Source: Synechococcus sp. PCC 7336 (lineage in GTDB: Bacteria > Cyanobacteriota > Cyanobacteriia > Thermostichales > PCC-7336). Taken from it: a DNA stretch of 64,000 bases. The position numbers and the translations under genes were made by a program. Shown in pieces: positions 1-64,000 of the stretch (positions are counted from its first letter, which is position 1; each line of letters starts with the position of its first letter). The notes beneath the pieces were generated by a model. The model had not been told where the DNA came from. It saw only the letters and a program-made list of their open reading frames with translations, and searched no databases. The stretch covers positions 1,659,268-1,723,267 of the forward strand of contig NZ_CM001776.1 in NCBI RefSeq assembly GCF_000332275.1, read 5' to 3'.

Positions 1-728
1 AAATCGAGAAGATGCGGCGGGCAGGGCGGCTAGCGGCTCAACTGCTGGATTATTTAGAACCCCTGATCCAGCCGGGTATCAGCACTTTAGAACTGAATGA
101 CGAAGCGGAACGCTGGACTCGAGAGCGCGATGCCATTAGTGCGCCGCTGGGCTATCAAGGTTTTCCCAAATCCATTTGCACCAGTGTTAACGATGTCGTC
201 TGCCACGGCATTCCCAATGCCAAGCAGATTTTGCGCGAGGGGGACATTATCAATGTCGATGTCACCCCGATTCTGGATGGCTTCCACGGGGATACCTCGA
301 AGACCTTTTTTGTGGGCACTCCTTCTGCCAAGGCCAAGCATCTAGTGGAGGTGACTGAGGAATGTTTGCGACGGGGCATTGCAGAAGTCGCTCCTGGCAA
401 GCGGGTTGGGGATATTGGCGCTGCTATTCAGGAGTATGCCGAGGGGCAAGGGTTTTCGGTGGTGCGGGAGTTTGTCGGCCACGGCGTCAATAAGGTGTTT
501 CACACCGAACCGCAGATTCCCCATTACGGCAAGCGCGGCACCGGGCCTAAGTTTCGTCCGGGCATGACATTCACGATCGAGCCGATGATCAATGAGGGCA
601 AGGCCGCGACGCGGGTATTGCCTGACAAGTGGACGGCAGTTACGGTCGATCGCAAGCTGTCTGCTCAGTTCGAGCACACGCTTGTGGTGACCGAGGATGG
701 GGTTGAGATTCTGACCCTGGCAGACTGA
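1..728 (+). CDS. map: Methionine aminopeptidase type I (5' end outside the window)
   Basis: The protein removes the initiator methionine from new polypeptides in the cytoplasm, using two metal ions. The frame is open to the left edge, and codons before the ATG at 12 read IEK, which fits the usual IEKMRRAGRL start of the family, so the real start lies outside the window. Metal-binding segments are visible in family order: INVDVTPILDGFHGDTSK (two Asp ligands), GHGVNKVFHTEP (His), FTIEPM (Glu) and QFEHTLVVTEDG (Glu). The visible 240 residues cover nearly all of the usual 250-275. No N-terminal zinc finger is seen, but the extreme N-terminus is not in view. It ends at 728, and the next gene on the same strand begins 156 bases later, so co-transcription is uncertain. 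Confidence 0.96.
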   Translation, partial: IEKMRRAGRLAAQLLDYLEPLIQPGISTLELNDEAERWTRERDAISAPLGYQGFPKSICTSVNDVVCHGIPNAKQILREGDIINVDVTPILDGFHGDTSKTFFVGTPSAKAKHLVEVTEECLRRGIAEVAPGKRVGDIGAAIQEYAEGQGFSVVREFVGHGVNKVFHTEPQIPHYGKRGTGPKFRPGMTFTIEPMINEGKAATRVLPDKWTAVTVDRKLSAQFEHTLVVTEDGVEILTLAD

Positions 729-884
729 GGCTGCACAGCGCCCCGAGTTCTGTTGGGGGGCGAGACAGAGAATTTTTTGCCCGATCGCTGCTGCCAGCGA
801 AAATGGCCGGGATGTTTGAGAGTGACGATCTGGCTATTGATTGTCAGTCGCATCACCTGTCACACTTCTGACAGATAGACTCTG

Positions 885-1241
885 GTGGTTATCGACCTCA
901 TGCTTGGAATTCTCGTTGTTTGGCTGGTCACAAGTGTCAGCCTGTTTATCATTTCCAAAGTGCCCTTCATTGGTGTGGAGATCGTCAGCTTCGAGAAAGC
1001 GATGATTTCAGCAGCCGTCTTTGGCATTCTGAATGCGATCTTGGGAGGCATTTTGCGCTTTCTTGCTTTGCCGTTCAATTTTTTGACCTTGGGTTTGGTC
1101 TTCTTCCTCATCAATGCGTTCATCTTTGGCCTTGCCGCCAAGTTAGTCGAAGGGTTTCGTCTCAAAAATGGCATTGCAAGCGCGATCTTGGGAGCCTTGG
1201 CTCTCAGCATCCTGAACTCGCTAATCTTCCGCATTCTGTAA
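885..1241 (+). CDS. Phage-holin-family (YvlD-like, PF04020) small membrane protein
   Basis: A 118-residue protein made almost entirely of hydrophobic segments: about four membrane spans at roughly residues 3-24, 37-60, 63-85 and 93-117. The pattern of short loops, with FNFLTLGLVFFLINA in the third span, matches the bacterial YvlD/phage-holin-like family, whose members are chromosomal membrane proteins of unclear function despite the holin name. The start used is the GTG at 885; an ATG five codons later (900) is an equally possible start, and neither has a strong ribosome-binding site. It is followed by the convergent M23 peptidase gene only 33 bases away. Nothing nearby suggests a phage. Confidence 0.75.
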   Translation: MVIDLMLGILVVWLVTSVSLFIISKVPFIGVEIVSFEKAMISAAVFGILNAILGGILRFLALPFNFLTLGLVFFLINAFIFGLAAKLVEGFRLKNGIASAILGALALSILNSLIFRIL

Positions 1242-1274
1242 TCGCGCAGCGTTTCCGAGCTCTGCCCGAACAGC

Positions 1275-2303
1275 TCATTCCAACACGATCGCCCGTTCTA
1301 CATCCAACAGAACCTCCCCCTGGCGGACGAGTTGATATTGACCCAACCAGCGATCGCCTTCGCGACCTTCCCTCCTCAATCGCTTGCCCGCAAAACTCAG
1401 CCAAATCCGCTGGTTCCGAAGCTCCCCTTGCTTTTCAGCAGCGATGCTGCCATCGGGAGCAATGAGCTGAATGCGCTCCTCGTCCCCATCCAATACGCCA
1501 TAAGCCTGTACCCAAAACACGAGGGCGGCACTGTCTGACGGGAGGCGATCGCCCGCAAACTCCCCCGCCCACAATTGCCCCAACTCTGGCGGTTGGGGTG
1601 CAAACCCCGCTCTGACTAAACCCGTCGGCTGATAGGCCAGCGATACATTCCACAGAGACTGGCGATCGCCCCCGCAACCCTCGCTCCCCTCAACTCCAAC
1701 AAAGGGGTCAATGACGCGACCTTCGCGACGCACCGTCAGGTGAACGTGGGGAAATGAAGCCAATCCCGACATGCCCACCAACCCCAACAATTGGCCGCGC
1801 TCGACTCTATCCCCCGGTTGTACTGCAACACTCCCCTGTCGTAGGTGACAGTATTGGGTTTCCCAACCGTCTCCGAGATCGACAACAATGCCGTTGCCGC
1901 ACTCCCTATCGGATACGGCAGCTCGTTGCTCGTCTGAGACGACGCGGCGATCGAGAACCCCGTCCCGCACCCGCAAGACAGTTCCCGCTGACGACGCCAC
2001 CACTGGCACCCCTGCGGCCATCGCCGCCGCATCGGGAATGGCAAAATCAGTGCCCTTGTGGCCGTCATAGGTCATCCGTCCGCAGCCAAAATCGACCGCA
2101 CCGGGACCGGAATCGCGATCGACGTATTGCAAGATAAAGCAGTCTTGCCCGAGGTCGCAGTCAATGGGTAAACCGAACGACGGTAGAGACTGAGCGGATG
2201 AAACCGCAAACCGAGCCAGAAGGGCAAGAGAAATCCCTAGAGCTAGCAGCACTTGCCAGAGCGAGCGTTGCCAATGCGAATTCCGGTGGCTTTTCAAACT
2301 CAT
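1275..2303 (-). CDS. M23-family metallopeptidase, exported
   Basis: A 342-residue protein with an N-terminal signal sequence (hydrophobic stretch at about residues 14-37 ending in VSSAQS). The peptidase domain follows: GHKGTDF supplies the first His and Asp zinc ligands and FPHVHLTVR the HxH pair, the signature of LytM/M23 endopeptidases that cut peptidoglycan cross-bridges. GNGIVVDLGDGWETQYCHL is the typical strand preceding the zinc site, and many Cys residues (for example CDLGQDC) suggest disulfides outside the cytoplasm. The C-terminal 110 residues carry no domain I recognise. It lies 42 bases downstream of cbiB on the same strand and may end that operon. Substrate and role in wall turnover are inferred from the family. 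Confidence 0.88.
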   Translation of the reverse strand: MSLKSHRNSHWQRSLWQVLLALGISLALLARFAVSSAQSLPSFGLPIDCDLGQDCFILQYVDRDSGPGAVDFGCGRMTYDGHKGTDFAIPDAAAMAAGVPVVASSAGTVLRVRDGVLDRRVVSDEQRAAVSDRECGNGIVVDLGDGWETQYCHLRQGSVAVQPGDRVERGQLLGLVGMSGLASFPHVHLTVRREGRVIDPFVGVEGSEGCGGDRQSLWNVSLAYQPTGLVRAGFAPQPPELGQLWAGEFAGDRLPSDSAALVFWVQAYGVLDGDEERIQLIAPDGSIAAEKQGELRNQRIWLSFAGKRLRREGREGDRWLGQYQLVRQGEVLLDVERAIVLE

Positions 2304-2345
2304 CGAACTGTCCAGAACTGCTTGTGTAGAGACCGTAGTGATAGC

Positions 2346-3344
2346 CTAACTGAACCCTTCTATCCCTCGTCGAGCTGCGCAGGCGATCGCGTACAACAGA
2401 CTAATGCCCCCCAGCCAACAGAGCATCACTTTGCGCAACCAGGTCACACTCTCTTGCACCGCCGTTGGAGTCGGGCTGCAATTGGGTTTCCCCAAGCGCG
2501 GTTTGAGCACTTTAACGCCTCCGTACAGATTTTCGCCCCCCAATTGCACCCCCAACAGCCAAGCAAATGCCGCTTCGCTCCAACCCGAATTGGGACTCGG
2601 ATCTTGGCAAGCATCGCTGGCGCAGCGGCGCAAATACTGCCACGGTTCCCTGCTCCAGAGGGCCAGCGCGATCGCAGTCAATCGGCAGGGCAGCCAAGTG
2701 GCGGCATCTTCCAGGCGGGCGGGAACTCGGCCCAAGTGGGTATAGGGTTCTCGCCGATAGCCCACCATCGAGTCGAGGGTGCTGAGGGCTTTGTAGGCAA
2801 ATGCTAGGGGTGCTCCACCGATCGCCGCGTAAAACAAGGGGGCAGTCGCTCCGTCGGGGGTGTTTTCGGCCACAGTTTCGATCGCTGCCCGACAAATTTC
2901 GGCTTCGTCCAAAGCTTCGGTGTCGCGACCGACGTAACGGCTGAGTAGGTGGCGGGCAGTCGGCAAATCCTGTTGCTGGAGTGGGGGTAAGAGGGAGAGG
3001 GCTGCGAGACGCAAGCTTTTGGCTCCCAGACAACTGGCCAGTAGGACGACATGAGTGACGACACCAGCCCAAGGGTGCCAGCGGGTGGCGAGCCAGATAG
3101 AAGTGGCGGCAAAGGCATAACTCCCGAGGAGCAACAGTCCCGTCAGGACTGCACCGCCCCATTGTTGCTGCCGAGGCTGGGGGCAAATTTGCAAAATCAG
3201 CCGTTTGCCAAGCGCGATCGCCGCCCCCATTGCCTGCACGGGATGGTACCAACTCCAGGGATCGGCTAGCAGGAAATCGAGCAGCAAAGCTCCGGCTAGG
3301 GCGATCGCGGGGGGAGGGTGAGGCAACACAATACTCCGATACAC
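2346..3344 (-). CDS. cbiB: Adenosylcobinamide-phosphate synthase (CbiB/CobD)
   Basis: An integral membrane enzyme that attaches the aminopropanol linker to adenosylcobyric acid in cobalamin-type cofactor synthesis. The 332-residue length is normal. Family segments are clear: LLDFLLADPWSWYHPVQAMG near the N-terminus, LSRYVGRDT, and ETVAENTPDGATAPLFYAAIGG in the centre, followed by YKALSTLDSMVGYR and LGRVPARLEDAATWLP. Several hydrophobic spans separate them. The start is a GTG at 3344, five bases after the DUF1622 stop codon, so the two genes are almost certainly co-transcribed; another GTG lies five codons in. Other genes for related tetrapyrroles in the window (cbiX, cobM) are far away, so the pathway genes are dispersed here. 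Confidence 0.95.
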   Translation of the reverse strand: MYRSIVLPHPPPAIALAGALLLDFLLADPWSWYHPVQAMGAAIALGKRLILQICPQPRQQQWGGAVLTGLLLLGSYAFAATSIWLATRWHPWAGVVTHVVLLASCLGAKSLRLAALSLLPPLQQQDLPTARHLLSRYVGRDTEALDEAEICRAAIETVAENTPDGATAPLFYAAIGGAPLAFAYKALSTLDSMVGYRREPYTHLGRVPARLEDAATWLPCRLTAIALALWSREPWQYLRRCASDACQDPSPNSGWSEAAFAWLLGVQLGGENLYGGVKVLKPRLGKPNCSPTPTAVQESVTWLRKVMLCWLGGISLLYAIACAARRGIEGFS

Positions 3345-3349
3345 TCCCT

Positions 3350-3730
3350 TTAACCTTTTGTTTCTTGCAAGCCCGTTTTTCGTGTGGATTCGGCTTCGGC
3401 TTCCAGCTCTTTGTTGAGGAAGTAGTTGAGAAAAGTCCGGATCAAAGCGATCGCCCCCAGTTTACCTAGCGCCTCAAACGACGGAGCAATCGTGCTGGTC
3501 AGGATGTCGGCTCCCAACTGAAATTCCAGTGCTAGAGCCAGCCAGGAGCCGAAGCGCAACCGCAAGAGCACAAAACGGTAGTCTTGAAGGCGAAAGGATT
3601 GTAGGAGCGCCAATCGCAGGGTGGTTGCCAAGGCGAGAAAAACGCACAGGACCGAAATCGCCTCCAGAACAAACTTGAGGAGCCCTACAACTTCAGCCAA
3701 GCTACTTTCTAGATACCCAATCCACTGCAT
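3350..3730 (-). CDS. DUF1622 family membrane protein
   Basis: A 126-residue protein of unknown function. Three hydrophobic segments are visible (about residues 8-32, 33-45 merging into 55-75, and 87-105). The motif FRLQDYRFVLLRLRFGSWLALALEFQLGADIL is characteristic of the DUF1622 family (quoted here only as RFGSWLALALEFQLGADIL for its core). The C-terminus is charged and probably cytoplasmic. The ATG at 3730 is the only reasonable start. It is the first gene of a leftward unit with cbiB, separated by five bases; this closeness does not by itself imply a role in cobalamin synthesis, as DUF1622 occurs in many contexts. Confidence 0.85.
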   Translation of the reverse strand: MQWIGYLESSLAEVVGLLKFVLEAISVLCVFLALATTLRLALLQSFRLQDYRFVLLRLRFGSWLALALEFQLGADILTSTIAPSFEALGKLGAIALIRTFLNYFLNKELEAEAESTRKTGLQETKG

Positions 3731-3775
3731 ATGTGATGTTTTCCCAACGCTGACCTTACAGTACAGCGCGGTACT

Positions 3776-4666
3776 TTACGAGGGTGGTGCAGTACCTAAC
3801 AAACCAATAATGCCGAACAACATGCCCAACCGTTCCCAAATAATAAAACTGTCGTAGGCGATCGCACTGCGGTGCAGTTGATAGCGAATCAGAGCGATCG
3901 CCAAACTCAGCAGCATTGCCCCAGCAAAGACGGCAAACCAAAGGGGGCGAGCCATTGGCAGCAGGAATAAGGCGCTGGGGATGGAAGCCATCAGGGTAGC
4001 GATTGCCCCCCAGGCAATTCCAAATGCCGTTCTATCTCCCCACCGGTTCGCAATCGTCGTCACGCCGCGATCGCGATCGCCTTTCGCATCGTGTACGTCC
4101 CAAATAATTTCCTTTGCCCATTGATAGACAAACAAAAAGCCAGTGGAATACACCATCGCAAACGGTCGATGAGCCACCAATCCTCCGAATAGAATCAGTG
4201 CAGCAATCACGGCGGCCACGATCGCATTGCCGAGGATGCCACTGTAGGCAAGGATCTGCGAATAATGCCACAACAAGGGGATGACCATTGCGACCAATAG
4301 GAATGGATAGAGGCCGAGATGAAGGGCGGCGATCGCCGCTGTAGTAAACAAAGCGATCGCCGCTCTGCGGGCTTGTGCCAGCGAGAGACGACCGGAGGGA
4401 AGAGGTCTGTCGGCATGATTGATGCGATCTTTGTCTAAATCCCAATAATCGTTAATCGCACAGGCGGCTGAGTACATGCATGCTAGGACGATCCCGGCGA
4501 GTAGATAGCGATCGAGTGCCATAGCGGAATTGAGGGCATAGACAGTCGTGCAGCCCGCTAAAGCGGCAAGAATTGCTACGGGCAACCGAAACAGATGCGC
4601 AAACGCTCTGCTCTGTTCGAGCCAAGAATTTGTCGGGGAAGAAGATGGCACCACAATCGACCTCAT
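3776..4666 (-). CDS. UbiA-family prenyltransferase
   Basis: A 296-residue integral membrane protein with about eight or nine spans. The first Asp-rich motif NDYWDLDKDRINHADRPLPSG and the second DVHDAKGDRDRGVTTIANR are both intact; in this family they bind Mg-prenyl diphosphate and the acceptor. The ending of the first motif (DRPLPSGRLS) and the second motif resemble the geranylgeranylglyceryl/4-hydroxybenzoate/chlorophyll synthase branch, but I cannot assign the acceptor. Chlorophyll synthase (ChlG) and homogentisate prenyltransferases are longer and have different flanking residues, so this is likely an additional paralogue. The ATG at 4666 starts the gene; it stands alone, 45 bases upstream of DUF1622. 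Confidence 0.88.
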   Translation of the reverse strand: MRSIVVPSSSPTNSWLEQSRAFAHLFRLPVAILAALAGCTTVYALNSAMALDRYLLAGIVLACMYSAACAINDYWDLDKDRINHADRPLPSGRLSLAQARRAAIALFTTAAIAALHLGLYPFLLVAMVIPLLWHYSQILAYSGILGNAIVAAVIAALILFGGLVAHRPFAMVYSTGFLFVYQWAKEIIWDVHDAKGDRDRGVTTIANRWGDRTAFGIAWGAIATLMASIPSALFLLPMARPLWFAVFAGAMLLSLAIALIRYQLHRSAIAYDSFIIWERLGMLFGIIGLLGTAPPS

Positions 4667-5060
4667 CGCAAAGGACTGGAGGTCGCTTTCTCTATCTCTA
4701 TGATAGTGAGTCTAAAACTTGACAGATTGGGGGGTACGCTCGTCGCGAGCTAAGAGGTGGTTTTAAGAAAAAGCGATCGCCCTTGTGTCGCAGTGCGCAA
4801 TGGTTTAATCTTTACTGCAAGGCTTCTTTGTATGTATTTCTCTATAGTTGTCACTACTTAGCATTTACGGCTCTACCGGACCCAGTATGCTAGTTCCATG
4901 CCAAAGCTGCTCAAAGCCTTGCTAGCAATGGATTAGACGGTAAAACATACCTCTTTATGGTCAAGATCTCATGAAAGCCTTACCTAGAAGGGCTTTTGGG
5001 CTCTTCAGGGCGACGGACAGCATAGCCAGAACCGATGAGCCGCATTTACATAAATCTATA
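4667..5060. other. Intergenic stretch between divergent genes
   Basis: No gene is supported here. It separates the leftward UbiA gene from the rightward DUF488-associated pair. One HIP1 site lies at 4773-4780 and none follows until 6462. A TTGACA at about 4718 has no good partner box downstream. Bases 4973-4996 can fold into a hairpin (AAAGCCTT with a 6-base loop and AAGGGCTTT, one bulge), which falls on the first codons of the longer alternative start at 4971 and argues against that start. Confidence 0.5.
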
Positions 5061-5873
5061 ATGACTTATGAGACACGCAAGATTCTCATAGTTACCAAGA
5101 CTTATCCTGAAATAAGCACGAAGTACTTTGAGACCGTCTGTACCGCTGGAATTCTGCTTGATGACGCCGAGTGGCCTTTACAGTGGATTCGGATTTATCC
5201 CATTAGATTTAGGGAACTCGACAGCAACCAGCGATACGCTAAGTGGTCGATAATCAGTGCTGCTATTGAGAAGAATCCAAACGATAATCGGGCTGAGAGC
5301 TATCGAATCAAAGATGACTCCATTGAGATTGTTCGTCGTATCGACACTAGTAATGGCTGGGAAGAGCGCCGACAATATTTCGAGCCCCTGATTTTCAGGT
5401 CGATCGATGACATCAAAGCACAAAGCAAATCTCTTGGAGCCATCAAGCCCACCATTACCGGATACCTGTACGAAGAGACCGATAGAGATTGGCCTTCCGC
5501 TAAGCAGGCAATACTCGATCAAGGAGATTTATTTAGAGATGAAAATCCCTTTTCCAATTTAGAAAAAATTCCTTATAAGTTTTTCTACAGATTTACGGAT
5601 GAAGGTGGACTTCACAAATGCTCGATTATCGATTGGGAGATTGCCCAGCTATACAGAAGCATGAAGAGGAAGTCCGGAAAGCCTTCAGAACAAGGAAGGG
5701 AAGAAGAGGCACTAGAGAAAGTAAGAATCAAGTTGATGGAAGAATTTCTTCCTAAAGATCTGTACTTTCTTATGGGGAATATACGAAAATATCCTCAGAA
5801 CTTTGTTATCATTGGCATAATTTATCCTCCTCAAAGAAAGCCTCGACAGCTAAAATTAAATCTTTTGAGCTAG
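5061..5873 (+). CDS. Protein of unknown function, partner of DUF488 protein
   Basis: I do not recognise a named domain with certainty. From the ATG at 5061 it is 270 residues; an upstream ATG at 4971 would add 30 residues, but these are basic and unlike a folded domain, while the sequence from MTYETRKILIVTKTYPE onwards looks like the true core. Visible features: an early beta-alpha pattern (ILIVTKTYPEIS), WIRIYPIRFRELDSNQRYAKW with many aromatic and basic residues, a central DDSIEIVRRID, and a C-terminal KDLYFLMGNIRKYPQNFVI. There is no signal peptide or membrane span, so it is probably cytoplasmic; the many Arg/Lys/aromatic residues would suit nucleic-acid binding, which is only a guess. It is followed after seven bases by the DUF488 gene, so the two form one transcription unit. 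Codons are more A/T-rich than in neighbouring genes and no HIP1 site lies inside. Confidence 0.75.
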   Translation: MTYETRKILIVTKTYPEISTKYFETVCTAGILLDDAEWPLQWIRIYPIRFRELDSNQRYAKWSIISAAIEKNPNDNRAESYRIKDDSIEIVRRIDTSNGWEERRQYFEPLIFRSIDDIKAQSKSLGAIKPTITGYLYEETDRDWPSAKQAILDQGDLFRDENPFSNLEKIPYKFFYRFTDEGGLHKCSIIDWEIAQLYRSMKRKSGKPSEQGREEEALEKVRIKLMEEFLPKDLYFLMGNIRKYPQNFVIIGIIYPPQRKPRQLKLNLLS

Positions 5874-5880
5874 TTTTCGA

Positions 5881-6285
5881 ATGATAAAAGCAACAATTTA
5901 TACTTTTGGCTACGGAAACCGTAGCAACTACGACGATCTCCGATCGGCCCTTCTTGAAAATGAGATCTCTACATTGGTGGATGTGAGGAAGAATCCTCGC
6001 GGTTGGAGCGCGATCTGGGGTGCCAAGAAGCTTGCCTCCTTCTGTGACTCTCTGGGAATCGAGTATCTGTCAAAGAAAGACTTAGGAAACGACTCGGGCA
6101 ACAGTACTTGGGAGCCACCTGATAGGGCGTTAGCTGAGGCTGCACTAGTGGATGTCTCGAAGCTAGCTGAGCGTCGAAACATTTTGCTGATGTGTGCTGA
6201 AAAGGATTGGAACCGCTGTCATCGGGCAGAGGTATCTGAACGAGTCAAGACAATGGTGGGGGCTGGAGTCGTGCATCTTTCCTGA
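5881..6285 (+). CDS. DUF488 domain protein
   Basis: A 134-residue protein matching the DUF488 family: N-terminal IYTFGYGNRSNYDDLRSALL, then STLVDVRKNPRGW, and near the C-terminus LLMCAEKDWNRCHRAEVSERV, where the CxxxxxxxCHR pattern is the family hallmark. The first module resembles a small Rossmann-like fold in which 'LVDVR' ends a buried strand. Biochemical function is unknown; the conserved Cys/His residues suggest catalysis or metal binding. It begins seven bases after the stop of the preceding gene and ends the unit. DUF488 genes are found next to varied partners, some in defence-rich or mobile regions, so a genome-defence or stress role is a possibility but not shown by this sequence. 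Confidence 0.88.
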   Translation: MIKATIYTFGYGNRSNYDDLRSALLENEISTLVDVRKNPRGWSAIWGAKKLASFCDSLGIEYLSKKDLGNDSGNSTWEPPDRALAEAALVDVSKLAERRNILLMCAEKDWNRCHRAEVSERVKTMVGAGVVHLS

Positions 6286-6757
6286 TAGAGCGAAGGGGTC
6301 TCCCGCCTGCTCAAACCCCCTCCATCTCAGGCGAGAAAAGTATCACTCTCTAAATCTCAGCAAAGTTTATACGAGAACCATCATTTAAGGCTGCCATCGA
6401 GGGGTGAGAGCAAGAAACGGTCCTATAAAATAAAGGACAATCGCCCATACCTACTTCAGGTGCGATCGCCCCTGACTGATGCATGACGCTCTCGGTGGGC
6501 TAGGTAGTCTGTAGGCAACGAATTACATTGACAAGCCGTGACGCCTGACGAGTGGCCTGCATTCTCCGAACTAGAGCCAAGTTACATGAGCGGATGGGAG
6601 ACGGCATTCTTAGGACTTATTTTGCTGGCAATGGTCGGATGGGTCTTCTTTCGCGGTGGCGAGTAAATTCTCTGAGCCTTCCAGTAGTAGCGATCGCCCA
6701 GCCCACTGACCGGGAAGCCCCCATCAGCTAAGCTCGAAAAAACTGAGTAGGCCCGAC
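6286..6757. other. Mostly non-coding stretch with one tiny reading frame
   Basis: Apart from the 26-codon frame at 6586-6666 I see no gene. A HIP1 site at 6462-6469 ends the 1.7 kb HIP1-free interval. Open frames here are short and do not resemble proteins. Confidence 0.45.
6586..6666 (+). CDS. Possible 26-residue single-span membrane peptide
   Basis: The frame reads MSGWETAFLGLILLAMVGW followed by VFFRGGE and a TAA stop. It has a short polar N-terminus, one uninterrupted hydrophobic helix of about 17 residues (7-23) flanked by Trp, and a charged end (RGGE), exactly the architecture of the small photosystem, cytochrome b6f and NDH subunits of cyanobacteria (25-45 residues). I compared it from memory with PetL, PetN, PsbI, PsbM, PsbT, PsbY and PsaM and it matches none. 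No strong ribosome-binding site is seen. It may be an uncharacterised thylakoid peptide, or a chance frame. Confidence 0.4.
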   Translation: MSGWETAFLGLILLAMVGWVFFRGGE

Positions 6758-7018
6758 ATGGACCCCGAGATCGGAGAAGAGCTGGACAGACTGGAAAGAA
6801 TCGCCTCCCTCAATCTCCAGACGAGCACCAACAATCTCGAAGCGATCGGCCAATTGCGGGAAGTGCAAGAGCGATCGCAGAGGCAAATCGACCAACAGGG
6901 CAGACAGATCGGCCAATTGCGGGAGGCGCAAGAGCGATCGCAGAGGCAGATCGACTCACTGGCAGAATCGACAGCCCAACTCAAACAGGCGGTGGACTAC
7001 TTGCAGAGCAAGGATTGA
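6758..7018 (+). CDS. Small coiled-coil protein with a duplicated 21-residue unit
   Basis: An 86-residue, strongly charged protein with no Cys and no hydrophobic span. Residues 29-49 and 50-70 are near-identical copies, each starting IGQLRE and continuing with AQERSQRQID (VQERSQRQID in the first copy). Twenty-one residues equal three heptads, and hydrophobic residues (I, L, V/A, I) recur at heptad spacing, so the product should be a continuous coiled coil. The copies are 63 bp apart in the DNA with only a few substitutions, indicating a recent tandem duplication. The end, LKQAVDYLQSKD, extends the helix. Function unknown. It lies alone between a HIP1-poor segment and a broken pentapeptide-repeat gene. 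Confidence 0.6.
   Translation: MDPEIGEELDRLERIASLNLQTSTNNLEAIGQLREVQERSQRQIDQQGRQIGQLREAQERSQRQIDSLAESTAQLKQAVDYLQSKD
6844..6969 (+). repeat. Two tandem 63-bp units inside the coiled-coil gene
   Basis: Unit one runs from 6844 to 6906 and unit two from 6907 to 6969, both beginning GATCGGCCAATTGCGGGA. Each contains a HIP1 octamer (GAGCGATCGCAGAGG). The frame is kept, adding exactly three heptads to the protein. Confidence 0.9.
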
Positions 7019-7070
7019 CTCGTGGGGGCGATCGCGCTTTTCGAGTTGAAGGCGATCGCTTGCTGAAACT

Positions 7071-7469
7071 TTAGAACGGTAGAAAATAGCTCAGTCCATT
7101 TTCAGGTGTGTACTCGCTCCATAAGGCTGCAAGCCCATTACCAGTGACCTTGAAAATGCTCGCCCTGCCGATCGAGCCAGCCCCACGAGAACGGTAGAGA
7201 CCAGCACCTAGAGCAAAAGCCTCATCTTCGTAGCCGTCTATTTTGCCAGCGGCTAAGTCTTCAAGTCGGCGATCGAACATGTCGTGAAATATAAGGCTCG
7301 TGTTGCGGTAGCCGACGTTCTCGGTAAGCGTCCCTCAAAGATTGTAGGCATCCCCCAAGTAAGCGTTCCGGAGGTTGGCCTCTAGGAGGTAAGCATTTTG
7401 CAGGTTAGCTCCCCTCAAGTTGCTTGGAGAAACCTGCAGTCCAACTAGGTCAGCACCTCTAATGGGTCG
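7071..7469 (-). pseudogene. Pentapeptide-repeat protein remnant interrupted by a stop
   Basis: On the minus strand the frame from 7469 reads GADLVGLQVSPSNLRGANL, then repeats of the A(N/D)LxxAxL type (NAYLLEANLRNAYLGDAYNL), then a TGA at 7335-7337, then continues in the same frame to a TAA at 7071. The part after the stop contains an ATG at 7280 and reads MFDRRLEDLAAGKIDGYEDE, without repeats. An alternative frame over the stop reads LRDAY, another pentapeptide-like unit, so a small frameshift or deletion probably broke the gene. Upstream, a third frame overlapping the end of the arginine dihydrolase gene reads ARLSGTLFND, also repeat-like. Pentapeptide repeats form a right-handed beta-helix; the original role is unknown. 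The 69-residue tail could still be a separate small gene. Confidence 0.6.
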
Positions 7470-7485
7470 TTAAACAGAGTACCGC

Positions 7486-9588
7486 TTAGCCTTGCAGCAC
7501 AGGCTGCTCCATACGATGCAATTGTTGCACCAGCAAGCTGAGGAACAGACCCACATCCGTGACAATCCCGATGGATTCTAGCGAGCCGCGATCGGCCAAC
7601 TTGGTCACCACTGCTGGGTTGATATCGACGCAAATCAGCTTCACACCCGCCGGAGTCATATTGCCTACCCCAATGGAGTGCAGCATGGTGGATAGCATCA
7701 AAATCGTATCGGCCCCCCGCACCAGCTCGGCATAATCCTTTTGGGCCTCAATCAGATCCATCTGCGTATCGGGCAAAGGACCGTCATCTCGAATAGAGCC
7801 CGCTAGGGCAAACGGCACCCCCTGATGCACGCACTCGTAGAAGATGCCCGCAGTAACCTCTTCAGCCTCTACTGCTGCCGCAATGCTGCCATGCTTGCGA
7901 ATTAAATTAATCGTTTTGAGGTGGTGGCGGTGCCCCCCTTTAACGGCATTACCGCGCTGCAGGTCTACCCCCAGCGACGTACCGTACAAATTCTGCTCTA
8001 AATCGTGAACGGCGATCGCGTTGCCTCCCAGCAGCCCCTGCACGTAGCCAGCGCGGATCAGCGAGGCCAGGTGGGGGCCTGCCCCCGTATGGACCACCAC
8101 GGGACCGGGGACCACAACGGTCTTGCCACCCCGATCGCGCACTCGACGCAGTTCCCAGGCCACTTGCTCCACCACCAACTCCACCCGCCGCTCGCTGGAG
8201 ACACTGGAGCCCATAAATGTAAACTCCTGCTGCGATCGCTTCGGGATGGGCTGTTGCACTGTGCGAATGCCCTCCAGACCGCAGACGACGCGATCGCCCA
8301 GCTGCAGATCGCGAATCAAGCGGCAGTCAGCCTGCAGATTTCCCTCTGGGTCGCGCCCGATCGCGATCGTGCCGTCCATCCGCTGGTTATCCACCGTCAG
8401 CCACTGCCCCTCCGCCAGCACCTCTGTCGGATAAATGGAGGTGACGTAAAAATCCTCCGGTGCCACCCCTGCCACAAGCACGGTTTCCAAGCAGGCGTCC
8501 CGCCTGGTTGCTGCCGCCACGCGAGCACCCTTCGCAATTAACTGACTGAGGATATCCTCCAGTTCCACCGCACTGGCAGCACAAACCTGCAACTGGACAG
8601 ACGAGGTACTCTGCCGCTGCTTCCCGAGCTGAAACTGTCCAATCTGAAAACTGCCCCCGCCCTCCACAATGGTGTCGAGTGCGTCGTTGAGCAAGTTGTT
8701 GTCGATCAGGTGTCCTTCTAGAGCGATCGCGCGACTGCAAACGGCCACCCGCTCGGTCGCGTCTGGAGCCAAGCTTTCGGTCAGCCGCAGGGTCAAACAT
8801 TTCGCAGCTCCACCCGCTTTGAGAAATTCTGCCAGATCGATTTCGAGGACAGTAAAGCCTCGCTCCTCTAGGATGACTCGCAACTCGGGACTGACTCGAT
8901 TGACGAGCAGAGTGCCGTCAATCTCCACCCCATTGCAGGCAAAGTTAACGGCATCCGATTCGGCGATCGCAATGCGTTTGTCTGCTGGAACCCGCAGCTC
9001 GATCGTGCGATTGGAATAGGCATCGAATGCATCGGGGTAGTAGAGGAGATAGCCGTCGGACAGGGGGCAAAAACAGGTATCGAGATGATAAAAGCGGCGA
9101 TCGACCAAATGTAACGACAGCACCTCGATCCCCAGCCACTTGGCCAGCAACGGGTGAGCTTCCAACATCGTGCGAAAGCCATAGCCCGCCCACAACCAAC
9201 GTCCGGCGCGATCGAGCAGAGCATCGCCCGCCCCTTCAAACGCAATCTCTGCCGGAAGCTCGCAAACGGTATACCCCCGCCGCTCGAACCAGGCTTTGAA
9301 ATAGGGTTCTTCCCCCTGTCGCTCGGCATGATAGAAGCGACTGAGCACTACTGTCTGCTCGAGAATCAGTCCGGCATTGGCCGTGAAGACCATATCGGGC
9401 CAACCCGGTTCGGGGTCGATGAGATCGACTTCAGCGCATTCCCGCAGCCTTTCATACAACTGCTGCCACTGCCGAGCAGCCCTCTCCCGCGACGAGCGAT
9501 GGAGGTTCCCCTCCATCCAAGGGTTGATAGCGTAGTCGATGGCGTAGTGGTCGGGCGGGCACATCAAGTACCGGATCGGGCTGGTCAT
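7486..9588 (-). CDS. argZ: Bifunctional arginine dihydrolase / ornithine cyclodeaminase (ArgZ/AgrE type)
   Basis: The cyanobacterial enzyme converts arginine to ornithine, ammonia and CO2 with its N-terminal guanidino-group-modifying domain, and ornithine to proline with its C-terminal domain, feeding nitrogen from arginine and cyanophycin into metabolism. The 700-residue product fits the usual size. The N-terminal domain begins RYLMCPPDHYAIDYAINPWM, has WPDMVFTANAGL and FEGAGDALL, and ends with the catalytic cysteine in GGAAKCLTLR. The C-terminal half contains the Rossmann-type segment VVVPGPVVVHTGAGPHLASL and GLLGGNAIAVHDLEQ. I place the start at the ATG at 9588, followed by MTSPIRYLMCPP; the ATG at 9612 adds eight residues absent from the family pattern. 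It seems to be a single-gene unit. Confidence 0.93.
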   Translation of the reverse strand: MTSPIRYLMCPPDHYAIDYAINPWMEGNLHRSSRERAARQWQQLYERLRECAEVDLIDPEPGWPDMVFTANAGLILEQTVVLSRFYHAERQGEEPYFKAWFERRGYTVCELPAEIAFEGAGDALLDRAGRWLWAGYGFRTMLEAHPLLAKWLGIEVLSLHLVDRRFYHLDTCFCPLSDGYLLYYPDAFDAYSNRTIELRVPADKRIAIAESDAVNFACNGVEIDGTLLVNRVSPELRVILEERGFTVLEIDLAEFLKAGGAAKCLTLRLTESLAPDATERVAVCSRAIALEGHLIDNNLLNDALDTIVEGGGSFQIGQFQLGKQRQSTSSVQLQVCAASAVELEDILSQLIAKGARVAAATRRDACLETVLVAGVAPEDFYVTSIYPTEVLAEGQWLTVDNQRMDGTIAIGRDPEGNLQADCRLIRDLQLGDRVVCGLEGIRTVQQPIPKRSQQEFTFMGSSVSSERRVELVVEQVAWELRRVRDRGGKTVVVPGPVVVHTGAGPHLASLIRAGYVQGLLGGNAIAVHDLEQNLYGTSLGVDLQRGNAVKGGHRHHLKTINLIRKHGSIAAAVEAEEVTAGIFYECVHQGVPFALAGSIRDDGPLPDTQMDLIEAQKDYAELVRGADTILMLSTMLHSIGVGNMTPAGVKLICVDINPAVVTKLADRGSLESIGIVTDVGLFLSLLVQQLHRMEQPVLQG

Positions 9589-9675
9589 AACAAAAGCTCT
9601 GAAGACGGGCAAAAACTCTATCGGGCAGGCAAGAATTGCTCGAACTATTGTGGCGATCGCAAGCCAGCAAGTCCC

Positions 9676-10422
9676 CTAAATCTCGTCGGGATCGACCCCC
9701 ATTTCTCTCAATTTTGCGGCCAAACGCTCCGCCCGCCGCTGCGCCCGCTCCAGATCGCTGAGAATCCAGTTGCCGTCGGCGTCATACCACCGCAGCCAAA
9801 GGCGATTGACCTGCCGATACGTTCCCGACCACAATCCCAACCCAATCCCGAGCTCGTCCAGCCAGAATCTCGCTTCCGACAGGGCAACTTCCCGGAACTG
9901 CTCTCCCGATCGCCGAAACGCCCTCAACTGGTCCGTATAGCGATCGAACGCGATGTAGTAAGGCACTTGCAACACTTGTTCGTAGACTTGCCATTTCGTC
10001 GGCGGACGATCCTGCTGTGGCTGGGTTTTGCCTAAATCCTCCCGCTCCGTGCCAGGGGATAGCAATTCCACCACCACAAACGGACTGACACCCTCTTGCC
10101 AAATCACATAACTCAAGCGCAAATCGCTCTCGTCATAGAGCCGAGGCACCCCCACCACCCCAAACCAATCGGGTCGTTTATACCATTGAGGACGATCGAG
10201 ATCGTAGTAAAGGTTGAGGTCCGAGCCGGTAAAAATGCGATCGCGATCGTAGCTAACCGGAATGAATGTCTCGCTCAATAATTGGGGCTGCAGCAGGTGA
10301 AATTCGTCGGGCAAGCCGGACTCCTCTAGGGCTTCGCTGGGCAAGTCGTACATCGTCGGCAACAGCTGCCGAGGAAAGCCGGAGCGATCCGTATGCTCTG
10401 TGAGAGGACGAGTGGAGGTCAT
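9676..10422 (-). CDS. Uma2 (DUF820) family protein
   Basis: A 248-residue member of the Uma2 family, predicted PD-(D/E)XK-type nuclease folds that are greatly expanded in cyanobacteria. Visible elements are GSDLNLYYD, PDWFGVVGVPRLYD, FVVVELLSPGTEREDLG (the core with the Glu of VVELLSPGT) and YYIAFDRYTDQLRAFR. The C-terminus is a charged helix (LERAQRRAERLAAKLREM) typical of the longer variants. Whether it cuts DNA is not known; these proteins are usually called putative endonucleases. The ATG at 10422 is preceded by a purine-rich GGAGG-like stretch (CCTCC on the plus strand). It lies 22 bases downstream of trpG on the same strand. Confidence 0.9.
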   Translation of the reverse strand: MTSTRPLTEHTDRSGFPRQLLPTMYDLPSEALEESGLPDEFHLLQPQLLSETFIPVSYDRDRIFTGSDLNLYYDLDRPQWYKRPDWFGVVGVPRLYDESDLRLSYVIWQEGVSPFVVVELLSPGTEREDLGKTQPQQDRPPTKWQVYEQVLQVPYYIAFDRYTDQLRAFRRSGEQFREVALSEARFWLDELGIGLGLWSGTYRQVNRLWLRWYDADGNWILSDLERAQRRAERLAAKLREMGVDPDEI

Positions 10423-10444
10423 GGAGGAGAGGCGAGCTTTAGCC

Positions 10445-11053
10445 CTATTTTAGCGAGACTCGGATACTCCCCCGTTCCGAACGATGGCAGGTCTCGATAA
10501 AGTTCTGCAGTAGCGATTTGCCCACCTCCGTCAAAATACTTTCGGGATGGAATTGCACCCCTTGCAAATGGGGATAGTCGCGGTGACGCAGGCCCATAAT
10601 AATGCCGTCTTCAGTCCAAGCGGTCACTTCGAGCACTTGCGGGCAACTGTCGCGATCGACCATCAGACTGTGGTAGCGGGTGGCGGTGAAGGGATTGGGC
10701 AGCCCCGAGAACAGGCCGCAATTGTTGTGATAGATGGGGGATGTTTTGCCGTGCATGAGTTCGGGGGCGCGTACCACCTTGCCCCCGAAGGCTTGACCGA
10801 TGGATTGATGCCCGAGACACACCCCTAGAATGGGGAGTTCGGCGGCCATTGTGCGAATCACCTCCAGGGAAATACCGGCATCGTCAGGACGCCCCGGGCC
10901 GGGAGAGATCGCTATACCGGCGGGCTCAAAGGCCCGAATAGCGGCTAAATCAATCTCATCGTTGCGACGAACCTGGACCTCGGCCCCCAACTCGCCCAGG
11001 TATTGCACGATGTTGTAGGTAAAGCTGTCGTAGTTATCGATGACGAGAAGCAC
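10445..11053 (-). CDS. trpG: Anthranilate/aminodeoxychorismate synthase component II (glutamine amidotransferase)
   Basis: This cytoplasmic subunit hydrolyses glutamine and passes ammonia to TrpE (tryptophan) and often also to PabB (folate). The 202-residue class I amidotransferase is complete: [20 protein letters not shown] at the N-terminus, [11 protein letters not shown], the nucleophile in [15 protein letters not shown], and the His-Glu pair in [12 protein letters not shown]. The start is GTG at 11053. Only one such protein is seen in the window, so whether it is dedicated to tryptophan or shared with folate synthesis cannot be told (it could equally be named pabA). It stands 102 bases downstream of the antiporter gene. 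Confidence 0.94.
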
Positions 11054-11155
11054 GGCTGCGACTGATGAAGGAACTGACGGTTATTCTAGCGTTCCGGCAT
11101 TCCACTGTCCGCAGTTGATTCAATCTGTGGCTGCCCCCCTGGATGTCGATCGCTG

Positions 11156-13210
11156 CTATGCCTCCGGTTGCGGTTGTAAGGGCATCCCATCCGCTGGGGC
11201 GGAACGCGAAGAACTGGACTCCCGGGCGGGTTGGGCTAGGGGGGCGATCGGCTTATATTGAATTGCGATCGCGCTGGCTTCCCGCTCCAAGCAAAACAGC
11301 TCGTCCCCAGGTCGCCAGTCTTGGGAGTGGGGAAATAGGATGTAGGCTTCTTTGCGGCGCAGAGCAATGGGCAAGAGAAAATCACTGCTGGCAAACTCCA
11401 CCAACTTTGCCAGCAACTGAGCGAGGTTGTCGTTGCTGATGGTTGGCAATTGCGAAGGCTTGTCGAACTCGCCTTCTATAGCTGACGTGCGAGAGCGCTC
11501 TTGTGCGGAACCGCTGACCAACTGCGCAGCCCATTGCGGCGGTCGATCGCGGCTGAGAGCAGGTAATTGTAGCGGCTTGAGATGAATCTTTTCCCGATGC
11601 ACGTAGGTGTTCCAGCGCTCGATCGCAGCACTGCCGCCAGCAATATCTTCAACGGCTGCCGAACTGTTCTGTCCGGGAGGAAGCGCCGCTAACACGCGCG
11701 AAATATCGTAGGTTTTGGCGGCTAACTCTGCAATGGCTTGGTTGACATCGCCATTCAGCGAGATCGCCACCAACTGGTCGGCCCGCTCCAAGCCCGCCCG
11801 AGCCAGCACCGATGCGTCGAGGGCATTTCCATAAATGACTGTCAGTCCGGGCTTTCCCTTGTAATTCTCCCACTCTCCCCGCTGGGGTGGAGTGTTGACG
11901 CGTGTCTGCTGGTGGGCGATCGCCGCCACCGGTTGGTCTCCCTCGCGCAATAACTCAGCCACCCGCAAGCCAATGGCATTGTTGCTCACCACCACCGTTG
12001 TGCCTCCCTCTTTGAGGTCCAGCAGTTGAGCGACTAGCCCCGCACTCAACCCCTGCAGGACGACTGTAGAAGCGATCGTCAAAAACACCAATGCTTTGAC
12101 CGCCTCTCCCCCGGCAATTTGGCGTTCGGCCAACACTAAGGCAAACAGCGAAGACACCGAGGCGGCCACAATGCCGCGAGGGGCCATCCAAGCGGCAAAG
12201 ACTTTTTCCCGCCAGGTGAGCTCTCCCCCCAAGGTACACAGCAAAATACTCAGCGGTCTCACCAACAGCATTAAGGTGGCAACCGTGCCCGCGGCCCCCC
12301 AGCCCAACACAGTGAATGACTTGAGGGAGAGATTGGCGGTCAGCAAAATGAATAAGACCGACACCGCCAGCAAAACCAACTGCCCCTGAAAGCGGCGCAC
12401 CTGTCGCTCTTTAATTTCGGCCACCTGCCGCAACGCGATCCCCGCTGTAACAGCAGCCATCAATCCCGATTCGGCCAGCAAAGACTGGGACAGGGCGTAA
12501 ATGCCCAGGGCACTGGCGAGCACGACGGAGTTGGTCAGTTCTTCGCTAAAAAAGTTTTGAAATTTTTTGAGCAACTGTCCCACGATCCAGCCCCCCACGG
12601 CTCCGATCGCCCCCCCGAGGGCCAAAGATCCCGCCAATTGCTCTACGGCAAACACCAGTTGCTTTGAATTGGGATCTCCAGCCACCGCCAGATTTAAGAC
12701 CGCTAGTGCCAAGATGGCCCCAATCGGATCGATCAGCACCCCTTCCCCCTCTAACAGGGAACTGAGAGACTCGCTCACCCGCACCCGCTTGAGAATGGGG
12801 TTAATGACCGTTGGCCCCGTAACCACCACGAGCGAGCTGTAAATAAAGGCAATTCTCCAGGGAAATTCTCCCAAATAGTGGGAGGCGATCGCCCCTCCCA
12901 ATAGGGTGATCGTGGCCCCCAAACTCACCAGCCGCCACAAACTCCCCGAAACGCGCCCCAAGGTTTTGAGATTGAGATTGAGCCCCCCTTCGAACAAAAT
13001 CAGGGCCACCGATAGGGCCACAATCACTTCAATGCCGGTCCCCAAAAGCTGCGGGCGTATAATGCCCCAACCGTCCGGCCCCAACAACACGCCGAACAAC
13101 AGCAGAAACACAATGCTGGGCAGCTTGACGATATTCGCCAAGACTTGGGCTCCAATCCCGGCCACCAATACGGCGACCATCATGGTGGTTAGGGTTGCAG
13201 ACTGTTCCAT
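11156..13210 (-). CDS. CPA1-type Na+/H+ antiporter with cytoplasmic TrkA-N-like domain
   Basis: A 684-residue protein. Residues 1-400 form about 12 membrane spans with the CPA features FLLLFGVLLGP, ALILFEGGLNL, VVVTGPTVINPIL, EGEGVLIDPIGAILALAV (the acidic ion-binding site) and AWMAPRGIVAASVSSLFAL. Residues from about 405 (TTVVVSNNAIGLRVAELLREG) form a Rossmann-like nucleotide-binding domain akin to TrkA-N, in which the usual GxGxxG is altered, and a further domain around DDEFFCLERE-like segment near the C-terminus (PGDELFCLERE) resembles TrkA-C. It should exchange Na+ or K+ for protons at the plasma or thylakoid membrane and may sense nucleotides. Ion specificity is not visible. Start ATG at 13210; upstream bases 13211-13404 hold no gene. 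Confidence 0.92.
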   Translation of the reverse strand: MEQSATLTTMMVAVLVAGIGAQVLANIVKLPSIVFLLLFGVLLGPDGWGIIRPQLLGTGIEVIVALSVALILFEGGLNLNLKTLGRVSGSLWRLVSLGATITLLGGAIASHYLGEFPWRIAFIYSSLVVVTGPTVINPILKRVRVSESLSSLLEGEGVLIDPIGAILALAVLNLAVAGDPNSKQLVFAVEQLAGSLALGGAIGAVGGWIVGQLLKKFQNFFSEELTNSVVLASALGIYALSQSLLAESGLMAAVTAGIALRQVAEIKERQVRRFQGQLVLLAVSVLFILLTANLSLKSFTVLGWGAAGTVATLMLLVRPLSILLCTLGGELTWREKVFAAWMAPRGIVAASVSSLFALVLAERQIAGGEAVKALVFLTIASTVVLQGLSAGLVAQLLDLKEGGTTVVVSNNAIGLRVAELLREGDQPVAAIAHQQTRVNTPPQRGEWENYKGKPGLTVIYGNALDASVLARAGLERADQLVAISLNGDVNQAIAELAAKTYDISRVLAALPPGQNSSAAVEDIAGGSAAIERWNTYVHREKIHLKPLQLPALSRDRPPQWAAQLVSGSAQERSRTSAIEGEFDKPSQLPTISNDNLAQLLAKLVEFASSDFLLPIALRRKEAYILFPHSQDWRPGDELFCLEREASAIAIQYKPIAPLAQPARESSSSRSAPADGMPLQPQPEA

Positions 13211-13404
13211 AATGCTGGTTCGTCGCCGAACCGGAGCCTCCAGTCAAACCAATTGGATAAGCCTCTATTGTACAAATCTCTATTATGTAGATTCTCTAGT
13301 GTAATGAAGGAGAAGAGCCAAATGGAGTTCCCCAGCGTGTCAGCACCCTAGGCTCTAGTGTGCTCGATAATACCCGTTTAGCTTGGATTCTGTACGAGTC
13401 CCGC

Positions 13405-14004
13405 TTAAGTGGGTTGTAGAAAGGGGAGTGCGGTATTGCTGGGCGAGAGTCCCACCAGCGAGAAGCCTTGCTTGGCGATGGTTTTGAGCTCGGCAGGACG
13501 TAGGCTATAGGGCCAGACGAGATATTTGGTGTTGATATAGTCTTTGCCCTCGCGTGCGAGGCTGACATGTTCGGTGGTCATCATGGCGCGGGGGCCTCGC
13601 AAGACGATCGCTTCGGTTTGCCGCAGGCGATAGAGCAATTGGCTAAACGATTCTTGCGGTTGCTGCACGACAACGGCGATCGCGATATCGCAGGGGTTGT
13701 AATAGCTGCCATCGCCGCACAGCAATAGCGCTTCGCAAGCCAGCACTTCGGTGAGGTTGTCTTCGAATGCCACCACAGGATAGAGAAAAGACCGAATTTG
13801 GGCCACTTGCCAAGAATTAAACGAATGGTGCCCCGTACTGCCCCGCACCCAACTGGATACCGGCGGGATGACAGCTTCGCTCAAAAGGCGATAGACCTCT
13901 TGCGGGCGACCCAGCCAGCAGAGGGCATTTTCGTAAAATTGACGGGCAACTGCCAGCTCCGTTGCATCCATCGCCTCAGAGATTGGCATCGGGGGATAGG
14001 CCAT
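13405..14004 (-). CDS. Hypothetical cytoplasmic protein
   Basis: I do not recognise this 199-residue protein. It has no signal peptide or clear membrane span. Visible segments include LAVARQFYENALCWLGRPQE near the N-terminus, a central LLCGDGSYYNPCDIAIAVVV, and LRQTEAIVLRGPRAMMTTEH. The even length, absence of stop codons and codon use similar to the neighbours support a real gene. I chose the ATG at 14004 because the five residues before it (TTG start at 14019) look like leader sequence. It lies 107 bases downstream of the DUF362 gene on the same strand, so it might be transcribed with it. Confidence 0.65.
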   Translation of the reverse strand: MAYPPMPISEAMDATELAVARQFYENALCWLGRPQEVYRLLSEAVIPPVSSWVRGSTGHHSFNSWQVAQIRSFLYPVVAFEDNLTEVLACEALLLCGDGSYYNPCDIAIAVVVQQPQESFSQLLYRLRQTEAIVLRGPRAMMTTEHVSLAREGKDYINTKYLVWPYSLRPAELKTIAKQGFSLVGLSPSNTALPFLQPT

Positions 14005-14110
14005 AGTGCTGCCAGTCAACTCGCGAATTTCAGATCGAGGAAATAGCTTGCCCGTTTGAGGGGGAGAAGCTGACGCAGGTTGTATTTTGGGCCGAGATCC
14101 CGGTCAATGC

Positions 14111-15103
14111 TCAGGCGCGACGACTCGGCAGGGTGCGCGCTTCAGACCAGAGGGTCAACAAGTGTTTGAGGGTCGATCTCAAGACTCGCGGCGCACCAAA
14201 ATCGATCGGCACTATCCGATCGGGCAACTGCCAATCTTCACAGCGCAACTCCTGCCAATTTGCACCCACAATCTCGATCTCGCCCATCTCGGGCATTGAC
14301 CCCAATGCTCGTCCGGCGATGTAGATGGGTACCGTTTGGGGATCGACAGCCAGAATTTCCATTAACAGGCGATCGAGGGCAAACACGTTGGCAGAAGCGG
14401 CCAATACCCCTAAAGGACGGGGGGTGCCACCGCTGGGGCCGTTGCCTTCGTGACCGATAATGCCGTCCGCAATCGTCAGTTGGGGGGCGATCGCCAATGC
14501 CGTTTCCACTAGCATCTTGCCAAACCGCAGTTGGTCTTTGCCTGCCTCCATGTGCCACCAAGCCTTCATCTTGCCAGGAACGCAGCCAAACAGGTTCTTA
14601 ACCCCCAACGTAACCGTCAACTGCATGTGAGACTTGACTTTGGGCAAGTTGATAACCACATCTGCCCCTAACGCTTCTCGGCTCAGACGCAAATGTTCGA
14701 AGGTGCTGCCCTCGGGGGTGTTGAACCGCTGGCCGCGAAATTCCACAATCGGGACATCGAGGGCTTCGCAAATGGGAACGAGGCCGTTTTGAGAGGCGAC
14801 GCCATAAGCGCTGCCAAAGGCCGGACTATCGCCAATGAAGGGCTTGCCCCCCGCCTCGCGTACCGCTTCGGCGACCACCCGAACGAGTTCGGGACGAGTG
14901 GTGCATTCATTCTGGGGGCGAGCCCCAGTGAGCAAATTGGGTTTGAGCAATACGCAGGGAGATTGGACGTTTGTGGCCGATTGCAGCAAGCCGGTCATAC
15001 CTCCCCAGGGGGCCAACAGTTCGACCAGAGCGTGGCGCAGCAGATCTAGGTCGTACCGAGCAACCTGTTGCAGACTGACGAGGGGCTGGGAAGGGACGGG
15101 CAC
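14111..15103 (-). CDS. DUF362 domain protein
   Basis: A 330-residue protein whose features match DUF362: LLKPNLLTGARPQNECTT, FIGDSPAFGSAYGVA, GADVVINLPKVKSHMQLTVT and LGVKNLFGCVPGKMKAWWH. Members are cytoplasmic and sometimes carry ferredoxin-type clusters, but no CxxCxxC array is seen in this one. Biochemical function is unknown. The frame stays open upstream to 15277, but a GTG at 15103 has a good ribosome-binding site (AGGAG eight bases upstream) embedded in the last codons of ccs1, and the predicted product then begins VPVPSQPLVSLQQV; the longer version would overlap ccs1 by over 160 bases. So it is the third gene of the ccdA-ccs1 operon, five bases after ccs1, hinting at a link with cytochrome or thiol/heme handling that is only inference. 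Confidence 0.87.
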   Translation of the reverse strand: MPVPSQPLVSLQQVARYDLDLLRHALVELLAPWGGMTGLLQSATNVQSPCVLLKPNLLTGARPQNECTTRPELVRVVAEAVREAGGKPFIGDSPAFGSAYGVASQNGLVPICEALDVPIVEFRGQRFNTPEGSTFEHLRLSREALGADVVINLPKVKSHMQLTVTLGVKNLFGCVPGKMKAWWHMEAGKDQLRFGKMLVETALAIAPQLTIADGIIGHEGNGPSGGTPRPLGVLAASANVFALDRLLMEILAVDPQTVPIYIAGRALGSMPEMGEIEIVGANWQELRCEDWQLPDRIVPIDFGAPRVLRSTLKHLLTLWSEARTLPSRRA

Positions 15104-15108
15104 TGTGT

Positions 15109-16476
15109 TTACTCCTGGGCGATCGCGGCGGGCTCCACACCCACATTGTTTTCCACCGTAACAGGTGGATCGATGGAGAGGCGATCGAGGATGCGACAAA
15201 ACTCTCGCTCGAAAGTCACTAAGGCACGATTGGTTTTGCCTCCGATGTAAAGTTCTGACTCCGTTTGCAATGCCCAAATCTGGCTGTGACTGACATAGCT
15301 CATCAAGACCGCCACCATCAACAGACCAAATCCGGTATAAACAATGGGAATGCCGGGATCGGACTTAATTTGCAAGCCTGTGGCCCCAATCAAGTCATCT
15401 AGGTAGATCGTTTGTCCCGCCACGTCAAAGCTGGAACCCGCTCGCATCGGCCCGACGAGATTGCCGTCTTTGCCATAAATCAACACCGTGCCCTGAAAAT
15501 CTGGCACCAGCATCGTCAGCCCTTCCGACAGGTCGGGCTTAGTGGGAATAAACGTGCCCCACAGCTTGTTGTCCCCCGGTTGGCGCAGCGGAGTTAGCGG
15601 CAATCTTAGGGAAGGACTGTGATTAATCCGCACGATCGCCGAGTCCACCGTCCAATCCGCTTGATACAGAGTTACCCCCTTGTATTTGAGCGGCTGGTTG
15701 ACAAAAATCGTTTTGCGCTGCGCCTCTTCGCCCCCATCCAGAATGGATAGATCGGAATAAAACTGCTTGATGCGGCCATCCTCGGCGTAGTCAATCCAAA
15801 AGCGATTGACGTGGATTTGCCAATCGGGCAGCGCCTGTTGGGCCAACGCCCCCCTCTCGATCGTCCGTTGAATTCCGGCTGTGCTGCCGCTCGGAACGAT
15901 TAGCTGGGTTTTAAAGCCAGTCAGAGACCCCCAGATGGCCCCTGCCAGAATCAGCAACATACTGGCGTGAACGACAATCGGACCAATTTTGCCGATGATG
16001 CCTTTGCGGGCGTAGAGCTTGTCTCCATCGCGAAAGGTGAGATAGCGCTGCTGCTGCAGTTGGGTTTCGAGCGCATCCAGCTTTGGACGGGTCAGAGTGG
16101 CGCTGAGGGCTAATTTGCGGAAGGATTGCGGACGGGTGTAGTAGCTCCAGCGGCGGGCTACTTTGAGCATGGGCCACTGGCGCGTGAAGGTGCAGGCTGC
16201 CAGACTCGACCCAAACAGAATTAAAAGGGCCAGAAACCAGGCGGAGCTATAAACCCGATTGAGCCCCAAGCCCAGCAGCACTTTCCAGGTCAGAAAGCCA
16301 AATTTCGCAGGCACTTCGGGGTAAAAGTTTTGGTAATACGCTAGGGTTTCACCCTGTTCGATAAAGGTGCCGGTGGCAGAGGCGATCGCGATAACGATCA
16401 GTAGGGCGATCGCCAATTTGAGATCCGCCAACAGCGGCAACAGTTCGTGGCGAAAATAGCGCGAAATTGCTTTCAT
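15109..16476 (-). CDS. ccs1: Cytochrome c biogenesis protein Ccs1 (ResB family, System II)
   Basis: Ccs1 works with CcsA to carry heme across the membrane and attach it to c-type apocytochromes in the lumen/periplasm. The 455-residue product has the ResB layout: a span near [20 protein letters not shown], then [20 protein letters not shown], a span at [25 protein letters not shown], a span at [19 protein letters not shown] with the conserved His, a large lumenal domain, and a last span near [26 protein letters not shown] start at the ATG at 16476 ([16 protein letters not shown]); the same frame is open another 190 codons upstream but that stretch lies over ccdA and is a shadow. It follows ccdA by 44 bases; no ccsA is present in the window. 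Confidence 0.94.
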
Positions 16477-16520
16477 AAACCTGTCAGAGATAAATTGTCC
16501 CGCAATCGAAACCTGCTGTC

Positions 16521-17252
16521 TCAAGCCAGTTGCGTCAAAATTGAGAGGGTGCCAAATCCGACTAATAGCCCTCCACTGCCGTAGGTGAGCCAGCGGGACC
16601 AACTGCGCGCCGACAATAATTGTTTGAGCAGACCGGTAAACGTGCCAGCAACGATCAGCGGCGAAACCAGCCCCAGCGCATACACCAACAACAATCCGCC
16701 CCCCAGCGTGGGATTGCCGCTCGTGGAGACCCAACCCAATAGTGCCACCAGTACGGGGGTGCTGCAGGGGGAGGCAATCAACCCGAACGTCAGCCCCAGT
16801 AGCACAGACCGCAAAGCAGTAGGCCATTGCTGGGGAATTTCTTTGTCGGCCAGCCAATTGGGAAATTGCAGTGGCAGGATTTCCAGTAGATTGAGGCCCA
16901 TGGCGATCGCCACTCCCCCCATCAGCAGCGGCCAAAAATTGCCCACCTGACCGTAGATGCGACCTAGCAGTGCTGCAGAGAGCCCCAAGGCAGATAGCGT
17001 CACGGCCAATCCCAGCGCAAACCAGATCGATTGCACCGTCGCCTGCCACCGCTGTTGCGTTTCGCTATAGCCACCGATATACCCCACCGTAATGGGCAGC
17101 ATCGACAACATGCAGGGGGACAGACTGGTGACCAATCCCGCTCCAAACACCACAGCCAGACTGACAGGTGTCAAATGAATCAGTTGAGCGCGAACTAATC
17201 CGTCCGCCCATCCTTCTGTTTGGTAAAGCCAAAGCTGCAACGGGTCCCACAT
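16521..17252 (-). CDS. ccdA: Cytochrome c biogenesis protein CcdA (thiol-disulfide transporter)
   Basis: A six-span membrane protein of 243 residues that passes reducing equivalents across the membrane to keep apocytochrome c CxxCH sites reduced. Characteristic segments are [23 protein letters not shown], with one redox cysteine in LSPCML, and [21 protein letters not shown], with the other in ASPCSTP. Both are intact. The ATG at 17252 is the only good start. It is the first gene of a leftward unit ccdA, ccs1 and the DUF362 gene, the usual pair order of cyanobacterial System II assembly. Confidence 0.95.
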
Positions 17253-17582
17253 GGGTTTGGCGCATCAGTGTACTGCAGTTTTGAGTCTAGCAGGGGAGCC
17301 GCGATCGCAAGACCCCCAGGCGATCGCGCAGAAGGACATCTCCACCGCAAAACTGCTGGGGGGCAAGGGATGCTGAAACCTCCATCAATCCCCTTAAGGT
17401 AATCTGCAAGCCCGAACTTTCAGGGTTATTACGTATCTTCGAAACCAAAAATGGCAGATGTACCGATCGTTTTCCCCATCACTTTGTTCAAACTACAACT
17501 AAGACAAGCAATGAATGCGTCAATCATGATTCTTTTTGATACTCATTCCCTGTCCTCGAACAGTCATTTAATTCTCAGGACC
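17253..17582. other. Intergenic stretch upstream of the pilin-like gene
   Basis: It lies between the divergent ccdA and pilin-like genes and must hold both promoters. Two HIP1 sites are near 17302 and 17325. The reading frame of the pilin gene is open upstream to 17451, but that part codes for a non-pilin leader and is probably untranslated. I cannot identify a riboswitch or a convincing pair of promoter boxes. Confidence 0.4.
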
Positions 17583-18098
17583 ATGCAATTACCCTCTAAA
17601 ATCCGTCCCTGCCGACAAGCAACCAATGGCTTTACCCTAATTGAACTACTGGCGGTCACTGTTGTCTTGGGAGTCCTCTCAGCCGTCGCAGTCCCAGTGT
17701 TGGCCAACAACATAGAACGGGCTAGAGTTGCTGCGACCGCGAGCGAGATGAAGAGCTTTGCCGATGGCATCTACACGTATGCATTGCTGACGGGAGCCTA
17801 CCCCAACGACTCTCACAATGCGATTCCACCAGGCACTGAAGGATACATCAACGATGTGGCCTTCCTTCAAGATGCTCCCATCGGCGGACGATATAACTGG
17901 GAGGGAACAAATAGTATTTACGACTATGTGGGTGTTGCTCTGGATAATTCCCCTGCCCCGAATAATGTTTTAGTGATGCTCGATGAAGCTCTCGATGACG
18001 GCAACTTAACTAGCGGTCGCTTTAGGAATGATGGTCCTAGCGGACGACCGACATTGATTGTGGAAGAATGCGGTACTGGCCTCGCGCCTGCCTGCTAG
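17583..18098 (+). CDS. Type IV pilin-like / general secretion pseudopilin protein
   Basis: A 171-residue protein with a class III signal: a short basic leader (MQLPSKIRPCRQATNG), the prepilin peptidase site between G and FTLIELL, with Glu at position 5 of the mature protein, and a hydrophobic helix TLIELLAVTVVLGVLSAVAVPVLA. The C-terminal domain is globular, with two late Cys (VEECGTGLAPAC) that could form the pilin disulfide loop. The start at 17583 is chosen because it gives a leader of normal length; an ORF extends 44 codons upstream. It should be assembled into, or help assemble, a type IV pilus or secretion pseudopilus. No other pilus gene is nearby, and a terminator follows at 18138, so it is a single-gene unit. 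Confidence 0.9.
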   Translation: MQLPSKIRPCRQATNGFTLIELLAVTVVLGVLSAVAVPVLANNIERARVAATASEMKSFADGIYTYALLTGAYPNDSHNAIPPGTEGYINDVAFLQDAPIGGRYNWEGTNSIYDYVGVALDNSPAPNNVLVMLDEALDDGNLTSGRFRNDGPSGRPTLIVEECGTGLAPAC

Positions 18099-18137
18099 GC
18101 GAATGATTTGCGACAAAGTCCAGGGATGAAACAGGCA

Positions 18138-18164
18138 AACGGGGCTGATTATTGCCCCGTTTTT
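18138..18164 (+). terminator. Rho-independent terminator after the pilin-like gene
   Basis: AACGGGGC and GCCCCGTT pair around an 8-base loop, followed by TTTT. It lies 40 bases after the pilin stop codon. Confidence 0.88.
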
Positions 18165-18276
18165 CGTGCTTTGGTAGTAGGCTTGACATGAATTGGGGCT
18201 GGCGAGATCGCTTTGGGTCCGGTTTAGACCTGCGGTATTCTGATAGCTCCATCGATTTGCAAGCGAGGAAAGATTC

Positions 18277-19320
18277 TTGAGCACTAGTACTGGGGCGATC
18301 GAGTCAACTACACCATCTCCCGTCACAACTGCGAATCGGACAGAGTTGCAAGAGGAGAAGAACCCACGCTCGCCCCTGCCGGTTTTATTGGTGGGCCACG
18401 GTTCCCGCGATCCGCAGGGTCGTCAGGCCATTCTCGATTTGGCTGCAGCCTACGCTCAATTCGATCTCAGCCGCCCGGTGATTCCTTGCTTTCTCGAATT
18501 GACCGAGCCCACCATTGCCGATGGTGTGGCAGAGTGCGATCGCCTCGGGCTGCACGAAGCTGTTGCACTGCCCGTATTGTTATTTGGGGCGCGTCATAAC
18601 AAATTCGATATCACCAACGAACTCGATGCCCTCCAGCGCCAACATCCCCATATGACCTTCTACTACGGCGCGCCGATGGGGATTTCGACGGACTTATTGG
18701 ATCTGCTGCGGCAGCGCCTCGCACAGGTGGAGGCGGGCCTGCCCCCCTTGCCCAAACAGGACACCGTGTTGCTATTTGTGGGTCGGGGCTCCAGCGACCC
18801 CGAAGCCAATAGCGAAGCCTATAAGTTAGCGCGTCTGTTGTGGGAAGGGTCGGGCTATCGCTCTGTGGAAATCTGCTTTGTGGGTATTACCCACCCTCGC
18901 CTGGAGGCGGGCTTCGATCGCGCCCTCAGCTTCCAACCCAGGCGCATTCTCGTCGTACCTTACTTCCTTTTCACGGGGGTATTGGTGAAGAAAATTCAAG
19001 CGGCAACAGTCGCCCGCGATCGCGCACATCCCGATGTCGAGATGGTCTGCTTGCCAGAATTGGGAATTGCACCTGCAGTACTGCAGTCACTGTACCGACG
19101 CGAGCGGGAAGCGCAGGCGGGCGAAGTCCGCATGAATTGTCACCTGTGCAAATTTCGCATTGCCGCTAGCGAGGCGTTGAGTCCGGGCGCTCTCCACCAC
19201 CATCACAACCTCAGTTCTCACAGCCACGGCCCCCATCGCCACGATTGCGATGGCGAAGCGGTTGTGGATCCATATGCTGCCCCAATTCACTACCATCAAC
19301 GGGTTTGGCAGCTTCCTTAA
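18277..19320 (+). CDS. cbiX: Sirohydrochlorin chelatase CbiX, long form with cysteine motif and His-rich tail
   Basis: The enzyme inserts cobalt (or another metal) into sirohydrochlorin. The 347-residue protein has two homologous halves, each opening with an LLVGHGSRDPQGR or LLFVGRGSSDPEAN motif; the first His (GHGS) and the metal-binding His of FGARHNKFDI are present. The C-terminal 55 residues contain MNCHLCKF (a CxxC pair) and a run of His residues in LHHHHNLSSHSHGPHRHDCD, a tail known in the long CbiX proteins, where it binds metal or an iron-sulfur cluster. The start is a TTG at 18277 with a good GAGGAAAG ribosome-binding site. It is probably co-transcribed with the ArgC-like gene 140 bases downstream, though this is not certain. 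Cobalt versus iron or nickel as substrate is inferred. Confidence 0.92.
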   Translation: MSTSTGAIESTTPSPVTTANRTELQEEKNPRSPLPVLLVGHGSRDPQGRQAILDLAAAYAQFDLSRPVIPCFLELTEPTIADGVAECDRLGLHEAVALPVLLFGARHNKFDITNELDALQRQHPHMTFYYGAPMGISTDLLDLLRQRLAQVEAGLPPLPKQDTVLLFVGRGSSDPEANSEAYKLARLLWEGSGYRSVEICFVGITHPRLEAGFDRALSFQPRRILVVPYFLFTGVLVKKIQAATVARDRAHPDVEMVCLPELGIAPAVLQSLYRREREAQAGEVRMNCHLCKFRIAASEALSPGALHHHHNLSSHSHGPHRHDCDGEAVVDPYAAPIHYHQRVWQLP

Positions 19321-19460
19321 CCCGCCTGGGTGGCGCTAGGGCGATCGCATCGAACGGTATTCGCCAATTGACTGACCGGTTTGTACGAACCTCCAGAACT
19401 ACAGGTTCGTGATAAGACATTAGAGTCTTTACCCAGCCCGTACGCGAGAGGGAAGCAATT

Positions 19461-20516
19461 GTGCCAGAAGGCCAGCTCGATGTCGGTGTTATTGGCACTC
19501 CCGAATACGGCAGCCAGTTACTGCTCGATCGCTTGCGACAACATCCCAGGGTTCGTATTGCCGCAGATCTGACGGATTGGGGAGAAGCAATTTCTGGAAC
19601 GTTTCAACACGACCCGAGCTGGGTACTCGATGCCGCTCTGGCCAATATCGATCGCGATCGCCTTGCAGAACAGTGTCAAGTTCTCTTTCTGGCCCTCCCT
19701 CGCGGTTGCGCGTTGGCCCTCGTCCCCGATCTGCTGCCGCTCGGCTGCCGCATTATCGATTTATCTGCAGATTATCGCCTGCACGATCTCGATCTCTATC
19801 GGACGTGGTACAGCCAGGGGCAATCCCCCAACCCGTCAGTCTGGCTAGCAGAGGAAGATATTCGCCAAACGGCTACCTACGGACTGCCCGAACTGTTTCG
19901 CAGCGCAATCTCCACAGCAACCCTCGTCGCCTGTCCGGGGGAGTTTGCCACGGCTAGCCTTTTGGCGATCGCCCCCCTGTTACGACAGGGATTTATCGAT
20001 CCCGATCGCATCGCAATCGACGCTAAAGCCGGACTGCCCGCGCTCGCAGATCGCGATCGCCCCAAGACTGCCGATCGCCTTTCTGGCATTTGGACCGAGA
20101 GCGTAGGCCAGCATTGTCAGACCCCCGAAATTGAAAGGGTTTGCAGCGATCTGGTCGGTCGAGGCGTAGCCGTACAATTTACTGTTCATCGGGTTCCCAT
20201 CGAACGGGGCTTGCTGGTGACGGTCTACGCCCCCATCCGCGATCCGGGGCTGGTTAACGAAGATTTGCTAACCATCTACAAGGCGTTCTACAAACAATCC
20301 GCCTGGATTGAGTTGTTGCCGAGCGGACAGTTCCCCTACAGCCAGCAGGTGGTGGATACCAATATTTGCTCTGTGGGCCTCACCCTCGATGGCCGAACCA
20401 ATCGCCTGGTGGTACTAGCCACTCTGGACGAGAAGCTCAAGGGAAGCATCGGCCAAGCGATTCAGTGTCTCAATATCGTGGCAGGTTGGGACGAAACTCT
20501 AGGATTGCCACAATAG
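19461..20516 (+). CDS. ArgC-like protein lacking the catalytic cysteine
   Basis: The protein is the length (351) and architecture of N-acetyl-gamma-glutamyl-phosphate reductase, with recognisable segments: VGVIGTPEYGSQLLLDRL, IIDLSADYRLHD, TYGLPELFR, QTPEIERVCSDL, FTVHRVPIERGLLVTVYAP and QCLNIVAGWDETLGLPQ at the end. Yet the active site is changed: where ArgC has CPGCYPTAS, this reads CPGEFATAS, so the nucleophilic cysteine is a glutamate. The SGGGR segment that follows the next Lys-rich loop is replaced by AGLPALADR, and the KHRHTPEI motif by GQHCQTPEI. Such a protein cannot use the normal thioester mechanism. It is intact and free of stops, so it is probably a maintained paralogue, with the true ArgC elsewhere. 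Start is a GTG at 19461 after an AGAGGGA sequence. Confidence 0.85.
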   Translation: MPEGQLDVGVIGTPEYGSQLLLDRLRQHPRVRIAADLTDWGEAISGTFQHDPSWVLDAALANIDRDRLAEQCQVLFLALPRGCALALVPDLLPLGCRIIDLSADYRLHDLDLYRTWYSQGQSPNPSVWLAEEDIRQTATYGLPELFRSAISTATLVACPGEFATASLLAIAPLLRQGFIDPDRIAIDAKAGLPALADRDRPKTADRLSGIWTESVGQHCQTPEIERVCSDLVGRGVAVQFTVHRVPIERGLLVTVYAPIRDPGLVNEDLLTIYKAFYKQSAWIELLPSGQFPYSQQVVDTNICSVGLTLDGRTNRLVVLATLDEKLKGSIGQAIQCLNIVAGWDETLGLPQ

Positions 20517-20573
20517 TCGAGGACTGCTGCGATCGCCCCAAGGCACAAAGTCTCTAGATTGCAAAAGGGATGG

Positions 20574-20810
20574 CTACTGCAGCAGTTCTAGATTCAAAAC
20601 CAGATCTGCCTGTTGATTCACAAGCTCAGTCTGGCTGACAAACGTAAAGTAATCACCGATCAAGAAATGCACAGTCAGAACGCCTGCTGCCGATGCTACC
20701 ACCAACATTCCTGCCAGCATGCGAGAAAATTCCTGACGTTGAACTGCCTGCTCCATCAGAATGAGCGCCCACCAAACCAGGCAAATGATTATCGTCACAG
20801 TGCATATCAT
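20574..20810 (-). CDS. Hypothetical two-span membrane protein
   Basis: A 78-residue frame with two hydrophobic segments (about residues 3-18 and 30-50), separated by a charged MEQAVQRQEF, and a polar C-terminus. I do not recognise it. Convergent with the ArgC-like gene and followed upstream by the repeat cluster at 20911. It is short and could be spurious. Confidence 0.4.
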   Translation of the reverse strand: MICTVTIIICLVWWALILMEQAVQRQEFSRMLAGMLVVASAAGVLTVHFLIGDYFTFVSQTELVNQQADLVLNLELLQ

Positions 20811-20910
20811 TATGTAAATTAATGTAACAAAGACTTTCCGCGATGTCTACCTCTTCTGGGGGATAAGACTGCCAATGTTGCGTCATTTAACCCCTCTTGA
20901 GCGTGAGTTC

Positions 20911-21241
20911 GACTGGCCCCCATCCCCTAACCCCTTCCCCCAAATTTGATGCTGCTGGCGAAATTCATATTCCGAAACATTGGCCATTTGTCTAGATGCC
21001 TGTGGCCCCCTTCCCCTAACCCCTACCCCCAACTTTGGGGGCAGGGGAACAAGGCCCCGTAAGGATTTTCGGCTGTTTCTCCCCTCTCCCAAACTTACGG
21101 CTGACGCCACGCTTCGCGAGGGGAGAGGGGCCGGGGGTGAGGGCAATGCAGAGGACTTGCACCATGCCAATATTTCTAAATGTTAAATTGGCCAGCAGTA
21201 TCAAACTTGGGAGAGGGGCCGGGGGTGAGGGCAATGCAGAG
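20911..21241. repeat. Cluster of G/C-rich interspersed repeats
   Basis: C-rich units begin near 20919 (CCCCATCCCCTAACCCC) and near 21007 (CCCCCTTCCCCTAACCCC), with the opposite-orientation G-rich unit following. A perfect 33-bp direct repeat beginning GGGAGAGGGGCCGGGGGTGA occurs at 21121-21153 and 21209-21241. Open frames through it read LTPGPSPL-like text on one strand, the usual artefact of this cyanobacterial repeat family, so no protein is called. They resemble fragments of MITE-like elements. Confidence 0.7.
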
Positions 21242-21389
21242 TCATCGAACTCAGGTCTCTTGAGGATGCCCGACAGCCCTAGAGGCTTCGGAGCTTCGAG
21301 CGTGCGAAAAGTCGCCTGAAAACAGCTCGAGACGATGGGCAATGTTACGCGCCCATCGTCTTCAGCGGGTGGTAGGTATTGTGGGATGA

Positions 21390-21599
21390 CTAGCGGCGAG
21401 ATTTGAGAGAATCTGCGGCAACCGAGAAGGTATCGGAGATGAGGACTCGGGCTTTGCCTAAAAATAAACTGCCGCGATCGAGCGCGAGGGTGCCCGTTTG
21501 GATAGCGCTATCGGCGGCACGAATGGCTAGTTTTCGGGTCGATCCCCAAAGTTGCTTGCCAGCACTAGTGATGTAACTCTCCACAATCTCACCTCTCAT
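21390..21599 (-). CDS. Hypothetical small protein
   Basis: A 69-residue product starting MRGEIVESYITSAGKQLWGS, rich in Ala, Ser and Arg, without Cys or membrane span. An in-frame ATG at 21620 would add seven residues. I do not recognise it. It is separated from comB upstream by about 90 bases on the same strand and could be its co-transcribed partner. Confidence is low because of its size. Confidence 0.4.
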   Translation of the reverse strand: MRGEIVESYITSAGKQLWGSTRKLAIRAADSAIQTGTLALDRGSLFLGKARVLISDTFSVAADSLKSRR

Positions 21600-21692
21600 T
21601 CGGATAATCGCTAGCGGCATAGGAGCACCTCGACGAGGCTACTCCGGTACTGGCCAGTTGCCTACAGCATAGCGACTGACGCCAGTCTGGGT

Positions 21693-22442
21693 CTAGCTCA
21701 ATGGCTTTGCTCGCACCTGGAGAATACCCGGTTCGCTCTGTCGGGGAACCACATTGAAGCGATCGCGATCGGCACAATAGACCAAATCGGCATCCCGCCC
21801 CAGCGCGAGTAGCCGCTGACCGTGACTGGACAGCCGCAGCAACCCCAACAAATTGTCTTGCCATTGACGGTAAAGGGCGATCGAGGCCACCGTTTCGTCA
21901 TTGGCAGCCTTATAAGAGCCAGATGCCTGCTGCAGGGCAGCACAAATCGCCCCCGAGCAAGCAGTGTCTTCTAGAGCGTAAGCCCCCTGCCAGCCGGAAT
22001 TAACCAGCCAAACTGACTCAAATTGCTGCTGGAGTACCTGCTCCACCACCGCCGATAGATTCACAAAGGCGGCAGTCAGCAACACTGGCGCAGTTTGGAC
22101 GCAGGCCAGGGCGCGGGTACCGTTGGTGGTGCTCATAAAAATGCGCTTTTGAGCGACAGTTTCGGCAGTGTAGTCTAGGGGCGAATTGCCCAAATCGTAT
22201 CCCTCGACGGGCTGGCCCCCTCTTTCGCCCGATCGCAGGCGGCGTTCTTGAGGCCAAGCAGCACTGGCGGCATCTAGATCTGCAAGCTCGGCAACAGCTC
22301 GAACCGCTTCAGCCCCTGCTGCAAATGCCGTTGCAATGGTCGTGGTAGCCCGCAAAACATCCACGACGATCGCACAATCTGGACTTGGATTGCTGGCGAG
22401 GGAAGGAACTTGCTCGGGGGCATGAAAGACAGACAGTTGCAT
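21693..22442 (-). CDS. comB: 2-phosphosulfolactate phosphatase family protein (ComB)
   Basis: ComB-type enzymes remove phosphate from 2-phosphosulfolactate in the coenzyme M route of archaea; cyanobacteria keep the gene without making coenzyme M, so the real substrate here is uncertain. The 249-residue protein has the family signatures IVVDVLRATTTIATAF near the N-terminus, LRSGERGGQPVEGYDLGNSP in the middle, and MSTTNGTRAL. These hold the metal- and phosphate-binding residues. The start is the ATG at 22442. The gene stands alone between the small unknown gene and the helicase. Confidence 0.9.
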   Translation of the reverse strand: MQLSVFHAPEQVPSLASNPSPDCAIVVDVLRATTTIATAFAAGAEAVRAVAELADLDAASAAWPQERRLRSGERGGQPVEGYDLGNSPLDYTAETVAQKRIFMSTTNGTRALACVQTAPVLLTAAFVNLSAVVEQVLQQQFESVWLVNSGWQGAYALEDTACSGAICAALQQASGSYKAANDETVASIALYRQWQDNLLGLLRLSSHGQRLLALGRDADLVYCADRDRFNVVPRQSEPGILQVRAKPLS

Positions 22443-22653
22443 TGCGAGAGGGGATTCACAGCTACAGATACTGTACTGGTTTGTCTGGTTGTATTGGGGT
22501 TACTGCAATCTCCCCTCCATCAAATCAAACGCATGATTAGCACAATCCCTTCTTCTGGGTAAACGCGATATGCCAAGCGCAGTCCAGCTCCAACGTCTCG
22601 TAAATAGACAGGGCCGTCGCACACAGTCCCACATTACCCATGTCGAGCCCCGA

Positions 22654-24369
22654 TTAGTCGTTCCGCTCGGGTCTCGGACGCCTGCTGCGACGGCTGCGGA
22701 ACGAGTTGTTGCGATCGCGTCGATCGCCTCGCCCGCCCGCCCGATCGTCTAGCTTAATCTGAAGTGGCTCGCCACAGACCCGCACTCGCTTGAGTTGTTC
22801 GAAAACTTCCGGTGGCAGGTCAGCCGGCAAGTCCACCACACTAAATGCGTTAAACAAGCGGATCTGGCCGATATTGCGGCTGTCAATCCCGACTTCGTTG
22901 GCGATCGCCCCCACAATATGTTTGGGTGTTGCCCCGCGATCGCGTCCGACTTCAATTCGATAGGTCGCCATGGGGACGTCACTGCGTCGATTTCTACCTG
23001 TTGTCGGTCGAGCCGGACGCTCTCCCTTGCCTGGAAGAACCTCGGGTTCTTTCGGTAGCTGCAGCGGGCGTTCTTTTTGGGCGAGAAAGGCCAAGGCTGC
23101 TGTCACTTTTAGAGCACTGTTCTCGTGCTCGGTTTGGTAGTTGCTGACGAGATCTTCAAAAAATTCTAGATCTTCAGAGGCGATCGTTTCTGCGATCTTG
23201 TCCTTGAAATGGGCAATGCGGCGGGCGGCAATATCCACATTGCTGGGCAGTTGCATCTCCTCAATGCGCTGGCGGGTCACTCGCTCGATTGTCCTTAACA
23301 TACGCCGATCGCGCTGAGAGACAAACAAAATAGCATCCCCCTTGCGACCCGCTCGACCGGTGCGCCCGATGCGGTGAACGTAGGTTTCGGCATCAGACGG
23401 AATATCGTAGTTAATCACGTGACTGATGCGCTCTACATCCAACCCCCGCGCGGCTACATCGGTTGCCACTACAATATCGATCGCCCCCCGTTTCAGTCGT
23501 TCGACCGTTTTTTCCCGCAACGCCTGACTGACATCGCCATTCAACACTGCACTGGCATAGCCAGCCGCCTCTAATTTCTCGGCGATCTCTGCTGTAATCG
23601 TCTTGGTACGACCGAACACGAGTGCCGCATCGAAATCCTCTGCCTCCAGAATGCGAATTAAGGCACTCTGCTTGTGCATGCCTCTCACCTGCCAGTACCG
23701 CTGGGCAATCGTGGAGACTGTTGCTGTCTTCGCCGCAATCTTCACTTCCACCGGATCGCTCAAATGCTGCGCGGCAACCTTGCGGATTGGGGCGGGCATG
23801 GTGGCGGAGAACAAAATCACCTGTCGCCCTGACGGTGCTTGGCGCAGAATGAGTTCCACATCGTCAATAAAGCCCATCCGCAGCATTTCGTCGGCTTCGT
23901 CCAAGACAACGCTGGAGAGGCGATCGAGTTGAAGGGTGCCCCGCTTGAGATGATCGAGCAATCGACCGGGAGTCCCTACCACGACGTGAGCGCCACGGCG
24001 CAATTGCCGAATTTGCAAGCCAATACTTTGTCCGCCATATAGGGTCGCAATCTCGAGGCCAGACAGGTGACGCCCGTAGGATTGCATCGCTTCTGCCACT
24101 TGAATGGCGAGCTCTCGGGTGGGGGCTAAGACAAGGACTTGGGGATAGCGCTGGGACAAATCGAGACGGGTGAGCAGCGGTAGTGAAAAGGCAGCTGTTT
24201 TGCCAGTACCGGTTTGGGCTTGGCCCACTAAATCGCGACCGTCGAGGAGGGGAGGAATACTTTGGGCTTGGATGGGAGATGGCTCTCGATAGCCAATCTC
24301 TTCGATCGCCTGCAAAATGGGAGCTGCAAGGGGGAGCTGAGCAAACTGGATGGCAGTAGCTTGAGACAT
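22654..24369 (-). CDS. deaD: DEAD-box RNA helicase, DeaD/CsdA type with DbpA RNA-binding domain
   Basis: An ATP-dependent RNA helicase of 571 residues, as in cold-shock and ribosome assembly helicases. All core motifs are readable: FAQLPLAAPIL (Q motif region), AQTGTGKT (I), PTRELA (Ia), TPGRLLDHL (Ib), DEADEMLRMGF (II), SATMP (III), VFGRTK (IV), VATDVAARGLD (V) and HRIGRTGRAGR (VI). A linker follows, then the DbpA/CsdA RNA-binding fold (YRIEVGRDRGATPKHIVGAI), and an Arg/Gly-rich tail (RSRRSRRPRPERND). The ORF is open 37 codons further upstream (24480), but the ATG at 24369 directly precedes the conserved core. About 320 bases separate it from the divergent DUF4033 gene, leaving room for a long leader. 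Confidence 0.94.
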   Translation of the reverse strand: MSQATAIQFAQLPLAAPILQAIEEIGYREPSPIQAQSIPPLLDGRDLVGQAQTGTGKTAAFSLPLLTRLDLSQRYPQVLVLAPTRELAIQVAEAMQSYGRHLSGLEIATLYGGQSIGLQIRQLRRGAHVVVGTPGRLLDHLKRGTLQLDRLSSVVLDEADEMLRMGFIDDVELILRQAPSGRQVILFSATMPAPIRKVAAQHLSDPVEVKIAAKTATVSTIAQRYWQVRGMHKQSALIRILEAEDFDAALVFGRTKTITAEIAEKLEAAGYASAVLNGDVSQALREKTVERLKRGAIDIVVATDVAARGLDVERISHVINYDIPSDAETYVHRIGRTGRAGRKGDAILFVSQRDRRMLRTIERVTRQRIEEMQLPSNVDIAARRIAHFKDKIAETIASEDLEFFEDLVSNYQTEHENSALKVTAALAFLAQKERPLQLPKEPEVLPGKGERPARPTTGRNRRSDVPMATYRIEVGRDRGATPKHIVGAIANEVGIDSRNIGQIRLFNAFSVVDLPADLPPEVFEQLKRVRVCGEPLQIKLDDRAGGRGDRRDRNNSFRSRRSRRPRPERND

Positions 24370-24689
24370 AAAGAACCTATGAGTGGATGGGGCGATCGCA
24401 GTGGGCTGTTGAAAGACTGCAGCGATCGCTTCAGTGAATGGATTCGAGGACGTAGCCGCGACCGAGAATCCTACACTCACCCCTCAGCTTTGCTGCGCAC
24501 TCGATTGTTGGGTGCCCGCAAGAGTTTGCAAGCACGAAACCTAACTCTAGCATTTTGTTAAGAAATTTTGCTATATTTCTTCGGTTTTTGCCCAAGTGCG
24601 GGTTTCTTTAGGAAGAATTTTGTGGGATGTAGTCCTACTGAGGCTGAATTGGCCCATTCTGGCCGACACTGAGTAGCAGCGATCGCCGT
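24370..24689. other. Divergent promoter region of the helicase and DUF4033 genes
   Basis: No protein gene is supported. The part at 24560-24610 is A/T-rich on both strands (TATATTTC, TTAAGAAATTTT) and could hold the helicase promoter, leaving a long 5' leader typical of cold-shock helicases. This is a weak inference. HIP1 sites occur near 24392 and 24681. Confidence 0.35.
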
Positions 24690-25391
24690 TTGTGCGAGGT
24701 ACCCCACTTGAAATCGAATATCGATGGTAAATCTGCGGTCCATTCCGATCGGAAAACCGATTATGACGATAGCCCCTTCGACCAACTGTTGATTTGGCTG
24801 TTGTCCCGCAGGATGGCCGAGACGATTGGTCGAGAGACCCACTTGGATGGATACGACGGTTTTGTCGATCTCTCCCAGAAGATCGTGCAGGGGCGCAATG
24901 CCAACGAGCAGAAGCAAGTCGTAATGGGAGTATTGCGATCGCTCGTGCCCGAGGTCGCTCTCCAGGCGATCCGCACGTTTTTCTCTCCCACTCAGTTGGT
25001 TTGCGAACTCAATGCCTGGTCTGCCACGCTGTTATTTGAATGGCTGGTGGGGCCGTGCGAGGTGAAGGAAGTCGAGATTGCAGCGGCAGATGGGTCGGTG
25101 CGGCGACAAAAGAGCGGCGTCCACATCAAAAAATGTCGCTATCTGGAACAAAGTCAATGTGTGGGCATGTGCGTCAACATGTGCAAACTGCCAACCCAAG
25201 ATTTTTTCTACAAAGACTTCGGCATTCCCCTCACCATGACCCCCAATTTTGAGGACATGAGTTGCGAGATGGCGTTCGGCCAACTGCCTGCCGCGATCGA
25301 AGACGATCCCGCCTGCCGCGAGCCTTGTTTGGCCCGTAAATGCGAGATTGCCAACGAGCAGGCCAAGTCTTGTCCGAAATTGCGAGGCTAG
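24690..25391 (+). CDS. DUF4033 protein, related to plant beta-carotene isomerase D27
   Basis: A 233-residue protein with the DUF4033 C-terminal half: KSGVHIKKCRYLEQSQCVGMCVN, then MCKLPTQDFFYKDFGIPL and NFEDMSCEMAFGQLP, followed by a Cys-rich tail (DPACREPCLARKC). Plant D27 is an iron-containing isomerase of 9-trans to 9-cis beta-carotene, the first step in strigolactone synthesis; the several Cys residues here could bind iron. In cyanobacteria the reaction is not settled. The start is a TTG at 24690 and may lie further in; no strong ribosome-binding site is visible. The gene converges on msrB 74 bases away, with a small hairpin between them (25400-25418). Confidence 0.88.
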   Translation: MCEVPHLKSNIDGKSAVHSDRKTDYDDSPFDQLLIWLLSRRMAETIGRETHLDGYDGFVDLSQKIVQGRNANEQKQVVMGVLRSLVPEVALQAIRTFFSPTQLVCELNAWSATLLFEWLVGPCEVKEVEIAAADGSVRRQKSGVHIKKCRYLEQSQCVGMCVNMCKLPTQDFFYKDFGIPLTMTPNFEDMSCEMAFGQLPAAIEDDPACREPCLARKCEIANEQAKSCPKLRG

Positions 25392-25464
25392 AACTTTTCG
25401 AGCTGAGTTTTCCAGCTCAAAGCAGTAGTTCACTGTGTCCCGAAAAGCCTAGCGCCGGACAGAT

Positions 25465-25956
25465 CTAAGCCGGAACAAAGTTTAGTGCTGCCGAGTTGAG
25501 ACAATAGCGCAGTCCCGTTGGCTGCGGACCATCCTTAAAGACGTGCCCCAAATGCCCGCCACAGCGAGCGCAATGGACTTCGGTTCGGGGCACAATTAAC
25601 TTCCAATCGGTCTTCGTGCCGATCGCCTCAGCCGCAATCGGCTGCCAAAAACTCGGCCAGCCGGTACCGCTGCTGTACTTGGCTTCTGAGGAGAACAGAG
25701 GCTGTTGGCAACCCGCACATTTGTACAAGCCCTCGGCTTTGTTGTCGAAATAGGCATTGCGAAAGGGGGGCTCGGTGGCCTCGTGGCGCAAAACTTCGAA
25801 GGCTTCGGGGCTCAAAATGGTCCGCCATTCAGCATCCGTTTTAGTTACCTCGAAAGACTCGCTCGAAGCCTTGGCTGCGCGAGGATTGCCGAACGCGGCA
25901 GACAGTAGGCTGATACTGAGGGCAAGTCCCGATTGGAGCGCATTGCGTCTTTTCAT
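25465..25956 (-). CDS. msrB: Peptide-methionine (R)-S-oxide reductase MsrB, exported
   Basis: The enzyme repairs the R-diastereomer of methionine sulfoxide in proteins. The 163-residue product carries CAGCQQPLF and CARCGGHLGHVF, the two CxxC pairs that bind zinc, and the catalytic cysteine in RYCLNSAAL, as expected for the family. The N-terminus, MKRRNALQSGLALSISLLSA, is a signal peptide with a twin-arginine-like start (RRNALQ), so the enzyme acts outside the cytoplasm or in the thylakoid lumen. It begins 54 bases after the end of msrA, so the two are one operon, giving repair of both stereoisomers in the same compartment. Confidence 0.94.
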   Translation of the reverse strand: MKRRNALQSGLALSISLLSAAFGNPRAAKASSESFEVTKTDAEWRTILSPEAFEVLRHEATEPPFRNAYFDNKAEGLYKCAGCQQPLFSSEAKYSSGTGWPSFWQPIAAEAIGTKTDWKLIVPRTEVHCARCGGHLGHVFKDGPQPTGLRYCLNSAALNFVPA

Positions 25957-26010
25957 GATTCCTACAAATGGTTTTTGGAGAGAACGCGTTGGGTGGAGAG
26001 ATAGTTGGAA

Positions 26011-26634
26011 TTATTCGATCGCGCCCCAGACTTCCCGGAGACGGCGATCGCGTCCGCAGCTAAAGCGGTAGTAGCGATAGAGCAGCGGATTTTTGTCGGC
26101 GTAATCCTGGTGATATTCCTCGGCTGGGAAAAACTGGCTGGCAGCCACAATTTCGGTGGCGATCGGCTGGCTGAGGAGATCGCTCACTTCTGCCTTAGAA
26201 TCTGTCGCTAGCTGTTGTTGCGGCTCGTCATAAGTAAAGATGGCGGTGCGATATTGGCTGCCGCGATCGCAAAATTGTCCCTCAGCATCCACGGGATCGA
26301 CATTGCGCCAAAACACCTCTAGGAGCCTATCGTAGCTAACGATCTCGGGATCGTAGGTTACTTGAATGACCTCAGCATGGCCCGTTTTGCCCGAAGCCAC
26401 TTGACGGTAACTGGGGGCTTCCACATGACCGCCCATGTATCCGACGGTGGTAGCGGTTACTCCTTCCAGCTCGTTAAAGGGATGTTCCATACACCAGAAG
26501 CAACCTCCTGCAAAGGTCGCTTCAACTTCGGCTCCATAAGCGGGGGCAAAGGCAGAGAATAGAATCAAACAGCCAGTCAGCAGACCAGCCCAAGCAATGG
26601 TTTTTTTCACGAGCACCATCGAGCAGCCGAACAT
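26011..26634 (-). CDS. msrA: Peptide-methionine (S)-S-oxide reductase MsrA, exported
   Basis: MsrA repairs the S-diastereomer of methionine sulfoxide. The active-site segment FAGGCFWCMEHPF is clear, followed by GVTATTVGYMGG, HAEVIQVTYDPE and FWRNVDPVDAEGQFCDRGSQYR. The 207-residue length includes an N-terminal signal sequence of about 30 residues, LGWSADWL-like in the wrong frame but MVLVKKTIAWAGLLTGCLIL in this one, ending APAYGAE. The ATG five codons in (26619) also gives a good signal peptide, so the exact start is open. It is the first gene of the msrA-msrB operon. Regulation by oxidative stress is likely from the family but not visible. Confidence 0.94.
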   Translation of the reverse strand: MFGCSMVLVKKTIAWAGLLTGCLILFSAFAPAYGAEVEATFAGGCFWCMEHPFNELEGVTATTVGYMGGHVEAPSYRQVASGKTGHAEVIQVTYDPEIVSYDRLLEVFWRNVDPVDAEGQFCDRGSQYRTAIFTYDEPQQQLATDSKAEVSDLLSQPIATEIVAASQFFPAEEYHQDYADKNPLLYRYYRFSCGRDRRLREVWGAIE

Positions 26635-26854
26635 AACAACCTAGTTTATCTTTACCCGATTGTCCCACTAGCCAAACTTGAGGCTGGGTAACCAGCAGTA
26701 CCAAAAGCTGCGCTAACCTGCGGTGGGTTCGGGAAACCTCTCGTGTCGATCGCGATCGCCCAATCTCACCCGCGAGTTGAGTTAAACCCCTTAAACAACA
26801 AACGGGACAGGCAGAGATTGGAGCGGTTGTCGCTACGATCGCAAACGGATTGTT

Positions 26855-27847
26855 TTAGTCTGGCAATCGACCGCCTCCCATTAGATATAGCAGGGCCATG
26901 CGCACGGCGACGCCACTGGTGACCTGCTGTTCGATCAGGCTTAACGCTGCATCTTCCATCAGGTCCGAGCTCAATTCTACGCCGCGATTGACCGGACCGG
27001 GGTGGAGGATTTTGACGTTGGGATGGCACCGTTGTAGGCGATCGCGAGTCATGCCGTACTGCTGGTGATATTCCCGCAGGCTGGGCAGCAGGTGTCCCTC
27101 CATCCGTTCCTGCTGCAGGCGTAGCGTCATGATAAAGTCCGTTCCCGGCAAGGCATCGTCGAGCTGCCAGTGAAGGGGTACACCATAGGTGGCAAAGGTT
27201 TTCGGCAACAGTGTTGGGGGGCCAACCAAATGTAAATCTGCACCTGCTGCTTTCAAACTCCAAATATTCGATCGCGCCACCCGCGAATGCAGGATGTCGC
27301 CCACAATCAGAATTTTCTTCCCCGCTAACAATTTTGGATGGGGATCGGCGGAATTGAGATGAGTACACAGAGCGAAGAGATCTAACAGTGCCTGGGTGGG
27401 ATGGGCGTGTTGGCCGTCGCCTGCATTGAGGATGCCAACTTTGCCCTGACTCATGCGATCCATTTCGCGGGCGATCGCCTGCGGTACCCCCGCCTGTCTG
27501 TGGCGAATAATCATCAGATCGGTCCCCATCGCCCAGAAGGTGCGGGCGGTATCTAAAATCGTTTCCCCTTTGCTGAGGGAAGAGTGTCCGGGGGAGAAGT
27601 TAACCGTATCGGCGGAGAGGCGTTTGGAGGCTAGCTCGAAGCTATTGCGCGTGCGGGTGGAGGGTTCGAAGAATAGATTGGCCACCACCTTGCCCTGGAG
27701 TGCTGGAACTTTGCGATTGCGCCGAGTCAGTACCTCGCGAAAGCTGGCGGCAGTCTGAATGGCCATCTCGTATTCGAGGTCCGTAAAGTCAGATAGTGTC
27801 AGGACGTGTCGCCGCTGCCATTGCCCACCCACGATCTGCTCCTCCAT
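26855..27847 (-). CDS. pyrB: Aspartate carbamoyltransferase catalytic chain
   Basis: PyrB makes N-carbamoyl-L-aspartate from carbamoyl phosphate and aspartate in pyrimidine synthesis. The 330-residue chain shows the carbamoyl-phosphate site [19 protein letters not shown], the [11 protein letters not shown] segment, and the aspartate-binding region LRLQQERM and [12 protein letters not shown]. The start is the ATG at 27847, preceded by only weak ribosome-binding bases. No regulatory chain (pyrI) or dihydroorotase lies beside it, which is usual in cyanobacteria, where pyr genes are scattered. It is followed by a 220-base gap before msrA. Confidence 0.95.
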
Positions 27848-27960
27848 GACAAACGCAAGCCACCGCCAGCGTCGATAGAATTTCCCGCGTTACCGAACTC
27901 GCCCTATTAGGCTACTGTCCTGCTGCGATCGCGGCAACGCCAAGACCAGTGCTGCACTGC

Positions 27961-28008
27961 CTGCCACAGCAAAGAGAATTCTGCCTGCCACAGCAAAGAG
28001 AATTCTGC
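27961..28008. repeat. Tandem duplication of a 24-bp unit
   Basis: Two identical copies of a 24-bp unit starting CTGCCACAGCAAAGAGAATT stand at 27961-27984 and 27985-28008, followed by a further CTGC. They lie in the 337-base non-coding gap between pyrB and the antenna gene. I see no gene across them. Confidence 0.9.
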
Positions 28009-28098
28009 CTGCGATCGCGATCGGCAGACAGCATCGCAAACCCACCGTCAAGTGAGTCGAGGTTGGGGGTAAGCTGATTTGCAACTGGACATTTTGGC

Positions 28099-28133
28099 AA
28101 AAAAAAGCTGGCTAGAACTCAATCTAGTCAGCT
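28099..28133 (-). terminator. Rho-independent terminator of the antenna gene
   Basis: Read on the minus strand, AGCTGACTAGA pairs with TCTAGCCAGCT (one mismatch) around a 6-base loop, followed by a run of eight T. It lies about 50 bases after the stop of the antenna gene. Confidence 0.88.
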
Positions 28134-28184
28134 CGTCGATCCGTGAAAAGCTAGAACTTATGCAAAAGCGATTTCGGCTTTCAC

Positions 28185-29213
28185 TTATGCAGAGGTGGAA
28201 GCCAGAGTCTTAGTCATCTTGGCAAAGTTAACTCCGAGAGCGCGTAGGGCGTGATAGAGGTGACCCTGCAAGCAGAAAAATGCCAGGTAGAAGTGCATAT
28301 TTGCCAGCCAACAGCGAGAGGTATATGTGTCAAATGCGAGGCTGTCGGTATCGGCAAAATATGGAGCTAGACCTAGCTTGATTGACAGCGTCCCGCCGTA
28401 AAATTCTACAGGATAAGCCACAGTGTTGACTGCACAGAAATATGCTGCTGTAAATCCAGCTAAGGCAATACCGCCTAAAGAGTAAGACAAAATTGCTTCG
28501 CCCGAAAAATCCAACACATTCTTGGCCCAATCCATCGGCTCGACGAGAATATGCCAGATACCGCCACCTACGAGTAAGACACCCACGTAAATATGGCCGC
28601 CGACAATATCTTCAAGATTATCTACCGTAGCAAAGTGGGTCTGATATCCATAAATTGTTAGAGGATTGAGGGTTGGATCGGTTACAATTCTCACATCTTG
28701 AATGACAGAGTCGTACAAGCCACCAAAGTACATTGCCTTAGCAACGAGTAACAGAGCTCCTATCCCTAACAGAATTAAATGGTGGCCCAAAATAATGCTT
28801 AACTTTTTAGGATCTCCCCAATCAAAATGAAACTCTGCAGCCCATCCTGAGGCTGTTTTTAAATCTTGAGGTCCTTTCAATGCGTGAAATAATCCACCTG
28901 CCCCTAGAACTGCAGAGGAGATGAGATGGAGTGCGCCAATCACGAGATAGGGATACGTGTCTTCGATGATTCCACCGGCACCCACGCCAAAGCCTAAAGT
29001 AGCCAGGTGGGGTAGCAAAATTAGTCCCTGTTCGGACATGGGTTGGTTGGGCGAGTAGCGGGAAATTTCAAATAGGGTCATGGCTCCGGCCCAGAATGCG
29101 ATTAGACCCGCATGGGCAACGTGAGCACCAATAAACGTACCCGATAAGTTTGCTAGGCGAGCATTCCCCGCCCCAAACTCAAACTCCATATCGGGATTTC
29201 CATAGGTTTGCAT
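28185..29213 (-). CDS. pcb: Pcb/IsiA-type chlorophyll-binding antenna protein
   Basis: A 342-residue, six-span thylakoid protein of the CP43-like antenna family that binds chlorophyll and forms rings or rows around photosystem I or II. The start at 29213 ([20 protein letters not shown]) is chosen because AAGGAG lies ten bases before it; the frame is open seven codons more. Segments are [89 protein letters not shown] and [24 protein letters not shown], with many conserved His chlorophyll ligands. The [11 protein letters not shown] and [11 protein letters not shown] stretches resemble the Pcb group and CP43 more than classical IsiA, and no isiB (flavodoxin) follows. It has no HIP1 site from 28019 to 29387. 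Iron-stress or low-light control is suggested by family only. Confidence 0.93.
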
Positions 29214-29280
29214 TGAGCTTATTCTCCTTGGCAAAATACCAAACTAGTAGCGGACTGCGCACTCAGAATCAACTCTGAAG

Positions 29281-29313
29281 TCACTCGAAAGTCATTCGAA
29301 AATCACTCGAATA
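29281..29313 (-). promoter_or_regulatory. Three 11-bp direct repeats in the leader of the antenna gene
   Basis: On the plus strand TCACTCGAAAG, TCATTCGAAAA and TCACTCGAATA follow each other without gap. The 11-bp spacing is close to one helical turn, so a protein could bind all three on one face of the DNA. They start 68 bases upstream of the antenna start codon. A degenerate fourth copy (AACTCTGAAG) precedes them. No matching regulator is known to me. Confidence 0.5.
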
Positions 29314-29402
29314 CCCTCCAGCCTGCCACTTTGTTGCAATAAAGGTTGCAAGTGATACATAACACCAGTTGCCGATGCACTAACAGTGCGATCGCCAGAT
29401 GA

Positions 29403-29416
29403 GAATTATTGAATTC
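29403..29416. promoter_or_regulatory. Short A/T-rich palindrome upstream of the antenna gene
   Basis: GAATT and AATTC are inverted around a 4-base spacer (ATTG). A/T-rich inverted repeats of this kind occur in Fur-type operators, and the gene family is often iron-controlled, but the match to a Fur box is weak and the site is about 190 bases from the start codon. Confidence 0.3.
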
Positions 29417-29937
29417 AGGCAAGTCTGAAGTAGACATCGCCAAATACTTCAGATCGCGAATCCATTCAGCGCAATCACTGCAAATGCCGATTGAAAAATG
29501 AGTCCACACTGGCGTAAATCGAATGGAACTGGGCTCAATCCGAGCAGTACGGGCTTCGAAAAATCATCGGCAGAATCGAGAAATACGCCTATATTCCCTA
29601 AAGGTGTTTGCTGAGTTGAGGATATTCCTCATAAAGCTAGGACAAAACCTAGCAGAAGAGGAACGGTACTGCAAGACATCTCATCTAAAAAGGCTAAAAG
29701 TTCCTCAACTCCTCTCGCTCCTAACAGCACCTGTTGCAGATGCTGCATGCCATTAGGGTTATTGCAAACTTTTACTAGTTAGCAAAAAGTTTGCGTGACG
29801 GCAATCACAATTCTGCAATCCTGGTGGCGCACGTTTCCCGTTAGCGACGTTGCATCGCTCTTTGCAAAGAAACTTTACGCAAATTGTGGCTTCGATCGCT
29901 TTACGACTTCAATCCCAATGTTGAGGATAGATTGCGA
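29417..29937. other. Non-coding stretch between antenna gene leader and candidate small RNA
   Basis: No gene is supported. The two short frames here (68 and 77 codons on opposite strands) have no protein-like features and weak starts. Sequence composition is lower in G+C than neighbouring genes. Confidence 0.4.
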
Positions 29938-29965
29938 TAGACGTTCTCCGTGGGAAGAGTAATAT
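29938..29965 (+). promoter_or_regulatory. Possible promoter of a small RNA
   Basis: TAGACG (29938-29943) and TAATAT (29960-29965) are 16 bases apart and resemble -35 and -10 boxes, with 4 and 5 of 6 consensus bases. It points toward the terminator at 30073 with no protein gene between. Confidence 0.4.
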
Positions 29966-29971
29966 CTCAAT

Positions 29972-30109
29972 TCTCGTGCTGGAAAGCAGTCCGGTCACGT
30001 GCGGACTTGGCAAGCCTCGAGCGATGCCATTCAGATGAGTTTCCCTGAGAGAAAGTGTGACGCACAATCCAACCCCTGCAGTTTCTCCTCTCTCTGCAGG
30101 GGCTTTTTT
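29972..30109 (+). ncRNA. Candidate small RNA ending in a strong terminator hairpin
   Basis: Between the putative promoter and the hairpin lie about 100 bases that cannot encode a convincing protein but contain a second perfect stem: AGTCCG and CGGACT around GTCACGTG near 29989-30008. The transcript would be about 138 nt. The loop of the 3' hairpin, TTTCTCCTCTCT, contains CUCC and could pair with Shine-Dalgarno sequences. It does not match 6S RNA, tmRNA, RNase P RNA or Yfr1 as I remember them. No expression is shown, so this is a prediction. Confidence 0.4.
30073..30109 (+). terminator. Strong intrinsic terminator without an upstream protein gene
   Basis: CCCCTGCAG and CTGCAGGGG form a perfect 9-bp stem with a 12-base pyrimidine loop, followed by C and six T. 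The nearest plus-strand protein gene upstream is more than 4 kb away, so it probably ends a non-coding transcript. Confidence 0.85.
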
Positions 30110-30530
<421 letters not shown>

Positions 30531-31307
30531 GTGCCCGTTTGCGAATCATCCATCCCCTATCCTCCAGATGTCTTGTGGCTTAACGTCAGCCCGAGATTTA
30601 TAGCGCTCAGCTATCCACTGCTTCGCTGTTTAGATGAATCCCGACACGCGATCGCCTGTTGGGAATATGCTCAGGGACAAGACGAGCCCAACTCGCTAGA
30701 AGCTGCTGTCGATGCCCTGCATCAGTATTTGCAAACATTGCCCGGCCCCGTTCACGCGATCGGCCACAGCACAGCAGGTCTTATCGGGCTGCTCTATGCG
30801 CGGCGACATCCTCAATACGTTAAGTCTCTGACTCTTTTGTCAGTTGGCGTTCAACCCGCCCTCGACTGGCAAGCTCACTATTACACTCGTCTGAATGTAT
30901 TGCCCTGTAGCCGAAGGTTCGTGTTGGGCCAAATGGTGCGGGAGCTGTTTGGCCGCCAGCAGGGAAACGCCTGCCGCATGTTGGAAACCATTTTGCAGGA
31001 CGACCTCGATTACTCCCCTTCGCCGCACTCGATGTGGAAGGTGGCCGCAGTGGAAGAAGGAGGGTGCAACATGCCTTTATTCGTGGCTGGCAGTCAAGAT
31101 GACACAGTTGTGACCCCCGACTCGATACGGAGGTGGGAGAGTTGGTTTAAACCGGGCGATCGCCTGTGGGAATGCCCGGGCGGACGGTATTTTTTCCACC
31201 GCTTCTATCCCGAGTTACTGCGGGACCAACTGTTGCGCTTTTGGACAGAGGTGGAACTGGGGGTCGAGACTACAACGTATGGCTCTCTATGCGATCGAGT
31301 TTTGTAG
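30531..31307 (+). CDS. Alpha/beta-hydrolase fold protein
   Basis: A 258-residue cytoplasmic protein. The nucleophile elbow is GHSTAG (Ser at about residue 84), preceded by VHAI and followed by LLYARRHPQYVKSLTLLS, a standard alpha/beta-hydrolase arrangement. An acid residue (VAGSQDD) and a His (FFHRFYPELLRDQL) near the C-terminus complete a plausible triad. The elbow sequence HSTAG differs from the usual GxSxG with G before and after, but keeps the form. Substrate is unknown. It starts at a GTG (30531) with a GAGGAAA ribosome-binding site. The two Crp-like regulators follow 78 bases later and may respond to, or control, its substrate, which is inference. Confidence 0.85.
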   Translation: MPVCESSIPYPPDVLWLNVSPRFIALSYPLLRCLDESRHAIACWEYAQGQDEPNSLEAAVDALHQYLQTLPGPVHAIGHSTAGLIGLLYARRHPQYVKSLTLLSVGVQPALDWQAHYYTRLNVLPCSRRFVLGQMVRELFGRQQGNACRMLETILQDDLDYSPSPHSMWKVAAVEEGGCNMPLFVAGSQDDTVVTPDSIRRWESWFKPGDRLWECPGGRYFFHRFYPELLRDQLLRFWTEVELGVETTTYGSLCDRVL

Positions 31308-31385
31308 AAAGTTCTCAGCAATCTAGTTCAACCTAAAGACTAGTTCAACTTGAAGGCTAGTTCAACCTGAAGAAGGAGTTCGCCT

Positions 31386-31973
31386 GTGTTTGCTACCGAA
31401 ATTCAGCCAAAAAGATCCAGGCATCGTCATCAGTTACCCCTCGCCAGACAAGAGCAACGCATCTTTCAAAGGCAACAACTGATACCCCAAAGGGAGAATA
31501 TGCTCTGGCAAATTAATGATGGATATTTGCGAACAATCACCCTAACTGAAGCAGGAGAAATTCATACCTTGGGAATATGGGGACCGGGAGACATTGTCGG
31601 TATTTCCCTAAATCGTAATTACCCCCATCAGATGGAGCCCCTTTCAACCGTTAAGGCGACCTCGATCCGAGATGACAGTATCTTTGCAGGTCAGTGGTTG
31701 ATTGCTTATCTCGAACAGACAGAGGCATTACTCAATATTCAATATGAGAGTCTGGTTAAAAATCGATTGCTACTGTTTCTAAAATGGCTATCCGATCGAT
31801 TTGGACATTCAGTAGAGCCCGGACTATCGACGGGAATCCGGTTGACTCACCAAGAGATTGGCGAATCGATTAACACAACCCGAGTGACGGTTACGAGAGT
31901 CTTAGGCAAACTCCAAGAAGAAGGTTATTTAACTTGGTTCAATCGTTACTGTGTTTTGAAAAATCTAAAGTAA
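31386..31973 (+). CDS. Crp/Fnr-family transcription regulator, first of a tandem pair
   Basis: A 195-residue DNA-binding regulator: an N-terminal cyclic-nucleotide-type beta-barrel (MLWQINDGYLRTITLTEAGE, LGIWGPGDIVGISL), a connecting dimer helix (LEQTEALLNIQ), and a C-terminal winged helix-turn-helix reading LTHQEIGESINTTRVTVTRV with recognition-helix residues TTRVTVTR. The barrel lacks the Arg-Ser motif of cAMP-binding Crp. The start at 31386 is a GTG preceded by AAGGAG. The stop is at 31973 and the paralogue starts at 32003, so both are on one transcript. Target genes are unknown, but the hydrolase gene just upstream is a natural candidate. Length is normal for the family. Confidence 0.88.
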   Translation: MFATEIQPKRSRHRHQLPLARQEQRIFQRQQLIPQRENMLWQINDGYLRTITLTEAGEIHTLGIWGPGDIVGISLNRNYPHQMEPLSTVKATSIRDDSIFAGQWLIAYLEQTEALLNIQYESLVKNRLLLFLKWLSDRFGHSVEPGLSTGIRLTHQEIGESINTTRVTVTRVLGKLQEEGYLTWFNRYCVLKNLK

Positions 31974-32002
31974 CTGCTGAGTCACTGAGACAAACGGAAA
32001 GC

Positions 32003-32566
32003 ATGGTTGAGGCACGGGTGACTGGAGAGCGATGGGTCGCAAAAAGATTGACCTTTGGGAAGCGAGATCTCCTTCCTTGCGATCGCCGACTCGCATGGGA
32101 AATTGAATCTGGATACGTGCGAGCGATTGCTTCAAGCGATCGCGAAACTATCAAAGTGCTGGGGATTTGGGGACCGAGAGAGTCGATCGGAACCTTTGTC
32201 TCTCAGGCTCATGCTTGTCAGCTAGAGTGCCTATCTAAATTAGAGGCAAAGCCTATATCGATTCAGTCTCTCAACATGAATGCTCTTCTCAAAGGCTATA
32301 TCGAACAGACAGAAACCTTGCTGGGCATTGCTCGAGAGCGACATCTCAGTGCAAAGATCGTCAAATTATTCTCTTGGCTTTCCCATCGCTTTGGGACCCC
32401 GCTTGAAAGCGGCATCAGAATTGATGTTCCCCTAACCCACCAGGATCTTGCAGAGGCGATCGGCGCATCTCGCGAAGCTGTGACGCGAGAGCTACGAGTT
32501 TTAGAACAGAGTCATTCAATCGAATGGCAAAATAGAAGTGTTATCTTGCTAAAATCTGTCTTTTAA
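32003..32566 (+). CDS. Crp/Fnr-family transcription regulator, second of a tandem pair
   Basis: A 187-residue paralogue of the preceding gene. Common motifs are LGIWGPRESIGTF (barrel), YIEQTETLLGIAR (dimer helix) and LTHQDLAEAIGASREAVTRE (helix-turn-helix). The recognition-helix segment ASREAVTRE differs from the first copy's TTRVTVTR, so operator preference should differ. I start at the ATG at 32003; the frame is open 23 codons upstream, but that stretch overlaps the end of the first gene. HIP1 sites (32089, 32136) are present, unlike in many low-HIP1 genes here. A strong terminator follows at 32664. The pair probably arose by tandem duplication. Confidence 0.87.
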   Translation: MVEARVTGERWVAKRLTFGKRDLLPCDRRLAWEIESGYVRAIASSDRETIKVLGIWGPRESIGTFVSQAHACQLECLSKLEAKPISIQSLNMNALLKGYIEQTETLLGIARERHLSAKIVKLFSWLSHRFGTPLESGIRIDVPLTHQDLAEAIGASREAVTRELRVLEQSHSIEWQNRSVILLKSVF

Positions 32567-32663
32567 GAGTCTATTTTTTAGTTTTTGGTATCCTGAAAAA
32601 CAAACATATTTGCAGAAATTGATATAATAAACTTAGGTGTTGATATATCCTTAAGACATCTCT

Positions 32664-32700
32664 CAGGCAGATTTTTTAAAATCTGCCTGATTCTTTTTTT
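32664..32700 (+). terminator. Rho-independent terminator between convergent genes
   Basis: CAGGCAGATTTT and AAAATCTGCCTG pair with a 2-base loop, followed by TTCTTTTTTT. It ends the regulator pair and may also act on the leftward DUF4168 gene. Confidence 0.93.
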
Positions 32701-32712
32701 GATGTCTTAGAT

Positions 32713-33351
32713 TTACTGGATTTGCTGTAGCTTTTCTGAGAGCTCGGGATCTTGGCGAATTTGTGCGATCAACTGGCTGAACTGATTGGGCTCGTAGCCT
32801 GCCTCGACAATAACTTGCTCTTGCTGCTGCTGAGCTTCGAGTTCTAGGGTTTCTACCTCGGTATCCACCTGCTCGAACTGCTCTCGCTCTGCCGGCGAAA
32901 TTCCTGCATCCGCTTGCAACTCCGGCGATCGCACGGCCTGGGCGATCTCGACATAGCGCTCTTTGCTCAGGCCAGAACTGGCGATCGCCGCGCTAATTTG
33001 GGCGCTAATCTCGGCGGCGATCGCCTCGAGATCCCTCATGGCAATAGCAATTTGCTGCAGTTCTTCATCCGAGAGATCGGCTGCACTCACCTCGACATCT
33101 TCCGTCTCTTCGGCATCGCCGAGTTCTACGTCAGCCACATCGGTCTCTTCCAGCTCGGAGCTAGGAGACTGCGCTGTTGGATCGACAGCGGGGTCAGACA
33201 GTACGCCATCGGGGGCAGCGCTGCTATCTAATGCAGGCTGGGCCTCGCCCGCTGTCGGATCTTGCAGGGAATTCTCTTCTGCGTGTAGGTGGGTGATGCC
33301 GATCGCGACTAAGACCAAAGTAGTGCCACCAATGAATAGGGGTTTCAGCAT
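32713..33351 (-). CDS. DUF4168 domain protein, exported
   Basis: A 212-residue protein of unknown function with a signal peptide (MLKPLFIGGTTLVLVAIGI, cleaved after about residue 24), a low-complexity acidic region of about 75 residues (EEN, DPTAGEAQPALD, ELEETDVADVELGDAEETED), and a C-terminal domain resembling DUF4168: LSDEELQQIAIAMRDLEAIA, then a helix pair with VEIAQAVRSPELQ, ending GYEPNQFSQLIAQIRQDPEL. The upstream codons to 33435 are an open but unlikely extension. The domain is helical and probably periplasmic or lumenal. Several cyanobacterial copies exist; some are linked with cell envelope or stress, which I cannot confirm here. Confidence 0.8.
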   Translation of the reverse strand: MLKPLFIGGTTLVLVAIGITHLHAEENSLQDPTAGEAQPALDSSAAPDGVLSDPAVDPTAQSPSSELEETDVADVELGDAEETEDVEVSAADLSDEELQQIAIAMRDLEAIAAEISAQISAAIASSGLSKERYVEIAQAVRSPELQADAGISPAEREQFEQVDTEVETLELEAQQQQEQVIVEAGYEPNQFSQLIAQIRQDPELSEKLQQIQ

Positions 33352-33543
33352 GGGTAGTGAATTGAATAACAACGATAGGGCCTCGGGGACGGTTAAATGT
33401 CTCCGTCGGCCTGCAGCTCTAGCGCTGCAATACACTCACCTTAGATACTGAATGGGAGGAAAGCGGGAGTCGCAATTTCGGCTTTTCTGGCAATGCTGAG
33501 AAGGAAAATCCTTGCATCCGAACGGCACGAACGGCGGTCAATT

Positions 33544-36500
33544 CTAGAAACGGGTTTCCAGTTCTAACGAGCCGCGAGTGTCTTCATTAAAGTCACTTCT
33601 GCCCCGAATAATCAGTCGATCGCTGAGACGATAGCGGGCTCCCAACCTCGGATTTTCCGTGTTGTCGGTGAGGCTGGCCTCCCCCGTAATCGAGACATTG
33701 CCGCCGAGATCTTTACTGGCCTCCACACCCAAGCTCGTGTTGTTTTCGGTGCCTACAAACGTACCGATATTGATTTCATCCAAACCCAGCGCATCCCCCA
33801 AGCGGTTCTGTCCGCCGAACAACACGCGAGACAGAGTAGATTCCAAAACATTGCCCAGCAATCCTTCTACTGCACCTGCCCCCAACAGCGTCACAATTTC
33901 CCCTTCCGAGCGGGGAGGGATGCTACTCAACTCCACAATTCTGGCCTCTAGGCCACTGGCTGCGAGGTCGCTGGCGGGTCCCTGCACTGTCGCCCGCACT
34001 TCAATGGTTTGCAATTGGTCTGCCCCCTGTTGGCCATCGCGACCGGAAGTCCCCGACAATTCGTCGGTGAAGAGAAAATCTCTCGCGCCAGCAGCCTCAG
34101 TTAAGCCGCGACCCACCTCCGTTGCCCGCGCAACAAGACGCACGTTCAAGTTGGGGTCGAGACCGCGATCGCGCTGAAAGATGGCGGTATTGGGCCAACT
34201 GCGATCTAATCGCAATAGTGCAGGACCGATGGTCACCACCCCCCGCGTCAGAAAAATGGTGCCATCTGCTTGCAGAGACTCAACGGGTCCGTAGAAGGTC
34301 ATCTCTCCTTCTGCCGAAAATCGAAACAGAGGATTCTGGTCCACATCTACCTCTTCAGCCAGGGCGATGGTAAGGCCGTCAAATTGGGGATCGAAGCGGA
34401 ACTCCTGTTGCCAGCGCGGACCGACAATTTCTGCTGTGACTGAAGTTGTAGTTTGTCGAGAGGATAGGTCTACGACGCCGTTGGTCAGGACCAAATTTCC
34501 GCTAATTCTGGGAGCCAGCACACTATTGGCGATCTCTAAATGGCCGTTGACATTACCTGCATACAGGTTGGGCCAATCGATGGAAAGGCCCTCAATATCG
34601 ACCGCCAGGGGAGACTCCTCCGACATCAGACGACTGGGATCGACAATGGGAATGTATCCCTCAGCCGTAATATCATCGCCGCTAAACGAGCTGCTGAAGG
34701 ATCGAACGTGAATGGTATCGGAGTCGAAGGACACTTGTGCTTGCACCTGCTTTAAGGGGGCAGGTAAAAAGCCCACCTCCGCCGTGGCATTTTCTACGCT
34801 CAAACTGCCCTGCAAAGTGGGATTGCGGAGGCTGCCGCGCAGCTCGGCACTCAACTGACCCCGTACGTCTTGCACCTGCAGTTGGCTGAAAAACAGGTTG
34901 GTCACTTGCAAGCCGCCGTCACTAGTAGAAATCGACAGGACAATGTCGTTGCTGGGAGGCTCCACATCCAGTAATGGAATGGGGAAGGGAATCGTGCCCT
35001 GCAGTGCAATCGGATGGTCAATAGTCTGCAGGTCCAAAATGAGATTGCTATCCAGAGACAATTGACCGGTGCGATAGTCAAATGTCCCGCTGGCGCTGTA
35101 TAGAGGTTGCTGGTTGAACTGAGCTCGTTCCAGTTGCAACTGACCGCTCGCAGCGGGCGCTTGCAAATTGCCCTCCAACTGGGCAGTCATCCCTAAATCT
35201 CCGCTAAACGGAGGGACTTGAGGCAAAAAGCGCTGCAGGAGTTCGATGGGGGCGCGCTCCACCGTTAACGAACCCGAGATGCGATCGCTGCCAAATGTCC
35301 CCTGTAGGCGGCCCGAGCGATCGCCCGTTCGCCCTTCCAGCGCGACCACATCGAGCTGTTGCTCCCAAAACCGACCGCGAGCAACCACTTCCTCTAGCTG
35401 GAATTCCTCCAGAGACCAGTTCTGACCGCGAATATCGAATTGAACGACGGGGTTCGTCACTAAACCGACTGCCCTCAGTTCCCCTTGAAACTGACCGCCG
35501 AGCTCGGACAGGTCGGGCAGGCGCGGGTCGGTTTGGGCAGCTAAATAAGCCTGCCATTGAATCACCCGATCGGCATAGATGGAAATGCGCTCGTACAGCG
35601 ATCGCTGCAAAACGCTAATGGGGTTGACAAATAAATCGTCTGCCGTTCCCAACTCTGGAATTTGAAAGCTTTGGGCGACATCAGACCATTCCTGCCAGTC
35701 TAGAGCAGTCAGCAAATCCTCTAGCGAACCAGTTTGAGTCGACAGATTGAGGTCAATTTCAGCGGGCACGGGCTGACTGCGCACCCTCTGACCGCGGCGC
35801 ACAATCGTGCCGGTGTTGCTGGGCAAGACGATCGCCCCATTGATTGAATAGAGGCTGTTGTCCAGAGAAAATTCTCCGTTTGCGAGGGCTAAGCGATTGT
35901 TGTCCCAGGCAAAGTCTCCCTGCAAGCGACTGGCCCGCAGGCCAGACCAGTGAGGGCGATCGGCCGAAAAATGACCGGCAACCGCGCGGGCCTCCCAGTC
36001 GATCGTAAAGTTGCTGTCGAGGCTGCCGCCAAAATAACCCGGGGCTAGCACCGTCAACAGAGCCAGCGGCAATTGTGTCAGTTGCACCTGAAACTGGTTT
36101 CCCTGGCGATCGCCGATCGCCTCAGTAATCCCTTGGCGCAGTTGGAACGATTGGGGAATGAAATCTGGACCCAGTTGCAGAGCAATGCGATCGGGCGGGA
36201 GATCGGGGGAGGCGCTGCTGCCCGTCAAATCGAGACTGGCGCCTCGCGCGGATTGCCAGGTCACAGTGCCCTGCAGTGGTGAAAATTCCAGTCCGGCAGC
36301 AACTAGATCGAGCAGGCTAGTTTGAGCGGACAGTTGCAGGGCATCGGGGGTGCCGGTGAGTTCCCCCTTGAGATTGAGCCTGCCCCTGAAGGGAAATTTG
36401 GGTAGGATTTCGGGCAGCAAGTCGGGCAATCGCTGGGGGAGTTGTTCTAGCGAGAGATCGGTGGTGGAGATGGTGAGATTGACAGAGCCAATGGCCAGGG

Positions 36501-38565
36501 TGTACGGGTTGACGGGAATGCGACCGCTAATGGCAACCAACCCCAGTGCATCTCCGTTGGAAACTGTAATCCCCGCGCCGTCCCAAACCAAATGGGCAGA
36601 GATCGCACCGGGTAAACCGGCCAATTGAGTCAGTGTGATGGGGCCGCTCCCCCGCAGACCGGCCAAGCTGAGATCGGCGGTGTTACCGGCGAGCTGAATA
36701 TCTCCACTGACGAATCCCCGCTGACCCGCCACAAACTGATTGAGGGGAACCCTATTTGGCCGCAGGCGGGCCTGGAAGGAACGTGTCGCAGCGCCTCTAG
36801 GAGCAGGGGAAGTCAGGGAGAGAGCGACGGTACCCGTCCCGAGTGCGAACTGCGATTGGGGAATTGAAAAAGTGCCATCGGTTAACTGCATCTGCCCGTT
36901 CCCGGTAATTCCCCCTTGCCAGGAGGCGGTGGCGGAGAGGTTTGTGCCGACCGAGGCGATGGTTGCATTGATGTCGTTGATGCCGAGGGGGAAGGGAATG
37001 GACACACCGTCATACCGAGCGACGATTGCATCCAAATTGACCCGGCTGCCCAACACCTGCAAATTGGACTGGAGAGGGCTGCCCAACTGCACCGTGCCGT
37101 TCCCCGTCAGTTGTCCGGCGTCAATCTCTCCAGCTTGCAGGTTGGCGTTGATGTCGGCGAGGCTGAGAATGCGATCGGCGAGGGCGAACTGACCCGTCAG
37201 TTGGGGGATTTGAATGCGGTCGATCTCGATCGCCTCGGCAGATTCAAAAGTGCCTTGAATTTCTGGCCGAGTCAGCGAGCCGCCGACTGTAAAGGTGCTG
37301 GCAATTGCCCCCGACATTGGCACGGGGGGGACAAAATCAACCAGATTGAAGAGTTCCGAAATGTCGGTGCTGGGAATGGTGACTGCGAGATCGAGCTGGG
37401 GAGCCGCAGGGGTAGCTCCGTCTCCTGCTTGGGCGATCGGGGTTGGGTAGGAGAACCCGCTTGCGAGAAGGATACGATCGCCATTACCCAAATTTCCATC
37501 CCAGTGGGAGACAGACGGATTTTGCGGCGGCGTCTCCTCTCCAGTAGGACCGGAGAAGGGCAACTGCAATCCTTCCCAATCCAGCACATCCGCCCAATCG
37601 AGGGTTCCTTCGGTCGAAAACGGTACCCCGCCAATCTGACCGCTCACGTCCACCAACGAAACGGTTTGACGGGCTAACTCGAACTGCCCATTTAAGTCCG
37701 CTACGGTGCGATCGAGTTGAGGTAAATAAACCGTTCCGTCCTGAAGCTCGATCTGCCCTGTCACTTCTGGAGTCTGCTCTGCTTGCCACAAAAGCTGTAG
37801 ATCTACAGCCAATTGGCCCGCTTGGGGCTGCAGCGGCAAGGTCGGCGCGATGCGATCGACGATCGCGATCGGTAGCTCCTGCCCCTGCAGCGCGACATCG
37901 ACTCTGGGGGCAGCATCCAAGCGGGCGGTGCCTCTGAGCTGAATGGGAGCAGATTCGAGTTGGGATCTGAGGTTGAAGTCGAGATTTGGACCGGCGGGAT
38001 CGTCCAGCACAATCGAGCTGCGACCGCGAATGTTGGCGATTTGCAGGGGGTCCCCTTCCAGCGGTACGAGGGAGATGCTGCTATTGCGCAGGCTGACATC
38101 GAGCTCGGTCAGGGGCAACCCGCCGCCGGTGTCATCGAGGTTGAACTGAACGACATTCCAGCCCCGTTCAGCCGATTCGGCCAGCACGATCTCCGCTCGG
38201 TTGAGCTGCACCCCAACCTTGAGTTGGCGAGATAAGAGAGCGCTGAGGAGATTGAATCGAATATCGATGCTCTCGATCGTCCCCAGATCTTCAATTTCAG
38301 TGGTCCCCACTGTGGCTTGCCAAGGCAGCAAGACTTGCACCTGCCCCAAGTCTAAGGGGCGATCGAGGGTGCGTTCCAGGCTGTCTTCGATTTGGGGGAG
38401 GAGGGTGCGGTTGACATACGGACGCATCCCAACGCTCAATCCGCCCACGACGACCCCCACCCCAAGCACCACACCTACAGCAATGCGGCGGATTCGCTTG
38501 CCTGACTGTGGAGGCTGTTGTTGCTCGATGGGTTCGGGTTGTCCCGTTGAATCGGTAGGGGACAT
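33544..38565 (-). CDS. TamB-like translocation and assembly module protein
   Basis: A 1673-residue protein, the largest in the window. After a short cytoplasmic start there is one membrane anchor (residues 27-48, IAVGVVLGVGVVVGGLSVGM), then a long run of beta-strand-rich repeats of the AsmA/TamB type (many segments like LGQVQVLLPWQ, LTGTPDALQLS, and QGTFGSDRISGSLTVE), ending in the conserved TamB C-terminal domain with GAGAVEGLLGNVLESTLSRVLFGGQNRLGDALG and a final beta-strand ending in ELETRF. These proteins form a bridge across the periplasm that moves lipids or helps outer-membrane protein insertion. The start is the ATG at 38565. It is a single-gene unit here; no Omp85 gene (BamA/TamA) is adjacent. 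Confidence 0.9.
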   Translation of the reverse strand: MSPTDSTGQPEPIEQQQPPQSGKRIRRIAVGVVLGVGVVVGGLSVGMRPYVNRTLLPQIEDSLERTLDRPLDLGQVQVLLPWQATVGTTEIEDLGTIESIDIRFNLLSALLSRQLKVGVQLNRAEIVLAESAERGWNVVQFNLDDTGGGLPLTELDVSLRNSSISLVPLEGDPLQIANIRGRSSIVLDDPAGPNLDFNLRSQLESAPIQLRGTARLDAAPRVDVALQGQELPIAIVDRIAPTLPLQPQAGQLAVDLQLLWQAEQTPEVTGQIELQDGTVYLPQLDRTVADLNGQFELARQTVSLVDVSGQIGGVPFSTEGTLDWADVLDWEGLQLPFSGPTGEETPPQNPSVSHWDGNLGNGDRILLASGFSYPTPIAQAGDGATPAAPQLDLAVTIPSTDISELFNLVDFVPPVPMSGAIASTFTVGGSLTRPEIQGTFESAEAIEIDRIQIPQLTGQFALADRILSLADINANLQAGEIDAGQLTGNGTVQLGSPLQSNLQVLGSRVNLDAIVARYDGVSIPFPLGINDINATIASVGTNLSATASWQGGITGNGQMQLTDGTFSIPQSQFALGTGTVALSLTSPAPRGAATRSFQARLRPNRVPLNQFVAGQRGFVSGDIQLAGNTADLSLAGLRGSGPITLTQLAGLPGAISAHLVWDGAGITVSNGDALGLVAISGRIPVNPYTLAIGSVNLTISTTDLSLEQLPQRLPDLLPEILPKFPFRGRLNLKGELTGTPDALQLSAQTSLLDLVAAGLEFSPLQGTVTWQSARGASLDLTGSSASPDLPPDRIALQLGPDFIPQSFQLRQGITEAIGDRQGNQFQVQLTQLPLALLTVLAPGYFGGSLDSNFTIDWEARAVAGHFSADRPHWSGLRASRLQGDFAWDNNRLALANGEFSLDNSLYSINGAIVLPSNTGTIVRRGQRVRSQPVPAEIDLNLSTQTGSLEDLLTALDWQEWSDVAQSFQIPELGTADDLFVNPISVLQRSLYERISIYADRVIQWQAYLAAQTDPRLPDLSELGGQFQGELRAVGLVTNPVVQFDIRGQNWSLEEFQLEEVVARGRFWEQQLDVVALEGRTGDRSGRLQGTFGSDRISGSLTVERAPIELLQRFLPQVPPFSGDLGMTAQLEGNLQAPAASGQLQLERAQFNQQPLYSASGTFDYRTGQLSLDSNLILDLQTIDHPIALQGTIPFPIPLLDVEPPSNDIVLSISTSDGGLQVTNLFFSQLQVQDVRGQLSAELRGSLRNPTLQGSLSVENATAEVGFLPAPLKQVQAQVSFDSDTIHVRSFSSSFSGDDITAEGYIPIVDPSRLMSEESPLAVDIEGLSIDWPNLYAGNVNGHLEIANSVLAPRISGNLVLTNGVVDLSSRQTTTSVTAEIVGPRWQQEFRFDPQFDGLTIALAEEVDVDQNPLFRFSAEGEMTFYGPVESLQADGTIFLTRGVVTIGPALLRLDRSWPNTAIFQRDRGLDPNLNVRLVARATEVGRGLTEAAGARDFLFTDELSGTSGRDGQQGADQLQTIEVRATVQGPASDLAASGLEARIVELSSIPPRSEGEIVTLLGAGAVEGLLGNVLESTLSRVLFGGQNRLGDALGLDEINIGTFVGTENNTSLGVEASKDLGGNVSITGEASLTDNTENPRLGARYRLSDRLIIRGRSDFNEDTRGSLELETRF

Positions 38566-38741
38566 CAGCTATAACCTTTACGGACGCCACTTCAGTGATA
38601 ACTCACAGAGCTGGCGGTCAGCGATCGCTCGACACCAATTTCAATTATTTTGCCTGACCTACTGCAGCCTGAAGTATGACTTCGATTTTGCAGGGCAAAC
38701 ATCGTAAAACTGACTCGACGATCGCTTGAGGTAAGGCCTAG

Positions 38742-39134
38742 ATGTCGATTGCAGCGGCTGACGATCGCCCTTTTGCAGAGCAGGTTTATCCAAACTTTTT
38801 GGGGTTGGAGTCTGGCTCGCCAGACAGCGCGCCAGCGGTGTTGCTGCCCATTCCCTTGTTAGACAGCTTGGGGCCACAGGTCTATCTCACCGTCGATGTG
38901 GATGGATTCGATCCGTCCGTCATTCCCTCCACGGGTACTCCCGAACCGGGGGGACTGTCTTGGTGGGATGGGGTGGAGTTGATTCGTGCTGTGGGCCAGC
39001 AGCGACACATTGTGGGGGCGGATATTACCGAATTAGCGGTGACTGGCGATCGTGCTGCCGATCGTATTGGTGCTTTTGCTGCCGCCAAATTGGCCTACCA
39101 AATTCTGACTGCGGCGCTAGAGAGCCAATCGTAG
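38742..39134 (+). pseudogene. Internally deleted agmatinase/ureohydrolase remnant
   Basis: The frame of 130 residues joins two separated parts of a ureohydrolase. Residues 1-37 (FLGLESGSPDSAPAVLLPIP) match the N-terminus of cyanobacterial agmatinase, while the part from about residue 40 (GPQVYLTVDVDGFDPSVIPS, then GTPEPGGLSWWDGVELIRAV) matches the C-terminal third. About 200 residues between, including the His and DAHxD metal ligands, are missing. The remaining DVDGFDPS keeps one metal-binding Asp pair. The join lies inside PIPLLDSLG and keeps the frame. Without half its metal site it cannot be an active agmatinase. It might still be expressed, but I treat it as a pseudogene. It lies divergent from the TamB-like gene. 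Confidence 0.8.
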
Positions 39135-39210
39135 GTTCCCATCTGGCCGCTCCGACGGGCAGCAGTTGCCCCGCGCCGCACAACTGCCTTGAGGAATTTG
39201 TAGAGCAGCA

Positions 39211-39240
39211 TTGACAAGCTGTCGTAGAATGAATTTTAGA
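39211..39240 (+). promoter_or_regulatory. Possible promoter of the plastocyanin gene
   Basis: A consensus TTGACA at 39211-39216 is followed about 17-18 bases later by TTTTAGA, a weak -10-like box. It would leave a leader of about 130 bases before the petE start. Only the -35 box is convincing. Confidence 0.3.
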
Positions 39241-39378
39241 CTTTTGTGCCTTAGCCCGATCGCCCTTTGGCCTTCATAGTCTCCGCCATCGTTCCACAGA
39301 CAGTCGTACGGACTCTCGTGGGGCTGGTTGGCAACCCACAGAGTCGACCTTACGTTCTTTTGTTTGCGAGAAATTAAT

Positions 39379-39777
39379 ATGAACTCCGTTTTTTCTGCAA
39401 TTCGCCGTTTAGGCACATTGGCAGCAGCGTTTGCGCTGGTTGCCGCCGCCTTCTGGATGTCTGCTCAGCCCGCATCTGCTGAAACCTACACTGTCAAAAT
39501 GGGTGCCGATAACGGCATGTTGGTTTTCGACCCCAGCAGCTTGACCATCAAGCAAGGCGATACGGTGAAGTGGGTTAACAACAAGGCATTTCCCCATAAT
39601 GTCGTGTTTGATTCCAAGGCTCCTGAAGCCGTTCAGAAGCACTCCCACAAGCAACTGGCATCGGCTCCCGGTCAAGAATTTGTCGAGACGTTTGACGACG
39701 TTCCCGCTGGTGAATACGGCTACTACTGCGTTCCCCACCGCGGTGCCGGTATGGTTGGCAAGATCGTCGTTCAATAA
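39379..39777 (+). CDS. petE: Plastocyanin precursor
   Basis: Plastocyanin is the copper protein that carries electrons from cytochrome b6f to photosystem I in the thylakoid lumen. The 132-residue precursor starts at the ATG at 39379 and has a signal peptide ([17 protein letters not shown]) with an AxA cleavage site. The mature domain has all four type-1 copper ligands: His in [12 protein letters not shown], and Cys, His and Met in [15 protein letters not shown]. Near the end [15 protein letters not shown] is typical. A strong terminator follows 10 bases after the stop. The gene is monocistronic, as usual. Copper-dependent control through PetJ/PetR-type regulators is known elsewhere but not visible in this window. 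Confidence 0.97.
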
Positions 39778-39786
39778 ATCATCTTC

Positions 39787-39826
39787 ATCCCCCCCCACTC
39801 GACCGCAGGTTAGTGGGGGGGATTTG
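39787..39826 (+). terminator. Rho-independent terminator of petE
   Basis: ATCCCCCCCCACT and AGTGGGGGGGAT pair (one extra C) around a short loop containing ACCGCAGG, followed by TTTG. The T run is short but the stem is very strong. Confidence 0.8.
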
Positions 39827-39877
39827 TATCTTCAAGCGATCGATGCGGATATGCGATCGATCGGTTTGCTCTCGACC

Positions 39878-41113
39878 TCAGTCGATGCCGATTTCATCGC
39901 GGGGATGGAACAGGGCAAACACAGATGTATAGCCGTGCAAAAATGTAGTGCCTCGCACGGGCCCAATTTCGCCATTACAGAAAAAGCCCCCCATTGACAC
40001 CTCCCCTAACGCATTTTCGAACACCTGCGTGTCGTGGTTGGACTTGCCATAGAGATACTCCCCTCGCCCCAAACAGGAAAACATCAACGCCCCATCGGGT
40101 GTGGCAGCGCGCTCCTGGCGATTGCGCTCTTGACAGTAACGGCGCAGCACGTAGCGCAAATCTTCATCGGAGGTGCGGGCGTCGCGCAAGTGAAACTGGA
40201 GGCGCTGTCCCGAACGCAACCGATCGCCCACCGCGATCGCCCCCGTGCGAGGATCGATACCGATAATATTGCGAATGAGAAAGTCACCGGGCTCGGGATG
40301 TTCCTTAAACTCATCCATCACCATGCCGGCAAAGAGGGAATTGCGAACCAGATCGCGATCTTCGTCACTTAACTGTTTCACCATCTCCTGCAGAGCTTTG
40401 AGGGGCTGCTGTTCGTTTAAGCCCAACACCACATTGCGCTCCGCCTGAGAAATGGTCATGGCCTCGCCAATCGGCCGACAGCCCTGGGCCACCACCGCAT
40501 CCACGGCAATATTGCCCGACAGTGCGACCCCCACTGTTCCAGTGCGATACAGCTTGTCATTCAGGAATAGGGCATTGCCTTCCGGTCGCCGACCGCCGCT
40601 GGCCAGACCGCCCACTTTAGTGGAACTGGGAAAGGCAAAGTCCAGTCCCTGTAATAGTTCTGAAATTTTGGAGGAGAATCCATCCGCCAACACCACAAAC
40701 TGGGGTTGCGATCGCTGGCTTACCCCCAATGTCTGCTCCCATTGATGGGGCGGTGCATCCAGATCGGGCAGATCGTCTGCCTCCAAATGGAAAGGAAATA
40801 TCTCCACGTTCGGCAACATTGCTAGCGAGAGCGAGACTGCAGGCATATCCTCAATTTCTGCTCCTCCACCCACAATGCCGCCGCCAGAACAACCCACCAA
40901 TACGCGGGCGGGCAACAGTGTCTGCAGCAGAGGGACAATGCGTGGATATTCGCTGGCAAATGCAGCAGATACAAAGATGAGAGCCAAGTCGACTGCTGCG
41001 CTCTCCTCGACTGGCCCGAGCTGTGACAGAGCGGTTTCTACCACCTCTGTCAGGGCCGCTTCTAGAGAGGGTTGCGTTGAAAGTGCGTTAGCCCATTGCA
41101 TCGGTTCAGGCAT
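39878..41113 (-). CDS. FIST domain signal transduction protein
   Basis: A 411-residue protein with the FIST N and C domains, predicted sensors for small ligands such as amino acids. Segments include LIFVSAAFASEYPRIVPLLQ, VLVGCSGGGIVGGG (the N domain signature), VVLADGFSSKISELLQGL, STKVGGLASGGRR, VGVALSGNIAVDAVVAQGCR (the C domain), then ALMFSCLGRGEYLYG and MGGFFCNGEIGPV, with a last TFLHGYTSVFALF. No output domain (HisKA, GGDEF) is attached, so it is a stand-alone FIST protein, a form widespread in cyanobacteria. Start ATG at 41113. It converges with petE, 100 bases apart, across the terminator at 39787. Confidence 0.9.
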   Translation of the reverse strand: MPEPMQWANALSTQPSLEAALTEVVETALSQLGPVEESAAVDLALIFVSAAFASEYPRIVPLLQTLLPARVLVGCSGGGIVGGGAEIEDMPAVSLSLAMLPNVEIFPFHLEADDLPDLDAPPHQWEQTLGVSQRSQPQFVVLADGFSSKISELLQGLDFAFPSSTKVGGLASGGRRPEGNALFLNDKLYRTGTVGVALSGNIAVDAVVAQGCRPIGEAMTISQAERNVVLGLNEQQPLKALQEMVKQLSDEDRDLVRNSLFAGMVMDEFKEHPEPGDFLIRNIIGIDPRTGAIAVGDRLRSGQRLQFHLRDARTSDEDLRYVLRRYCQERNRQERAATPDGALMFSCLGRGEYLYGKSNHDTQVFENALGEVSMGGFFCNGEIGPVRGTTFLHGYTSVFALFHPRDEIGID

Positions 41114-41188
41114 CTCGTGAAGGTTTGTCAGTGGCGATTCCCCTGCTCTTGTCAGAGGAACCTGCGATCGCGATTGTAATCTATGGAA

Positions 41189-41983
41189 TCATTTGCTGTC
41201 GGTAGATCCCGAACTGTAAAGGGGAAGACCCCATTGCTGCACGGCATCGAACTGGCCATAGGCTGTCAGGTTGAAATGCAGGGGGGTAACGGTAATGTAG
41301 TTGTCTTGAATGGCAACAATATCTGTGTCGGAGGCAGCTTGGGTGTCGAGGGCTTCTCCGGCAATCCAGTAGTAGATTTTGCCACGGGGGTCAACCCGCT
41401 GTTCGAACGTCTCGGAATAGTGGCGCATGCCTAGCGGGGCCAAGACAACGCCGCAAATATCAGTCGCAGGTAGGGCTGGAACGTTGACGTTGAGGAGGAT
41501 GGGAGGCCCGATGCCAGAGGATTGAGGCTTATCTAGCCAATCGCGGACAAAGCTGGCCGCCGGCTCGAAGTCAGTGGCACTCGAGCTATTCAAGCTGACC
41601 GCCATGCTGTTGACCCCTGCCATCAGGCCCTCCATCGCGGCTGACACCGTGCCGGAATAGAGCACGTCCGAACCCAGATTGCCCCCTCGATTGATCCCCG
41701 AAATGACCCAATCGGGGCCTTCGTCCAGCAACTCGTCTAGCCCTAATTTGATGCAATCGGAGGGGGTGCCGGAGCAGGCCCAAGCGGCGATCTCGCTGTC
41801 GTAAGGAGCCACAACCCGCTCCACCCGCAGGGGCTTATGCAGAGTGAGGGCGTGGCCGGTGGCCGAGCGCTCGCGATCGGGACAAACCACTGTGACAGAA
41901 TGTCCGGCAAGGGCGAGGGTATTCGCCAGATACACCACTCCCAGTGAGTAAATGCCGTCATCATTGCTAATTAGCAGCTTCAT
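41189..41983 (-). CDS. surE: 5'/3'-nucleotidase SurE, copy 1
   Basis: SurE is a metal-dependent survival nucleotidase removing phosphate from nucleoside monophosphates. The 264-residue copy starts at the ATG at 41983 (MKLLISNDDGIYSLGVVYLA), with the DD metal site in SNDDGI, then VVCPDRERSATGHALTL, SGTPSDCIKLGL, and VISGINRGGNLGSDVLYSGT, all intact. Its C-terminus is longer than the second copy at 61134 and ends SSGSTDSK. The frame is open 16 codons more upstream but lacks family similarity there. It is followed by the acidic HTH gene 68 bases upstream on the same strand. Two SurE paralogues in one genome suggest separate substrates. Confidence 0.93.
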   Translation of the reverse strand: MKLLISNDDGIYSLGVVYLANTLALAGHSVTVVCPDRERSATGHALTLHKPLRVERVVAPYDSEIAAWACSGTPSDCIKLGLDELLDEGPDWVISGINRGGNLGSDVLYSGTVSAAMEGLMAGVNSMAVSLNSSSATDFEPAASFVRDWLDKPQSSGIGPPILLNVNVPALPATDICGVVLAPLGMRHYSETFEQRVDPRGKIYYWIAGEALDTQAASDTDIVAIQDNYITVTPLHFNLTAYGQFDAVQQWGLPLYSSGSTDSK

Positions 41984-42051
41984 GAAGTTATGGAGAGGGG
42001 TGTTTTGGGGGGCTCTGTGGGCTGAGGGCAATCTTCAGTGGAGATGGAAGG

Positions 42052-43116
42052 CTAGAGGGCGTACACTTGGCCGTCTAACAACAGATGGGTAATGCCTTTG
42101 GACTGTAAGTTATCCCGCGTCACGTCTAGAAAATAGCCCGGGAAGGCAATGACGCGATATTTTTGGCGGCCTCTATGGCGAAAGCGATCGGAGAATCGCC
42201 GCGCAATCCGGTGACTTTCAAAAATGGGAAGCGTTTTGGCTTCGCTCAGCTCGGCGGGGACTTGGCCCAAATGACTAAACTCTTGCAGGGGGCAGGTGGT
42301 GAGTTCGTGGAAGCGATCGACCACGGCATAGCATTCTTGAGGGGGGGCGAGGTCTGCTAACCCCAGAATGTCAATTTCCTCTCGGTCGGCTGGAGGCGCA
42401 AAGTCAGGATTAGCCGCAACTGAAGCATGCCAGGAAGGAGGGGGACCTACCACTTCCACTTGAGCGGGCTGTTCGTTGCTCCAGCGACGTTTCAAGATCG
42501 GACGATTTCGCCTGACCTGAGGATCGTCCTCACTGTCGCTGTCATCACCATCTAAGTCATCGCCATCATCTAAATCATCATCGTCTAAGTCATCATCAAA
42601 CTCGTCATCGCCATCATCGTCATCATCTAAATCATCATCGTCTAAGTCATCATCATCAAACTCGTCATCATCATCAAACTCGTCATCTTCATCGCCATCG
42701 TCATCGCCAAATAACTCGGCTTCCAAGTCATCATCATCATCTACAGCTTCATCATCTACAGCTTCATCATCGCTATCGGAAAGAGTCCGATCGATCGCCT
42801 CAGACGCTTCAGGTTCGGCCTCGTCACTATCCGACCGGGGCTCGACAGACAACTGTTCGGCAGTAGACGCTCCTGCAGGGGCGCTGTCGAGCAGCGACGG
42901 CTGGACTGAAGAGGAGCTTTTAGTCGGTCGCCCACTCCGTTTTTGTTTGACCAACTCGCTATATTCGTCTTGAGGAATCGCTTCTTTCAGGATGCGAGAG
43001 ACAGTACTGTTACTGACGCTAAATTCTTCTGCCAAGTGAGCAACGGTCACTCCTGGCTGGCGGTATCGCTCCACCAGCCGCTCGCGATCTTCAGCAGAGA
43101 GTTTAATCCGGGCCAT
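42052..43116 (-). CDS. HTH protein with a long Asp-rich repeat tract
   Basis: A 354-residue protein starting at the ATG at 43116 (MARIKLSAEDRERLVERYRQ). Residues 20-55 (TVAHLAEEFSVSNSTVSRIL) form a helix-turn-helix like those of transposase-type or sigma-like regulators. A Ser-rich linker leads to a tract of about 95 residues made mainly of Asp with Glu, Gly and Leu (EFDDDDEFDDDDLDDDD-like repeats), then a C-terminal domain ending DVTRDNLQSKGITHLLLDGQ that looks folded. Such Asp runs can mimic DNA or bind basic proteins or cations. Function is unknown. The tract lies on a trinucleotide microsatellite (GAT/GAC), so its length may vary between strains. It stands between surE and the ABC gene. 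Confidence 0.8.
   Translation of the reverse strand: MARIKLSAEDRERLVERYRQPGVTVAHLAEEFSVSNSTVSRILKEAIPQDEYSELVKQKRSGRPTKSSSSVQPSLLDSAPAGASTAEQLSVEPRSDSDEAEPEASEAIDRTLSDSDDEAVDDEAVDDDDDLEAELFGDDDGDEDDEFDDDDEFDDDDLDDDDLDDDDDGDDEFDDDLDDDDLDDGDDLDGDDSDSEDDPQVRRNRPILKRRWSNEQPAQVEVVGPPPSWHASVAANPDFAPPADREEIDILGLADLAPPQECYAVVDRFHELTTCPLQEFSHLGQVPAELSEAKTLPIFESHRIARRFSDRFRHRGRQKYRVIAFPGYFLDVTRDNLQSKGITHLLLDGQVYAL
42537..42765. repeat. GAT/GAC trinucleotide microsatellite coding for the Asp tract
   Basis: On the plus strand the stretch is built almost only of ATC, GTC and their variants (ATCATCATCATC, CATCGTCTAAGTCATC), with several repeats of an 18-base period such as ATCATCGTCTAAGTCATC. Slippage during replication would change the protein by whole residues. 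Confidence 0.9.
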
Positions 43117-43278
43117 GGCTACCTGTTTGAGTCGCTGCGAAGCAATTGTGTCTACCACGACTAGCGCTATCGAATAGGCAGTGAGGCGCTTCGATTGTAA
43201 GCCAATTGGCGGCGTAACAGCCGCTCGATCTTCAATAATCTCACACGAACTGCTGCGAACTCGATCGCATTACATGAC

Positions 43279-45051
43279 TTACATGACAAATTGCCGAGAA
43301 TGGAAATCGGCATAGCGCCCCTTCCGGGCCAAGAGCTCCTCGTGTTGCCCCGATTCCACCACCTGTCCCCCTTCCAAGACCAAAATGCGATCGGCTTCTC
43401 GAACGGTGGAGAGACGGTGGGCAATGACGAACACAGTACGGCGGTGCATCAAGCGGTTGAGGGCTTCTTGCACCAGCGCTTCCGATTCGTTGTCGAGGGC
43501 AGAGGTGGCTTCATCCAGAACCAAGATTTTGGGATCGAGCAACACAGCTCGCGCGATCGCCAATCGCTGTCGCTGGCCCCCCGACAGATTCACCCCCCTT
43601 TCCCCCACTAATGTGTGATAGCCATCGGGGAGTGCGGCAATGAATTCGTGGGCATTGGCCACTTCAGCCGCCCGTCGTACCGCAGCCAGATCGAACTGGG
43701 TGCGACCGTAGGCAATGTTTTGGGCAATGGTGCCAGAAAACAGGACGGTCTCTTGGGGCACGATGCCAATTTGTCGGCGCAGGCTGCGTAGGGTGACGGA
43801 GGCGATATCGATGCCATCCAGCAAAATTCTGCCCTGCTGCGGATCGTAAAAGCGGGGGATGAGATTGACGAGGGTGGTTTTCCCCGCTCCTGAAGACCCC
43901 ACCAGTGCGATCGCCTGTCCGGGGGCAACTGAGAGATCGAGCTGTTTGAGCACGGGACGATCGGGGGCGTAACCAAATGACACGCGCTCGAACTCGACGC
44001 GACCGCGCACGGGAGGCAACACCCGAGCTGCGGGGCAATCGAACACTTGCGCTTTGACATCCAGCAACTCGAAGATGCGATCGACAGAGGCTTGTCCCTG
44101 TTTGAGTTCGCTGTAGTTGCTGGTAATCAGCACGATCGGATCGATCAGCAGGGCCACGCCCGCCAAAAAACCCAAAAACTCGCTGCCAGTTAAATGCGTT
44201 TGGCTAATTTGCCATGCCCCCAACCAAAACACTAACAACACGCTCAGAGCGTAGAGAAATCCCACCACTGGATACTGCACGGCTTTGACATGCTCGGTGC
44301 GAAAGCGAGCTTCGCGATTTTTTTCGGCAATTTGGCTGAAGCGCGCCACTTCGTAAGCTTCGGCGGCGAAGGCGCGGATGGTGCGAATGCCGCCGAATAC
44401 TTCTGTCAAGAGGGCTGACAGGTCGGAGACGCGATCTTGGCTGCGACGGGCACTGGCCAATAGGCGATCGCCAAACCAGCCGATTAACACCCCCATCAGC
44501 GGAGCCACCAATAGGGTGGCTGCCGTTAAGGCGAGATTGAGATAAAACATATAGGCCAACACTGACAGAATCGTCAGTACGCTGGGGATCGACTGGTGGA
44601 AAAACTTGTGAACGACTTCCCCCAGGCGATCGAAATCTTCAGTCATGCGATAGGCTAAATCCCCCGTGCGGGTTGTGGCAAAATAATCTAAATCGAGGGT
44701 GTGGAGATGGGCGTAAACCCGCTGGCGCACTTCCAACACCACCTGCAGCGAGGCCCGCGCCATCAGGGAATCCTGACCGTATTGAAACGCCCCCCGCACC
44801 ACAAACACGACGAGCGCAAATGCCGCCAGTCCCGCGATCGCTCGCACGTCTCCCTGCCCGATCGACTCCGACATCCATTGCACCATCTGGGCCAGTAGGG
44901 GCATCGTGAGCACGAAGCCCAACGTACACCCCAAAGCCAATGCAAACATGCGGCTGTGGGGCAACAGGTAAGGAAGTAATCGTCGGTAATTTCGAGTCAA
45001 AGACGTTTGGCCAAAGCAAAGGCAGCATCGAGTATGCCGTAGTGCTTTCAC
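43279..45051 (-). CDS. ABC exporter, fused membrane and ATPase domains (MsbA-like)
   Basis: A 590-residue half-transporter that works as a homodimer to move lipids or other amphipathic compounds. Six membrane spans occupy roughly residues 35-330 (for example FALALGCTLGFVLTMPLLA, GLAAFALVVFVVRGAFQY, VLTILSVLAYMFYLNLALTAATLLVAPLM). The ATPase domain has GSSGAGKTTLVN (Walker A), QETVLFSGTI (Q loop), LSGGQRQRLAIARAVL (signature) and ILVLDEATSALD (Walker B). The first codon called is a GTG at 45051; a later start near residue 18-20 (TTG) is equally likely, because the first residues (MKALRHTRCCLCFGQ) do not look like the usual ABC start. It ends 163 bases before the acidic HTH gene. No substrate is visible. 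Confidence 0.9.
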   Translation of the reverse strand: MKALRHTRCCLCFGQTSLTRNYRRLLPYLLPHSRMFALALGCTLGFVLTMPLLAQMVQWMSESIGQGDVRAIAGLAAFALVVFVVRGAFQYGQDSLMARASLQVVLEVRQRVYAHLHTLDLDYFATTRTGDLAYRMTEDFDRLGEVVHKFFHQSIPSVLTILSVLAYMFYLNLALTAATLLVAPLMGVLIGWFGDRLLASARRSQDRVSDLSALLTEVFGGIRTIRAFAAEAYEVARFSQIAEKNREARFRTEHVKAVQYPVVGFLYALSVLLVFWLGAWQISQTHLTGSEFLGFLAGVALLIDPIVLITSNYSELKQGQASVDRIFELLDVKAQVFDCPAARVLPPVRGRVEFERVSFGYAPDRPVLKQLDLSVAPGQAIALVGSSGAGKTTLVNLIPRFYDPQQGRILLDGIDIASVTLRSLRRQIGIVPQETVLFSGTIAQNIAYGRTQFDLAAVRRAAEVANAHEFIAALPDGYHTLVGERGVNLSGGQRQRLAIARAVLLDPKILVLDEATSALDNESEALVQEALNRLMHRRTVFVIAHRLSTVREADRILVLEGGQVVESGQHEELLARKGRYADFHSRQFVM

Positions 45052-45505
45052 CCTACGATTTGATGTTGCAGCCTGACAAGCTCGGGGGGCAGCTAACTGT
45101 TCTGCGATTGGCCTCGTCCTGCCTTCCGACTCAGGCTGGAGAACAGGTAGGGGTTGCCCTTGAATCCTCGCAAGCTTATTTAATCAATTGCTACCAAAAT
45201 CCTAACCAAGAGCAGTCATTCTTTCAGATGATTTTTAAGAGACGATCGAAATCTTAAATTAATGGGCTAACCACCCGAGGTTTTGCGCCAACCGCTTAAT
45301 TTATCTATGTGTCGAAGTTGTCTGCGCCGATGTGTGTCGGATATTTTGCGCTCTGTAGATTAGTGATAAAGAGATGTAGTGATAAAGAGATGAGCCGAAA
45401 CCAAACAGACAAGAAGATTAAATGATTTAGTGGATTGCCGAATTGTTGGGAATAAGTCACTAGGATTGGGGAAACGGATAGAGAAGATGGCAGAAGTGCA
45501 CGATT
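45052..45505. other. Non-coding stretch upstream of the small coiled-coil gene
   Basis: No protein gene is supported. It starts a 3.05 kb interval (44842-47881) without a HIP1 octamer. A 16-bp tandem duplication lies at 45361-45392. I see no known RNA family. Confidence 0.45.
45361..45392. repeat. 16-bp tandem duplication
   Basis: TAGTGATAAAGAGATG is repeated directly twice (45361-45376 and 45377-45392). It lies 114 bases upstream of the small coiled-coil gene and may be a polymerase slip or a duplicated binding site. Confidence 0.9.
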
Positions 45506-45850
45506 ATGGAATACTTACAGCAAGAACGAGTGAGTGAACTGCAGCAGCAGCTAGAACTGCTGAAGCAATCGATCGAGCGACTTCCAGCCGCAGTGGTAGC
45601 AGAATTACAGACCCAAGCCATTCAGCCTCCCGCACCGATCCTTTCGACCGGCATGCAATATGGTTCGGCTGAAGAAATGCAGGGAATTTTGCTCGATGAG
45701 GACATGACTGCAGAACGGCAAGCCCGAACGGCTGTCAGCCAAGCGATGCTGCCCGAAGCACAAATTCAGCGACTCACCGCCCAGTTGACAGCAGCTTACA
45801 ACCGCATTGCTGCCTTAGAGGAGCAACTGCTATCGCAGCGATTGCAGTAG
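45506..45850 (+). CDS. Hypothetical small coiled-coil protein
   Basis: A 114-residue protein without membrane span or Cys. Residues 1-30 (QERVSELQQQLELLKQSI) and the C-terminus (LTAQLTAAYNRIAALEEQLL) have heptad spacing, indicating two coiled-coil helices flanking a Pro-rich middle (IQPPAPILSTGMQYG). I do not recognise it. The ATG at 45506 is followed by clean codons; no strong ribosome-binding site is obvious. A terminator-like hairpin follows at 45881. A gene of this length with a regular structure is plausible but unproven. Confidence 0.5.
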   Translation: MEYLQQERVSELQQQLELLKQSIERLPAAVVAELQTQAIQPPAPILSTGMQYGSAEEMQGILLDEDMTAERQARTAVSQAMLPEAQIQRLTAQLTAAYNRIAALEEQLLSQRLQ

Positions 45851-45880
45851 TTCGAGCCCGCTAACCACCAGCAAGACTCG

Positions 45881-45922
45881 AGTGCCGACCGACATTAGTT
45901 CGGGGCGGCACTATTTCTTTAG
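45881..45922 (+). terminator. Probable terminator after the small coiled-coil gene
   Basis: AGTGCCG and CGGCACT pair, with an inner CCGA and TCGG pair, followed by ATTTCTTTA. The T run is interrupted, so efficiency is uncertain. Confidence 0.6.
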
Positions 45923-46132
45923 GTGCAGAACGGCAATTGACGTCCGCGAGGGGGCCTGGTTCAACTCAGGGTTATACCTCCGGCGCAAGCAGTTGGTGCG
46001 ATCGGTGTAATCTGAATGCTTGTCGTTATCGCAGCGAATGAAATCAGCCCCTTTAGCTTCTTAGAGCACTCCAACCGAATCGATATCTCTATTATGCTAA
46101 ATCACAATTAACTTAAATCCTCTAGAGGTTCT

Positions 46133-47707
46133 ATGCGAAAACTTAGAATTGGAATCATCGACATTCTGGGTAGAAAGCCAATCAGCACAGTATACGCACG
46201 GGTTATGCGTGCTAATTTCGCGAGTATTATGCCACAGGTGCTTGCTGTTTGGTGCGAAGCGGAGGGGCATGATGTTTTTTTGGCTTACCATAATAGCTAT
46301 CAGACTATGACTGAGCCTCTTCCAGAGAAGCTGGATGTGGTCTTTATCAGTTCTTTTACCCAGTCTGCACAAGTTGCTTATGCCTTAAGTAATTTATTTC
46401 GTACCAAAGGGGCTCTGACAGTCCTGGGAGGACCCCACGCCCGAAGTTATCCAGAGGATACTGCAAAATATTTCGATTATGTACTGGGGTTCACCGACCA
46501 GCAAGTGGTTAATAATGTGTTGCAAGATCTGACACAGCATCGTCCGCTGGGAATGTATCTTTCAGCAACGCAGCAACCGAAACAGCTTCCGGGGGTACGT
46601 CAACGCTGGAAGTACATCGACCGGATTTTGCAAAAAGCGCCCTGGTTGAAGATGGTTGCGGCGATCGGTAGCTTTGGGTGTCCTTATACCTGTCACTTCT
46701 GCACGGACTCTACCGTTCCCTATCAACCCCTCGATTTTGAGGAGATAAAAGCAGATCTGCGCTTCTTGCTCAAAACCTTCAAGTCCCCCATTGTTGCTTG
46801 GCACGATCCGAACTTTGGCGTTCGTTTTAATGATTATCTAAGTGCTATTGAGGAAGCTGCTCCCCCAGGTAGTATTAGATTTATAGCAGAGAGTTCCCTA
46901 TCGCTCCTCAATGAGGATAACATTAAACGCCTGAAGAAAAATGGCTTTCTGGCCATCTTGCCAGGAATTGAGTCGTGGTACGAGATGGGCTACAAAACAC
47001 GAGCTGGGAAGAGAAATGGGCTGGAGAAAGTTCATCAAGTTGCCGATCAGATTAATACGATCCTTGGCCATCTGTCCTACCTCCAGAGTAACTTGATTCT
47101 CGGTCTCGATTGTGACTATGGCTCGGAGCCCTTTGAACTGACGAAACATTATCTCGATCTGACCCCTGGTAATATTCCCGGCTTTTCAGTCTTAACTTCC
47201 TTTGGGCGCAGTGCTCCAGTCAATCTGGAATATCAACGACAAAACCGCATTCTTCCTATCCCTTTTCACTTCCTGAATAACAACACCATGAATATTCGAC
47301 CCAAACACTATACCTGGATCGAATTTTACAACCTCACGATCGATCTTCGGGAATATGCCTTCTCCTATCCAATGATTTACAAGCGTGTCTCAGCCACTAA
47401 ATCCCCAACTCCCAAGCTCATAAAACTCTTCCAGAGTCTATCCGACAGGAGTAAAGTCAAATACCTTAAAGAAGTCCGCCGTAGGCTTGAGGAAGACAAG
47501 CAATTCTGCGCTTTCTTCGAGCAGGAGACAGAGGAAATTCCTGTATTCTTTGTTGAGCAAATCAAAAAAGATCTGGGTCCTCTCTGGGAGTGGCTACCCG
47601 AAGGTGCGCTTTACCATGATGCTTACGCCTATCTTAAAACCGAAAACACCCCAGATCCCGATCTTGTGAGAGTAAGCCGCAGCCAGCTTCCCCCCAGAAG
47701 TTCGTAA
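46133..47707 (+). CDS. B12-binding-type radical SAM protein of unknown substrate
   Basis: A 524-residue protein. The N-terminal 130 residues (MRKLRIGIIDILGRKPISTV, DVVFISSFTQSAQVAYALS, VLGGPHARSYPED) form a Rossmann-like region like those that bind cobalamin in radical SAM enzymes. The [4Fe-4S] cluster motif CxxxCxxC is in IGSFGCPYTCHFCTD; the TIM-barrel half continues with ESSLSLLNEDNIKRLKKNGF and LPGIESWYEMGYKTRAGKRN. No clear DxHxxG B12 motif is seen in the first domain, so cofactor use there is uncertain. The C-terminal 150 residues are unassigned. No HIP1 site lies within it and it is richer in A+T than nearby genes, suggesting recent transfer. A transposase-like remnant follows directly, and the last residues (SRSQLPPRSS) may come from that join. 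Confidence 0.85.
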   Translation: MRKLRIGIIDILGRKPISTVYARVMRANFASIMPQVLAVWCEAEGHDVFLAYHNSYQTMTEPLPEKLDVVFISSFTQSAQVAYALSNLFRTKGALTVLGGPHARSYPEDTAKYFDYVLGFTDQQVVNNVLQDLTQHRPLGMYLSATQQPKQLPGVRQRWKYIDRILQKAPWLKMVAAIGSFGCPYTCHFCTDSTVPYQPLDFEEIKADLRFLLKTFKSPIVAWHDPNFGVRFNDYLSAIEEAAPPGSIRFIAESSLSLLNEDNIKRLKKNGFLAILPGIESWYEMGYKTRAGKRNGLEKVHQVADQINTILGHLSYLQSNLILGLDCDYGSEPFELTKHYLDLTPGNIPGFSVLTSFGRSAPVNLEYQRQNRILPIPFHFLNNNTMNIRPKHYTWIEFYNLTIDLREYAFSYPMIYKRVSATKSPTPKLIKLFQSLSDRSKVKYLKEVRRRLEEDKQFCAFFEQETEEIPVFFVEQIKKDLGPLWEWLPEGALYHDAYAYLKTENTPDPDLVRVSRSQLPPRSS

Positions 47708-47717
47708 AGTGATTGCC

Positions 47718-47834
47718 ATGCAGGCGCTCTCGAAATCAGAACCGATTAGCCATCTAGCAGCAGAGCTGCAGGTCAGCCGGAAATTCGTCTACTTTTTCCT
47801 GCGCAAGACATTGAACCGTGCCCGCGAGGGTTAA
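47718..47834 (+). pseudogene. Transposase-like helix-turn-helix remnant
   Basis: A 38-codon frame reading MQALSKSEPISHLAAELQVS and RKFVYFFLRKTLNRAREG before a stop. Similar helix-turn-helix starts (QSESVSHLAxxLxVSRKFVY-type) open a family of cyanobacterial transposase-related proteins. In-frame codons upstream read PEVRKVIA, so the frame continues in front of the ATG, and the true family continues well past the stop seen here. It is therefore a truncated 5' part. It begins 10 bases after the radical SAM stop, at the edge of the HIP1-free interval. Confidence 0.5.
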
Positions 47835-47888
47835 CGAACTCGCGACTCGTCTCAATCCGTACTAGCGAAAATATAAGCTGCGCGATCG

Positions 47889-48470
47889 CTAGAAGGCATC
47901 GGCAGCCATTTGGGTTGGTTTTTGTTTGAGATCGCGCAAAAACTCGCGTAACTCCTGCTCGTCTAATTGTTGGCGCGACTGCTTGCCAAAGCGCTTTTTG
48001 AGGTAATTGCGTCCTTCTTTCGGCCCCCAGCCAATGCGGGTGAGTTCCACATCAGTTTGGGCGATTAATTCGGATAGATCTTCGAGTTCGAGCTCTGGGA
48101 GAGGAGAAGGGGCCGGCGAGGGTTCTGGGGTTGAAGGGGTGGGGGCAGACCAACTGGTCGGAGGCTCACCTGCATAATTGGCGGTATTGCCGTTGGCTGG
48201 AGGGGTGGGCATGGCGGATGGAGCGATCGCCGGAGCCGCCACAGTGCCCAGAGTCAGAGGAGTAGAGCCATCTAAGCCCGCCACTCTGAGTGCCCGCTGA
48301 ATGGCGGCATCTTCCGCGTCTTCTACAGTGGTGGAGCCCGCAATCCCGCTACCGAGCGTAACTTGGTTGACAATCGCCTGCGCTCGCACGATATACAGCC
48401 CTTCTTCCACCCTCAGCAGATCGGTGACGATGCTGCCCCAAGGATGGCGATCTCGAAATGTCGAAAGCAT
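47889..48470 (-). CDS. Conserved hypothetical protein with a Pro-rich middle
   Basis: A 193-residue protein with two regions joined by a Pro/Ser/Ala-rich linker of about 60 residues (APSAMPTPPANGNTA, PTPSTPEPSPAPSPLPE). The N-terminal part (VEEGLYIVRAQAIVNQVTLGSGIAGSTTVEDAEDAAIQRAL) has a strand-turn-helix pattern that recalls Rad52/ssDNA-annealing domains, but I cannot confirm that. The C-terminal domain (VELTRIGWGPKEGRNYLKKR, then DEQELREFLRDL) looks helical. It is probably a cyanobacterial protein with DNA-related use; this is a guess. Start ATG at 48470. It is separated from minE by 143 bases on the same strand. Confidence 0.65.
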   Translation of the reverse strand: MLSTFRDRHPWGSIVTDLLRVEEGLYIVRAQAIVNQVTLGSGIAGSTTVEDAEDAAIQRALRVAGLDGSTPLTLGTVAAPAIAPSAMPTPPANGNTANYAGEPPTSWSAPTPSTPEPSPAPSPLPELELEDLSELIAQTDVELTRIGWGPKEGRNYLKKRFGKQSRQQLDEQELREFLRDLKQKPTQMAADAF

Positions 48471-48613
48471 AGATCGACCGTCAGTATTGCACCCACTGCC
48501 ACCATTGTGACGCTCGCGACAGCCAAGGGCAACCGCTGTTAACCAAGCTTACTAAGGCGGCAAGCTGGGGGAGTTCTAACCATTGGGGTGACGACCTCAG
48601 CCAGCCATGACTT

Positions 48614-48907
48614 CTAGCGGGACGGGTCGGAGATCGCAGCGCGCGAAGACTTGACTCTGCGGATGGGGAAATTGGCAATTAGCGCAGTGGTGCCCGATTG
48701 TGAAGCCAAATTGAACTCGAACCCTTCTCGATCGAGCTCGACGTATTTGGAGAGCACCCCCATAATTTCTTCGCACATCGATTCGAGAGCTGCAGGACTG
48801 AGTTGGGCGCGATCGTAAGCCAGCACAAATTTGAGCCGATCTTTCGCGGTCGACCGGCTACTTTTGTTGCTGCGCGCAAATAGCTGCTCTAAAAACTCGA
48901 ATAACAT
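48614..48907 (-). CDS. minE: Cell division topological specificity factor MinE
   Basis: MinE displaces MinD from the membrane and, by oscillation, restricts division to mid-cell. The 97-residue protein has an N-terminal anti-MinCD helix (MLFEFLEQLFARSNKSS, KDRLKFVLAYDRAQLSP) and the dimerising topological domain (MCEEIMGVLSKYVELDRE, FEFNLASQSGTTALIANFPI). Length is normal. The start is the ATG at 48907, 31 bases after minD. The C-terminus (RRVKSSRAAISDPSR) is basic. The gene is last in minC-minD-minE. Confidence 0.95.
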   Translation of the reverse strand: MLFEFLEQLFARSNKSSRSTAKDRLKFVLAYDRAQLSPAALESMCEEIMGVLSKYVELDREGFEFNLASQSGTTALIANFPIRRVKSSRAAISDPSR

Positions 48908-48938
48908 GGCTCAGTCACTGACGAAGGGAATTCGGGTA

Positions 48939-49745
48939 CTACTTATTCAATGTATTCAAAAATCGTTTAAAGCGGGTTACCAAAGTGTCATTTAAATTCG
49001 CGACATCTAAAAATGGGACTTTCTCCCCTTCCAAACGTTTACCAATATTGGAAAAGGCAACTGCAGCATGGGTAGGCTGTGGCGAAAGTACCATCGGTTC
49101 GCCATTGTTGGTAGAAACAATCACTTCGCTATCTTCTGGCACCACACCTAGCAGAGGAATGGAGAGAATTTCTACGACATCTTCTACTGACATCATATTG
49201 TTAGCGTTGATCATTTCGGGGCGAATGCGATTGACCACCAGTTGCGCTGCATAAATTTGGGCGGCTTCCAGCAGCCCAATCACGCGATCGGCATCCCGCA
49301 CGGCAGAGATATCGGGGGTGGTGACAATAATGGCTTCACTCGCCTTGACGATCGCATTTTGGAACCCCTGTTCGATCCCGGCAGGACAATCGATCAAGAC
49401 ATAATCGCACCGGGGAGCCAACTGCTCGATCAAGTCTCCCATTTGTTCGACCGATACCGCCGTTTTGTCGCGGGACTGAGCGGCAGGCATCAAGCTCAAA
49501 TTGGGGTTGCGGCGATCTTTGACTAGGGCTTGATCTAAACGGCAATCGCCATTGATGACATCAATGGCAGTATAGACAACGCGATTTTCTAGTCCCAGTA
49601 ACAGATCGAGGTTGCGCAGGCCAAAGTCGGCATCTAACAACGCGACTTTCTTCCCCGCGCGTGCTAGAGCCGCACCAATATTCGCTGTGGTGGTGGTTTT
49701 ACCCACTCCACCTTTACCCGATGTCACAACAATGATGCGGGTCAT
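48939..49745 (-). CDS. minD: Septum site-determining ATPase MinD
   Basis: MinD is the membrane-binding ATPase that recruits MinC. The deviant Walker A is GKGGVGKTTTTANIG, the Walker B-like region LLDADFGLRNLDLLLG and the switch IDCPAGIEQGFQNA. The C-terminal amphipathic helix, VTRFKRFLNTLNK, is the membrane anchor. At 268 residues it is normal. Its start ATG overlaps the minC stop by four bases (ATGA), showing translational coupling. It is followed by minE. Confidence 0.97.
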   Translation of the reverse strand: MTRIIVVTSGKGGVGKTTTTANIGAALARAGKKVALLDADFGLRNLDLLLGLENRVVYTAIDVINGDCRLDQALVKDRRNPNLSLMPAAQSRDKTAVSVEQMGDLIEQLAPRCDYVLIDCPAGIEQGFQNAIVKASEAIIVTTPDISAVRDADRVIGLLEAAQIYAAQLVVNRIRPEMINANNMMSVEDVVEILSIPLLGVVPEDSEVIVSTNNGEPMVLSPQPTHAAVAFSNIGKRLEGEKVPFLDVANLNDTLVTRFKRFLNTLNK

Positions 49746-50437
49746 ATAGCTCTCCGCAAGTACTCCGATACGCTCGATATACAGATGACTTCATCTTCGA
49801 GATAGGCCACTTCGGGGCTGGGAAATGGCGCCGCCCCCTCGGGGGCGCGGGCGACGCGATTGGCAATGCGCAACTGAGTGGGCATTAGGGACAATGCCAT
49901 AATGGTTGCGTCCTGCGAGCCGCCAGCCCCCGCATGGGCCACCCCCCGCAATCGCCCCCATACCAAGATGTCGCCTCCGGCGAAAACCTCGCCGCCAGGA
50001 TTGATATCCCCCACGATCGCCACCGACCCACCGTGCTGGATGGCTGTACCCGATCGAATGGTGGTTTTGAGATAGAGGGTGTTGGCATAGTCTCCATTCG
50101 CGGCCAGAGGCGCTAGGGGTGGGGTTTGCTCAACAGAATAACCCAACTCTACGGCGGCGATCGCCGTTTGTCGATTATCGGTTTGCACGCGATACAACCC
50201 CAAGTTGCGAGTGGCTGCCAGAGCGGCGATCGCCTGCAGTCGCTGAGTATCGAGCTGCCAGCCTCCCGCCCAGAGGGTGAGTAAAGCGCTGCCCGAATTC
50301 AGGTGCTGAAAGCCTTTAAAGCGCACGCTCACCTGCTGCCACAGCTCCGACCAAGCGCGGTCCGGCACGGGCAAGTGCAGGTGCAACCCGGAACTGTCTG
50401 CACGGAGATAAACCTGCTCTGGTGGCGCACTTAGCAC
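49742..50437 (-). CDS. minC: Septum site-determining protein MinC
   Basis: MinC inhibits FtsZ assembly. The 231-residue protein has a weakly conserved N-terminal half and the beta-helical C-terminal domain with RSGTAIQHGGSVAIVGDINP, GGEVFAGGDILVWGRLRGVA and HAGAGGSQDATIMALSL, the family signature. The start is a GTG at 50437. It overlaps minD by four bases. Its stop at 49742 and minD order give a typical minCDE operon transcribed leftward; the divergent UbiD gene begins 110 bases upstream. Confidence 0.93.
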   Translation of the reverse strand: MLSAPPEQVYLRADSSGLHLHLPVPDRAWSELWQQVSVRFKGFQHLNSGSALLTLWAGGWQLDTQRLQAIAALAATRNLGLYRVQTDNRQTAIAAVELGYSVEQTPPLAPLAANGDYANTLYLKTTIRSGTAIQHGGSVAIVGDINPGGEVFAGGDILVWGRLRGVAHAGAGGSQDATIMALSLMPTQLRIANRVARAPEGAAPFPSPEVAYLEDEVICISSVSEYLRRAI

Positions 50438-50547
50438 GGCGACCTATTCCAAACCCAATCGAACTTGAATGGTAGCATCCTCTTTCAAAGTCCCTGCTGG
50501 ACTTCAATAATAGTTATGCTTGAGGAATCGTTCATAAAACTTCACTG

Positions 50548-52056
50548 ATGGCCCGAGACCTACGCGGATTTTTGCGACTATTGGACCAGCGGGGCCAACT
50601 CCATCGCGTCACGGCAGCGGTCGATCCCGATTTAGAGATTGCAGAAATTAGCAACCGCATGCTGGCTGTTGGCGGTCCGGTGCTGCTGTTCGAGCAAGTG
50701 AAGGGATCGCCCTATCCAGTGGCGGTGAACCTACTGGGCACCTTGGAACGGGTGTGCTGGGCGATGAATATGGAGAGGCCCGCAGAACTGGAAGAGCTGG
50801 GTAAAAAGTTAGGTATGTTGCAGCAGCCGAAGCCGCCCAAAAAACTGTCGCAGGCGGTTGAGTTCGGCAAGGTTCTATTTGATGTTTTAAGAGCCAAGCC
50901 CGGTCGCGACTGGCTGCCGCCCTGTCAACAAGAGGTGGTAATGGGGGAGGCCCTCGATCTGAATGCGATCCCCACGATTCGCCCCTATGCGGGGGATGCG
51001 GGCAGGATTGTGACACTGGGGCTGGCGATCACCAAAGACTGCGAAACCGGCATTCCCAATGTGGGGGTCTATCGCCTGCAGTTGCAGTCCGAGAGCACGA
51101 TGACAGTCCATTGGCTGTCCGTGCGGGGGGGGGCTCGCCACCTGCGCAAGGCAACTGAACGGGGGCAAAAGTTGGAGATCGCGATCGCCCTCGGCGTCGA
51201 TCCCCTCATCATTATGGCGGCTGCCACACCGATCCCCGTTGACTTATCCGAGTGGCTCTTTGCCGGTCTTTACGGCGGTTCGGGGGTCAAATTGACAAAG
51301 TGCAAAACCCTCGATCTGGAAGTTCCTGCCGAGGCCGAGTTTATTTTAGAGGGCACGATCGCCCCTGGCGAAGTTCTGCCTGACGGTCCGTTTGGGGATC
51401 ACATGGGCTACTACGGCGGCGTGGAAGATTCCCCCTTGGTGCGCTTCCACTGCATGACCCACCGTCGCGAGCCGGTCTATCTCACCACCTTCAGCGGTCG
51501 CCCCCCCAAAGAAGAGGCGTTAATGGCGATCGCCCTCAACCGCATCTATACGCCCATCCTGAGGCAGCAGGTTTCCGAGATTGTCGATTTCTTCCTGCCA
51601 ATGGAAGCCTTAAGCTACAAGGCAGCGATCATTTCTATCGACAAAGCCTATCCCGGCCAAGCCCGCCGCGCCGCCTTGGCATTTTGGAGTGCGCTGCCAC
51701 AGTTTACCTACACCAAGTTCGTGATTGTGGTGGATAAAACCATCAACATTCGCGATCCCCGACAGGTGGTCTGGGCAATGACCTCCAAAGTGGACCCGGT
51801 CCGAGATGTGTTCATCCTGCCGGAAACCCCCTTCGATACGCTCGATTTTGCCAGTGAAAAGATTGGTTTGGGCGGTCGTATGGGGATCGATGCCACGACG
51901 AAGATTCCGCCGGAAACGGACCACCCGTGGGGCGAGCCGCTAGAGTCGGATGCGGATGTGGCGGCAAGGGTCGATCGCCGCTGGGCTGAATACGGCCTCG
52001 CCGATCTCGATCTGGGGGCAGTCGATCCCAATCTATTTGGGTACGACATTCGTTAA
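50548..52056 (+). CDS. UbiD-family decarboxylase
   Basis: A 502-residue member of the UbiD family, which decarboxylates aromatic or unsaturated acids with prenylated FMN. Family segments include MARDLRGFLRLLDQRGQLHR at the N-terminus, GGPVLLFEQVKGSPYPVAVN, and the core PDGPFGDHMGYYGGVEDSPL, which carries the conserved Glu-Arg-Glu region, then RFHCMTHRREPVYL and TFSGRPPKEEALM. The C-terminal TSKVDPVRDVFILPETPFDTLD and LGGRMGIDATTKIPPE are typical. In cyanobacteria one member takes part in plastoquinone or related quinone synthesis; the substrate here is inferred at best. Start ATG at 50548. It is divergent from minC and followed by a MITE-like element. Confidence 0.92.
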   Translation: MARDLRGFLRLLDQRGQLHRVTAAVDPDLEIAEISNRMLAVGGPVLLFEQVKGSPYPVAVNLLGTLERVCWAMNMERPAELEELGKKLGMLQQPKPPKKLSQAVEFGKVLFDVLRAKPGRDWLPPCQQEVVMGEALDLNAIPTIRPYAGDAGRIVTLGLAITKDCETGIPNVGVYRLQLQSESTMTVHWLSVRGGARHLRKATERGQKLEIAIALGVDPLIIMAAATPIPVDLSEWLFAGLYGGSGVKLTKCKTLDLEVPAEAEFILEGTIAPGEVLPDGPFGDHMGYYGGVEDSPLVRFHCMTHRREPVYLTTFSGRPPKEEALMAIALNRIYTPILRQQVSEIVDFFLPMEALSYKAAIISIDKAYPGQARRAALAFWSALPQFTYTKFVIVVDKTINIRDPRQVVWAMTSKVDPVRDVFILPETPFDTLDFASEKIGLGGRMGIDATTKIPPETDHPWGEPLESDADVAARVDRRWAEYGLADLDLGAVDPNLFGYDIR

Positions 52057-52138
52057 CCTGAGGGGCGATCGATCTTGCTATTTCTGAGGGAGATTGGCTT
52101 TGGGCCGAAAGCAGACCTCTGAAAGGCGTTCTGGATTG

Positions 52139-52286
52139 TTGCACAGCCCCCTAAATCCCCCATTCTGGGGGACTTGTCTACAATACTGGCGTGGCTTTGA
52201 GAGATTGGGATCGAGATTGCTGCGAACGAAGTAGAGACTTATCCGCAAGTCCCCCACTGGTGGGGGATTTAGGGGGCCGAGTGCAA
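52139..52286. mobile_element. MITE-like element with terminal inverted repeats
   Basis: The 148-bp element begins TTGCACAGCCCCCTAAATCC and ends, in inverse orientation, with the complement of TTGCACTCGGCCCCCTAAAT. Each end also contains its own CCCCCA...TGGGGG hairpin. It holds no reading frame. This is a typical non-autonomous element of cyanobacteria. Target-site duplication cannot be decided by eye. Confidence 0.75.
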
Positions 52287-52361
52287 GGTATAACAAGCAG
52301 CTCGGGCATTGCAGAACAACTATTCCTCTACAATCCCGATCGCCGCTTGAAATTGCGTCAA

Positions 52362-53690
52362 TTAGGCTGACTCGGGCTTGGGCAAGGACGAGGGATGCAG
52401 GATCAGATCGGCGGTAGAACGCTGTTCCACCATTTCCTTCGTAATCGTGCAGCGCTTGATATCTTGACGGGACGGAACTTCGTACATCACATCCAGCATG
52501 AGTTCCTCCACGATCGCCCTCAGCGCCCTCGCCCCCGTCTTGCGCTTGAAGGCTTCGCGGGCGATCGCCGCGATCGCTCCCGGCTCGAATTCCAGCTCCA
52601 CGCTGTCCATACGCAAGTACTTCTGGTACTGCTTGACAATCGCATTTTTCGGCTGCGTCAAAATTGCTTCTAATGCCTTTTCGTGCAGTGGCTCTAGCGT
52701 TGCAACCACCGGAATGCGACCAATAAATTCGGGGATCATGCCGAATTTAACTAAATCTTCAGGCGAAAGCTGTTTGAGGGTATCGCTGGTGCGAGCCTCG
52801 CGGGGTAATGAGGTTTCTCCCTGCTTGATAAAACCCATCGACTTGCGACCGGTGCGCTGCTCGATTACCTTATCGAGACCCACAAAGGCACCGCCGCAGA
52901 CAAACAAAATATTGCTGGTATCGATCTGGATGCAGTCTTGGTAAGGATGCTTGCGTCCCCCCTGAGGCGGAACACTCGCCACCGTTCCCTCCAGCATCTT
53001 CAGTAGTGCCTGCTGCACCCCTTCCCCAGACACATCGCGGGTAATGGAGGGGTTCTCGCTTTTGCGGGCTACCTTGTCAATTTCGTCAATGTAGATAATA
53101 CCGCGCTGGGCCTCTTCCACATCGAGATCGGCCACTTGCAATAGTCGCAGCAAGATATTCTCCACATCTTCGCCAACGTAGCCTGCTTCTGTCAGGGTGG
53201 TGGCATCGGCCACCGCGAAGGGAACATCCAGCATGCGGGCTAACGTTTCTGCCAGCAGAGTTTTGCCCGATCCGGTCGGACCAATCAACAGAATATTGGA
53301 TTTTTGAATTTCAATCCCGTCTTCCTCGATTGACTGAGCTACTTCGGTACTCAGACGTTTGTAGTGGTTGTAGACTGCCACAGACAGCACCTTTTTGGCC
53401 TGCTCTTGACCGATGACATACTGATCGAGATAGTCGCGAATGTCTTTTGGTTTGGGCAGTTCGGCAAGAGAAGGCAGTTCTCTCGGAGGCCGCCGTTCTG
53501 CTTCCTTGCGGGCTGGGGCTGCTGTAGGCTGAGTGCCGCTGCCGTCGTACAACTCTTCGTCGAGGATCTCGTTGCACAGATCGACGCATTCATCGCAAAT
53601 ATATACGCCAGGACCGGCAATTAACTTCCGAACCTGCTCCTGCGATTTGCCGCAGAAGGAGCACTTGAGATGGGAGTCATATTTTGCCAT
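52362..53690 (-). CDS. clpX: ATP-dependent Clp protease ATP-binding subunit ClpX
   Basis: ClpX unfolds tagged or specific proteins for the ClpP protease. The 442-residue protein has the N-terminal zinc domain ([11 protein letters not shown] and CDECVDLC), then the AAA+ domain with Walker [33 protein letters not shown], and Walker [16 protein letters not shown], followed by [10 protein letters not shown] and the C-terminal [20 protein letters not shown]. The start is the ATG at 53690. It lies 201 bases downstream of tig. Usually a clpP gene stands between these two in cyanobacteria; here there is none, so ClpP must come from another locus. Confidence 0.97.
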
Positions 53691-53891
53691 GAGCCATTTC
53701 TTTTGTGCGAGTTAACAGCGAGAACTTACTCGACAAGCCACAGCTCGAAAGCTCGGGCTTTCACTCTAACATTAGCTTCAATCGCCCGAGGTGGTGGCAG
53801 CCTCCAACAAGACTTTAAACTATTTAGCGTCTACTTCACTCAGACTGCCGAGCTTGCCCAGCCTCGAACGCCATTGCTGCAGTGGTTCAGG

Positions 53892-55346
53892 CTATTTGTC
53901 TCCCTCTGAGTCTGCTGTTGCTGCGCTGGCCTCCACCTCGACGATTGCGTCTGAAGCCGCAGTCTCTTCGACCTCGACGTTAGAGTCAGTATTGACCTCG
54001 GCCTCACTGTCGTCAAGGGTTGGATCCCCGACTGGATTGCCGTCCTCATCCACCCACTCAATCTGGTTTTGTGCCCTCAACCAAGCCAATACTTTCTCGG
54101 TTAGCAACTCCTCTCGGTAATGGTCCCGCACGCGCTGTTCGGAGATCTTTTCATTGCCGCGGTAGGCATTTAGAAAATCTTCAACCTTGACAGCCAATTC
54201 GGTCTCGCCCACTTGGATGTTTTCTTGGCGGACAATCTCAGACAGGGCGAGGGTGCGAAGCAGGCGGGCGATCGCCTCGGGGCGAGTCTGCTGCTGCAGT
54301 TCTGCCATCATCTTGTTGTCGTTCGTGAGGCGCTTGACGTCTAACCCTTGCTGCGCGAGCTGGTTGAGGTTTTGGTCGATTAAGAACTGCACCTCGTGCT
54401 CGATCAGAGTTTCGGGCAGATCGATCTCCGCCCCTTCGAGCACCGCATCCACGAGTGCTTCATCCAACTCGGCTATCGACTCGCGATTGGCTTCTGCGGC
54501 GAACTGTTCTGTTAGATGTTGTTCGAGTGCTTCAACAGTGCCGAACTCGCTAATCTCACTGACAAACTCGTCATCGAGCTCGGGCAGCTCTTTCATTTTG
54601 AGTTCGTGCAGCTCGACCGTAAACGTTGCCTTCTGTCCGGCAACGTCTGGATTGGCATAATCTTCTGGAAACTCGGCTTCTATTTCTCGCTCTTCGTCAA
54701 TCGCCATGCCGACGATGCCAGCGACAAAACCGGGAATGAACTTCGACTCCTCCAGTTCCAGTTGAAAATCTTTGCCTCGAGCCCCTTCAATCTCTTCACC
54801 ATCGAGGGTGCGCCCGACAAAATCGATCGTGGCCACATCTCCCATCTCGGCAGGACGATCTTCGATGGGGATCAGAGTGGCCCGCTGTTGGCGTTGATAG
54901 TCGATGGTCTCCTTAACGCGATCGGGGTTCGGTTCTTGGCGAGTGACTTTAATCTCTAGGCCCGTATACTTGCCCAGGGTAACTTCGGGTTGAACCTCTA
55001 CAGTCCCCGTAAAGGAGAGCTCAGATGTGGGATTGAAGTTGGCGAGCAGATCGTCGATATTTCCTTCGAGCGTGAATTGACCGATCGCCTTGATGTCGCC
55101 TTCTTTCAGCGCTACTTCCACCGAATCGGAGATCAAGCTTTCTAAGACAGTTGCCTTCACTCGCTGGGAACCAACAGACTGAATCACCAACTGACGGGGG
55201 GCCTTCCCTTTGCGAAAGCCTTGTAACTGCACATTCTTGGTAAAGTCGCGCACGGTTTTTTCGTAGGTCTTTTGTACCTGCTCGACATCGAGGGTGATGT
55301 TGAGGTTGACCTGGCTGCCGGGCCGCTTCTCCTGGGTGACTTGCAT
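53892..55346 (-). CDS. tig: Trigger factor, ribosome-associated chaperone
   Basis: Trigger factor binds the ribosomal exit tunnel and folds new proteins. The 484-residue chain has the N-terminal ribosome-binding domain with the signature QGFRKGKAPRQLV, the FKBP-like domain (MGDVATIDFVGRTLDGEEIE, FIPGFVAGIVGM), and the C-terminal arms (IDLPETLIEHEVQFLIDQNL). The final 45 residues form an acidic, low-complexity tail (EVNTDSNVEVEETAASD-like) not needed for folding. The start is the ATG at 55346. It precedes clpX directly, keeping the tig-clpX part of the usual tig-clpP-clpX order. Confidence 0.96.
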   Translation of the reverse strand: MQVTQEKRPGSQVNLNITLDVEQVQKTYEKTVRDFTKNVQLQGFRKGKAPRQLVIQSVGSQRVKATVLESLISDSVEVALKEGDIKAIGQFTLEGNIDDLLANFNPTSELSFTGTVEVQPEVTLGKYTGLEIKVTRQEPNPDRVKETIDYQRQQRATLIPIEDRPAEMGDVATIDFVGRTLDGEEIEGARGKDFQLELEESKFIPGFVAGIVGMAIDEEREIEAEFPEDYANPDVAGQKATFTVELHELKMKELPELDDEFVSEISEFGTVEALEQHLTEQFAAEANRESIAELDEALVDAVLEGAEIDLPETLIEHEVQFLIDQNLNQLAQQGLDVKRLTNDNKMMAELQQQTRPEAIARLLRTLALSEIVRQENIQVGETELAVKVEDFLNAYRGNEKISEQRVRDHYREELLTEKVLAWLRAQNQIEWVDEDGNPVGDPTLDDSEAEVNTDSNVEVEETAASDAIVEVEASAATADSEGDK

Positions 55347-55534
55347 GAAACAGTTACGAGTAATAGTGCGACTAATTATCGTAGCGTACTTACCGCTCGC
55401 CGAGTGGCACGAAATATGTTTTTCCGACTATTTTTGCCGTGCTGCTCGTCCGGCAGAGCCTCAACCGTTCAGCTTGTTTCGAAGTCCGCTAGCCGTTATG
55501 GTGGCTGAATCTTTTCTAGTGGTGACTCCAAGTC

Positions 55535-56335
55535 ATGGCTGTTTCTCTAGGCCGAGCTTCTGTCTTATCGGTCTTAATTCCTGCTTATAACGAGCGGGAT
55601 TCGATTGCACAGGTGCTGGTAACGGTGGCGGCTGCCCTGCCAGACGTCTCTAAAGAAATCGTCGTTGTCGATGACGGTTCGACCGACGGTACGCGCGAAT
55701 GGCTCGATCGCAACATTGCTAAGAGCGCTGGCTACTGGCAAGAGCTCACTTTAGAAGCTGACGGCACCCTCGGCAGGATTGCGGCCGATCGCCACAGCCA
55801 AGGAGCGGTTTCCTTTCAAGTGATTTTTCACGATCGCAATCGAGGTAAAGGGGCTGCCCTACAAACGGCAATGAAGGCATCCACCGGAGACGCGATCGTG
55901 GTGCAAGATGCCGATCTGGAATACGACCCCGCCGATTGGGAGCGAATGTATCGCCTCATTTGCGTTCGTCAAGTGGCTGATGTGGTGTACGGATCTCGCT
56001 TCTACGGATACGCCCATCGCTCTCTTTATTTCCATCACTATTGTGCCAACCAGCTCATTTCTCTCCTCTTCAACCTGCTATACAACCAGACCTTGAGCGA
56101 TGTAGAGGTTTGCTACAAAATGTTTACGCGAGAGGTGCTCGAGAGCTTGAAGATTACTCAGAATGACTTTGGCTTCGAGATTCAGATTAGTGCCCAAATT
56201 GCCCGCCAGCGGAAATGGCGCATCTATGAATTAGGGATTCACTATTACGGTCGTACCTATAGTGAAGGCAAGAAAATTAACTGGAAAGATGGCGTCAAAG
56301 CGCTGTGGTACCTGTTCTGGTTCCGCTTTATCTAG
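55535..56335 (+). CDS. Glycosyltransferase family 2, dolichyl-phosphate mannose synthase-like
   Basis: A 266-residue cytoplasmic GT2 enzyme. The N-terminus LSVLIPAYNERDSIAQVLVT and EIVVVDDGSTDGTREWLD, then NRGKGAALQTAM and VVQDADLEYDPADW give the nucleotide-sugar site with the DxD motif; YGSRFYG and the C-terminal FGFEIQISAQIARQRKWRIY complete the DPM1/polyprenyl-phosphate sugar transferase pattern. It likely places a sugar on polyprenyl phosphate for later use on the outer face. No membrane span is obvious. It converges with the GT39 gene, overlapping it by eight bases at the stops, and the GT39 product could be the enzyme that uses the lipid-linked sugar. Confidence 0.88.
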   Translation: MAVSLGRASVLSVLIPAYNERDSIAQVLVTVAAALPDVSKEIVVVDDGSTDGTREWLDRNIAKSAGYWQELTLEADGTLGRIAADRHSQGAVSFQVIFHDRNRGKGAALQTAMKASTGDAIVVQDADLEYDPADWERMYRLICVRQVADVVYGSRFYGYAHRSLYFHHYCANQLISLLFNLLYNQTLSDVEVCYKMFTREVLESLKITQNDFGFEIQISAQIARQRKWRIYELGIHYYGRTYSEGKKINWKDGVKALWYLFWFRFI

Positions 56336-57875
56336 CAGGCGAGCTAAAGTCATACAGGCAAGCCAGGACATCGGGTTGTGCAAACGCATCTCGTCGGCTG
56401 CCGAAGCGATCGAGCTCGGCCAGTAGGGCCGCTTGAGTGGCTTCTGATTTGCGGGCGATTAAAAACCAAACTCGATCGCGATCGCGGAATTGAGCGATGT
56501 CCTGGCGGTAACGATCTCCCAGCTCGCCCGCAAGCTCGTCGGCATTAGGGGCATTGACTCGCCCCAAGCTGTAGTCTGCGGGGGATAGGCCCAATTGCCG
56601 AGCGTAGTAGAGGAAAGGGCGGTGGGCGCGGGGGAAAATGTGGATCGTATCTACAGGCTGGCGGCGGGCTTGGATGTAGTGAACTGCGGGACGGAGGTGG
56701 TCGAAATGGTACAAGCTTGGGTTCAGCAGTCTTTGGCCGGAATAGAGCAGAGGGGGCAGGACGAGCATAATAGAGACGATCGCTCCGAATAATCCAATCG
56801 CCTTTGCCTTGCGAGATCGGGCCTGGAGCTGACTTAAGAGGGCTGCAGCGCCTTCGGCGATCGCAATTAAGGCAAATGGGGCTAGGAATAACACCAGACG
56901 TCCGTGGAAGGGGTATTGATGTAGGTAAGCAGCCGTTAAGGTGACGAGTAGCGGCGCAATCAAAACTGCCAATTTCCATTTGTCTTGGCGATAGAGGGCG
57001 ATACAACCGCAGACAAAGGCAAAGATGGCAACGCCGTCGGTGAAATTAAGAAAGCCGAGGGGCCGGTAAAAGAATTGGCCGAGGGTATCAAACCCCCAAA
57101 CCCAGTCGAAGGGAGAGTCGGGATAGGAAAAAGCCCACCAATTGGATAGGGACTGACTGCTTGTGGCAGGGATGATGAAAAAGCGATATAGGGAGATAAA
57201 GCTGACGCTCCAAGTGAGGTACATCGGCCAGCGGTTGAGCAGAATCGCCTTCAACTTTCGGGGGCGCGCGAGGAAACCGACAATCTCAATACCTGCCAGG
57301 ACGAAAACAATCGGAAATGAGAGCCAAATAGAGACTGCGCCAAGCAGGCCGTAGGTCAGAATTTGGCGCTTGGGGAGGGGGCGATCGCGATGGGGGACCA
57401 GGAGTAAAAACAACAGCAGAGCCAGGGCCATATCCGTGCTGTAGGGTTTAGTTTCTGCTGCATAGAAGACGAGATATTTGAGGGAAGCGAAGAGGGCGAT
57501 CGCAATTGGCACGGCCAAGCTGGTGGCATAGCGGCGAGCGAGTTTGTAGAACAACAATAGGGCGGCGAGGCCAGAGAGGAGCGGAAAGAATCTCAAGGCA
57601 TATTCGTGATTGCCGAAGAGTTGAATGGCTAGTTTTTCGATCCAGAGGAACAGAGGGGGGGCGGATTGATCGTATTCCAGTCGGGTGAGGAGGTCTGGGT
57701 AGGAGCGATCGACGATGCTGATGGCGAGGCTGGCTTCGTCGAGCCAGAGAGAGCGATTGCTGAAGTAATGGGCCAGCCGGGTGGCGACGCCGAAGAGTAG
57801 CAAAAGCAGGAGAAGAGTTCGATATTGGAGCGGGGGGAGGGCTGCTTTGCTTGTGTCGGGTTGCATCTGAATCAT
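56328..57875 (-). CDS. Glycosyltransferase family 39-like membrane protein
   Basis: A 515-residue membrane protein starting at the ATG at 57875 (MIQMQPDTSKAALPPLQ); a longer frame to 58088 overlaps the divergent methyltransferase promoter and looks non-coding. The catalytic segment LAHYFSNRSLWLDEASLAISI contains the conserved Asp-Glu pair of PMT/ArnT-like enzymes, followed by about ten spans (such as LLLLLLLFGVATRL, FFPLLSGLAALLLFYKLARR, VLFLAPFALIAIAEGAA). It probably transfers a sugar from a polyprenyl-phosphate carrier to a lipid, glycan or protein on the outer face. The GT2 gene beside it may supply that carrier. Stops of the two genes overlap by eight bases. Confidence 0.87.
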   Translation of the reverse strand: MIQMQPDTSKAALPPLQYRTLLLLLLLFGVATRLAHYFSNRSLWLDEASLAISIVDRSYPDLLTRLEYDQSAPPLFLWIEKLAIQLFGNHEYALRFFPLLSGLAALLLFYKLARRYATSLAVPIAIALFASLKYLVFYAAETKPYSTDMALALLLFLLLVPHRDRPLPKRQILTYGLLGAVSIWLSFPIVFVLAGIEIVGFLARPRKLKAILLNRWPMYLTWSVSFISLYRFFIIPATSSQSLSNWWAFSYPDSPFDWVWGFDTLGQFFYRPLGFLNFTDGVAIFAFVCGCIALYRQDKWKLAVLIAPLLVTLTAAYLHQYPFHGRLVLFLAPFALIAIAEGAAALLSQLQARSRKAKAIGLFGAIVSIMLVLPPLLYSGQRLLNPSLYHFDHLRPAVHYIQARRQPVDTIHIFPRAHRPFLYYARQLGLSPADYSLGRVNAPNADELAGELGDRYRQDIAQFRDRDRVWFLIARKSEATQAALLAELDRFGSRRDAFAQPDVLACLYDFSSPAR

Positions 57876-58021
57876 TGGGTTTGTCGATATTGAGAGCTGG
57901 AGTTTTGTAGAGGAGAAGCTGAGCAAGCTAGAGTCCTTGGTCTTCAAGCATTTTAGACATATCCTAAAAACTATGATTTTCAAGCCAGCTGCGACTTCGC
58001 GGTGTACTGAGGAAGGGATCG

Positions 58022-58735
58022 ATGACAATCTTGTCCAGCAAAATGCCCCAATATTTTGGCAAGGATCTAGAAGCCATGTCCTTTGCAAGGAACTATCATA
58101 AATGGATTATGGCTGAATTCCATTCCTATCTCGGAGGTTCTGTAGCTGAAGTTGGCGCAGGAATAGGAAATTTTTCAAAACTAGTCTTAGAGGCTAATAT
58201 AAAGAACCTAAAAGCTTTCGAGCCATCTCAGAATATGTACCCGTTATTGAAAGAAACCCTCAGCCAAGATCGGGGAGCTGAGGCGATTAACGGTTTCTTT
58301 GGCAGGGCAGATCCAGGAGAAAGCTTTGATTCAATTTTATATGTCAATGTTCTCGAACATATAGAAGATGATGCCTCTGAGCTTGCCAACGCGCACAAAG
58401 CACTCAACATGAATGGGCACCTACTCATCTTTGTGCCAGCACTACCATGGCTCTACAGCGAACTGGACAAACAGGTCGGTCACTTTCGTCGATATTTAAA
58501 GCAGGATCTCGTATCTCGCGCGCAACAGGCAGGATTTACGATTGTAAAGGCACGATATTTCGATCTAGTCGGCATCATTCCCTGGTACTTCAACTTTGTG
58601 TTACTCAAGAACTCGATCGACGGCAATAGTATATCTCTTTACGATAGGCTAGTGGTTCCGCCCATGCGTTTTATTGAAGGGCTCGTGGCACCACCGCTGG
58701 GCAAGAATGTGTTGTTGGTGGCCAAAAAAGCTTAA
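58022..58735 (+). CDS. Class I SAM-dependent methyltransferase
   Basis: A 237-residue methyltransferase: the SAM-binding motif VAEVGAGIGNFSKLVLE, an acidic end of strand two (LKAFEPSQNMYPLLKE), the post-I segment FDSILYVNVLEHIEDD and the C-terminal LIFVPALPWLYSELDKQVGH. The start is the ATG at 58022. It is divergent from the GT39 gene, sharing a promoter region of about 145 bases. It has no HIP1 site and A/T-rich codons, suggesting it joined the cluster by transfer. Members of this branch often act on sugar or lipid substrates near glycosyltransferases, but the substrate is unknown. Confidence 0.9.
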   Translation: MTILSSKMPQYFGKDLEAMSFARNYHKWIMAEFHSYLGGSVAEVGAGIGNFSKLVLEANIKNLKAFEPSQNMYPLLKETLSQDRGAEAINGFFGRADPGESFDSILYVNVLEHIEDDASELANAHKALNMNGHLLIFVPALPWLYSELDKQVGHFRRYLKQDLVSRAQQAGFTIVKARYFDLVGIIPWYFNFVLLKNSIDGNSISLYDRLVVPPMRFIEGLVAPPLGKNVLLVAKKA

Positions 58736-59038
58736 CCGTGCGCTTAACCCAAAGCGATCGCACCGATCCCGTGGGTCTAAGCCCACAATTGACCTGCGGG
58801 ATCGCTGCGAAGCTCAACCCAGCCACTAGGCCGCCAGAGGTTGACAGCATACCGAAGAAGTTACCGTATTGCTGTCGGAATATTGCAGAATGTAACGCAA
58901 TGTTTTTTTAGATTTCAAATCTGTCTCTATCTTCGTTACAAAGTTGCGAAGGTGAGATAAGTTCGATTAATTTTAGGTACCGTCTGCAGATTTGCTGCCG
59001 GTTGACAACGGTAAACGGAAGTTCCGGTACAAAAAACT
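58736..59038. other. Non-coding stretch after the methyltransferase gene
   Basis: No gene is supported. A HIP1 site lies near 58755. Two A/T-rich runs occur at 58900-58925 and 58945-58975 and may include the promoter of the two-span membrane protein. No RNA family is recognised. Confidence 0.4.
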
Positions 59039-59359
59039 ATGGATTCACTCAAAACCTATCGTTTGCGCTGCACTTTGACATTTGGCGATATTTACGGACA
59101 GATTATTGCTTGGCTGATTGTGATTTTTGCGAGTTTAGCGGCTGCCATGGCGTCAATGGCTGGCAGCAGTCAGCCGCTTTATGCGTTGGCGACTGTCGCA
59201 CTGGTGCTAGTGGTGACGCTACCCTTTTTGCTGTTTGCCTTTGTGACAACCTTGTTCAACCACATCGAGGCGATGCCCGTCGAGAGTACCGAGGCAAGTT
59301 CTACCCAATCCCGACAATCTAGAGCCTCTGGTTCGATGAGTGCAGGTGCTCTCGGTTGA
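59039..59359 (+). CDS. Small two-span membrane protein
   Basis: A 106-residue protein with two hydrophobic segments, about residues 21-40 (IIAWLIVIFASLAAAM) and 47-68 (LYALATVALVLVVTLPFLLF), short polar N-terminus with TYRLRCTLTFGDIYGQ, and a hydrophilic, Ser/Ala-rich C-terminus (STEASSTQSRQSRASGSMS). The N-terminal segment is typical of a conserved cyanobacterial protein family of unknown function that I remember only vaguely. The ATG at 59039 follows a long A/T-rich stretch. A strong terminator follows at 59413, so it is probably a separate transcript. Confidence 0.65.
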   Translation: MDSLKTYRLRCTLTFGDIYGQIIAWLIVIFASLAAAMASMAGSSQPLYALATVALVLVVTLPFLLFAFVTTLFNHIEAMPVESTEASSTQSRQSRASGSMSAGALG

Positions 59360-59412
59360 GTTGGGTGCTCTGACACGATCGCTTCGAGCCCACCATCGAA
59401 GCGAAGCTTCTG

Positions 59413-59437
59413 TCCCCACCGAACGGTGGGGATTTTT
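59413..59437 (+). terminator. Rho-independent terminator
   Basis: TCCCCACCG and CGGTGGGGA pair around AA and are followed by TTTTT. It ends the two-span membrane protein transcript 54 bases after the stop codon. Confidence 0.92.
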
Positions 59438-59496
59438 CGATTCACGCGCAATAAAACAGAGGACGCTGGAAGGCGTTCCCGTTCGTTCGATACAGG

Positions 59497-59853
59497 CTAG
59501 GCGTGCTGCAGGTGAGATTGCATCAGCAGTTCGCAGCGGTAGAGCAGATCCTCGCGGTTGTGAAAGTTACTGAGTCGCTCTATCTCTTGGCCGTCATACC
59601 GCAGTAATAGCAATGTTGGCAAGGTGCGAATGTTGTACTGGCGAGCAATATCCCACTGTGTGTCCACGTCAATCGAGGCGATCGCGATCGTCTCGGGCCA
59701 TTCCTGCGAGAGGCGATTGAGTACGGGCTGGACCCAATGGCAGAGGTGGCACCACGAAGCGCCAAAGTTTAAGAGAGTATAAGGCTTAAAAATTAAAGGG
59801 TCTGAGGTCAAAGAAGCATATTGTTGAAATTGCAACGTCCCAAATCTCCACAA
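59497..59853 (-). CDS. Thioredoxin-like protein with WCHLC active site
   Basis: A 118-residue thioredoxin fold protein: LLNFGASWCHLCHWVQPVLN places a WCHLC pair where classical thioredoxin has WCGPC, and the cis-Pro strand is TLPTLLLLRYDGQE. The changed residues between the cysteines should raise or alter the redox potential compared with thioredoxin. It is cytoplasmic (no signal peptide) and close in size to thioredoxin. The start is a TTG at 59853; a nearby downstream TTG could replace it. Partner proteins are unknown. Confidence 0.88.
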   Translation of the reverse strand: MWRFGTLQFQQYASLTSDPLIFKPYTLLNFGASWCHLCHWVQPVLNRLSQEWPETIAIASIDVDTQWDIARQYNIRTLPTLLLLRYDGQEIERLSNFHNREDLLYRCELLMQSHLQHA

Positions 59854-60081
59854 TAAAGATTGGTTTCGGGATCATCGTACCAGGGAGAACTGCTTCTCAT
59901 GTAGTTCCTCCGATAACAAATCCTGTAAAGATTCAGAACAATTCTGAGAATGCGAACTGAGCCCAAAGCTAATGGTCGTATGGCGGCAGCGGGGATCGCT
60001 GGGGATCGGGGATCGCTAGATTCAAGCTCAATCAGACGAATCGGAGCGTATAACTGGGCTTGCAGCCCTATCGCCCAATGC

Positions 60082-60294
60082 TTAGGTCTCGCCCCAGCTT
60101 TCCCACTGCTGTTGAGCGGACTGGTTCTCTACCGTTTGATAGTGTTCGTCCGTTTCTTGTCGATGAGTCATATTACCGAGTTTGCCTTCGATCTCCGCCG
60201 TCAGCTCCGTACATTGCTTGCCTCGAACTCCCTTAACGGTTTCGACAACGCGCCCGTCGGGATAAATGGTAAATTCCAGCGTTTCTGTTGCCAT
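60082..60294 (-). CDS. DUF2997 family small protein
   Basis: A 70-residue protein starting at the ATG at 60294 (MATETLEFTIYPDGRVVETV). The pattern LEFTIYPDGRVVETVKGVRG, followed by CTELTAEIEGKLG, is the DUF2997 signature of short cyanobacterial proteins. The C-terminus is polar. Some members are co-encoded with ycf35/DUF1257 proteins, but no such partner is adjacent here. Function unknown. A tandem 18-bp repeat lies directly upstream (60302-60337). It is followed upstream on the same strand by the PAP/fibrillin gene. Confidence 0.85.
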   Translation of the reverse strand: MATETLEFTIYPDGRVVETVKGVRGKQCTELTAEIEGKLGNMTHRQETDEHYQTVENQSAQQQWESWGET

Positions 60295-60301
60295 GATGCA
60301 G

Positions 60302-60337
60302 ATCCTAGTCGACGCTCTCATCCTAGTCGACGCTCTC
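60302..60337. repeat. 18-bp tandem repeat upstream of the DUF2997 gene
   Basis: ATCCTAGTCGACGCTCTC is present twice in a row (60302-60319 and 60320-60337). It lies between the PAP/fibrillin stop and the DUF2997 start and may alter expression of the latter. Confidence 0.9.
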
Positions 60338-60345
60338 AGATTAGC

Positions 60346-60978
60346 TTAAGTCTCGGGGGGCTTTCGATCTAACACAAACAGATTGCCTTGATTGCCGCGT
60401 CCGATGCGCAGATTGCGATCGAGGTAGGTAATGTCGAGCCAGCCTCGCTGTTCGCGACGTTCTGGAAAGGTGACTTTCACGGCTGGGATCTGTTGGGGGC
60501 GGTGTTGCATTAAGGCCAGAAAGGAGTCTAGGTCGTAGTTCATCACCGCTTGCGAACCCACCATCGCCTGCAAAAATTTGACGGACACTCGGCGATCGGA
60601 GACGACCTGGAAGGTGGCCCGCACGGCAACGATCCCGCCCAGTCCGGGCAGGCCATTAATTTCGCCGACATTACACAATAATTGCCGCTTGGCCCAAATG
60701 CATTGGTAGATGCCTCTCGATTTAAACCCCGGTAGGGTTTTGCCCAGTCGCAGTAATTCGGAGCTGGTGGTATAGAGGGTTCGCCAGTTGCCACTTAACA
60801 GCTCGGCGGCGGCGGTGGGGGCGGCAGTGGGGTTGAAGGCTTCGAGTGCTGCAACGAGTCGATCGATTTCTGCTGAGGGTTCTGGCAGCCCGCTGGGGGC
60901 TGGAGCGGCGGCGATCGCCTCCAGCAAGGCAGATTTTGCCGCTGCTCGGTCGGGGCTAGAGTCTTCGGGATGGGGCAT
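60346..60978 (-). CDS. PAP/fibrillin family protein
   Basis: A 210-residue lipid-associated protein of the plastid lipid-associated protein/fibrillin family, which in cyanobacteria and chloroplasts supports thylakoid lipids and photoprotection. Segments are SALLEAIAAA at the N-terminus, LLSGNWRTLYTTSSELLRLG, RGIYQCIWAKRQLLCNVGEIN, and FPERREQRGWLDITYLDRNLRIGRGNQGN near the C-terminus (the last part quoted as DITYLDRNLRIGRGNQGN), which carries the conserved fibrillin end. It is soluble or peripheral. The start is the ATG at 60978. Its operon partner is perhaps DUF2997 52 bases downstream. Other cyanobacterial copies exist; this one's specific role is unknown. Confidence 0.88.
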   Translation of the reverse strand: MPHPEDSSPDRAAAKSALLEAIAAAPAPSGLPEPSAEIDRLVAALEAFNPTAAPTAAAELLSGNWRTLYTTSSELLRLGKTLPGFKSRGIYQCIWAKRQLLCNVGEINGLPGLGGIVAVRATFQVVSDRRVSVKFLQAMVGSQAVMNYDLDSFLALMQHRPQQIPAVKVTFPERREQRGWLDITYLDRNLRIGRGNQGNLFVLDRKPPET

Positions 60979-61133
60979 GGTCTTCTCGGGGATCGCAATC
61001 TGAGCTAACCGTTCCGTCCGATCCTAACGCCATCCGCTCGCTACTCCACAGCAGGGTTGCTGCTGAGGGAGTGGGGTTTGCTAAGCTCGGACTGGCTAAT
61101 TTCTGCGCATGAAATTCGGAGTCATAACGTCTT

Positions 61134-61811
61134 GTGGCCTTTTTGATTACTAACGACGATGGCATTGATGCCCCCGGCATTCAGGCCCTTTGGGCGGTGG
61201 TGGAGGGGGATGGCGCGATCGTGGCTCCCCAGCAGCAATATTCCGGTTGCGGCCATACGGTGACGGCCAACGGACCCATTCGGGTGGACGAGCGATCGCC
61301 CCAACACTATGCCATCTCCGGCACGCCTGCCGACTGCGTGCGTCTCGGTCTCAAACATCTCTATCCCGGTGCTCGCATGGTGTTGTCAGGTATTAATGCG
61401 GGTGGTAATTTAGGTTCGGATGTTTATATGTCGGGTACCGTAGCGGCCGTGCGGGAAGCGGCTTTGCTGGGTATTCCCGGTATTGCGATTTCCCATTACA
61501 AGCGGGGCCAGTTGCAGATTGATTGGGAAATTGCTGCTCGCATGGCTGCGCGAGCCATTGCCGAGCTCATCTCCTGCCCGCTGCCTTCGGGCAGCTATTG
61601 GAATGTCAACTTGCCTCACCTGCAGCCAGGGGAGACGATCCCCGAGCTCGTCTTTTGTCCCCCCTGCAAGCAACCGCTGCCGGTGAGCTATCGGGTGGAG
61701 GGCAACGAATATCACTATAATGGCCGCTATGCCGAGCGAGTGCGAGATGCAGGAGCGGATACGGAAGTTTGTTTTAACGGCAAAATTGCGGTGACGCAGT
61801 TGAGTGTTTAG
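61134..61811 (+). CDS. surE: 5'/3'-nucleotidase SurE, copy 2
   Basis: The second SurE of the window, 225 residues. Motifs MAFLITNDDGIDAPGI, VAPQQQYSGCGHTVTANGPI, SGTPADCVRLGLKHL and VLSGINAGGNLGSDVYMSGT are intact. It is shorter than copy 1 and diverges in the middle, so the two are old paralogues rather than recent duplicates. It starts at a GTG (61134); no strong ribosome-binding site is visible. The start-proximal DNA is divergent from the PAP/fibrillin gene. It is followed by the SRPBCC gene after about 100 bases. Confidence 0.93.
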   Translation: MAFLITNDDGIDAPGIQALWAVVEGDGAIVAPQQQYSGCGHTVTANGPIRVDERSPQHYAISGTPADCVRLGLKHLYPGARMVLSGINAGGNLGSDVYMSGTVAAVREAALLGIPGIAISHYKRGQLQIDWEIAARMAARAIAELISCPLPSGSYWNVNLPHLQPGETIPELVFCPPCKQPLPVSYRVEGNEYHYNGRYAERVRDAGADTEVCFNGKIAVTQLSV

Positions 61812-61912
61812 GCATTGCAGCTGCTGTGGGGATCGCGATCGGTCCTCAGCTCTCGATCGCTAGCAGTATTTGGACGCGGCAGGACAAGGGATCGATCGTT
61901 GGGAGAGGCTTC

Positions 61913-62362
61913 GTGCGCACATTCGAGCAATCCATCTCTATTGCTGCTCCAATTGAGGTGGTCGATCGCTGCATTGTCTCCCCAGACTTGATGGGCCAGT
62001 GGCTCAACCCCATGTTGAAGTGCGAGTCGGTTGGCGATTGGTCTGTGGAGGTGGGAGATCGGTTTCGCTTTAAATTAAGGATGCCGCTACTGGAACCGGC
62101 ACTAGAGTGCGTGGTGGCCGAGCGCAGAGTCGGCTTAGTGGTGTGGGATTTTGCGGGGTTCTTTACAGGAAGCGATCGCTGGGAATGTCAGCCACAGTCA
62201 GAAGGGACGCTGTTGCTGAATCAGTTTAGCTTCGAGATTCCCAATCCGTTGGTGGCAGCAGGATTTGAGTTGGGAGCTGCCCAATTGACTCAGCGGGATA
62301 TGCGAGCGCAGTTGAGGCGGCTGCAGGCGATCGCCGAAGAGCTAGCGATGACAAGAGAGTAG
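61913..62362 (+). CDS. SRPBCC (START-like) domain protein
   Basis: A 149-residue protein whose fold is suggested by RTFEQSISIAAPIEVVDRCI, VSPDLMGQWLNPML, and WSVEVGDRFRFKLRMPLLEP, typical of the polyketide cyclase/dehydrase group that forms a hydrophobic pocket. The start is chosen as GTG at 61913 because AGAGG lies seven bases upstream; a longer ATG frame begins at 61826 but adds a poorly conserved leader. It may bind a lipid or pigment, which fits its place among thylakoid genes, but this is inference. A HIP1 site occurs in the gene. Confidence 0.8.
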   Translation: MRTFEQSISIAAPIEVVDRCIVSPDLMGQWLNPMLKCESVGDWSVEVGDRFRFKLRMPLLEPALECVVAERRVGLVVWDFAGFFTGSDRWECQPQSEGTLLLNQFSFEIPNPLVAAGFELGAAQLTQRDMRAQLRRLQAIAEELAMTRE

Positions 62363-62430
62363 CCAAAGTGCGAGATCGCTTTCTTGTCACTTGGCAGCTA
62401 CAATAAGACAAGTGGCACTTAGAGGGCGTC

Positions 62431-62793
62431 ATGGGAATTAGTCTTGCCGACAAACCTGTCAAATACGAAACCTTGCAAGCCAGCGCCGCGCAATTCGACT
62501 TGAACGTGCAGCAGAAGCAGCTCCTCTTCGGCCTTTCGCCGCGCACCCAGGCTCGCTACAAACAATCCAACCCGGAACTCAATCCACTAGTGGCCGATCG
62601 CCTGTCCCGCTTCCAGCGCTTGACGGACCTCGCAGTAAAAGTTTTCGAGGACGAGCGAGAGGCAAAGCGATGGCTTTCTTCGCCGAAGGCTAACCTGGAC
62701 AATCTAACCCCTCTCGACGCGATGGCCACAGACAGCGGTGCTACCCAAGTCGAGCAAATGCTGTATCGGATCGAGTATGGGGTATATGCCTGA
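62431..62793 (+). CDS. Xre/MbcA/ParS-type antitoxin (DUF2384)
   Basis: A 120-residue protein with an Xre-like N-terminal domain (FDLNVQQKQLLFGLSPRTQA) and a C-terminal toxin-binding domain (FEDEREAKRWLSSPKANLDN, then TDSGATQVEQMLYRIEYGVY) of the MbcA/ParS/DUF2384 type. In known pairs this antitoxin binds the RES toxin beside it and the operator. The start is the ATG at 62431. The RES gene overlaps the last codons. Such operons are usually autorepressed; the 68-base upstream gap could hold the operator. Confidence 0.9.
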   Translation: MGISLADKPVKYETLQASAAQFDLNVQQKQLLFGLSPRTQARYKQSNPELNPLVADRLSRFQRLTDLAVKVFEDEREAKRWLSSPKANLDNLTPLDAMATDSGATQVEQMLYRIEYGVYA

Positions 62794-63253
62794 ACCGCTG
62801 ATGGTATGGCGGCTCAGCAAGCGGAAATATGCGCCAATGGCTTTTTCTGGAGAGGGCGGGCTCTACGTTGCAGGTCGCTGGACGCCCAAGGGATATCGAG
62901 CTGCCTACACCTCCGAGAGTTTAGCGCTGGCCAGCTTGGAAGTTTTCGTCCATGCCGAAACCAACAATATCCCCCTCATCGGCATCCGAGCCTACCTGAA
63001 CGAGCCAGTGATTGAAGTCGTGCCTGTAAAGAAGCTACCGATAGATTGGCAGGAAACCTCGGCTTACCCCCAGCTCCAATCCATCGGCGATCGCTGGTTG
63101 AAGAACCTGACGGCTCCTATTCTGAAGGTTCCCTCGGCGATCGTGCCTATGGAATATAACTACATTCTGAATCCAGCCCACCCCGATTTGCAGATCGTCA
63201 CCGAGCCGCCGATAACTTTCCAATTCGACCGGCGGATGTGGAAGTCCTTTTGA
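62786..63253 (+). CDS. RES-domain toxin
   Basis: A 155-residue RES protein (start ATG 62786, overlapping the antitoxin stop by eight bases; an ATG at 62777 is also possible). The conserved Arg, Glu and Ser residues are in VWRLSKRKYAPMAF, GGLYVAGRWTPKGYRAAYTS and SESLALASLEVFVHAETNN, with a later PMEYNYILNPAHPDL. Known RES toxins bind NAD+ and cleave it, depleting the cell. Sequence similarity predicts the same here. It is the second gene of a translationally coupled toxin-antitoxin operon and converges with the cobM gene. Confidence 0.9.
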   Translation: MPEPLMVWRLSKRKYAPMAFSGEGGLYVAGRWTPKGYRAAYTSESLALASLEVFVHAETNNIPLIGIRAYLNEPVIEVVPVKKLPIDWQETSAYPQLQSIGDRWLKNLTAPILKVPSAIVPMEYNYILNPAHPDLQIVTEPPITFQFDRRMWKSF

Positions 63254-63300
63254 AGCACGGTCATCTGTCTAGTTACGCCAACAGCAGAAAATTCAGCCGA

Positions 63301-64000
63301 CTAGGTAATGTCCGGGGCAAGGGTTGTGTGGGGGCGATGGGGACGGAAGAGGTGAACGTGACTGGGGCTGTAAAGTTGCGATCGCGCAGGGGCCGTCACA
63401 TCGAGCGCAGGGCTAACCAAATACAGTACCGTGCGGTTGAGTTTGGCCGACTTCGTTAAATCGTGCAATTGACTGAGGGTGCCGCTGAGGATTTGCTCGT
63501 CGGGCCAGCCGATGCGGTAGCAGATGGCGATCGCCGTTTCGGCAGGATAGTGCTCCAACAACGTTGCTTGCACGTCTTTGGCATGGTGGGCGCTGAGATA
63601 CAGACAGAGAGAGGCCCGGTGGGCCGCCAGACTGGCGAGATCCTCCGCCTCGGGCACAGCAGTTCGTCCGCTCGCCCGCGTCAAAATAATGCTCTGCACG
63701 AGATCGGGCACCGTCAGTTCCACCCCTAAGCGAGCCGCTGCCGCCTGAAACGCACTTACCCCCGGCACCACTTCGAATTCCACCCCCGCTGCCAGCAGAG
63801 CAACGGTCATTTCCTGCAGTGCGCCATACAAGCAGGGATCGCCATCTTGCAAGCGAACCACCACTTGGCCCGCTCTAGCGCGGTCCACCACGGTTGGCAA
63901 TAGCGTTTCGAGCACCTGCGATCGCGTATCGATTCGTTCTGCCTCGGGCCGGCAGTAATCCAGCATCGCTGCGGGAACAAGCGATCCGGCATACACCACC
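63301..64000 (-). CDS. cobM: Precorrin-4 C11-methyltransferase (CobM/CbiF), 5' end outside the window
   Basis: CobM adds a methyl group at C-11 of precorrin-4 in corrin synthesis. The visible 232 residues begin inside the conserved VYAGSLVPAAML segment near the N-terminus of the family, so about the first 20-30 residues lie outside the right edge. Other motifs are VVRLQDGDPCLYGALQEM (the SAM site), EVVPGVSAFQAAAARLGVEL and LTRASGRTAVPEAEDL. The C-terminus extends beyond the usual length with a His/Pro-rich tail (FRPHRPHTTLAPDIT). With cbiB and cbiX in this window, corrin genes are scattered in this genome. Confidence 0.93.
   Translation of the reverse strand, partial: VVYAGSLVPAAMLDYCRPEAERIDTRSQVLETLLPTVVDRARAGQVVVRLQDGDPCLYGALQEMTVALLAAGVEFEVVPGVSAFQAAAARLGVELTVPDLVQSIILTRASGRTAVPEAEDLASLAAHRASLCLYLSAHHAKDVQATLLEHYPAETAIAICYRIGWPDEQILSGTLSQLHDLTKSAKLNRTVLYLVSPALDVTAPARSQLYSPSHVHLFRPHRPHTTLAPDIT

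Follow-up and report, generated by a model that had tools for sequence, protein, structure and literature searches.

A gene pair from the cyanobacterium Synechococcus sp. PCC 7336 was found to join a protein with a predicted tandem OB fold and two sliding-clamp-binding-type motifs to a small DUF488 protein. The pair was studied within a window of 64,000 nucleotides, and all positions given here refer to that window. We put at about even the chance that the first protein, called the partner here, is a clamp-tethered DNA-binding adaptor that would recruit a cysteine enzyme to the DNA of replication forks, with the pair carried as cargo of mobile elements. The prior status of the pair was only that of an uncharacterised defence candidate, and the clamp-type motifs are new here.

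Locus, family and distribution of the pair

Both genes lie on the forward strand. The open reading frame of the partner (4971-5873) encodes 300 amino acids, or 270 if it starts at the ATG at 5061 (5061-5873), and it is separated by seven bases (5874-5880) from that of the 134-residue DUF488 protein (5881-6285), in agreement with the two-gene unit of the initial annotation. The ATG at 5061 had been favored there on account of a hairpin over the longer start. This ATG is preferred here on other grounds: the starts of homologues align with residue 1 of the shorter form or lie only a few residues from that position. The in-frame extension at 4971-5060 is probably non-coding. The hairpin (-28.5 kcal/mol, z -1.39) is weak evidence because 15 of 200 shuffled sequences were as stable. 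A scan of 4650-6800 showed no sigma-70-like promoter or terminator at the pair; it returned one promoter-like and one terminator-like site, both away from the pair and fewer than in shuffles.

Recent acquisition had also been proposed, from a lack of HIP1 octamers and from A/T-rich codons. The HIP1-free stretch is real, with flanking sites starting at 4773 and 6462, but its length is ordinary, as it is the seventh longest among 104 such gaps across the window, where the largest spans 3.05 kb, and it was rejected as a sign of recent arrival. The codon bias was seen for the partner (GC3 0.44, z -2.2, relative to the 56 other long open reading frames of the window) and is weak for the DUF488 gene (0.52, z -1.0). 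Seven other open reading frames of the window also fall below -1.5 sd in GC3, and GC content across 5001-6000 is 0.42. The partner is indeed rich in basic (K+R 16.3%) and aromatic (F+W+Y 12.2%) residues.

The partner had been described as unrecognised, but PADLOC already includes it in PDC-M19, a two-gene "phage defence candidate". It matched the M19B model PDLC04508 at 2e-69, with residues 5-260 aligned to model positions 3-264 of 269, and phrog_25907 at 2e-50. No Pfam or NCBIfam model matched the partner at E ≤ 1; Pfam would include models of ARPP, the ARG and rhodanese-phosphatase associated protein (PMC9503650).

Fifty-one full-length partner proteins, minus nine near-copies (80% identity), gave 42 non-redundant loci. 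The partner adjoins DUF488 in 41 of these, in three arrangements that include convergent genes, and the arrangement changed at least three times on the tree. The initial annotation had named homologues never linked to DUF488 as the outcome that would speak against a conserved pair, and the opposite was found. Carriers include cyanobacterial chromosomes, plasmids, viral contigs, phages and prophages, and the spread is patchy, with the pair in 21 of 291 cyanobacterial genomes. The named phages were the identical seven Gordonia records, returned by three different queries. A mixed alignment search yielded 19 loci, 14 of which were contigs already in the set or near-copies. A distant blastn search of E. 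coli genomes with the Burkholderia partner gene, which has little power for sequences so diverged, gave no match. The family does have matches in the genomes of Synechococcus elongatus and Methanosarcina acetivorans. DUF488 proteins of the pair's clade also occur without the partner (L070 and L111), one partner homologue (L135) has neither motif and no DUF488 nearby, and the plasmid pSOG2 had no DUF488 match whatsoever. We infer that the pair is cargo of mobile elements.

Predicted folds and clamp-binding-type motifs

As modelled by AlphaFold2 (pLDDT 91.2, pTM 0.87), the partner has a tandem OB fold that resembles the DNA-binding proteins RPA, LEF-3 and HIN, as seen from Foldseek and VIA-align matches across residues 1-259. 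At E ≤ 1e-3, Foldseek found 34 matches in the PDB, each of which we take to be an OB-fold DNA-binding protein. With VIA-align, RPA70 (1jmc) gave Z 6.3 (rmsd 4.6, 179 aligned) and LEF-3 (7yny) gave Z 7.4 (rmsd 7.8, 187 aligned). The first OB domain (about residues 1-95, 5061-5345) matched PriB (3en2, residues 1-91, Z 6.1), RecO (1w3s, Z 5.8) and an RPA domain of M. jannaschii (3dm3, residues 1-95, Z 6.1). The second (about residues 107-259, 5379-5837) matched the OB domain of RMI1 (4day, residues 107-264, Z 5.8) and has conserved columns, including D191-W192-E193. None of 994 chains reached a VIA Z of 8, and Foldseek TM-scores were low (0.2-0.37); therefore, the two-OB arrangement differs from that of known proteins. 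By sequence, no solved structure was found for the partner or DUF488 alone, nor for the partner profile. From its modelled fold, the partner may bind single-stranded DNA or DNA ends. Of the suggestion that the pair is a defence or nucleic-acid modification module, the link to nucleic acids is supported by the tandem OB fold and the clamp-type motifs.

These motifs, of the QLxLF type, lie in the two low-confidence segments of the model. QGDLF (residues 154-158, 5520-5534) is in a loop of the second OB domain (pLDDT 66 for block 151-160), and QLKLNL (residues 263-268, 5847-5864) is in the C-terminal tail (pLDDT 62 for block 261-270). The latter is of the six-residue kind, like the motif QLVLGL of E. 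coli Pol IV given in PMC3716654. Motifs were counted in 40 homologues, which are the 42 minus L044, with a stop before the tail, and L073, which is archaeal and was counted apart. The five-residue pattern occurs in the loop of 35 of the 40, compared to a mean of 3.75 and a maximum of 10 in 1000 shuffles. It occurs in 22 of the 40 tails and in 2 of 528 control tails; each control is the 12-residue C-terminal end of one of the non-overlapping open reading frames of at least 150 aa from the same loci, which are not annotated genes and possibly include DUF488 frames. The strict form Q[LIMV]x[LIM][FLW] was seen in 13 of 40 tails and 0 of 528 controls. When either the five- or the six-residue pattern was accepted, 26 of the 40 homologues had a match within their final 12 residues, compared to 2 of 528 controls. 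All 62 five-residue matches in the 40 proteins fall at the loop or tail (58 placed by script and 4 via the alignment), while shuffles of the whole proteins gave 17.0 matches anywhere. Five homologues found later had the loop motif in all five and the tail motif in three. Both patterns are absent from 14 of the 40 tails, and two proteins (L007 and L051) have no pattern at either place, though both have near-misses.

In homologues from Sulfolobus, both places are occupied by PIP-like motifs of the PCNA type. Their loops contain QATLDQYI or QATLEQYI, and their tails contain NVKLDDFI or NVSFDKFI plus SSGIDKWL or NYGIDRWL; the beta-type motif is absent from both. The PIP-type motifs had been predicted in writing before the tails were inspected. 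The test consists of two sequences that are 78% alike, with p about 0.05 for the strict PIP pattern and p 0.003-0.004 for a relaxed pattern that was chosen after seeing both. None of the 19 loci from the mixed alignment search had the archaeal pattern, and the archaeal protein had no match in the viral contigs. The copy in S. shibatae (L074) adjoins a fusion of ParB_N, HTH_ParB and DUF488. Judging from these motifs, the partner may bind the sliding clamp through both its loop and its tail.

The DUF488 protein matched PF04343 at 3.7e-16 (60.3 bits, cut-off 22.2) and PDC-M19A at 3.7e-17, the best stretch being only residues 4-72 to positions 149-216 of 294. The CxxxxxxxCHR motif noted in the initial annotation is present as C105-x7-C113-H-R and does not vary in either of two alignments, of 20 and 23 sequences. 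The predicted active-site loop, C105..E107..C113-H114-R115 (6193-6225), would have a catalytic role. The best VIA match of the DUF488 model (pLDDT 94.7) was CbiL (2qbu, Z 10.5, rmsd 3.2, 119 aligned), and diphthine synthase (2z6r) gave Z 10.2 (rmsd 2.7, 108 aligned). Foldseek found no PDB match for it at E ≤ 1e-3, and the PTP-fold protein SsoPTP reached only 1.4e-2. A search of solved structures with the DUF488 profile returned 10 rows, the best an alpha-amylase at E 0.062, which we took as chance. DUF488 is fused to HTH_59 (L047) or to ParB_N and HTH_ParB (L074). DUF488 is likely a small cysteine enzyme with a fold that may lie near the rhodanese/PTP and diphthine synthase group.

Proposed mechanism and alternatives

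We propose that the partner acts as an RPA-like tandem OB protein on single strands or DNA ends and that its two short motifs, in the disordered loop and C-terminal tail, would hook it to the replication sliding clamp. Hooks of the QLxLF type would bind the bacterial beta clamp and those of the PIP type the archaeal PCNA. The partner could then form a complex with DUF488 and deliver it, at forks, to DNA ends or gaps; the probable task of DUF488 there would be phosphate transfer or a comparable reaction on the ends. Carried as cargo by mobile elements, the module would most likely act on the replication of competing DNA. It is possible, and we suggest it tentatively, that the pair is a replisome-directed conflict module. 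It would grip the clamp, which the forks of hosts, phages and plasmids have in common, and would have exchanged beta hooks for PCNA hooks in passing between bacteria and archaea. Clamp-type motifs in both flexible segments and the archaeal PIP-like switch would place the pair at the replication fork. If so, this would be a case of mobile elements using the clamp itself to target or serve forks, and DUF488, a widespread domain, would become testable on defined substrates, namely DNA that is loaded with the clamp and has ends, nicks or gaps.

Another explanation is a dedicated anti-phage defence, in which an invading fork would be sensed via the clamp and then aborted or blocked. We consider this somewhat unlikely. 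The PADLOC entry speaks for it, but our literature search found PDC-M19 named in no paper. Neighbouring genes were scanned with PADLOC models (E-value cut 1e-20) using 136 proteins, which are 135 of the 155 listed (20 were left out) and one L055 protein added by hand. The 74 nearest neighbours in alignment A5 (73 from chromosomes and plasmids and one from a Gordonia phage) gave five PADLOC families with one member each, mostly generic enzymes. By these raw counts, the defence half of the earlier suggestion found no enrichment. The 62 IMG/VR neighbours (A6) gave 60 families and, among those listed, methyltransferase, restriction and specificity models lead, again in raw counts. One pair lies between a DNA methylase gene and a ResIII/endonuclease gene (L050) and another beside a type I HsdR-like gene (L055). 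These restriction-modification contexts favor defence, but they are 2 of the 24 loci of the viral-collection set and may be host DNA. Defence would also be consistent with the location of the pair in temperate Gordonia phages, where it adjoins the immunity repressor and the integrase, and with its patchy and sometimes broken state, as internal stops interrupt it in 3 of the 21 cyanobacterial genomes. The pair could instead be a self-serving replication or repair accessory, or an anti-restriction helper, for the ends and forks of the phage or plasmid itself; we regard this as unlikely. The RPA-like fold of the partner would fit such a role, as would the conjugative nature of 11 of the 23 plasmid records with a match, Sulfolobus included. 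Pairs also lie amid phage structural genes: after the GpA terminase (L056, L063 and L067), close to capsid genes (L060 and L065) and, in a cyanobacterial prophage contig (L046), after tail and endolysin genes. However, co-direction with late genes is no proof of co-expression, and chromosomal copies also have metabolic neighbours and are freely lost or broken.

A toxin-antitoxin system, with DUF488 as the poison and the partner as its neutraliser, is very improbable. The small size and adjacency of the two genes, on plasmids and phages, are in line with it, as is the 'HipA toxin' label of gp42 in one Gordonia record, but Pfam does not support the label and finds DUF488 in the gp42 frame (2.3e-29). 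The varying arrangement of the genes, convergent ones included, and the solitary DUF488 proteins of the clade also argue against it. Finally, the QLxLF-type segments could dock DUF488 or another protein and not the clamp, which would agree with the degenerate motif in part of the family. We find this improbable, as the PIP-like switch in spacing in archaea is expected of a clamp ligand and not of a DUF488 ligand; the L135 homologue, with neither motif and no DUF488 nearby, is compatible with either view.

Comparison with known systems

The pair shares with PDC-M19 the M19B match over nearly the full length of the partner, a partial M19A match and the adjacency of the genes. The PDC-M19A models, of 294 and 234 positions, have an N-terminal part that the 134-residue DUF488 protein lacks, and the PADLOC entry gives no mechanism, OB fold or clamp motifs. 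Burroughs and Aravind reportedly described, in 2023, a RapZ-C/DUF488/DUF4326 clade within the rhodanese-phosphatase superfamily and predicted DNA-end processing in conflict systems. Our DUF488 protein has in common with that superfamily the domain itself and the conserved cysteine loop with invariant C105 and C113; its modelled fold may be close to diphthine synthase and the tetrapyrrole methylases. The tandem OB architecture is shared with RPA, LEF-3 and HIN proteins, but the partner has 6-12% identity to them, another domain arrangement, two clamp-type motifs and a link to DUF488. IS1634 transposases, which are clamp-binding proteins of mobile elements, have a C-terminal QLxLF motif, the bacterial members having beta motifs and the archaeal ones PCNA motifs, according to PMC4549789; compared with the transposases described there, the partner has no transposase domain, carries two motifs, one of them internal, and is paired with DUF488. 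PMC12704722 describes an archaeal ParB-CTPase/DUF488-HTH protein and lists a DUF488-HTH fusion as CTP-binding, whereas the DUF488 protein of the window is without the ParB part of the fusion presented there. With sliding-clamp clients, the partner shares QLxLF- and QLxLxL-type motifs in flexible segments.

The gene pair, its family and its spread

The partner gene (5061-5873, + strand, 270 aa) and the DUF488 gene (5881-6285, + strand, 134 aa) are separated by 7 bases in a genome of one 5.07 Mb contig. A longer partner start at 4971 is unlikely, given that the homologous proteins start at, or close to, the 5061 ATG. The initial annotation took A/T-rich codons and a stretch free of HIP1 octamers as signs of acquisition. 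The codon argument held for the partner (GC3 z -2.2 compared to the neighbourhood) and little for DUF488 (z -1.0), and the HIP1-free stretch adds nothing since it ranks only 7th in length among the window's 104. Thus, the partner's base and codon composition hints at acquisition. Two more low-GC3 ORFs (0.42 and 0.43), with overlapping ends, lie at 31386-32566 and equal the pair in A/T-richness.

The DUF488 protein is a member of PF04343 and matches the PADLOC model PDC-M19A (3.7e-17) and, more weakly, PDC-M45B. The partner had no match at E<=1 in Pfam or NCBIfam and matched three PADLOC models that share the name PDC-M19B, at 2e-69 for the best of them, and, at 2e-50, phrog_25907, a family without an assigned function. 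PDC abbreviates 'phage defence candidate' (PMC11514479). The term PDC-M19 was not found in the literature searched, and the string 'PDC' is absent from the accessible portion of the PADLOC server paper.

The partner was present in 21 of 291 cyanobacterial genomes, with internal stops in 3 of the 21, in 23 of 72,556 records of plasmids (11 of the 23 were typed as conjugative, and these include Sulfolobus), in 7 of the 50,697 records of named phages, each a Gordonia phage, and at 24 loci in the first IMG/VR scan. The partner family also had a match in 2 of 14 genomes used as controls, those of Synechococcus elongatus and Methanosarcina acetivorans. On one IMG/VR contig (L068:7902-8794), a cyanobacterial-type partner is broken into two frames.

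We collected 42 non-redundant full-length partners, and a DUF488 gene adjoins 41 of them. Of the 42, 13 come from cyanobacterial genomes, 17 from viral contigs, 11 from plasmids or phages and 1 from an actinobacterial contig. DUF488 is first in 20 of the 41 pairs, the partner is first in 12, and 9 are convergent. The tree requires at least 3 changes of arrangement; therefore, adjacency was retained while gene order changed. The sole exception, pSOG2, had no DUF488 match at E<=10 across all its 25,960 bases. Five full-length homologues found later all have an adjacent DUF488 gene. The linkage is one-sided: of the 46 DUF488 places that 116 cyanobacterial genomes contain, 9 adjoin a partner (8 among 30 loci examined and 1 by the coordinates of genome G039), and many of the others are two DUF488 genes in tandem. 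This duo, seen in cyanobacterial genomes (L086-L102, L106), is a separate pair (cf. PDC-M45). DUF488 genes of the same clade also occur without a partner, on a contig that also encodes a DnaG-like primase (L070:3339-3734) and downstream of a helicase/relaxase-like gene (L111:1432-1854).

Predicted folds of the two proteins

The AlphaFold2 model of the partner, built from a 20-sequence alignment, had a pLDDT of 91.2 and a pTM of 0.87, and all ten-residue blocks reached at least 87 except 151-160 (66), 161-170 (76) and 261-270 (62). Foldseek returned 34 PDB chains at E<=1e-3, including RPA, LEF-3, CST, Teb1, telomere-end-binding and HIN proteins; from titles or general knowledge, we take all 34 to be OB-fold DNA-binding proteins. 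Seven BFVD entries matched at the same threshold, six of them LEF-3 by name and the seventh a granulovirus ORF without a name. With VIA-align, the first 95 residues superposed onto PriB, RecO and single RPA domains and residues 107-264 onto RMI1 (Z 5.8-6.1 for all of these). The whole partner aligned to RPA70 (1jmc; Z 6.3, rmsd 4.6, 179 aligned) and LEF-3 (7yny; Z 7.4, rmsd 7.8, 187 aligned), and no chain reached Z 8. We therefore read the modelled partner as a tandem OB protein, and its resemblance to OB-fold families predicts that it would bind single-stranded DNA.

The DUF488 model (pLDDT 94.7) had no Foldseek match in the PDB at E<=1e-3. VIA-align superposed it onto CbiL (2qbu; Z 10.5, rmsd 3.2, 119 aligned) and diphthine synthase (2z6r; Z 10.2, rmsd 2.7, 108 aligned). 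The invariant residues D34, R36, Y62, C105, E107, C113, H114 and R115 are all in the window protein. Burroughs and Aravind (2023) reportedly grouped DUF488, RapZ-C and DUF4326 within the rhodanese-phosphatase superfamily, said also to include diphthine-synthase-like methylases, and are said to have predicted DNA-end processing in conflict systems. A related 2022 paper from the same group proposes a role for DUF4326 in processing the phosphates of ADP-ribose products (PMC9503650). The long DUF488 forms are extended at the N-terminus by a segment with no match in Pfam; in L040-L044 this N-terminus, of about 145 aa, has conserved K-W-A-F-L-L and Y-G-P-Y-S motifs. Other DUF488 proteins carry HTH_59 or ParB parts, which again points to a connection to DNA. 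On an archaeal plasmid (L074:3933-4982), the gene immediately upstream of the partner encodes a fusion of DUF488 with ParB_N and HTH_ParB.

Clamp-type motifs in the partner

In bacteria, the beta clamp recognises a Q-L-x-L-F consensus that often lies at the C-terminus, and in archaea PCNA recognises Q-x-x-I-x-x-F-F (PMC4549789); the beta-clamp consensus is also given as QL[S/D]LF, with QLNLF of UmuC as an internal example and QLVLGL of Pol IV as a six-residue form (PMC3716654). The window partner has QGDLF at residues 154-158 and QLKLNL at 263-268, both within low-confidence blocks of the model. Among 40 bacterial and phage homologues, Qxx[LIMF][FLW] occurred in the aligned internal loop of 35 (shuffle mean 3.75, maximum 10 over 1000 shuffles). 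Twenty-two had it within their final 12 residues, compared to 2 of 528 control tails. Tail motifs rose to 26 of 40 when the six-residue form was included, and the strict form was found in 13 of 40 tails and 0 of 528 controls. All 62 five-residue matches lay in the loop or tail (58 placed by script, and 4 that the script put 'elsewhere' but that the alignment identifies as the loop motif), while whole-protein shuffles averaged 17.0 matches. Only L007 and L051 had motifs at neither place, with the near-misses SLELF/EESLF and ELSLF/EPDLF. The five later homologues, 46-52% identical to their nearest earlier homologue, all have the loop motif, and 3 of them have the tail motif. A shorter phage homologue of 229 aa (L135:4908-5597), just upstream of terminase-like genes, has neither motif, and no DUF488 was found within its 10.3 kb.

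PIP motifs in the Sulfolobus copies were a stated expectation of clamp binding before the comparison. The two copies, 78% identical and effectively one lineage, have a loop segment QATLDQYI/QATLEQYI and two tail segments, NVKLDDFI/NVSFDKFI and SSGIDKWL/NYGIDRWL; neither copy matched the beta-type motif. The strict PIP pattern occurred once per protein, compared to 0.05-0.06 in shuffles (p about 0.05), and a relaxed pattern, set after the sequences were seen, three times compared to 0.3 (p 0.003-0.004). In the bacterial set, the strict pattern was found in two proteins, at neither the loop nor the tail place.

Genomic contexts and proposed mechanism

A dedicated defence system and a self-serving accessory of phages and plasmids are both candidate roles, and the contexts do not yet decide between them. 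On an IMG/VR contig (L046), a partner identical to that of cyanobacterial genome G037 follows tape measure, two tail and two endolysin-like genes and precedes DUF488, all co-directional. The pair (gp43, gp42) lies by an immunity repressor and integrase in Gordonia phages, follows a GpA-type terminase at L056, L063 and L067, and has a capsid gene nearby at L060 and L065. At L050, it is flanked by a DNA methylase and a ResIII/endonuclease protein in a type III restriction-modification-like layout, and at L055 a type I HsdR-like gene follows it. PADLOC on 74 chromosomal or plasmid neighbours (one from a Gordonia phage) found five families with one member each: DndA, SspA, UzuA, PD_DExK and a desaturase-like model. 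The DndA and SspA matches are probably one ordinary cysteine desulfurase. These matches tend to argue against a defence-island setting. One record labels gp42 of Gordonia phage Nymphadora (NC_031061) 'HipA toxin', and its frame matches DUF488 (2.3e-29, Eviarto copy).

We propose that the partner would be an RPA-like adaptor, tethered to the clamp, which delivers DUF488 to DNA ends at replication forks. The conserved pairing, the OB fold and the placement and statistics of the motifs are computed results; from them we infer clamp binding, DNA binding, a complex, the chemistry and a use against competing elements. Rival readings are the dedicated defence system and the self-serving accessory named above, that the pair is a toxin-antitoxin system, or that the motifs dock something other than the clamp. 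For the proposed adaptor, the literature searched, with few subscription papers in it, made no mention of a double-clamp-hook mechanism. The window's pair belongs to a family already listed as a candidate and is, hence, a member of something named, and the proposed mechanism, in which the tandem OB partner of DUF488 would carry two clamp hooks, is new to us.

Follow-up and report, generated by a model that had tools for sequence, protein, structure and literature searches.

A probable type-1 ArgC pseudoenzyme kept beside a type-2 ArgC in Synechococcus sp. PCC 7336, with parallel cases among the cyanobacteria

What can a protein with the fold of ArgC, but without its catalytic Cys, be doing in a cyanobacterium, and why has it been kept? 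The question is raised by an argC-like gene of Synechococcus sp. PCC 7336, found within a 64,000-nucleotide stretch of DNA that was analysed as a whole and is hereafter called the window. The gene, its motifs and its neighbours are located in the window as follows.

18277-19320, + strand: cbiX, the upstream neighbour of the argC-like gene, with no functional linkage seen
19447-19453, + strand: AGAGGGA, Shine-Dalgarno-like, 7 nt ahead of the GTG, identified by eye
19461-20516, + strand: argC-like gene, GTG start, 351 aa, a type-1 ArgC-fold protein (TIGR01850, 265.7 bits; Foldseek matches to ArgC) and probable pseudoenzyme
19494-19514, + strand: degenerate Rossmann loop GTPEYGS, for GASGYGG of canonical cyanobacterial ArgC
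19932-19958, + strand: CPGEFATAS, for canonical CPGCYPT, with Glu161 (codon GAG, 19941-19943) at the place of the catalytic Cys
20028-20051, + strand: AGLPALAD, for SGTSGGGR, the substrate channel and NADP contacts (roles from PMC10170137)
20109-20132, + strand: QHCQTPEI, for RHRHTPEI, the HRH motif with Gln as its second His (role from PMC10170137)
20463-20513, + strand: conserved C-terminal segment QCLNIVAGWDETLGLPQ of the ArgC-like protein
21693-22442, - strand: comB-like 2-phosphosulpholactate phosphatase, a homologue of which flanks argC in the order of the window species (f2)

The first-pass annotation had described an intact frame with a good start and a conserved C-terminus, a Glu in place of the catalytic Cys, the loss of SGGGR and an altered KHRHTPEI, and the features listed above bear out each of these points. 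It had missed the change in the Rossmann loop, as well as the degradation of the PQTKW loop (at 285-288 in reference numbering) and of the DN motif (at 316). In an ArgC of solved structure, Cys is the nucleophile and HRH the site for phosphate and carbonyl; the substrate channel and the NADPH contacts involve the TGAGR loop together with Ser and Tyr residues close to it (PMC10170137). The marks of an active type-1 ArgC are all replaced in the window protein: the Cys by Glu161, HRH by HCQ, the TGAGR-type loop by LPALAD and the Rossmann glycines by GTPEYGS. Sequencing error is not a credible cause and was rejected, because four motifs are lost together, TGY cannot become GAG by fewer than two base changes, and the genome (5.07 Mb) is a single contig with a completeness score of 100%.

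Family membership is nevertheless clear. The TIGR01850 score lies above the curated cut-off of 233.6 bits and spans residues 7-350, which makes the protein a member of the type-1 family, whereas its 40.9 bits against the type-2 model TIGR01851 fall below the cut-off of 229.85 and place it outside type 2. Both Pfam and NCBIfam assign a semialdehyde dehydrogenase fold. The structure predicted by AlphaFold, with moderate confidence (mean pLDDT 68, pTM 0.69), had only ArgC among its top Foldseek matches, the best being 1vkn (E 3.7e-29), and the predicted fold is that of the active enzymes (structures 1vkn, 8afu and 2i3g); homology to ArgC is full length, with 43-50% identity to the cyanobacterial proteins. 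Among type-1 proteins from genomes with type 1 only, 126 columns are invariant, including 10 active-site and 112 other columns. The window protein keeps one of the 10 catalytic and substrate positions, as opposed to 78 of the 112 others (Fisher p=0.0003), and two of four Rossmann positions. That the catalytic residues are gone while the ArgC fold is kept, as expected of a pseudoenzyme, is strongly supported by these comparisons.

A second, normal argC, for which the first-pass annotation had recommended a search, is indeed present. The sole other ArgC of this genome (G000:C1:3284996-3285928) scores 487 bits against TIGR01851 (argC_other) and has its active-site motifs intact, among them NPGCYPT and SGYSGGGR; a single clear argB accompanies it. 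Type 2 carries out the same family of reaction as type 1 and is presumed to be the replacement enzyme, probably an acquired one. It is about 27% identical to the window protein, over part of the length, so a recent duplication of argC was rejected. The first-pass label of 'ArgC paralogue' has to be corrected: the window gene represents native type-1 argC, with its distant type-2 relative as the presumed working enzyme. Our preferred reading, to which we give a probability of about 0.8, is that the window gene is a native type-1 ArgC kept as a pseudoenzyme after type-2 ArgC took over catalysis. The type-2 enzyme would have assumed the reduction of N-acetylglutamyl phosphate, after which the native protein would have turned non-catalytic through loss of the nucleophile, the substrate loop, HRH and the NADP loop, while being retained for a second role that depends on fold or surface and not on catalysis.

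The same association recurs across the cyanobacteria. Type-2 ArgC scores above the cut-off in 32 of 390 cyanobacterial genomes (~8%), and in the Nostocaceae (family f32) in 79 of 193, with 192 of the 193 also having a type-1 match. Type-1 proteins were extracted from genomes with type 2 (76) and without it (61). The catalytic Cys or the second His of HRH is lost in 45 of the 76 and in none of the 61, and adding the NADP-loop and substrate-loop positions raises the altered proteins to 64 of 76 against 0 of 61, a comparison that is partly circular because the columns were picked for invariance in those 61; all of these are raw counts over related genomes and are not phylogenetically independent. 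A check that is independent and not circular came from scanning the 390 genomes with two codon patterns for the ArgC motif in which the Cys codon is replaced; motifs altered elsewhere would escape such scans. They found Cys-less type-1 ArgC in nine genomes (G000, G040, G053, G089, G107, G128, G190, G334 and G376), and all nine are among the 32 with type 2. Type 1 is fully intact in 12 genomes that also have type 2.

Other outcomes were also seen. About 17 of the 32 type-2 genomes have no detectable type-1 match (four of them were checked directly), and in G011, G051, G103, G112 and some 13 more, from families f5, f11 and f13, the native ArgC appears from the gene content to have been fully replaced. 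In G384, type 1 is intact and type 2 (on contig C53) is broken by TGA and TAG, the reverse outcome if this is not an assembly fault. A damaged type-1 motif occurs in G017, in whose 93%-complete assembly no type 2 was found; its congener G063 has both types. Neither type was found in G142, a member of the Nostocaceae (genus g87) with a 3.8-Mb, one-contig genome rated 99% complete, although its congener G438 has type 1; G142 is possibly an arginine auxotroph or a symbiont.

Parsimony on the type-1 tree gives at least seven independent losses of the Cys besides that in the window. Replacement by Ser is found in genus g33 of family f16, in most Nostoc, in g195, in L193/L198 and in L156, and two sublineages of g57 have Ala and Gly. 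The His of HRH has been lost independently about three times, twice to Asp and once to Gln/Ser. At the otherwise invariant columns, 39 substitution events fall in the 10 active-site columns and 83 in the 112 others, and the type-2 proteins of the same genomes keep their motifs in all cases. HRH, K179, R187 and E215 remain invariant across the dead Nostoc clade despite the lost nucleophile; the window protein has gone further.

These dead proteins do not look abandoned. The Nostocaceae copies are full length and stop-free, with 71-79% identity to a distant active ArgC. Median pairwise dN/dS is 0.083 in the Nostoc clade with Ser for Cys (22 sequences), 0.090 in the Nostoc clade with Asp for His, 0.089 in g57 (including one member with an intact Cys and a lost His) and 0.086 in g195 (three of six members having an intact Cys), compared with 0.066 for active type-1 ArgC. 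Judged by these rates, the independently inactivated relatives of the window protein are kept under purifying selection. For the window gene itself, a search of the genome collection with its protein as query found no relative, so that the window species has no close relative in that collection. In simulations of neutral substitution, 0.095 substitution per nucleotide left 4.5% of copies of the frame without a stop and 0.19 left 0.4%, both levels being far below the change implied by the divergence of the protein. Since fewer than 5% of frames survive at about 0.1 substitution per nucleotide, an open frame is very unlikely under neutral drift.

Such results bear on the simplest rival explanation, in which native ArgC became redundant once type 2 was present and the window copy is a pseudogene that has yet to acquire a stop. 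The long branch of the window protein (1.4-1.6 substitutions per site), the complete absence of type 1 from some type-2 lineages and the splitting of type 1 by a frame change in G063 would all suit a dying gene. Drift of that length should nonetheless have closed the frame, and it would not confine damage so largely to the active site while sparing 70% of the other invariant positions; GC by codon position is also similar to that of the adjoining cbiX, and the dead Nostocaceae relatives have dN/dS near 0.085. We regard decay as quite unlikely. A narrower version of our preferred reading, in which dead type 1 is a regulatory or stabilizing subunit of active type 2, is rather unlikely. Inactivation is found where type 2 is present and the two types share a fold family, as a subunit model would have it, but their identity is low, type 2 manages alone in about 17 genomes, and the same positions outside the active site are conserved in type-1-only relatives that have no type 2, a sign of an older function.

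Two further rivals would leave the window protein an enzyme. The first-pass annotation had offered a probable pseudoenzyme and a new reaction as alternatives, and it is the former that the lost motifs and the second ArgC strongly support. A new reaction involving Glu161 could be imagined from the charged residue in the nucleophile's place and from H218, the one His of the old pocket that is kept. It is unsupported, because the NADP loop, the substrate loop, HRH and PQTKW/DN are degraded together and other lineages have Ser, Ala or Gly at the nucleophile position; there is moreover no associated operon that would hint at a pathway, and we consider a new enzyme very improbable. Persisting ArgC activity by some other mechanism, with type 2 as a spare, has in its favour a TIGR01850 score above the equivalog cut-off; the thioester nucleophile, HRH and the NADPH-contacting loop are absent and the intact motifs sit in type 2, so that we give this reading almost no credence.

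Returning to a native type-1 protein retained as a pseudoenzyme, the recurrence of the broken protein and its strict preservation suggest that ArgC probably has a second job. With its pocket gone, the window protein is left with only a structural or protein-binding role. The dead Nostoc proteins lack the Cys but mostly retain HRH and the NADP-loop residues, and may still bind a ligand there. The second function must be dispensable in some lineages, given the type-2 genomes without detectable type 1. The product of N-acetylglutamate kinase (NAGK) is unstable and is consumed by ArgC, and cyanobacterial NAGK is controlled by PII. Our leading guess, which we think more likely wrong than right, is that the retained protein binds or regulates another component of the early steps of arginine synthesis, such as NAGK. 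We lean, with reserve, towards the broader proposal that cyanobacterial type-1 ArgC has a conserved moonlighting function separable from catalysis, that the acquisition of type 2 repeatedly exposed it by allowing the active site to be lost, and that most Nostoc and the window species now carry a dedicated regulator or scaffold annotated as an enzyme.

Pseudoenzymes as such are a known kind, and HisZ and the S-adenosylmethionine decarboxylase prozyme both derive from metabolic enzymes. Like dead ArgC, they have lost catalytic residues, kept the fold and have an active homologue in the cell. Dead ArgC differs in that its active counterpart is a distant, probably acquired enzyme and not a sister copy, in that the conversion has recurred independently many times, and in that any partner or regulatory role is putative. 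In the open-access literature on cyanobacterial argC, moonlighting, pseudoenzymes and PII, we found no account of a dead ArgC or of a native ArgC being inactivated again and again once a non-sister replacement had arrived. Sampled altered proteins score 413-436 bits against the TIGR01850 equivalog cut-off of 233.6; catalytically dead ones (L199, L213, L171, L211 and similar) score 422-436 bits and are therefore likely to carry the label of active ArgC in public databases. The gene called ArgC in many genomes of Nostoc and its relatives is probably the wrong one, which bears on models of arginine, cyanophycin and nitrogen. The repeated losses are, in effect, natural active-site knock-outs and ready-made separation-of-function alleles, and their pattern suggests that an enzyme known from textbooks for arginine synthesis does something further in cyanobacteria, something conserved across whole genera.

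As to origin, the first-pass annotation correctly noted that the window gene adjoins cbiX, apart from arginine genes, but this position is not diagnostic, because normal cyanobacterial argC also lies outside arginine clusters. A comB homologue lies 1.2 kb downstream. Adjacency of comB and argC was found in three checked members of order f2, and this shared linkage connects the gene at 19461-20516 with the locus of native argC. Likewise, the argC locus of Nostocaceae is ribBA-argC-eno, and the dead copies checked hold the same place as active argC, which identifies them as the native gene. Examination of the neighbours ribBA, eno, comB and cbiX for a functional clue gave nothing specific.

A phylogeny had been proposed in the first-pass annotation as a check on whether the altered form is an old clade. 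The window protein is not isolated, as it groups (support 59/89) with the broken type-1 proteins L017, L080 and L081 of family f11, with which it has 17 unusual residues in common, such as the Rossmann Glu; elsewhere, in the Nostocaceae and f16, the losses are independent. The comB linkage and taxonomy point instead to the order of the window species, and the f11 grouping is possibly a real clade or possibly long-branch attraction. L017 (G017) has GASEYGG and CPACYAT, L080 (G050) has RHRQTPEI, and the type-1 copy of G063 (L081/L086) is the one split by a frame change, in a draft assembly; all appear to be related to the window protein.

Two minor features flank the gene. Downstream, the intergenic region at 20883-21342 contains short, near-exact direct repeats, in 35-nt and 33-nt pairs about 88 bp apart, and chance ORFs overlap on both strands of this repeat block. 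Upstream, the tail of CbiX (19200-19320) is rich in His (HHHHNLSSHSHGPHRHDC) and is plausibly metal-binding.
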